From positions 1 through 20,384 of IMG/VR virus record IMGVR_UViG_3300047994_000059: a stretch of 20,384 nucleotides of DNA; one strand, given 5' to 3'. The stretch is from a virus. Position numbers and translations under genes: made by a program. The notes under the pieces are model-generated. The model was not told where the DNA came from. It worked only from the letters and a program-made list of their open reading frames with translations, and did no database searches. Positions 1 through 20,384 of this stretch are shown here, piece by piece. Positions within the stretch are counted from its first letter, which is position 1. The number at the start of each line of letters is the position of its first letter.

Positions 1-307
1 CAAGCCATTTTTCGTCAAGAGCATTTTCTGTGTCAATCATCACTACAAAGATTCCTTGCTCTTGAGCGTTCTTTGCAATGTTACCGGAAACAATGTAAGA
101 TTTGCCGGCGCCGGATTCGCCTGCAAAAACTGTAACCTTACCCATCGGGATACCTTTGTAAAAGTCTCCACTGATGAGATAGTTCAATCCGTATGAACCT
201 GTACTAATCCAGATATCAGGATCATTAAATCCTGTTGAAATACCTGTAATATTTTTTGTTAGGTTTTTTCTGAACCGAGAGATATCGAATGGTTTTGCCA
301 TACTCAT
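1..307 (-). CDS. uvsX: UvsX/RecA-like recombinase, N-terminal part (cut by window edge)
   Basis: About 102 N-terminal residues are visible. The product should be the phage RecA-family strand-exchange ATPase, which forms filaments on ssDNA with the help of gp32 during recombination-dependent replication. A clear Walker A box, GESGAGKS, lies at residues 63-70, followed by the hydrophobic strand VVMIDTENALDEKW, which is typical of the UvsX/RecA core. The preceding segment YLISGDFYKGIPMGKVTVFA is the usual entry into the ATPase domain. I chose the ATG at 307-305 because AAGGA lies about 6 nt upstream and because it overlaps the TGA of the HNH-like gene in an ATGA junction; the in-frame ATG at 301 is the alternative. 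It follows gp32 and the HNH-like gene, so replication/recombination genes cluster at this end. The rest lies beyond position 1. Confidence 0.92.
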   Translation of the reverse strand, partial: MSMAKPFDISRFRKNLTKNITGISTGFNDPDIWISTGSYGLNYLISGDFYKGIPMGKVTVFAGESGAGKSYIVSGNIAKNAQEQGIFVVMIDTENALDEKWL

Positions 308-843
308 TTATTCCTTTTCATATAATCTAATATTTTCTCAAGCTGTTCGATAGTTATATCGGATTTAAGTTTATTTGTTTTCCAACTAATAACAAAGACG
401 TTACCGGAAATATATCCTAATTCGGGTATTACTTTATCAATACTTGTTTTGTTAGAATTTCGTGTTTGTTTACCATCTTTCTCGGCACTACAGCCATAAT
501 TTAGTTTTATGCCAAGCACTGGACAAAATTCAGGTTTGTGTAATTCTTCAAATGTAATAGAAAACGGTATTCCATTTTTTACAGCAAATTGCTTTCTTTG
601 AAGAAATTGTCTATGAAATGTATTGTCTGGATTTCTGTAATTATCCCTGTCTTTTGCGTGATGTATTTCCTTAGCACACTGAATGCAGGTCTTTGTTGAA
701 ACTCTACGTTCGGCAATGTGTCCATGCTTACAGGGTTTACCTGTAAAATATGTAGATTTACCTAATAGTATTGCTTCCTCTCGTGCCGCAATCAGGCAAT
801 AAGGTCGTTTTATCATAAATTGTAAATGGGGATTTCTCCCCAT
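304..843 (-). CDS. HNH-like (treble-clef) endonuclease, probably free-standing homing endonuclease
   Basis: A 179-residue protein inserted between gp32 and uvsX. The N-terminal half has a cysteine/histidine-rich segment, GKPCKHGHIAERR followed by TKTCIQCAKE (about residues 35-60), which looks zinc-binding. The C-terminal half has CPVLGIKLNYG, then TSIDKVIPELGYISGNVFV and WKTNKLKSD, the pattern of phage HNH-like nucleases (S-x-D-K/R, GYxxGNv, N-x-x-K). The canonical DH pair of HNH is not obvious, so activity is inferred. The position between two essential replication genes is typical of homing endonucleases. No good ribosome binding site is seen for the ATG at 843, which is buried in a hairpin (824-845); the ATG at 816 (residue 10) is an alternative start. 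Its TGA overlaps the uvsX ATG. Confidence 0.72.
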   Translation of the reverse strand: MGRNPHLQFMIKRPYCLIAAREEAILLGKSTYFTGKPCKHGHIAERRVSTKTCIQCAKEIHHAKDRDNYRNPDNTFHRQFLQRKQFAVKNGIPFSITFEELHKPEFCPVLGIKLNYGCSAEKDGKQTRNSNKTSIDKVIPELGYISGNVFVISWKTNKLKSDITIEQLEKILDYMKRNK

Positions 844-845
844 TT
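824..845 (-). promoter_or_regulatory. Hairpin covering the start codon of the HNH-like gene
   Basis: On the minus strand AAATGGGG and CCCCATTT pair perfectly over 8 bp around a 6-nt loop. The first possible ATG of the HNH-like gene lies in the 5' arm, just after the gp32 stop. It could sequester that start or attenuate transcription after gp32. There is no proper T tract, so I do not call it an intrinsic terminator. Confidence 0.5.
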
Positions 846-855
846 ATTTCATTTA

Positions 856-1926
856 TTACGATTTATTTCTCGAGCGCAACATTTGCAAAATTTCTTGCGG
901 GCTCTTTCCAGTGGTTGCACCGGCAGTAACAGTTTCTTTGACTTCAGTCTTTTCTTCAACCCTTAGATCTGCGTCGAAAGGTGGCTCGTCATCTTCAACA
1001 ACTGTTGCCTTCACAGGTGCTGGTGCTGGTGCTGGTGCTGGGGCTGGTGCAGGACGAGATACTGGAACGGCTGTGCGTTGAACACGCTTGCCTTCTCCGC
1101 CTTCAGCATCATCCTTTGAACTGCTATCAAAGCCGAATGGTTTATAATGCTGGCTCCACAATGCCGGATCATACAGTTCTCCATCTAACGATGCTTGGAA
1201 CATATCAAACATAATCGACAACTGTTCGGGAGTAGGACGCTTTGGCAGATATGTTGATAGATCAACTAGACCATATTGGTTAATTGCTGCCAGCATTTCT
1301 TCGGTAATGCTGGATTCCTTACGTGCCCATTTCGATGTACCGTAATCAGCATAACCACCCTTGCTTGTTTTAGACACAATGAAATCTGTACCGTTGATAA
1401 AATCAACAGGGCTGTTTTCCATGTCGGGATCCAATAATGCAGCCTTAATGATTGCAAAAATCTGTGGTCCAATAATAAACTTACGGATTGGGTTTTCTGG
1501 CTTTTCTGCCTCATTTAGCGCATCTTGTTTGACGAACCCTTGCATGTAATAGGTACGCTTAACCCAGTATTTGCGAGCTGTTTCTTCGAGAGATTTATCC
1601 TTCCACCATGGACGAACTTCATTCAATATTGGACAAGTCTTCGGACCGTCCCACATTTCAATACATGGAACCTGCACTTCTACTGACTTGTTTTCGTCCT
1701 GTCCCTTAATTCCCGGGAAGGCTAGCTTGATGATTTGACGTTCTGCCCAGAAGAATGAATTATCTGGATTTGCGTCAGGTGCGAAGCGGAGTATTGATGT
1801 TGTGCCTTCTGCAATGTTCCAGTGCGGATAAGTGGCGCGATCTCCCGAAAAAGATCCATTAGCTCCACCCTTTTTGTTTTCTAGGGCTTGTAATTTTCTA
1901 CGAATTTCTTCTAATGTTTTACTCAT
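856..1926 (-). CDS. gp32: Single-stranded DNA-binding protein, gp32-like
   Basis: 356 residues, against about 301 in T4. The product coats ssDNA at the replication fork and works with UvsX. After a basic N-terminus (LEEIRRKLQALENKK) comes a gp32-type OB-fold core with HWNIAEGTTSILRFAP (about residues 35-50), VPCIEMWDGPKTCPI (C88 and C98, in the region of the T4 zinc ligands, though the full zinc set is not evident) and YYMQGFVKQD. A Pro-Ala linker (about 291-305) joins an acidic stretch (EDDEPPFDAD) to a short conserved-looking tail, SPQEILQML. The acidic C-terminal domain of gp32 is known to recruit replication partners; the longer linker here is inferred to space it out. The start ATG at 1926 has AGGAAA about 9 nt upstream. 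It has its own sigma70-like promoter, so it is probably expressed early. Confidence 0.9.
   Translation of the reverse strand: MSKTLEEIRRKLQALENKKGGANGSFSGDRATYPHWNIAEGTTSILRFAPDANPDNSFFWAERQIIKLAFPGIKGQDENKSVEVQVPCIEMWDGPKTCPILNEVRPWWKDKSLEETARKYWVKRTYYMQGFVKQDALNEAEKPENPIRKFIIGPQIFAIIKAALLDPDMENSPVDFINGTDFIVSKTSKGGYADYGTSKWARKESSITEEMLAAINQYGLVDLSTYLPKRPTPEQLSIMFDMFQASLDGELYDPALWSQHYKPFGFDSSSKDDAEGGEGKRVQRTAVPVSRPAPAPAPAPAPAPVKATVVEDDEPPFDADLRVEEKTEVKETVTAGATTGKSPQEILQMLRSRNKS
1016..1051 (-). repeat. Hexanucleotide tandem repeat encoding the Pro-Ala linker of gp32
   Basis: On the plus strand the unit ggtgct is repeated about six times with few changes. On the minus strand this encodes alternating Pro and Ala between the core and the acidic tail of gp32. 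Slipped-strand replication could change the linker length without breaking the frame. Confidence 0.75.
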
Positions 1927-1972
1927 AATTTTATTTCCTGCTTTAGTTTATGTTGAACGCTATTATTCGAGC

Positions 1973-2008
1973 TGCGATTCTACTGGGGTCACGTTAATCC
2001 CTTTCGCA
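1973..2008 (-). promoter_or_regulatory. Candidate structured leader of gp32 mRNA
   Basis: The expected leader is about 105 nt. Within it TGCGA (2008-2004) can pair with TCGCA (1977-1973), enclosing GGG (2001-1999) that can pair with CCC inside 1988-1985. T4 gp32 is known to repress its own translation through a folded leader; by analogy this may be the operator. The pairing was read by eye, so it is weak evidence. Confidence 0.3.
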
Positions 2009-2023
2009 TCTTACTTGCTAAGG

Positions 2024-2050
2024 TTTTCGTATGCAGCTAGTGTACGAAAA
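2024..2050 (-). promoter_or_regulatory. Inverted repeat over the -10 region of the gp32 promoter (candidate operator)
   Basis: TTTTCGTA and TACGAAAA form a perfect 8-bp inverted repeat separated by 11 bases. The -10 hexamer (2044-2039) partly overlaps one arm and partly lies in the spacer. A dimeric repressor binding here would block RNA polymerase. It may instead form an RNA hairpin at the transcript start. Confidence 0.45.
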
Positions 2051-2067
2051 CTCGGTGTGTTTGTCAA
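2039..2067 (-). promoter_or_regulatory. Sigma70-type promoter for gp32
   Basis: A consensus -35 TTGACA (2067-2062) is followed after exactly 17 nt by TACACT (2044-2039), which matches four of six bases of TATAAT. Initiation would fall near 2032. The site lies between the stop of the 504-residue gene and gp32, as expected for a replication gene expressed early by unmodified host polymerase. Confidence 0.7.
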
Positions 2068-2087
2068 GAACTTCTTAGTAGAAGTTC
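2068..2087 (-). repeat. 8-bp inverted repeat just upstream of the gp32 -35 box
   Basis: GAACTTCT and AGAAGTTC flank a 4-nt loop. The 5' arm contains the last codons of the 504-residue gene and the loop region contains its TAA. Only a short mixed TTCTTG follows, so it is at best a weak terminator; it could also be a regulator site next to the -35 box. Confidence 0.45.
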
Positions 2088-3589
2088 AAAATATATTTAT
2101 CAAAAAACGAGGACAAATCCGATGATTCTTTAATTTCTTTTCTTACTGTAGATTTTTCTTCTACTTTGGCATTTTCAAGAACTTGCGTAATTACTGCACG
2201 TTCGAAATCATTTACGACCCCCTCCTTGCATAGTTTTGTACCAACTTTGTTAACAAAACTAGACAATTCTTCGTTTTCCATAATTCTTAGAGCAAGTTCA
2301 TTGAGTTTAAATCCTAGGCGAGCATTTTCGCTTGCAAACTCGAACATCGGTGTTGTATTTATTGATTCTCGGCGTAGCATCACAGTAATCGCGGCTGCTT
2401 CTTCGATACGCTTGTGATAAGTATCTTTTTCCTGAACCAGCTGTTTAATGATAGGTAGTACACCTTCGAACTTTTCATCAAATCGACGAATAGTAAACAA
2501 GTCCTTTAGCCCAGACACATCATTTTCGGCGAGAGTTTCTCTTTCAAATGTTTCGAGACGTGCTTTTACTGTTTCGTATGTCTTGACACCTGTAAGCTTA
2601 CGGAGTTCTGTACGAATGGTTTCGATATTTTCTTTTACTGTCTCAACAATACCTGAACTATCTTCATTAATTAGATTATTGGTAGTCACATAACGATTAA
2701 AGGATTGTAATTTTAAAAGATTTCCTGTATTTTCGGAAATATAGGAACCAACTTTATCAACCATTGATCCGCCGTGAGCCATATGTTGCGCCATAGCACG
2801 GGCACCTGGAAGATAATTATGAGGAAATCGAAAACGTTCGCCATTACATTCGAGAAAAATAGCAGAAATATGACGTGTACGTGATCCACGAACATTTTCA
2901 TCTACCGGAGTCTTATGACGAACAAGAAGTCTTACATTTTCAAGTGTTTGCTGTGAAGTACGAGCAGAACCGAACATCTTACTGAAACTTTCGGTAATTG
3001 CCTCTTCAACCGCCATAGAATAAACAACATAATCCTTATAAGGAGTTGCAGTAATCTTTCCGGCAGAAACCAATTTATTTAGAATCGGTTGTACATCTTC
3101 TGGTTCTTCACCCAAATTGTTGCAGATATCGTGCATGGCCGCACCGTTAGGTTGGTGATGTTGATGATTCATGCTTGTAAACTTCTTGATCATTTTAATA
3201 ACTTCGCCAACTAAATGGTGGTTGTGTGGGTTCATATCGTTTTCCATCATTATACCTTGTTGATTTTTTGCTTGATAAGCAAAATGTTTTGGTTCGATTG
3301 ATTTTCCAAATACCTTAATTTTAGAATTCATCATAAATTCGTCTGCTAATCTACGAATATTTTTCTGAAGTGGTAACACAGATTCGTCCACCGATGCACC
3401 TTTGCTAAACTCTATATTATTTTCTTCTTCGTTAATTGTTACCATGATATTCGGATTTGCTACAAAAAAACGCCGACCTTGTGATGGATCAGTTGTCTCG
3501 GCACCGTTATTATCGAATATCTTGATTTGAAGTCCATTACCTTTAAGTAATGAAAAGACTTTTTCAGCAAGTGCGTTTTTTTCTACCAT
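2075..3589 (-). CDS. Conserved phage protein of unknown function with a winged-helix-like segment
   Basis: 504 residues; I do not recognise a named family. The N-terminus (KVFSLLKGNGLQIKIFDNN, then DPSQGRRFFV) looks like a small alpha/beta domain. Residues about 115-150 are rich in His, Asn and Met (NPHNHH, NHQHHQPNG). Residues about 150-195 read like a winged helix: AAMHDICNNLGEEPEDVQ, then LNKLVSAGKI and a hydrophobic wing YKDYVVYSM. The C-terminal half is strongly helical and charged. There is no signal peptide and no membrane segment. The ATG at 3589 has AAAGGAATC about 7 nt upstream and a GATAAATA motif at 3614-3607, so late expression and a virion or virion-associated role are plausible but inferred. 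Confidence 0.75.
   Translation of the reverse strand: MVEKNALAEKVFSLLKGNGLQIKIFDNNGAETTDPSQGRRFFVANPNIMVTINEEENNIEFSKGASVDESVLPLQKNIRRLADEFMMNSKIKVFGKSIEPKHFAYQAKNQQGIMMENDMNPHNHHLVGEVIKMIKKFTSMNHQHHQPNGAAMHDICNNLGEEPEDVQPILNKLVSAGKITATPYKDYVVYSMAVEEAITESFSKMFGSARTSQQTLENVRLLVRHKTPVDENVRGSRTRHISAIFLECNGERFRFPHNYLPGARAMAQHMAHGGSMVDKVGSYISENTGNLLKLQSFNRYVTTNNLINEDSSGIVETVKENIETIRTELRKLTGVKTYETVKARLETFERETLAENDVSGLKDLFTIRRFDEKFEGVLPIIKQLVQEKDTYHKRIEEAAAITVMLRRESINTTPMFEFASENARLGFKLNELALRIMENEELSSFVNKVGTKLCKEGVVNDFERAVITQVLENAKVEEKSTVRKEIKESSDLSSFFDKYILNFY
2094..2101 (-). promoter_or_regulatory. GATAAATA late-promoter-like motif upstream of gp32
   Basis: GATAAATA lies in the last codons of the upstream gene (Asp-Lys-Tyr). 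It matches the motif found before other genes here and would give gp32 a late promoter in addition to the sigma70-type one. It may be chance coding sequence. Confidence 0.35.
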
Positions 3590-3605
3590 AGTTGATTCCT
3601 TTGTC

Positions 3606-4310
3606 TTATTTATCTAATCTTCGTAATCTTTTTGTCTCTAAGATTTTTTTCTTAGTTTCTTCCGACATTGGTTTTCTAATACGGTTACGACTTGCTTCAC
3701 CTATTTTCCTCTTGGCTTCTTCGGAATGTTTCTTGCCTATATTTGCCTTTTTTATTTTTTCAATAACGCCAGGTGAATGAGTTTTACCATAAAATCCGTT
3801 ATTTTCGCCAACAAGTCTGCCCTTCATTACTTCTGATTGCTTTTGTTTTGTTTCTTCTTTATGAGTTTTACCGAAAAATGCGTTATCTTCACCGGATCGA
3901 CCTATCTTTGCTTTATGTTCCTCTGTTAGTTTTCTACCTTTTAATTTAGTGGATCTGCCAGTTCTGGTTTCGGACATTTTCTTTTTTGTTTCATCTGAAT
4001 GATTATATATGCGGCCAGAAACACCTTCGCCGCCATCTGTGTGATTGAATAGACATCCAGTCTTTTTGTCTAATCTCCCATATATAGATATCCAAAATAT
4101 TTCTAATATTTTCGCTTCGCTTATAGATCTAACATCTTCCTTTATAATAATCGGTGTTAGAGATTTTTCTTTTAGATTTCTAATCCATCCAGCAAAAGAC
4201 TTATTATGGCTCTTTACAAGGTGAGAATAGGCACGATTTCCGTGCCCATACCCAACATATCGTGGAATATTCTTTATAGGATCTATATAGATATAAGTGT
4301 AATAGTTCAT
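3606..4310 (-). CDS. GIY-YIG homing endonuclease with NUMOD3 repeats
   Basis: 234 residues. The N-terminal nuclease domain (1-95) has YIYID (from Y6) and RYVGYG (17-22) in place of the GIY and YIG motifs, then R26, a likely catalytic Glu (E70 in KILEIFWI) and FNHTDGG with N89. The rest is a DNA-binding array of at least four NUMOD3-type repeats, each like G-[RK]-x-[LH]-[ST]-E-E-x-K-x-K (GRKLTEEHKAKIG, GKTHKEETKQKQSE, GKKHSEEAKRKIGEA), plus a final PMSEETKKKI. Such proteins nick or cut a related allele near their own gene and spread by repair. It follows the large terminase gene with a 29-nt gap, so the terminase locus is a likely target. The ribosome binding site is poor, as is common for these genes. 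Confidence 0.88.
   Translation of the reverse strand: MNYYTYIYIDPIKNIPRYVGYGHGNRAYSHLVKSHNKSFAGWIRNLKEKSLTPIIIKEDVRSISEAKILEIFWISIYGRLDKKTGCLFNHTDGGEGVSGRIYNHSDETKKKMSETRTGRSTKLKGRKLTEEHKAKIGRSGEDNAFFGKTHKEETKQKQSEVMKGRLVGENNGFYGKTHSPGVIEKIKKANIGKKHSEEAKRKIGEASRNRIRKPMSEETKKKILETKRLRRLDK
3607..3614 (-). promoter_or_regulatory. Late promoter motif GATAAATA for the 504-residue gene
   Basis: GATAAATA on the minus strand contains the TAA stop of the GIY-YIG gene. T4 late promoters (TATAAATA) lie about 6 nt before the start of transcription, which would put it near 3601, a few bases before AAAGGAATC and the ATG at 3589. Confidence 0.6.
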
Positions 4311-4339
4311 AGAACTACTTATCTAAAATGTTATACGGG

Positions 4340-6898
4340 CTAGATAAAAACCGGCATCGGCTCGTCGTATTGTGATCTTTCGGCTCCACCTACATTACTA
4401 TTGATAGCCGATTGTGATTTATCATCCCATGTGGATATAAAATCAGTCATTCTGACTGCAAGAATCATAGACATAATCAAATCATCTGTTTGCCCAATAC
4501 GAGCTTCATATGTATTAGCACGCGAAACAAATACTTTAAGTTCTGATAAAATTCCTTTAGAATTTAATTTCATTCTTCCTGATTCAATCAAGAATTTTAA
4601 TTTAGCACAGGCTTCGAGTTTAGATTTATTTGTTGTTACAAACCCAGCGCGACGACCTGTTTTACCTTGTAATCTATTTTTAGGATCATGTAACATGGTT
4701 CCTGGAAAATTTTCTTCTCCAGTATCTCGTATAACAACAAGTGCTGCTTCACCTAATGAATTACTTTCTACAGACCAATATATTTCAGGTTTGCCTTTTT
4801 GATATATTTCTTCAAGAATACTTTTCATTGTGCGAACTTGATCTTCAATAGGAGCTCTGTTACTGCTCCATTCTGCTACCTGAACGAGTGTCGGTAATTC
4901 TAAAACTTGAATAGCTGCGTTATCGCCGCCGGTACCCATGGATGGATCTAAGGAAACAACATATGTCATGTCGGCGCGTATCTCTGAATACCAACGAACC
5001 TGACCAGATTTTCGGATAGGTTGTTTAGCTTCAATTTGTGCAAGTTTTACGGGATTGATAAGAGTTTCTTCAAATGTAATAAATTGACATTCGTGTTCTC
5101 TTAGAAATCTATCTTCCCCAAGACCAGCACGTTCCGAATCGGCCCACTCTTGATCTCGGTCAGGATGAGCGGCCCATGTAGAAATATATGGCCTAAATCC
5201 ATTTTGTCCTACTTCTGTTTCGTTCCCATTAGCGTCAACAAGCTTATTCGCACCGAACCAGATATCTGCAAACTGATCTTCATCTGTGTTTGGTGTCGAA
5301 GTTATAATACACTTACCACCGGTGGAAAGTGTAGGTGATAGGGAAGTCCAAAACTCTTTAGCGATATTTGGTTCAACGAATGCAAATTCGTCAAGATAAA
5401 CTAGAGACAACGAAAGTCCACGGCCTGTATTTTCTGTTGTTGTCGTAGCTACAATTCTCGAACCGTTATCAAAGTCAACAGAGCGTTTGTTATATGATTT
5501 CACACCAGCTCGAATATGATCAGGTACAGATTCATAGGCGTATCGTACTCTGTGCATAATTTCCTGGGCGCCGTCATATTTGTTTGATGCAACAAGAATA
5601 GTGGCATCATTTACGAACATAGCGTACCAAAGTAGGTATCCTGCAGCAACGGTGGTATTATGTGTCGGAATTAGTGTCTTACCACATAAGAATAAATGAT
5701 CTTTATTATCAACTTGTAAACATCTCACCGGAACACTTTCTACTTTTTTAATTGAACGAATATAAATTCTTGAATTTTTCGGATGATTTTTTAATAATTT
5801 TTGTCTATTAAGCTTTCTCGGTAACAAGAATATGTCGAATCTATTTGTAGCAAATACAACACTAAAATTTTCCTTAAACTTTGTTTTTCTACCTTTAATT
5901 GTACTCTTTATTCCTAAAGTAGATAATAATAGTCTTACTTCATCTGCAAATCTTCTATTAGATTGATAAAAACGACTAACACCGGATTTTTCACAGGTTC
6001 CATCAGTATCCATTAATCCACGCAATAATTCTAATCTATCTTCTATAGAAGTAAATATATAATCATGAGGAATATGTTTATTACCCCATGCACCGGCTTT
6101 CTTAAGATCTGTAACAAGACCGTATGTTGTGAAATTTCCTGTTCTTTCAGATCTTTTGTCTAATCTAAAATCTGAAACTTTATATCCAATACTTTCAAAT
6201 TTTTCTTTATAAATTTCAAAATCTTCTATAGTACAGGTAATTCGTCCATCAGATGTACCGCCGTCACCTAACCATACTCCAAAAATATATGGATTTACAG
6301 GAAGTTTTTTCTTATCAAATTCAATCGCTTCGTTGTGTTTAATATGTACAGAGTGTGATCTTTTATCGAACTTATTAAATCTTTCTATTAATTCTAATGT
6401 GGTAATAGTTGTATTGCCGCGAACAGGATCTGTAATATTCCATAAATGTTCAGCATCTGCAGTTATTTTTTCACCATGCATAAACTCTATTTCATAGCAC
6501 GGTCTATCATTCATTGTTTCTGTAATAAAGGTAATCTTTGTTTCTTTACCATCTTGACCATAGATTGTATCACCTACGGATAAATCACCTAAAGAATTAA
6601 ATCCAGTAGGAGTCAAAATAGGTGTATCTATGGATAACGCCTTCCCCATTTGCCTACTCACCATGTTTACTGATTTTCTATATCCGTGATATGTCTTTAT
6701 TAAATCTATTTGAAAATCATATAGCTTCAGTTTTTCTCTACCACGCATCGGATGCTGAATATACATGAAGTTTGCTATAAAATATTCTGGACCCGTATCA
6801 GGATCCAAACATTTTTTTAATTCATCAATTTGTTCCTTTGTATAAGAAACTTTTGTATAAGCTCTTTTTACAAGCTTATCATCTTGATAGATCGCCAT
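4340..6898 (-). CDS. gp17: Large terminase subunit (gp17-like) containing an intein
   Basis: 852 codons in one frame: 524 host residues plus a 328-residue intein (87-414). The mature product is the ATPase and nuclease that packages concatemeric DNA through the portal. The N-terminal part has YDFQIDLIKTY and the Walker A box SRQMGK/TT, split by the intein between Lys86 and Thr415. Walker B is SLVYLDEFAF (D503, E504) and the coupling motif is ITSTPN (about 532-537). The RNase H-fold nuclease has SLDPSMGTGG (D651), YWSVESNS (E711) and QTDDLIMS (D805, D806). The spliced length is shorter than the 610 residues of T4 gp17 but normal for the family. Its ATG overlaps the upstream TAA (TAATG). The small subunit gene lies about 2 kb upstream, separated by three other genes. 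Confidence 0.95.
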   Translation of the reverse strand: MAIYQDDKLVKRAYTKVSYTKEQIDELKKCLDPDTGPEYFIANFMYIQHPMRGREKLKLYDFQIDLIKTYHGYRKSVNMVSRQMGKALSIDTPILTPTGFNSLGDLSVGDTIYGQDGKETKITFITETMNDRPCYEIEFMHGEKITADAEHLWNITDPVRGNTTITTLELIERFNKFDKRSHSVHIKHNEAIEFDKKKLPVNPYIFGVWLGDGGTSDGRITCTIEDFEIYKEKFESIGYKVSDFRLDKRSERTGNFTTYGLVTDLKKAGAWGNKHIPHDYIFTSIEDRLELLRGLMDTDGTCEKSGVSRFYQSNRRFADEVRLLLSTLGIKSTIKGRKTKFKENFSVVFATNRFDIFLLPRKLNRQKLLKNHPKNSRIYIRSIKKVESVPVRCLQVDNKDHLFLCGKTLIPTHNTTVAAGYLLWYAMFVNDATILVASNKYDGAQEIMHRVRYAYESVPDHIRAGVKSYNKRSVDFDNGSRIVATTTTENTGRGLSLSLVYLDEFAFVEPNIAKEFWTSLSPTLSTGGKCIITSTPNTDEDQFADIWFGANKLVDANGNETEVGQNGFRPYISTWAAHPDRDQEWADSERAGLGEDRFLREHECQFITFEETLINPVKLAQIEAKQPIRKSGQVRWYSEIRADMTYVVSLDPSMGTGGDNAAIQVLELPTLVQVAEWSSNRAPIEDQVRTMKSILEEIYQKGKPEIYWSVESNSLGEAALVVIRDTGEENFPGTMLHDPKNRLQGKTGRRAGFVTTNKSKLEACAKLKFLIESGRMKLNSKGILSELKVFVSRANTYEARIGQTDDLIMSMILAVRMTDFISTWDDKSQSAINSNVGGAERSQYDEPMPVFI
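5657..6640 (-). mobile_element. Intein with LAGLIDADG homing endonuclease inside the terminase Walker A box
   Basis: Codons 87-414 of the terminase frame. The N-terminal splice block reads ALSIDTPILTPTGFNSLGD, with Ala rather than Cys or Ser at position 1. The C-terminal blocks are VRCLQVDNKDHLFLCGK and LIPTHN, followed by Thr as +1 residue. Ala1 inteins are a known class that skips the first acyl shift. Between the blocks is a two-motif LAGLIDADG (DOD) endonuclease: YIFGVWLGDGG (intein residues about 118-128) and ELLRGLMDTDGT (about 204-215). The His in ADAEHLWN fits splice block B. All splice residues needed by an Ala1 intein seem present, so it should be active. Insertion within the ATP-binding loop, the most conserved site of the gene, is typical of inteins. 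Confidence 0.95.
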
Positions 6899-7734
6899 TA
6901 CTTTTTAGAAGATTCTCTAAGATAATTTCTGTAACCATAAACTAGTTCTGTATGAACTTCGTCTACTTGCATTTTCTTTTGCTCAGGATTATCGCCTTGG
7001 CGTGCTCCGGATGGACCAGTATCTGATACTACAGGACTATCGGCACCATTAGGAAAATAATCATTCCCGGATGCATCATTTACATCATTGTAACCGTTCT
7101 GAATATCTTCCATCGGGAAATCGTCGCCACCGTAATCTTCATCCGAACCGTGACCAGCACTTGCTAGAGCATCACCATCTGCTGACATATTGTCCGGTTC
7201 ATCAATCATACTATCATATTCTTCGGAACCGGTATCTGGCCATAGTTCGTCTTCGATAGCAGCCATAATGGTAGAAATTTCTGGACTCGAAACACCTTGC
7301 TGTTCGAGTTCTTTAGCAACAATTTCTAATGCCTTATCTTCTGGAACAAAAGAATCACTAAGTTGTGATAAACGATCCATCGACTGGTGGAACAATACTT
7401 CTGACATTTTGTTTTCAAACATAGACATAGAACATTCATCCTTTTTCATTGCATTACTTAATTGTTTTGTTCCTGTATCAGCCTGATTAAATTCCTTAGC
7501 TACACTTTGGTCAATTCCAGCTTTTTTAGCAAATTTAGGATCGTGTGCGGCGGCGGCCATAAAACGTGCTTGTTTCTCTGATGTTGATTTTTCAACAATA
7601 GTGCCCGGATCATCCATTGCTATTTCGTCTTTTGACATTTTGATATCTTTGGCAGTTGTATCTTTATTTTTACCAACACCAGGAACAGCTACTACACCTT
7701 CCATGAGCTTGATCATTTCTCTCATAGTTTTCAT
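6898..7734 (-). CDS. Acidic phage protein of unknown function with a SxxQxRFM motif
   Basis: 278 residues, not firmly recognised. Residues about 50-100 contain STSEKQARFMAAAAHDP and then SVAKEFNQADTGTKQL, a short helical motif seen in assorted phage proteins, including capsid-core-associated ones. The middle is helical. Residues about 165-260 are very acidic and rich in Gly, Asp and Asn (EDYGGDDFPMED), probably disordered. The C-terminus (YGYRNYLRESSKK) is basic. No nuclease motif or membrane segment is visible. The ATG overlaps the upstream TGA, with TAGGA about 6 nt away, and the stop overlaps the terminase start, so it is co-translated with gp17. A scaffold, core or packaging accessory role is a guess from acidity and position. 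Confidence 0.75.
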   Translation of the reverse strand: MKTMREMIKLMEGVVAVPGVGKNKDTTAKDIKMSKDEIAMDDPGTIVEKSTSEKQARFMAAAAHDPKFAKKAGIDQSVAKEFNQADTGTKQLSNAMKKDECSMSMFENKMSEVLFHQSMDRLSQLSDSFVPEDKALEIVAKELEQQGVSSPEISTIMAAIEDELWPDTGSEEYDSMIDEPDNMSADGDALASAGHGSDEDYGGDDFPMEDIQNGYNDVNDASGNDYFPNGADSPVVSDTGPSGARQGDNPEQKKMQVDEVHTELVYGYRNYLRESSKK

Positions 7735-8402
7735 AGCATTCCTACCTTCATTAAGTTTGGTTTTTTGATTCTACCAAAAAATCCCACTGCATCAGTTTTT
7801 AGATTCTTTGGATCATTGAAGCCGTCATAACCCTTTGGAAGAGTCGAGTGGTCGGTTGTCTCGTTAGGGCTCAATGGATTATTAACAGTTGTCAAAACTC
7901 TTTCCTTGCGAACTTTTTCAAGTTCTTGCAGGAATCCGGTATTATACTTCTCACCGTATGCTTCAGCCTCTGCACCAGGTACTTCTTCATAATCACTACC
8001 GAGACGTGTCTTATATTTTGCTTTATATTCCGGAGAATTTCTATCAAGGTACAAATCTGTTTCAATTTGTCTTGGATCATTTTCGGAATAGACAGCAAGC
8101 TGTGCTGGGGAAATACCCATACTGTTGCATAGATATGTTCTTAGAAAATCAAGTGAACCAGGATATCCAAGTGTTAGATCACAAATAAAAACAGGTGTAT
8201 TTTTGATATTAGGAAAATCAAGTGGACTTTCCTGAATTGGTGTTTTTCTAAAAGATGATGCTTTCTTTAAGTCATACTTCTTTAGAGAAGCTTCAAGACT
8301 ATCAATCATTGAATCTGTCATTTCGTTCACAGCAAATTTTAGAACATACTTATATTCTGTCTTTGTTTCTGCAACATAACCTGAAAATGTTTTCTCTGCC
8401 AT
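7731..8402 (-). CDS. Conserved-looking phage protein of unknown function, first gene of the terminase large-subunit operon
   Basis: 223 residues when started at the ATG at 8402. I prefer this to the longer frame opening at 8468, because CGGAG lies about 7 nt upstream of 8402 and a GATAAATA promoter motif lies at 8430-8423, within what would otherwise be coding sequence. The N-terminus (KTFSGYVAETKTEYKYVLKF) looks like a beta-rich domain. Then come NTPVFICDLTLGYPGSLDFL and a Tyr/Glu/Lys-rich helical part, with a C-terminus ending FFGRIKKPNLMKVGML. No catalytic motif is seen. The late-promoter motif and the ATGA link to the next gene and on to gp17 suggest a virion or packaging-related role; this is inference. 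Confidence 0.72.
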   Translation of the reverse strand: MAEKTFSGYVAETKTEYKYVLKFAVNEMTDSMIDSLEASLKKYDLKKASSFRKTPIQESPLDFPNIKNTPVFICDLTLGYPGSLDFLRTYLCNSMGISPAQLAVYSENDPRQIETDLYLDRNSPEYKAKYKTRLGSDYEEVPGAEAEAYGEKYNTGFLQELEKVRKERVLTTVNNPLSPNETTDHSTLPKGYDGFNDPKNLKTDAVGFFGRIKKPNLMKVGML

Positions 8403-8422
8403 ATATAACTCCGGTGATATGC

Positions 8423-8430
8423 TATTTATC
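8423..8430 (-). promoter_or_regulatory. Late promoter motif GATAAATA for the gene-223/gene-278/gp17 operon
   Basis: TGATAAATA on the minus strand supplies the TGA stop of the ParB-like gene and the promoter motif at once. Initiation near 8417 leaves a leader of about 15 nt holding the CGGAG ribosome binding site. Confidence 0.6.
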
Positions 8431-8809
8431 ACTGTGTCTTCAATAAACTGTCGACATCGATAAACCATACCTGTGGATCTATATTTTTAGATTGAAGGTA
8501 TGCTATTCTTGTATTCCCACCCAATAAATCATTAGATCCATTTATTTTGATAACAATTGGTAGTTCTATATTACCGTTCTCGAATGATGCCTTTGCTCTT
8601 TTTACTTTTTCTGGATCTAATCCAGATAATTCGTTATCCATATTAGACACATTACCTAAAGAACTCAATCTAACTTTTTTCCCATTTTTTGAAATATCTA
8701 ACCAAAAATATTCACCTTTTTCTTCTAATTCGGGATATCTTTTTGCTTCTTCCCACTCATGCCTAAAATTCGGCATGATGTATTTCATTTTAACTTCTAA
8801 AAGTTTCAT
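8429..8809 (-). CDS. ParB/sulfiredoxin-like domain protein
   Basis: 126 residues. The C-terminal half follows the ParB/Srx pattern: LSGLDPEKVKRAKAS (helix), then ELPIVIKINGSNDLLGGNTR with the nucleotide-binding-type loop GGNTR at 97-101, a following helix IAYLQSKNI and strand VWFIDVD. In ParB the matching loop binds CTP, and in sulfiredoxin it carries the active Cys; here Asn stands at that position, so redox repair is unlikely. The first 60 residues (HEWEEAKRYPELEEKGEYFW) are not recognised. The ATG overlaps the gp16 TGA, with no strong ribosome binding site, so it is probably coupled to gp16. A DNA-binding or nuclease role in packaging is possible but unproven. Confidence 0.7.
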   Translation of the reverse strand: MKLLEVKMKYIMPNFRHEWEEAKRYPELEEKGEYFWLDISKNGKKVRLSSLGNVSNMDNELSGLDPEKVKRAKASFENGNIELPIVIKINGSNDLLGGNTRIAYLQSKNIDPQVWFIDVDSLLKTQ

Positions 8810-9312
8810 TTGTCAGACTTTTCTGATTTGCTAGACACAATATATTTTAGGAGCTCGTTTCTGTCAAATTCTCCGGCGCCGGCATTTTTTCTATCACTAT
8901 TTCCTTGGTCTAAATCAATTTGTTCTGCTCTTACTTTCTTTAGCTGAAGTTCTATCATCTTAAGTTTTCTTTCTGCTTTTGCATTTTTAGCATCGAGTGC
9001 AGTTTTCAACATCTGGCCGGCCACTTCATAGATCTTACCTGCATGCATATCTGGTACATTTCCTCCAAGTGCAATAAGATCTTCAAAAGTCTTTACGGCT
9101 TTAGATGCAATACTGTCCATTTCGGAGTCATGAGTTTCAAGACCTACAACTGTAGGTAAAGCAAAGTCTACTTTTTCAGCAGTAGTTAAAGAAGAATAAA
9201 TTTCTTTAGCTTCTAACATTAATTCTTCTTTCGATCGTGTCGGTTCTTCAATTTCCTGCTCTACTACGGTAGGTGGAAGATTAAAAAAATCTTCCATTGG
9301 TTTTGTCTTCAT
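8806..9312 (-). CDS. gp16: Small terminase subunit, gp16-like
   Basis: 168 residues, near T4 gp16 (164). The small subunit forms a ring that regulates gp17 and selects DNA for packaging. The centre has DMHAGKIYEVAGQMLKTAL (about residues 90-110) and a long helical stretch AKAERKLKMIELQLKK, matching the coiled central domain of T4-like gp16 proteins; both ends look flexible. I start at the ATG at 9312, joined to the upstream TGA as TGATG and with AGGA about 8 nt upstream, rather than at the in-frame TTG at 9315. The assignment rests on length, helical pattern and location upstream of gp17, since small terminases are poorly conserved. Confidence 0.72.
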   Translation of the reverse strand: MKTKPMEDFFNLPPTVVEQEIEEPTRSKEELMLEAKEIYSSLTTAEKVDFALPTVVGLETHDSEMDSIASKAVKTFEDLIALGGNVPDMHAGKIYEVAGQMLKTALDAKNAKAERKLKMIELQLKKVRAEQIDLDQGNSDRKNAGAGEFDRNELLKYIVSSKSEKSDK

Positions 9313-9560
9313 CAAGTTTTCCTTTTATTTCTATGATACCTGACCAAAGTCGAAAAAGAATCTACGATATCGGAAAATCCAGAATCGTTAATGTTATATT
9401 TACTCATAATTGTCGAAGATATTTCTAAGAGAGAATTAAATTCATCATCTGTTAACATAATATTATTATCTATTACCGAATTTACCATAGATATAAATTC
9501 ATTTCGCTCGTGTTCGAGATATCTGGTTGTAATACTAATTGTTATCTCGATTAGTCTCAT
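9312..9560 (-). CDS. Small hypothetical protein upstream of gp16
   Basis: 82 residues, mostly helical and mildly acidic, with a basic end (RYHRNKRKT). It includes DDEFNSLLEISSTIMSKYNI and is not recognised. It overlaps the preceding small gene by 26 nt and ends in a TGATG junction with gp16, so it is most likely translated as part of that operon. Ribosome binding is weak (AGAGCGG about 6 nt before the ATG). The overlaps on both sides support its reality more than the sequence itself. Confidence 0.55.
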   Translation of the reverse strand: MRLIEITISITTRYLEHERNEFISMVNSVIDNNIMLTDDEFNSLLEISSTIMSKYNINDSGFSDIVDSFSTLVRYHRNKRKT

Positions 9561-9693
9561 GCCGCTCTATTGCACCTTTTAGTATTCTATTCATCTCTTT
9601 AAGACATTCGAGCTGGCCTTCGATTTTTTCCTGATGAGTTAAATCAATAGATTCGTCAACTTGATCTTTCTGCTTGTCATCTTTTTCAGTCAT
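9535..9693 (-). CDS. Small acidic hypothetical protein
   Basis: 52 residues, highly charged and helical (EGQLECLKEMNRILKGAIER), possibly a coiled coil. I choose the ATG at 9693, which overlaps the TGA of the HNH gene as ATGA. The frame is open to an ATG at 9771, but that would overlap the HNH gene by 82 nt. Before the HNH gene entered, this was probably the next gene after gp4. Function unknown. Confidence 0.5.
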   Translation of the reverse strand: MTEKDDKQKDQVDESIDLTHQEKIEGQLECLKEMNRILKGAIERHETNRDNN

Positions 9694-10364
9694 ATCATAA
9701 GCCCCGATAATTTCATATGCATAATTTTTTCTTGTTTTTCTGTATCGGTCGATAATCTTAAAAATGTCCATCCTTTATAAGATTTTTTCTTTCCTTTACA
9801 CAGATCCGACACATATTCGAGTATTAAATTATATTGTTTGCATTCGTTAAGTAGTGGCCCGAACTGGATTTCATCTCCATTGGGTGATTTTAGCCATGCA
9901 TAAATTGTTCTACTTGTAGTTTTCATTATACCCGTCTGTGAACGAGAACACTTCGATTTGGATTCCTCTTTATGTGATTTACCCAGCATACCTGTTGATG
10001 TTTTGCGACCTATTAAAGACTTTCTTCGTTTATTGTTGGATTCCTCTGTTTGTGTTCGACCTGTCCTGGCTATTATATTTTTTCTCTTAATCCATCCAAA
10101 CATTTTATTATTTCTGATATTATTTTTCGACATGCATAGTGCGCTAAGAGCATACACTAATTTGCTTTCATCTGTATATATTTTTACCAATAGCTGATGT
10201 GCTACAAAATGCTCCTCTGGCGTCAATTCTACCAAGTTTATTTTAGAATTAGATCCACCTACGCATTTAGGTATAATATGATGCTTTTCTTTACATCCAA
10301 CAATTTGCCTATTTCTTGCCCTATCAATTAACTTGTCGTAGTGATGTTTATAATCCATTACCAT
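9690..10364 (-). CDS. HNH homing endonuclease with NUMOD3 repeats
   Basis: 224 residues. The N-terminus holds a clear HNH fold: EKHHIIPKCVGGSN (H28, H29), INLVELTPEEH (N43, H52) and a final His in FVAHQ (H56). NUMOD3-type DNA-binding repeats follow (RTQTEESNNKRRKSLIG, GKSHKEESKSKCSRSQTG). The last part (IYAWLKSPNGDEI, then a Trp/Phe-rich end) resembles the small recognition domain found at the C-terminus of such enzymes. It lies between gp4 and the gp16 operon. AGGG lies about 7 nt before the ATG at 10364, and a second ATG follows at 10358. A GATAAATA motif lies just upstream, so the element may have settled between a native late promoter and its operon. Confidence 0.9.
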   Translation of the reverse strand: MVMDYKHHYDKLIDRARNRQIVGCKEKHHIIPKCVGGSNSKINLVELTPEEHFVAHQLLVKIYTDESKLVYALSALCMSKNNIRNNKMFGWIKRKNIIARTGRTQTEESNNKRRKSLIGRKTSTGMLGKSHKEESKSKCSRSQTGIMKTTSRTIYAWLKSPNGDEIQFGPLLNECKQYNLILEYVSDLCKGKKKSYKGWTFLRLSTDTEKQEKIMHMKLSGLMI

Positions 10365-10384
10365 ATACCCTAAAAGTCATATAG

Positions 10385-10392
10385 TATTTATC
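10385..10392 (-). promoter_or_regulatory. Late promoter motif GATAAATA between gp4 and the HNH gene
   Basis: GATAAATA on the minus strand contains the TAA stop of gp4. Initiation would fall near 10379, about 15 nt before the HNH start. It probably once served the gp16 operon directly. Confidence 0.58.
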
Positions 10393-10825
10393 CTTTACGC
10401 TTCGGATTGTTAAATATATTCGATTCGGTCATTACGCGAAATTGCATTCCATGATGTTTAGCAAATGCTTGTGCAGCACTCCATTTAAAGGTATTTAATG
10501 CAACGGCCGCCTTGGCGCGCTGACTCTTTGCCTGTTCTAAAAATGTCTCCTTGGCGGGTTTTACTTCAATAATCTCAGTTTTTTCTTTACCTGCTGCATC
10601 ACAATATGTTACCAAAAAATCAGGTATATATACGGTGTATTTACCGGTAAAAGGATTCTGATATGGAATCTTCAAGGACTCGCTTGCCCATCGAATAATA
10701 TTTGGGTTGGTATCAAACATTACCATTACCTTTTTTTCCCATGATGAACGAAAAATTACAGGATAAGTCCCGACATATTTGTCAGGATTGATAGGTTTAT
10801 ACTGCCCCTGAACATAAGATTTCAT
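10388..10825 (-). CDS. gp4: Head completion nuclease-fold protein, gp4-like
   Basis: 145 residues, close to T4 gp4 (150). T4 gp4 (also known as gp50) acts after packaging to make filled heads competent for tail joining. The sequence has the family's opening QGQYKPINPDKYVGTYP, then IFRSSWEKKVM (E30), VYIPDFLVTY (D69) and IIEVKPAKE (E87-x-K89), the E/D/ExK layout of the PD-(D/E)XK or TnsA-like nuclease fold. The ATG overlaps the TGA of the kinase-like gene. GGAT about 11 nt upstream is a weak ribosome site, so translational coupling is likely. Confidence 0.87.
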   Translation of the reverse strand: MKSYVQGQYKPINPDKYVGTYPVIFRSSWEKKVMVMFDTNPNIIRWASESLKIPYQNPFTGKYTVYIPDFLVTYCDAAGKEKTEIIEVKPAKETFLEQAKSQRAKAAVALNTFKWSAAQAFAKHHGMQFRVMTESNIFNNPKRKG

Positions 10826-11523
10826 GCAAATGGATCCAATATAACTAAATGCGGTCTGTTATTTGTTACTCTCCACATTAGATTTCCTACATGTAAGTCT
10901 AAAATAAAATGATGCCTGTCGAGTAATAAGCTTATTATACCTATTATATTTGATAAATTTTTATCTTTAATTTCCGAAACATCATCATGAGTAATTGCAA
11001 GTTCTAATTTATTTTTAATTGCGTCGGCTATATATTCCGGTTTACATGATCTTAGATCTTTAATATCATCGGGATTTTTTAGAAGGAACATATTAGAATA
11101 TAAAGACATCATTAAATCGTAATTTGATATTATTTTTTCAGATGTAAATGATGTCAATTTTTCTAGATCAACTCTATAATATTCTTTTTTTGAGGGGTCT
11201 TGGCGAATAATCAAATTATGTATTACAGGAAAATATGGATTTTTATTTCCTTTTTCGGATAATTTATAAGCAGTTTTTAGCCATACCATGTATCCATCGT
11301 CATTTGCCGGGGAATCGACTGCCATAAAATTATTTAGTCGACCTGCTTGACCAATTTTTGTTATTTCATTTTGTCTTTTTGGAGATTCTATATCATAGGC
11401 CGTACCAAATTCGCCTTTGCCTATCTTGGACAAATTAGTTCCTCCAATTATTCTATTCCTATAATCAGCAACTGACATTTTTGATGATTTGGGTGTAAAA
11501 TCAATAATTTCGGATAATTTCAT
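10822..11523 (-). CDS. Small kinase-fold protein (possible protein kinase-like or pseudokinase)
   Basis: 233 residues. Residues 34-44 read IGKGEFGTAYD, a textbook glycine-rich ATP loop (GxGxFG), and EITKIG gives a candidate ATP-binding Lys (K56) in the next strand. Near the end, FILDLHVGNLMWR (D209, H211, N214) matches the catalytic loop (DxHxGN) of APH-like kinases, and LVILDPFA (D230) takes the place of the DFG motif. The protein stops three residues after that Asp, so the activation segment and the rest of a C-lobe are missing. Similar short proteins occur in other phages and are usually unannotated; whether it transfers phosphate is unknown. It sits between a structural gene and gp4, with ATGA coupling to gp4. 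AAGG lies about 11 nt before the ATG. Confidence 0.7.
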   Translation of the reverse strand: MKLSEIIDFTPKSSKMSVADYRNRIIGGTNLSKIGKGEFGTAYDIESPKRQNEITKIGQAGRLNNFMAVDSPANDDGYMVWLKTAYKLSEKGNKNPYFPVIHNLIIRQDPSKKEYYRVDLEKLTSFTSEKIISNYDLMMSLYSNMFLLKNPDDIKDLRSCKPEYIADAIKNKLELAITHDDVSEIKDKNLSNIIGIISLLLDRHHFILDLHVGNLMWRVTNNRPHLVILDPFA

Positions 11524-11524
11524 T

Positions 11525-11998
11525 TTAGGCCTTTATTTCCCTGGCCTGAAGGCTATAAGCATTATCTGTAGTTGTTGCAATACCGACCTGATTACCTGTA
11601 TCTCGAAACACGTTAAACATTCTATAAGCATCTTCGGTAAACAATATTTGTCCATTAGTGTTTACCTGCTCTAATAAAGAAGGTACAGATATTCCTAATG
11701 CTGCTGCCATATCAATAGCTAATCCTGTCATTGTATCTGCATAAAGTAATCCTACTCCTCTCGACAGAAAATAACATCTGGTAGAGTCATATGTAGAAGC
11801 ATTATAGCTACCCGAAACACCTCCACCTAAATCAGATTGCGAAATGTTACCCGGATCAGGAAAAACTGTAGTTCCACTCGAGTATTTGTAAGTGTTTACT
11901 GTATCACTTCCATTAGATGTTACAGTACGTTGTACTCCGAGATAGGTAAGCATCTGCGAACTAAAACGACCAATAGATGAAATATTAGAATTAGCCAC
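11525..11998 (-). CDS. Hypothetical protein, probably virion component (GTG start)
   Basis: 157 residues, not recognised. The N-terminal half is rich in Ser, Gly, Thr and Asn (SNGSDTVNTYKYSSGTT); the rest has helical stretches (LLYADTMTGLAIDMAAALG) and FTEDAYRMFNVFRDTG. The start is GTG at 11998, supported by a near-perfect Shine-Dalgarno AGGAGG about 6 nt upstream, the strongest in the window, which implies high expression. The start overlaps the previous gene by 8 nt. Composition and position right after a tube-fold gene suggest a structural role. Confidence 0.72.
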   Translation of the reverse strand: MANSNISSIGRFSSQMLTYLGVQRTVTSNGSDTVNTYKYSSGTTVFPDPGNISQSDLGGGVSGSYNASTYDSTRCYFLSRGVGLLYADTMTGLAIDMAAALGISVPSLLEQVNTNGQILFTEDAYRMFNVFRDTGNQVGIATTTDNAYSLQAREIKA

Positions 11999-13253
11999 CG
12001 TTACCTCCTATTCTATTTACATCTTTATATTGCGTAGTATTCGGTGTTGCTGTTGATGCTAATGGACGTACCTGTATTTGCGCAGGAGCGGTAGAATAAT
12101 AAGGTTTAGGATTTATATTTGATAGACCATTAAGTACACTTGAGTCTACTCTTCTTACTGCATTCGATAATGCCGCGCCGGTTACAGATCCGATGGTATT
12201 TTGTACGTTTTTGCCGATCCCTTGTAATATTGGATTATCGGACTGTAACAATGGATTGTTAGATTCAATAAAATCATTTAGTGTTGCAGTAAATGCTAAT
12301 GATGGAAGTTCAAGAAAATCACCATGCTTAAATGGATCTAAACTTGAACTATTGTTTGATTCAGTTCCACCAAGTTTTAAATTTTGTATATTGTAATACG
12401 CATATTCATATTCAATAGTAAATGTTAATTCAAGAGTTTTTTCTGAAGAGCCGTAGTTTAAGACATCGTGTGTAAATGCTGAAATTCGTGGATTTACCAA
12501 TGTGACTTGATTAAATCGACCGCCGTGTACTTGAAAAATCTGTATATTTTGTATTAGATTTCTAATATTCTGTACAACAGGAAGATTAAAACCAAATATC
12601 TGATTATCCAAAGTGTTTTGTACAATATTTTGAGTGCTTTCTTTATTTCCATTTGTATTTCTGGAAGAATTTTTACCAGTAGGATTTTTACTGTTGAAGA
12701 GACTTTTTACACTAGAGGGAAGATTAGTGATACTCGGATTTAAAGATGGTGTTAGATTTTTTACCAAAGTTTCTAATGTATATGGTTTATTACTACTTTG
12801 ACTTTGTTTTGCATCATTTTTACCAGGTTCTGTTCCATCACCAAAATAATATCTATAATACATTTCCCAAAACTTTAAAGTTTTTCCATCTACAACATCG
12901 TGAAATACCATTTTTACCGGTTCAAACATGACAATTTTAGGTTGACTTATTCTTTTTCTATTATATTGATTAAGAGTATTTGTTTCAATCTTTATAGATG
13001 GCATATCTATAGATTTTACTAATGGTGGTATTTGTGTTAATTCAGAACTATTAAAATATTTAGAAATATAAGCTTTAGCTGTACTAACATTATTTAGATT
13101 GATTGCTACATAATATTCAAAAGGAAGTCTTGGTTGATTTCTATAAAGACTTTGAGAATCTTGATTGAATGTATAAGTGGCATGGCGAGAGCTTTTTTCA
13201 TAGTAAAAGCCTGCGCCAGTTAATGAAGTTACTAATGATGAGAATGATGGCAT
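11991..13253 (-). CDS. Tail tube-fold structural protein (gp19/gp54-like; possible tube initiator or baseplate protein)
   Basis: 420 residues. Two segments resemble the T4 gp19/gp54 tube family: LVKSIDMPSIKIETNTLNQ with VMFEPVKMVFHDVVDGKTLK and FWEMYYRYYFGDG (about residues 58-140), and later VTLVNPRISAFTHD, SSEKTLELTFTIEYEYAYYN (about 250-295). They are separated by a Ser/Asn/Lys-rich linker (about 145-210) and followed by a flexible C-terminus. gp54 starts tube polymerisation on the T4 baseplate; this protein may do so here or be another tube-like piece. There is almost no leader between a GATAAATA motif and the ATG, and no good Shine-Dalgarno. The exact T4 counterpart is uncertain. Confidence 0.6.
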   Translation of the reverse strand: MPSFSSLVTSLTGAGFYYEKSSRHATYTFNQDSQSLYRNQPRLPFEYYVAINLNNVSTAKAYISKYFNSSELTQIPPLVKSIDMPSIKIETNTLNQYNRKRISQPKIVMFEPVKMVFHDVVDGKTLKFWEMYYRYYFGDGTEPGKNDAKQSQSSNKPYTLETLVKNLTPSLNPSITNLPSSVKSLFNSKNPTGKNSSRNTNGNKESTQNIVQNTLDNQIFGFNLPVVQNIRNLIQNIQIFQVHGGRFNQVTLVNPRISAFTHDVLNYGSSEKTLELTFTIEYEYAYYNIQNLKLGGTESNNSSSLDPFKHGDFLELPSLAFTATLNDFIESNNPLLQSDNPILQGIGKNVQNTIGSVTGAALSNAVRRVDSSVLNGLSNINPKPYYSTAPAQIQVRPLASTATPNTTQYKDVNRIGGNGG

Positions 13254-13259
13254 ATCTAT

Positions 13260-13267
13260 TATTTATC
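13260..13267 (-). promoter_or_regulatory. GATAAATA motif immediately before the 420-residue gene
   Basis: GATAAATA on the minus strand contains the TAA stop of the endonuclease gene. If used with T4 spacing, transcription would begin at or one base before the ATG at 13253. It could therefore make a leaderless mRNA, or be chance. Confidence 0.4.
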
Positions 13268-14834
13268 TTCTAATAGAATTCCATTCCCATACATCATTAC
13301 CACAATCCCAAATTCTATCATATCCATTATTCTTCATATTTTCCCATTCGGTTAAATTTGGATCAAATATAGGTAATAATTTTTCTAATTTATGTTTTTG
13401 ATATTTTAATCTATTTTCAAATTTTGTATAATCAGATGTATAATAATAAGAAGGTGAAGTCGAATGAGAAAACTTAAATCCTAATTTCTTGTATAAATTT
13501 CCTGTAAATTTGTCCCTATGAGAATATGATGTAATTTTAGAAATATTATGTGTTTTAATAAAATTTGAAAATAATTTTGATGCAGCGCCAGTAACCGATG
13601 TATTTAATTTATTAGCAAATCTTAATAATTCATTTGTATCTTTCTTAAATCTTGACTTTCCAAAACTCATAAGTGATACGATTTCTTCATTATATATTAA
13701 TCCTAAACAAATTTTACTTGCTACATATCCCTGTAAATGATTTTTATTTAGAAATATTTTTTCTTCTTCGGTGCTTAATATTTTAATATCACAAGATCGA
13801 GCATAAATTTTATCTAATTTACCAAATTTAGATAACAATAAGGATTTTATAATTTCATTTTTATAATTCCATTCTGCGTTAGATATATGGATGAGATTTA
13901 TTCCTGCTTCTTTACATTTAATAGTTTTATCTAAATGAAATTTACTATCTTTTCCATTTAATTCGGAATGCCAGTAGGTACCATTACATTCTATTGCTAA
14001 ATTATAGTCAGGAATTAATATATCTAATTCTTTAGGCTTTAAAATATCTCTATTATTTGTTTCATATGTAATACAATTATCATCTAAGAATTTTCTTACT
14101 TCTTTTTCAAATAAAGAAATACTATTAGACCATCCTTTGGGAATAAGACCAAAATTTTTAAATCTTACACCAAGGGATGATTCAGAAATACCTATTTCAA
14201 GTGATATTTCTTTTAATGTTTTTTTATTATTTTCTTTTTCTAACCAATTTTTATCTAATAATTTATTTCTTGATTCTTCTGATATTCTATCAAATAACGG
14301 AGACCAACCTTCTATATGATTTTCTTTTTTTGTCTTTTTTATCAAATTAATTACAGTCGGATTAAAAGATGGATTTTCATAACCTGTATTATTTTTATAT
14401 GTTTCTTTTGATTTTTCTCTCGATTCTAAACTATTAAACTTTCCAGCACATTTTCTCGAACAATAAATATGCCAGTGACCATATCTACCTTCTGTAACTA
14501 AATTTTTACACTCATTATTTTTACATTTAGGCGCAGGCACATTAGCAATGTCACTTGATAAAAAAGCAACACTTTTATTTTGACATTGTCTGGAACAATA
14601 TATTCTCCATAATCCAGTAGTTTTTTTTGATACTAAATTATCACATAAATGATATTTACAAACAGGAGCATCCTCTATTCGAGGATGCTTTATCATTTTA
14701 TTACTATGATCAGAATATCTACATTCTTTACTACAGTATTTTTTTAATATTTTTGTCTTTATGTTTTTATCAACAATAATATTATTACAATCTTCTTTAT
14801 CGCACTTCTTAGATTCTACCATATAAAATTCCAT
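13263..14834 (-). CDS. VSR-like (EDxHD-type) homing endonuclease with three zinc-binding modules
   Basis: 523 residues, very rich in Lys, Asn and Ile and clearly more AT-rich than the tail genes around it. Three modules of CX4C ... YCSxxC lie in tandem: C11/C16 with C34/C38, C59/C64 with C80/C84, and C104/C109 with C125/C129. A helix-turn-helix follows (LKEISLEIGISESSLG, about 207-222). The nuclease core reads PKELDILIPDYNLAIECNG (E269, D271, D276, E282), TYWHSE (H289), a further His (H300) and LIHISNAEW, like VSR-fold homing endonucleases of the I-Bth0305I (EDxHD) type. The C-terminal part (SKITSYSHRDKFTGNLYKK) looks acetyltransferase-like. It separates gp19 from the next tail gene. The start may be the ATG at 14834 or 14822; neither has a good ribosome site. 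Confidence 0.82.
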   Translation of the reverse strand: MEFYMVESKKCDKEDCNNIIVDKNIKTKILKKYCSKECRYSDHSNKMIKHPRIEDAPVCKYHLCDNLVSKKTTGLWRIYCSRQCQNKSVAFLSSDIANVPAPKCKNNECKNLVTEGRYGHWHIYCSRKCAGKFNSLESREKSKETYKNNTGYENPSFNPTVINLIKKTKKENHIEGWSPLFDRISEESRNKLLDKNWLEKENNKKTLKEISLEIGISESSLGVRFKNFGLIPKGWSNSISLFEKEVRKFLDDNCITYETNNRDILKPKELDILIPDYNLAIECNGTYWHSELNGKDSKFHLDKTIKCKEAGINLIHISNAEWNYKNEIIKSLLLSKFGKLDKIYARSCDIKILSTEEEKIFLNKNHLQGYVASKICLGLIYNEEIVSLMSFGKSRFKKDTNELLRFANKLNTSVTGAASKLFSNFIKTHNISKITSYSHRDKFTGNLYKKLGFKFSHSTSPSYYYTSDYTKFENRLKYQKHKLEKLLPIFDPNLTEWENMKNNGYDRIWDCGNDVWEWNSIRR

Positions 14835-14882
14835 GAACGAAAAACTTTATACAATAAATAAAAAAGATTGTCAAGAAAATTT

Positions 14883-15497
14883 TTATGCGAAAGTTGTTCC
14901 ACCTGTAGGAGATGCAATATCTGGATATGGATTTCCACCAACTGTTGTTCCATTGTTTGTATTTGGACCAGCAACGTTTGTTGCATTATCATAACGAATA
15001 GTTAATGCAACGTCCTGTGGCTCACCGGAAGCATAATCTCCCTCACCGTATGTAACTTCTTTCAACCAACATCCGTCAAGCACCCAGGATTCTAATTCTT
15101 CATTTGTGGTACCATCAAGAGAATGTATTTCCATTGAAAACTTATAATTAATACCTGCTACGGCACTTGTTTGCTCAAAATGGTTCATTTGTTTTTGAAC
15201 TTGGGCGCCAACTGACGAAATTACCGAATTAGTAATATCATCGCGAAGCGTAATGCTAATCGGTTCAAATGTATGCTTACCTTGTATCCATGCAACCGAG
15301 TTGTATGAATCAAGCTTAACTTCATCATATGATACTTTTGGACGACTAACTTTCATTACATTAGCCGTCATTTCACGAAGACCGTTGTTTTCACCAAAGT
15401 TCTGCCATACCACTCTGAAGCGATATTTCTGCTTTGGATGTAGAATGCCTAGGTTACTTCCATCTAATGGAATACCAAACTTTGCTAGATTTGCCAT
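14883..15497 (-). CDS. gp19: Tail tube protein, gp19-like
   Basis: 204 residues, against 163 in T4. It polymerises as hexameric rings into the inner tail tube through which DNA passes. Typical family motifs are LGILHPKQKYRFRVVWQNFG (about residues 16-35), VSRPKVSYDEVKLDSYNS (about 50-67), GKHTFEPISITLRDD (about 73-87), LESWVLDGCWLKEVTYG and ALTIRYDNA. The extra length is mostly a Gly/Thr/Asn/Pro-rich C-terminal tail beyond about residue 175. A strong AGGAGA lies 6 nt before the ATG, and a GATAAATAG late promoter motif overlaps the stop of the protease gene, consistent with high late expression independent of the sheath gene. Confidence 0.94.
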   Translation of the reverse strand: MANLAKFGIPLDGSNLGILHPKQKYRFRVVWQNFGENNGLREMTANVMKVSRPKVSYDEVKLDSYNSVAWIQGKHTFEPISITLRDDITNSVISSVGAQVQKQMNHFEQTSAVAGINYKFSMEIHSLDGTTNEELESWVLDGCWLKEVTYGEGDYASGEPQDVALTIRYDNATNVAGPNTNNGTTVGGNPYPDIASPTGGTTFA

Positions 15498-15525
15498 CTT
15501 TTTCTCCTGCTATAAAAGCTAATAC

Positions 15526-15533
15526 TATTTATC
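15526..15533 (-). promoter_or_regulatory. Late promoter motif GATAAATA for gp19
   Basis: TGATAAATAG on the minus strand joins the TGA of the protease gene to the motif. Expected initiation near 15520 gives a leader of about 23 nt with an AGGAGA ribosome site before the gp19 ATG. Confidence 0.65.
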
Positions 15534-16215
15534 AAATGTCTGATATTTTTTTATCGGCTCCCAATCCTGCAAATCTTTGAATTATATATGCTTCACCTAT
15601 ATCGGGGTAACATATATAAGGAAGAATTCCGTACCCTTGATCTCCCCATCCTTGACCTAACGAATTAGCTAATATCCAAGATCCGCCACATATAGAATCA
15701 TCAAATCCTATAATAGTTGCAGCATGCCCTGTATACCTTGGATTATCTGTTTTATTTATAGGTTTATAGTATTGTTCTGTCAAAGGCCCTTCTATCTCAC
15801 TAAAAAAAGTCCCAACATTAAAACCTATAATTACTGGTATTTCTTTAATTATATATTTATTTATTTCACTAATATCAATAAATTTATACTCAATAAGCTT
15901 ATTTTGTACCCCATCTTCTATTGCAATTTCAGGAGGAGGATTACTTGCCTCGTGTATCCTGAATGGCCAAAGAGATTCTTTGCATACTCCATATGTCATC
16001 AATGCCTTAAATGCATTAGATAATCTACAACCACCTGTATTTTTTCCTTGTATTTTTCGAGTCATGTAATAAAGATACAATCTAGAAAAATTGACAGATT
16101 TTCCTTCTTTATTTGCCATAATTTCTACAGCATGAAGACAGGCACTTGCCGTACAGCAATCCACATTTAATTGGGATTTTAGATTTGTTACATATTTTCG
16201 AAGATCAGTTTTCAT
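15532..16215 (-). CDS. Papain-like (C1-type) cysteine protease
   Basis: 227 residues. The papain order of active-site residues is present: Q15 (oxyanion hole) six residues before C21 in SQLNVDCCTASACLHAVE, then His164 in YTGHAATIIGFDD, and Asn184 in SWILANSLGQGWGDQGYG. The NSWG motif reads NSLG. There is no signal peptide or inhibitory propeptide, so a cytoplasmic or virion-borne enzyme is likely. The gene lies alone between the gp18 terminator and the gp19 promoter, like a cargo gene. The ATG at 16215 has no visible Shine-Dalgarno, but later ATGs would lose C21. Targets are unknown; head/tail maturation or cleavage of host proteins are both possible. Confidence 0.8.
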   Translation of the reverse strand: MKTDLRKYVTNLKSQLNVDCCTASACLHAVEIMANKEGKSVNFSRLYLYYMTRKIQGKNTGGCRLSNAFKALMTYGVCKESLWPFRIHEASNPPPEIAIEDGVQNKLIEYKFIDISEINKYIIKEIPVIIGFNVGTFFSEIEGPLTEQYYKPINKTDNPRYTGHAATIIGFDDSICGGSWILANSLGQGWGDQGYGILPYICYPDIGEAYIIQRFAGLGADKKISDI

Positions 16216-16228
16216 TGATTATTTAGTC

Positions 16229-16257
16229 AAAAAAATACCGCCCCGAAGAGCGGTATT
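16229..16257 (-). terminator. Intrinsic terminator after gp18 (UUCG tetraloop)
   Basis: On the minus strand a 10-bp stem (AATACCGCTC with GGGCGGTATT, one U-G pair) closes a TTCG loop next to a C-G pair, the very stable cUUCGg form used by T4. The T run at 16233-16229 follows the last stem bases. It directs minus-strand transcripts only. Confidence 0.9.
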
Positions 16258-16272
16258 AAAAATTCCTAATTA

Positions 16273-18861
16273 TTAGGATGTTGTCAGGCTTGCACCTGTA
16301 TTCTGAATTCTAATCGGAATATATATGAACTCTATAGCCTTAACTGGCTGAATAGCAATATCGATCCAAAGTTCATTTCTATCAATACGATCTGGTGTGT
16401 TGTTTGTTAAATCACACACAACCAAGAAGTCATACAATGCACGCAATGTAATAAGTTCTGACAGAGTTCTGTTGAATGCATTTAATACCGCATTACGAGT
16501 TGTTGTATCATTAGGTTCAAACAAGAATGGTTGAGCTAACTGATTCAACTGGTAGCGCAAGTAATTTTCTAAACGAACTACGTTGATACGGTCGGTTGCA
16601 CTTGCATATGGTTGACGTGTTTTTTGTCCAAAAACAACGATACCGCCGGTTGGCATAACTCTAATTGGATTAATACCGTTGGTATAAAGAATATCTCTTT
16701 GTCCTTGATTTAATTTAACCGGAATAAATTGTCCAGTTGTATCAACATAACCAACAGATGCTGCATTGTTTACTACACCACGTTGTAAACCTGCTGGAGC
16801 AAACCAAGGATAAGCAACCTGATCATTGTAAGCAATAGTGCGAAGAGCCATATGTGATGGTGGAACAACAACATCTGTTCCATCTACGTTTGTAGATAAT
16901 CCACTTGGATACCATGCAGCAAAATATTTGCTTGCCGATACCAATCCGTCTGGACCATCACCGAGCGCAGTTGATGCATTAGTTGCCCAATTCTGCAATG
17001 CTGTTCCAGTTGAATTTAATGTAAATGGAGTATCACCAACAACAAATCCTGTATCTGCACGATCATCATTCAATGCTAACATATCGTTAATAGCTTCTAC
17101 ATATCCAGGTGCAGCAATTAAATTAAAGAATAAATCTTCTGCACGAATATCTTGATTAGAAACAATAACAGATTGTAGCGCACGAACAATACAAATATTT
17201 TGTGCTGCTGCACCCATATATGGATTACCTTCGGAATCATTACCCGAATTATCGAGCCAGCGGCCGGTTGTTCCATTATTAGTATCATCGGGTTGTGCAG
17301 TAACACCGTCATAAACATAAGGCGACTGCCATATTTTTACGTTATTTGTTGAAAAACGAGTATTCCAGAGAATAAATCCCTTAGGATATAATGCTGCCTG
17401 TGGTGCATCTGGATCTAAGTCAGGTGCTCCTCCACCGCCGTTATTTTGTCCAGAATATATTCCTGCATGATATAATGGTCCGGGACGAGCGTCTCTGAAA
17501 AGTATACCATGTGGAGTTGTTTGATCAGTATTACTTACCAATGTCCAAGCTGATCCACTCCAGTAATAAATTACAGGGTATGGATCTTGATCAGTCTGAA
17601 CCCAGATATCATTTACAGAAAGTACAGGTGCAGGAATATTATCACGTGGATCACCAGACTGAGTGTAAAGAGTCGGATTACCAGTGCTACCAGCTAATGT
17701 AAATCCTGGTAGATTGCAGTTCTGCCAATGATCCTGACCATCACAAACAAGAATATCGATAGTCGATTTTCCGCTGCCGTCAAGCCCAATTTCAGCATTA
17801 AACCATAATTGACCATTTACCGGGCCCGAGGTCGGAACTGAATTTGCTCCAATAATAGTTTCTAATGGTGTCCAAGAAGCTGTTGCACCAGTAGAATATC
17901 TAAATTGGAAAGAATTTGCAGATGCTGATGTACCTGTAATAACTGGCTCAATATAAATCTGTCCTGTAGAACCAAGTGCATTGGTTGCATAATAGGTATC
18001 TGCTGCGGAATCGTTAGTAAGTATAGGTGCCTCGACTTGTATGAATGATACAGTAGTTGCATCCATTCTACGTAAAACAAGATTTGCACCTTGCGCTGCA
18101 GAAGTTGTTTTGATCCAGAATTGCTGAGTTACAGATGAACCAGATGATAGATCCGGCCATACAGATTGAATAACAACAGTCTGTCCTACCGCACCAATTT
18201 GTGTCCATGTAGTAGCACCGGTTTTAATCCAGTAAGAAAGATTTCCCGAATCTGTCTGAAATACAACTGCATAATTACCTACTACACCGTCAGCGGAAAC
18301 AGGAGTATTTGTAATACCAGCACCTGCTGAAAAGTTATAAACAAAATTAATTGCTACAGATGTCCAAATTGCCGATGGACCATTAGGGCCAGAACGTACA
18401 AATAAACCATATGCAGACCCATTAGGGAGAGCTGTTTCATCTAACCAATATGTTCCAACAGCGGCCGGACTTGTTGGTTCTACAGGTGTTGCTTCTAATT
18501 CTGTTGTATTAATATCTACACGAACAACCTGTGCAAGATTAGAAATACCAAGATACGAATATGCAGCTAAAAGTCCATATTCATTTAGAGGATATCCGTT
18601 TAATGAGGTTCCGCTTACTGAATAAAAAATAGGATCGCCAAATGTTTGTACTAAATCTCTCTGCGAAGTAATTGAATAAACTTTTCCAGCATTAGCTTGT
18701 TGTGTACCGGGCGCTATAGTAACACCAGTAGGATCGGTAGGATCTGATTTATCTTGTTGAGTAGCAATAAAGATTAGGGGTACTGTTCCAGGGCCGGCTC
18801 CAACATTGATACTTTGATCAATGACTGAAATACTTACGCCTGGTGAGACAAGAGTTGCCAT
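16273..18861 (-). CDS. gp18: Tail sheath protein, gp18-like
   Basis: 862 residues, longer than T4 gp18 (659). It forms the contractile sheath around the gp19 tube and drives injection. The N-terminus (VSPGVSISVIDQSI) and the conserved C-terminal third are diagnostic: ILYTNGINPIRVMPTGGIVV, TRQPYASATDRINVVRLENY, RYQLNQLAQPFLFEPND and QPVKAIEFIYIPIRIQN. The extra mass lies in a long Ser/Thr/Gly/Trp-rich central region (about residues 110-500), probably surface-exposed insertion domains. GGAG lies about 10 nt before the ATG, and exact TATAAATA lies 47 nt upstream. A short palindrome (16264-16278) covers the stop codon and a strong terminator follows, so the gene is largely monocistronic, suiting its high copy number. 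Confidence 0.95.
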   Translation of the reverse strand: MATLVSPGVSISVIDQSINVGAGPGTVPLIFIATQQDKSDPTDPTGVTIAPGTQQANAGKVYSITSQRDLVQTFGDPIFYSVSGTSLNGYPLNEYGLLAAYSYLGISNLAQVVRVDINTTELEATPVEPTSPAAVGTYWLDETALPNGSAYGLFVRSGPNGPSAIWTSVAINFVYNFSAGAGITNTPVSADGVVGNYAVVFQTDSGNLSYWIKTGATTWTQIGAVGQTVVIQSVWPDLSSGSSVTQQFWIKTTSAAQGANLVLRRMDATTVSFIQVEAPILTNDSAADTYYATNALGSTGQIYIEPVITGTSASANSFQFRYSTGATASWTPLETIIGANSVPTSGPVNGQLWFNAEIGLDGSGKSTIDILVCDGQDHWQNCNLPGFTLAGSTGNPTLYTQSGDPRDNIPAPVLSVNDIWVQTDQDPYPVIYYWSGSAWTLVSNTDQTTPHGILFRDARPGPLYHAGIYSGQNNGGGGAPDLDPDAPQAALYPKGFILWNTRFSTNNVKIWQSPYVYDGVTAQPDDTNNGTTGRWLDNSGNDSEGNPYMGAAAQNICIVRALQSVIVSNQDIRAEDLFFNLIAAPGYVEAINDMLALNDDRADTGFVVGDTPFTLNSTGTALQNWATNASTALGDGPDGLVSASKYFAAWYPSGLSTNVDGTDVVVPPSHMALRTIAYNDQVAYPWFAPAGLQRGVVNNAASVGYVDTTGQFIPVKLNQGQRDILYTNGINPIRVMPTGGIVVFGQKTRQPYASATDRINVVRLENYLRYQLNQLAQPFLFEPNDTTTRNAVLNAFNRTLSELITLRALYDFLVVCDLTNNTPDRIDRNELWIDIAIQPVKAIEFIYIPIRIQNTGASLTTS

Positions 18862-18876
18862 TTTATGAATTCTCCA

Positions 18877-18892
18877 TATAAATATATAAATA
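18877..18892 (+). promoter_or_regulatory. Two tandem TATAAATA boxes on the plus strand
   Basis: Two abutting exact TATAAATA octamers (18877-18884 and 18885-18892) read on the plus strand, opposite to all confident genes. They would drive transcription away from gp18 and antisense through the dNMP kinase gene toward a plus-strand terminator near 19795. They may be AT-rich chance in a leader. Confidence 0.4.
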
Positions 18893-18907
18893 CAAACTTT
18901 CTTATAC

Positions 18908-18915
18908 TATTTATA
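18908..18915 (-). promoter_or_regulatory. Late promoter TATAAATA for gp18
   Basis: An exact match to the T4 late consensus on the minus strand, followed by GTATAAG. Initiation near 18902 leaves a leader of about 40 nt carrying the GGAG site before the gp18 ATG. Confidence 0.72.
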
Positions 18916-18924
18916 CAAAGAATA

Positions 18925-19077
18925 CTATTTATGGACCCAAACAAGCCCACAATAAATGGGGTTATTTATCTGTCGAGCGTAAAACCATACGATCTTTATT
19001 AGTATGGATGTGAGTGATTTGAGGCTAAATACAACATCAGAATTATCGGCAATGTTTAACACGACCGGTCCTACCAT
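18925..19077 (-). CDS. Possible 50-residue ORF after gp1
   Basis: A frame in phase with gp1 beyond its TAG stop, with an ATG at 19077 and a stop at 18925. The middle is hydrophobic (SLTSILIKIVWFYARQ). There is no Shine-Dalgarno, and it competes with a plus-strand frame over the same bases. It would also run through two of the late-promoter-like boxes. It could be a tiny gene, a readthrough extension of gp1, or noncoding leader. Confidence 0.2.
   Translation of the reverse strand: MVGPVVLNIADNSDVVFSLKSLTSILIKIVWFYARQINNPIYCGLVWVHK
18926..18970 (-). promoter_or_regulatory. Additional late-promoter-like boxes upstream of gp18
   Basis: CATAAATA (18933-18926) and GATAAATA (18970-18963) on the minus strand precede the exact TATAAATA box. 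Together the three could give strong or staggered sheath expression. CATAAATA differs from the consensus at its first base. Confidence 0.4.
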
Positions 19078-19105
19078 TTTGCGATATTTGAGAGAAATAA
19101 TATAA
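19004..19105 (+). CDS. Possible 33-residue helix-turn-helix peptide on the plus strand
   Basis: A short frame in the gp1-gp18 gap. Its core SELSAMFNTTGPTILRYL has helix-turn-helix spacing, as in DNA-binding parts of regulators and homing endonucleases. There is no Shine-Dalgarno before the ATG. A preceding frame (18931-19002, 23 residues, MDPNKPTINGVIYLSS) is in another phase, so the two could be remnants of one gene broken by a frameshift. The opposite strand is also open here. Treat as speculative. Confidence 0.2.
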   Translation: MDVSDLRLNTTSELSAMFNTTGPTILRYLREII

Positions 19106-19107
19106 TA

Positions 19108-19740
19108 CTAGAATATATTGGTAATCATTTTTCTTACCTGTATTTGTAGATTTTCTAATGTACTATCATTATTTATTTCAAAATCTACTTTCGATCCTGC
19201 CCATGCCCATTCGCTAAAGTGTGCAGAAGAATATGTTTTAGTCATAACTTCCTTAGCAATAGAGTTACCATTATTTGCCATTACAGCAGTTTCATACCAT
19301 ACAGGATTTGGGCCACGATTTATTTTAACAAGAATTCCTTTTTCTTTTTTAATAAAATCAATCTCGTTGGGGAATCGAACATCGCTAATAACAACATTTT
19401 GTGTAGGATTTTTTCTAATTCGATTTTCTACAGTAAGAAACCATATATCTTGATTAAAATGATTTCTTAAAACATCAGTTCCCATAATCTGTAATGCATA
19501 TCTTGGACTAAAATTAATTATTCCTAATTTTTTAGACCACCAGGGATCTACAATTTCTCTCCATTCTCTTGATTCTTTTGTATCACCTTCTAGCAAATGT
19601 CGCGGCCAATCAAATAACATCGCACATGCATCCTTTAAACTTGCTGCAAAGCTATCCTGTCTAAAGTTGTGTTTCTGAGCAAGCTCTGATGCTACTGTCC
19701 CTTTGCCGCTATTTATTAAACCTATCAATCCAACAATCAT
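19108..19740 (-). CDS. gp1: Deoxynucleoside monophosphate kinase, gp1-like
   Basis: 210 residues, slightly shorter than T4 gp1 (241). The T4 enzyme phosphorylates dTMP, dGMP and hydroxymethyl-dCMP to diphosphates for phage DNA synthesis. The P-loop is GLINSGKGT (residues 7-15). Family motifs follow: QDSFAASLKDACAMLF, LLEGDTKESREWRE, FSPRYALQIMGTDVLRNHFN and VVISDVRFPNEIDFIKKEKG. The C-terminus holds the expected FEINNDSTLENLQ. Substrate range cannot be read here, and nothing in the window shows base modification. The ATG at 19740 has AGGGG about 8 nt upstream. It stands alone between two hairpins upstream and the gp18 leader downstream; no convincing promoter was found for it. Confidence 0.9.
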   Translation of the reverse strand: MIVGLIGLINSGKGTVASELAQKHNFRQDSFAASLKDACAMLFDWPRHLLEGDTKESREWREIVDPWWSKKLGIINFSPRYALQIMGTDVLRNHFNQDIWFLTVENRIRKNPTQNVVISDVRFPNEIDFIKKEKGILVKINRGPNPVWYETAVMANNGNSIAKEVMTKTYSSAHFSEWAWAGSKVDFEINNDSTLENLQIQVRKMITNIF

Positions 19741-19774
19741 AAGAAAACCCCTAAGTTAGTCTATGTAGTTATAC

Positions 19775-19803
19775 ACAGACCGCTAAGCGGTCTGTTATTT
19801 TTG
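19775..19803 (+). terminator. Hairpin with T tract on the plus strand, upstream of gp1
   Basis: ACAGACCGC and GCGGTCTGT form a perfect 9-bp stem with a TAA loop (19775-19795). On the plus strand TATTTTTG follows, as in an intrinsic terminator; on the minus strand no T tract follows. It may stop antisense transcription, stabilise the 5' end of gp1 mRNA, or be an operator. Confidence 0.55.
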
Positions 19804-19824
19804 TTATAAAGAAACTGTTTTATT

Positions 19825-19854
19825 AAAAGAAAAGCCTGCATTTTGGCAGGCTTT
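19825..19854 (-). terminator. Intrinsic terminator after the gp13-like gene
   Basis: On the minus strand AAAGCCTGC and GCAGGCTTT pair over 9 bp around a 6-nt loop, followed by TCTTTT. It lies about 47 nt after the stop of the neck gene. It points opposite to the neighbouring hairpin at 19775-19803, so the two form a convergent pair. Confidence 0.8.
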
Positions 19855-19900
19855 AATTATCGATTTATGATTTATAAATGATATTCAATTGGATGGAAAT

Positions 19901-20384
19901 TTATCCCACTATAAAGCCATATCCATCGCCGCTTGCTACCATATCTAATAATTGTTTTTCAAGTTTTTCTATTTCGACCTGCGCTTCTTGTTTCATTGCA
20001 GCACCGTTCAATTGAACATTTCCACTAGGTCCAGGGAATCCCGATGGAAATTTATCTCTTGCTTCTCCGAGCATATACTTAGAATAAGCAGTAGCATAAT
20101 AACGCAACCAAGGACCCGTGTAAGGGTCATTGATTAAGTCGTCTTCGGATTTTCTTGCATAAACACGAACCGCGACGTCTTCATCCGCAGTAGGACGACG
20201 AATAATAGTAAGTTTTTTAGAATTTACGTCCCAGGTAAAATTATATTGACTTGCAAAAACTCTTTCTGTTGTTTCAAGAAATTGATTGTAAAAATCCCAT
20301 GTAGCTAATCCACCTGATCTATTAGGTTGTAATAGATAGATATTGTAAAATGCAGCATCAACCGGGTCAAAGTTAACGCCGCCG
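19901..20384 (-). CDS. gp13: Neck protein, gp13-like (C-terminal part, cut by window edge)
   Basis: About 160 C-terminal residues. T4 gp13 and gp14 form the head-tail connector complex added after packaging. The visible part has WDFYNQFLETTERVFASQYN, TWDVNSKKLTIIRRP, then NDPYTGPWLRYYATAYSKYM, NVQLNGAAMKQEAQVEIEK and a Gly-Phe-Ile-Val-Gly end. This matches my memory of the gp13 C-terminal pattern in T4-like phages (W-x-x-x-Y, then NGxxxxxEAxxEIxxLE and a final FxxG), with the usual QWG motif changed. The upstream part is outside the window, so the choice of gp13 over another neck or connector protein is moderate. A terminator follows at 19825-19854. Confidence 0.6.
   Translation of the reverse strand, partial: GGVNFDPVDAAFYNIYLLQPNRSGGLATWDFYNQFLETTERVFASQYNFTWDVNSKKLTIIRRPTADEDVAVRVYARKSEDDLINDPYTGPWLRYYATAYSKYMLGEARDKFPSGFPGPSGNVQLNGAAMKQEAQVEIEKLEKQLLDMVASGDGYGFIVG

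What the first reader, a model, noticed from the sequence alone, without database searches (positions are those of the whole stretch)
10822..11523. Mini kinase-fold protein that ends at its DFG-equivalent
A classic GxGxFG loop (IGKGEFGTAYD), a candidate Lys, a DLHVGN catalytic loop and a metal Asp in ILDPFA are all present, yet the chain stops three residues after that Asp. A kinase without activation segment next to head-completion gp4 could phosphorylate a virion or host protein, or be an ATP-binding pseudokinase used in assembly.
Basis: partly seen in the sequence, partly recalled or inferred. Interest (0 to 1): 0.6.

Follow-up and report, generated by a model that had tools for sequence, protein, structure and literature searches.

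The report
Minimal T7-type kinase in jumbo phages
A giant virus of bacteria carries, slotted between two of its particle-building genes, an optional small gene for a stripped-down protein kinase related to the one phage T7 uses to take over its host, so kinase-based host control probably reaches well beyond T7's own family.

Summary
The 233-aa ORF (10822-11523, minus strand) has a glycine loop, K56, a D209-N214 catalytic loop and D230, and it ends three residues after D230. This is not truncation: 23 aligned family members (relatives 24-42% identical to the window protein) keep these residues and nearly all stop at the same point. AlphaFold2 with the family alignment gives a confident kinase fold (pLDDT 90, pTM 0.86). 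In several solved kinases the model's last residue falls just past the DFG motif.

Profile-profile comparison shows that the family is homologous to the kinase domain of T7 gp0.7 (E 1e-13; shuffled controls no better than 0.14). It lacks gp0.7's C-terminal shutoff domain. The gene is optional: about 24 of 70 related loci have it, usually between a neck gene and gp4; in most others those genes lie a few bases apart. Two loci with near-identical flanks differ by a clean ~0.7-kb insertion. Elsewhere it sits away from gp4, sometimes in tandem.

Most likely it is an active accessory protein kinase acting on host proteins (takeover or anti-defence), not a gp4 assembly factor or pseudokinase. Substrate and timing are untested. 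It is a new variant of a known kind; a 2025 paper calls such kinases exclusive to Autographiviridae.

The parts
10822..11523 (-). ORF of the minimal gp0.7-type protein kinase (233 aa)
11404..11421 (-). glycine-rich loop G35-K-G-E-F-G40
   Evidence: G37 in 23 of 23, G35 in 19 of 23 sequences; aligns with T7 gp0.7 G-N-G-H-F
11356..11358 (-). K56, beta-3 (ATP-binding) lysine
   Evidence: in 22 of 23 sequences; aligned region equivalent to T7 K93
11296..11298 (-). D76 at the start of helix C, candidate partner of K56 (near the usual place of the kinase alpha-C Glu)
   Evidence: invariant in 23 of 23; equivalent D100 invariant in the T7 family; helix 77-90 in the model; the salt bridge itself is inference
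11227..11241 (-). N95-P-Y-F-P99 motif before strand 4
   Evidence: N95, P96, P99 invariant; the T7 family has G-x-P at the same place
10882..10899 (-). catalytic loop D209-L-H-V-G-N214
   Evidence: D209 and N214 invariant, H211 in 17 of 23; T7 D195-M-H-S-G-N200
10825..10836 (-). DFG-equivalent D230-P-F-A233, end of the chain
   Evidence: D230 and P231 invariant, 20 of 23 sequences end at the same point; model end maps just past DFG in MPS1, MK2, ERK2, PKR, CDK6 (DFG numbers from general knowledge)
11530..11534 (-). ribosome-binding-like AAAGG 6 nt upstream of the ATG
   Evidence: read from sequence
10388..10825 (-). gp4 head-completion / head-closure protein, downstream neighbour, 4-nt overlap
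   Evidence: phrog_218 E 1.4e-39; PF08722 TnsA-like 6.8e-22
11525..11998 (-). upstream neighbour (called 'neck' here by position), conserved structural-region gene with relatives in PA5oct-like phages
   Evidence: 27.8% identity, annotated 'structural protein' in PA5oct

Best explanation
The ORF encodes a stand-alone, minimal protein kinase of the T7 gp0.7 type. Shown by computation: a kinase fold reduced to the N-lobe plus the helices, catalytic loop and two strands up to the DFG-equivalent aspartate; conserved ATP-binding and phosphotransfer residues; homology to the gp0.7 kinase domain; and a gene gained or lost as an optional cassette. Inferred: the enzyme binds Mg-ATP between the lobes, with K56 (probably paired with D76) holding the phosphates, N214 and D230 holding metal and D209 as catalytic base. 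With no activation segment or peptide-docking C-lobe it needs no activation-loop phosphorylation and probably has loose substrate choice. It most likely phosphorylates host proteins (transcription, RNA-processing or defence proteins) to the phage's advantage, as gp0.7 and JSS1_004 do. Because it is embedded in the tail-tube/head-closure operon, it is probably made late, unlike gp0.7.
For: Fold: AF2 on the family alignment, pLDDT 90.0, pTM 0.86, with the strand/helix order of a kinase. The Foldseek PDB rows are nearly all protein kinases (best E 7.5e-5). VIA-align best Z 9.1 to MPS1, with the model end at residue 667, and MK2 210, ERK2 168, PKR 435, CDK6 166, i.e. just past DFG in each (DFG numbers from general knowledge). 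Homology: 15 of 17 members hit phrog_15752 (T7 kinase), best 1.5e-9; hhalign 98.1%, E 1.1e-13 over 155 columns; 30 column-shuffled controls reach at best E 0.14 and the reversed control 0.17. The viral structure hits include many phage 'protein kinase' entries. Catalytic residues conserved. Accessory: about 24 of 70 loci carry it, with a neck-gp4 gap of a few nt in nearly all others; at least 14 gain/loss changes on the neck+gp4 tree, 8 forced by starred branches; clean empty and occupied sites. Non-gp4 contexts: RAS14, tandem copies in L095 and L107, RNR genes in L096. Purifying selection: L007/L041 dN 0.09, dS 1.5 (dS near saturation). Function of relatives: T7-type kinases phosphorylate RNA polymerase and RNase III (PMC8008677) and disable DndFGH and other defences (PMC12345140).
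Against: No activity has been measured. Host-directed function is carried over from distant homologues (about 15% identity). The gene is inside a structural operon, whereas gp0.7 is an early gene, so timing and targets may differ. In JSS1 the kinase domain alone was not enough in vivo; the shutoff domain was also needed (PMC12345140), and that domain is absent here.
Confidence: 0.6

Rival explanations
1. It is an active kinase whose targets are the phage's own late proteins (tail tube, neck, gp4, scaffold), tuning assembly or virion properties.
For: It lies in the structural operon with coupled reading frames and keeps that position in nearly all relatives of this phage group that have it.
Against: The same neck and gp4 genes work without it in most relatives, including near-identical ones; homologues sit away from gp4 in other phages.
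Confidence: 0.18
2. It is an ATP-binding pseudokinase or scaffold without phosphotransfer.
For: H211 of the DxH motif is replaced in 6 of 23 sequences, and the activation segment is missing.
Against: Lys, catalytic Asp, Asn and metal Asp are kept throughout the family although relatives are only 24-42% identical to the window protein; T7-family kinases share the same set, and Aquamicrobium P14's annotated kinase also ends soon after DP.
Confidence: 0.07
3. It phosphorylates a small molecule (a nucleotide, antibiotic-like or defence signal) rather than proteins, like APH-type kinases that also lack a protein-kinase activation segment.
For: Minimal C-terminal part; one APH-like small-molecule kinase (PsiK) is among the top Foldseek hits.
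Against: Closest relatives by profile are the protein kinase gp0.7 family; no Pfam match to APH or choline kinase families in any of 17 members.
Confidence: 0.1
4. It is a broken kinase gene that lost its C-lobe by a frameshift or by insertion of gp4.
For: The chain ends at the DFG-equivalent.
Against: The same end point occurs in 20 of 23 sequences and within 8 residues in the rest, also where the next gene is not gp4; the ORF is under purifying selection.
Confidence: 0.01

Closest known systems
T7 gp0.7 seryl-threonyl protein kinase, N-terminal kinase domain (PHROG 15752; JSS1_004 in phage JSS1)
   Same: Homologous kinase core: glycine loop, V/I-x-K-x-G, helix-C Asp followed by A/Y, D-x-H-x-x-N-x-M, I-T/L-D-P
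   Different: No basic C-terminal shutoff domain; ends three residues after the DP aspartate; lies in a myovirus structural operon rather than upstream of a T7-type RNA polymerase; about 15% identity
Short kinases of other Autographiviridae (Aquamicrobium phage P14, 182 aa; Kayfunavirus IMM-002, 244 aa)
   Same: Stand-alone kinase domain ending 8 to about 25 residues after the DP motif
   Different: Early-region genes of small podoviruses; only part of the P14 N-lobe aligns to this family by profile
Truncated kinase domains of phage polyvalent proteins (Iyer et al. 2017, PMC5512222)
   Same: Whole C-terminal subdomain lost while active-site residues stay
   Different: Those are described with an insert between the phosphotransfer His and Asp and mostly as domains of large proteins; here the chain is a single domain and the semi-conserved His follows the Asp
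Unnamed hypothetical proteins of Stenotrophomonas phages RAS14 (WAX21561.1) and CM1
   Same: Full-length homologue of the window family (27% to L061), same kind of end I-T-D-P-V-S
   Different: Located among small hypothetical genes, not beside gp4

Membership tests
gp0.7-type phage kinase domain (superfamily level) | significant profile match to the T7 kinase domain | tested here: met
   15 of 17 members match phrog_15752, best 1.5e-9; hhalign E 1.1e-13 with shuffled controls at best 0.14
gp0.7-type phage kinase domain (superfamily level) | GxGxF, K, helix-C D, DxHxxN, DP motif set | tested here: met
   all present in the window protein; the H is replaced in 6 of 23 family members
gp0.7-type phage kinase domain (superfamily level) | protein kinase activity | not testable with these tools
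   needs a biochemical assay
gp0.7 orthologue (full protein) | basic C-terminal host-transcription shutoff domain | tested here: not met
   the chain ends at A233, three residues after D230
gp0.7 orthologue (full protein) | early gene near a T7-type RNA polymerase in an Autographiviridae genome | tested here: not met
   T4-like jumbo-phage structural operon
Canonical (Hanks-type) protein kinase | kinase fold with N-lobe and catalytic loop | tested here: met
   predicted structure and structure matches
Canonical (Hanks-type) protein kinase | activation segment, APE motif and C-lobe helices F to I | tested here: not met
   the chain ends just past the DFG-equivalent
Polyvalent-protein truncated kinases (Iyer 2017) | loss of the C-terminal subdomain with active site intact | tested here: met
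Polyvalent-protein truncated kinases (Iyer 2017) | insert between conserved His and catalytic Asp | tested here: not met
   no conserved His precedes D209; the semi-conserved His follows it
APH / HipA / RIO-type kinases | sequence match to the family profile | tested here: inconclusive
   no such Pfam family at E<=1 for any of 17 members; T7 gp0.7 itself also has no Pfam match at E<=0.01

The most novel reading that the evidence does not exclude
A late-made gp0.7-type kinase that is packaged in the jumbo-phage particle and injected with the DNA, so that host or defence proteins are phosphorylated from the first moment of the next infection, in the way T4 packages the Alt ADP-ribosyltransferase.
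Probability: 0.12. Interest if true: 0.7.

Novelty: new variant of a known kind. Interest (0 to 1): 0.45.

Why it matters
T7-type kinases are described as almost exclusive to Autographiviridae and act as broad anti-defence and takeover enzymes (PMC12345140). A distant, frequently gained and lost branch in jumbo myoviruses would mean that this strategy is wider. It would also offer a very small natural kinase fold with an intact active site (it ends at the DFG-equivalent), useful for asking what a protein kinase can do without activation segment and C-lobe. Its optional slot in a structural operon gives ready-made natural pairs with and without the gene.

Tried and rejected
A direct search of the single protein gave nothing useful: no viral contigs match, one insignificant phage hit, and no kinase in Pfam, NCBIfam, PADLOC or PDB by sequence; a profile search of PDB sequences also gave nothing. 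A single-sequence fold was poor (pLDDT 37) and was not used. Prokaryote genomes: 38 pattern matches, none a relative, so no cellular or prophage copy was found with that search. A T4-type late promoter TATAAATA upstream of the gene: only four hits in the window, as many as by chance and none there; sigma-70-like sites equal shuffles, so expression timing rests on operon position alone. Single-protein searches with L097 and L093 found only themselves or identical copies. RIO and HipA did not appear in the fold lists shown, which does not exclude them. Broken gene: rejected because the end point is a family trait.

Full report
Observation. It lies one base after the stop of an upstream structural-region gene (11525-11998) and overlaps gp4 (10388-10825) by four bases. 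gp4 is a T4-type head-closure protein (phrog_218, 1.4e-39). The window is a 20.4-kb virus contig from a T4-like phage whose nearest cultured relatives by tail tube and gp4 are jumbo phages such as PA5oct, Atu_ph07 and Sinorhizobium phage Phosso.

Relatives. The protein alone finds nothing useful in public sequence libraries. Anchoring on the neighbour gp4 gave 70 related loci, and a translated comparison showed a homologue of the ORF in about 24 of them; further searching added more, including distant members in other contexts. In an alignment of 23 proteins the invariant columns include G37, D76, N95, P96, P99, D209, N214, D230 and P231; K56 is present in 22 of 23, the remaining one being an alignment gap. 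Twenty of 23 have exactly three residues after D230 and the others 4 to 8. The early stop is therefore a family trait, not damage.

Fold. AlphaFold2 with the family alignment gave pLDDT 90.0 and pTM 0.86, with the strand and helix order of a kinase: beta 1-3, helix C, beta 4-5, helices, catalytic loop, two short strands. The Foldseek PDB rows are nearly all protein kinases, best E 7.5e-5. VIA-align gives Z 9.1, 145 residues, 3.8 A to MPS1. Residue 233 of the model falls on MPS1 667, MK2 210, ERK2 168, PKR 435 and CDK6 166. By general knowledge of those kinases, this is the residue just after DFG, so D230 is the DFG aspartate and everything from the activation segment onward is missing. Foldseek TM-scores to PDB kinases are low (0.25-0.42) and the VIA-align Z is middling, as expected for a reduced and divergent fold. 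Viral predicted structures match better, best TM 0.72 to an uncultured phage 'protein kinase domain' protein, followed by many phage protein kinases.

Family. Fifteen of 17 members hit PHROG 15752, the T7 kinase, at up to 1.5e-9; the window protein itself only at 0.01. Profile-profile comparison with eight gp0.7 homologues gives 98% probability and E 1.1e-13 over 155 columns, aligning glycine loop, K56/K93, D76/D100, D209/D195, N214/N200 and D230/D213. Thirty column-shuffled versions of the T7 alignment reach at best E 0.14, and the reversed one 0.17. It is homologous to the kinase domain of gp0.7 but is not a gp0.7 orthologue: it has no shutoff domain and another genome position. Some Autographiviridae kinases are also short: P14 has 182 aa and ends eight residues after DP, and Kayfunavirus kinases have 243-244 aa. 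T7 gp0.7 and P14 have no Pfam match at E 0.01 either, so the Pfam blank is uninformative.

Gene dynamics. In nearly all loci without the gene, the upstream gene and gp4 lie a few nt apart; the one exception, L037, holds an endonuclease-like ORF there. On a tree of gp4 plus the upstream gene, presence and absence changes at least 14 times, 8 of them forced by well-supported branches. L046 and L047 have flanks 95-98% identical and differ by a clean insertion of about 0.7 kb holding the ORF; L041 and L035 show the same with flanks 92-97% identical. In L063 the gene lies one position further upstream. PA5oct-like phages lack it: their upstream gene and gp4 are about 5 nt apart. In other phages the homologue sits among small hypothetical genes (Stenotrophomonas phage RAS14), beside ribonucleotide reductase (L096), or in tandem pairs (L095, L107). 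The protein diverges much faster than gp4 (about 43% against 81% identity for the window and L061 or L055) but under purifying selection (dS is near saturation, so only the direction is safe). This is the pattern of an accessory gene with a changing partner, not of an assembly component.

Mechanism. Best supported is an active minimal protein kinase acting on host proteins. gp0.7 relatives phosphorylate RNA polymerase and RNase III (PMC8008677). JSS1_004 phosphorylates very many host proteins and disables DndFGH and other defences, and its attenuated mutants G200W, N201T and M203T (PMC12345140) probably fall in the catalytic-loop G-N-x-M shared by this family; I did not align JSS1_004 itself. 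Position in a structural operon suggests late expression, an argument that PMC8008677 also makes for a HipA-like kinase between portal and capsid genes. No promoter evidence was found. A late host-directed kinase, a virion-modifying kinase and a packaged kinase remain open; the optional nature of the gene favours the first.

Novelty. PMC12345140 states that JSS1_004 homologues are exclusive to Autographiviridae, so this branch in jumbo myoviruses extends the distribution, though distant phage kinases are already in the viral structure library. Loss of the C-terminal kinase subdomain in phage proteins was described for polyvalent proteins (PMC5512222), so the architecture has a precedent. A comparative survey of jumbo phages (PMC7824862) does not contain the phrase protein kinase. 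Only open-licence papers could be searched, so an earlier description elsewhere is possible. I rate it a new variant of a known kind.

Noticed in passing
window 4340-6898 (-): Terminase large subunit carries an in-frame LAGLIDADG-type insert (intein-like) ahead of most of the ATPase domain.
   Followed up: partly
window 3606-4310, 9690-10364, 13263-14834, 304-843 (-): Four ORFs that look like homing or mobile endonucleases (one with NUMOD3 motifs and a YIG-like start, one MTES_1575-like, two HNH-like by eye) between structural genes; related loci carry others at the same junctions, e.g. L037 and L038 just before gp4.
   Followed up: partly
window 15532-16215 (-): Papain-family cysteine protease ORF (PF00112, 4.5e-13) between tail tube and tail sheath genes; unusual in a phage structural operon.
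   Followed up: no
L095:130-1757 and L107:857-2717: Two adjacent paralogues of the minimal kinase in tandem in phages of another type.
   Followed up: partly
L106:10001-10708 (OP752703.1 42433-43140): Stenotrophomonas phages RAS14 and CM1 carry an unannotated member of this kinase family: a cultured system for tests.
   Followed up: partly
L093:4737-5435: A more distant member lies near a Thg1-like tRNA guanylyltransferase and a kinase/cytidylyltransferase-like fusion (NMN-adenylyltransferase-like); an identical copy is in a 291-kb phage contig, L094.
   Followed up: no
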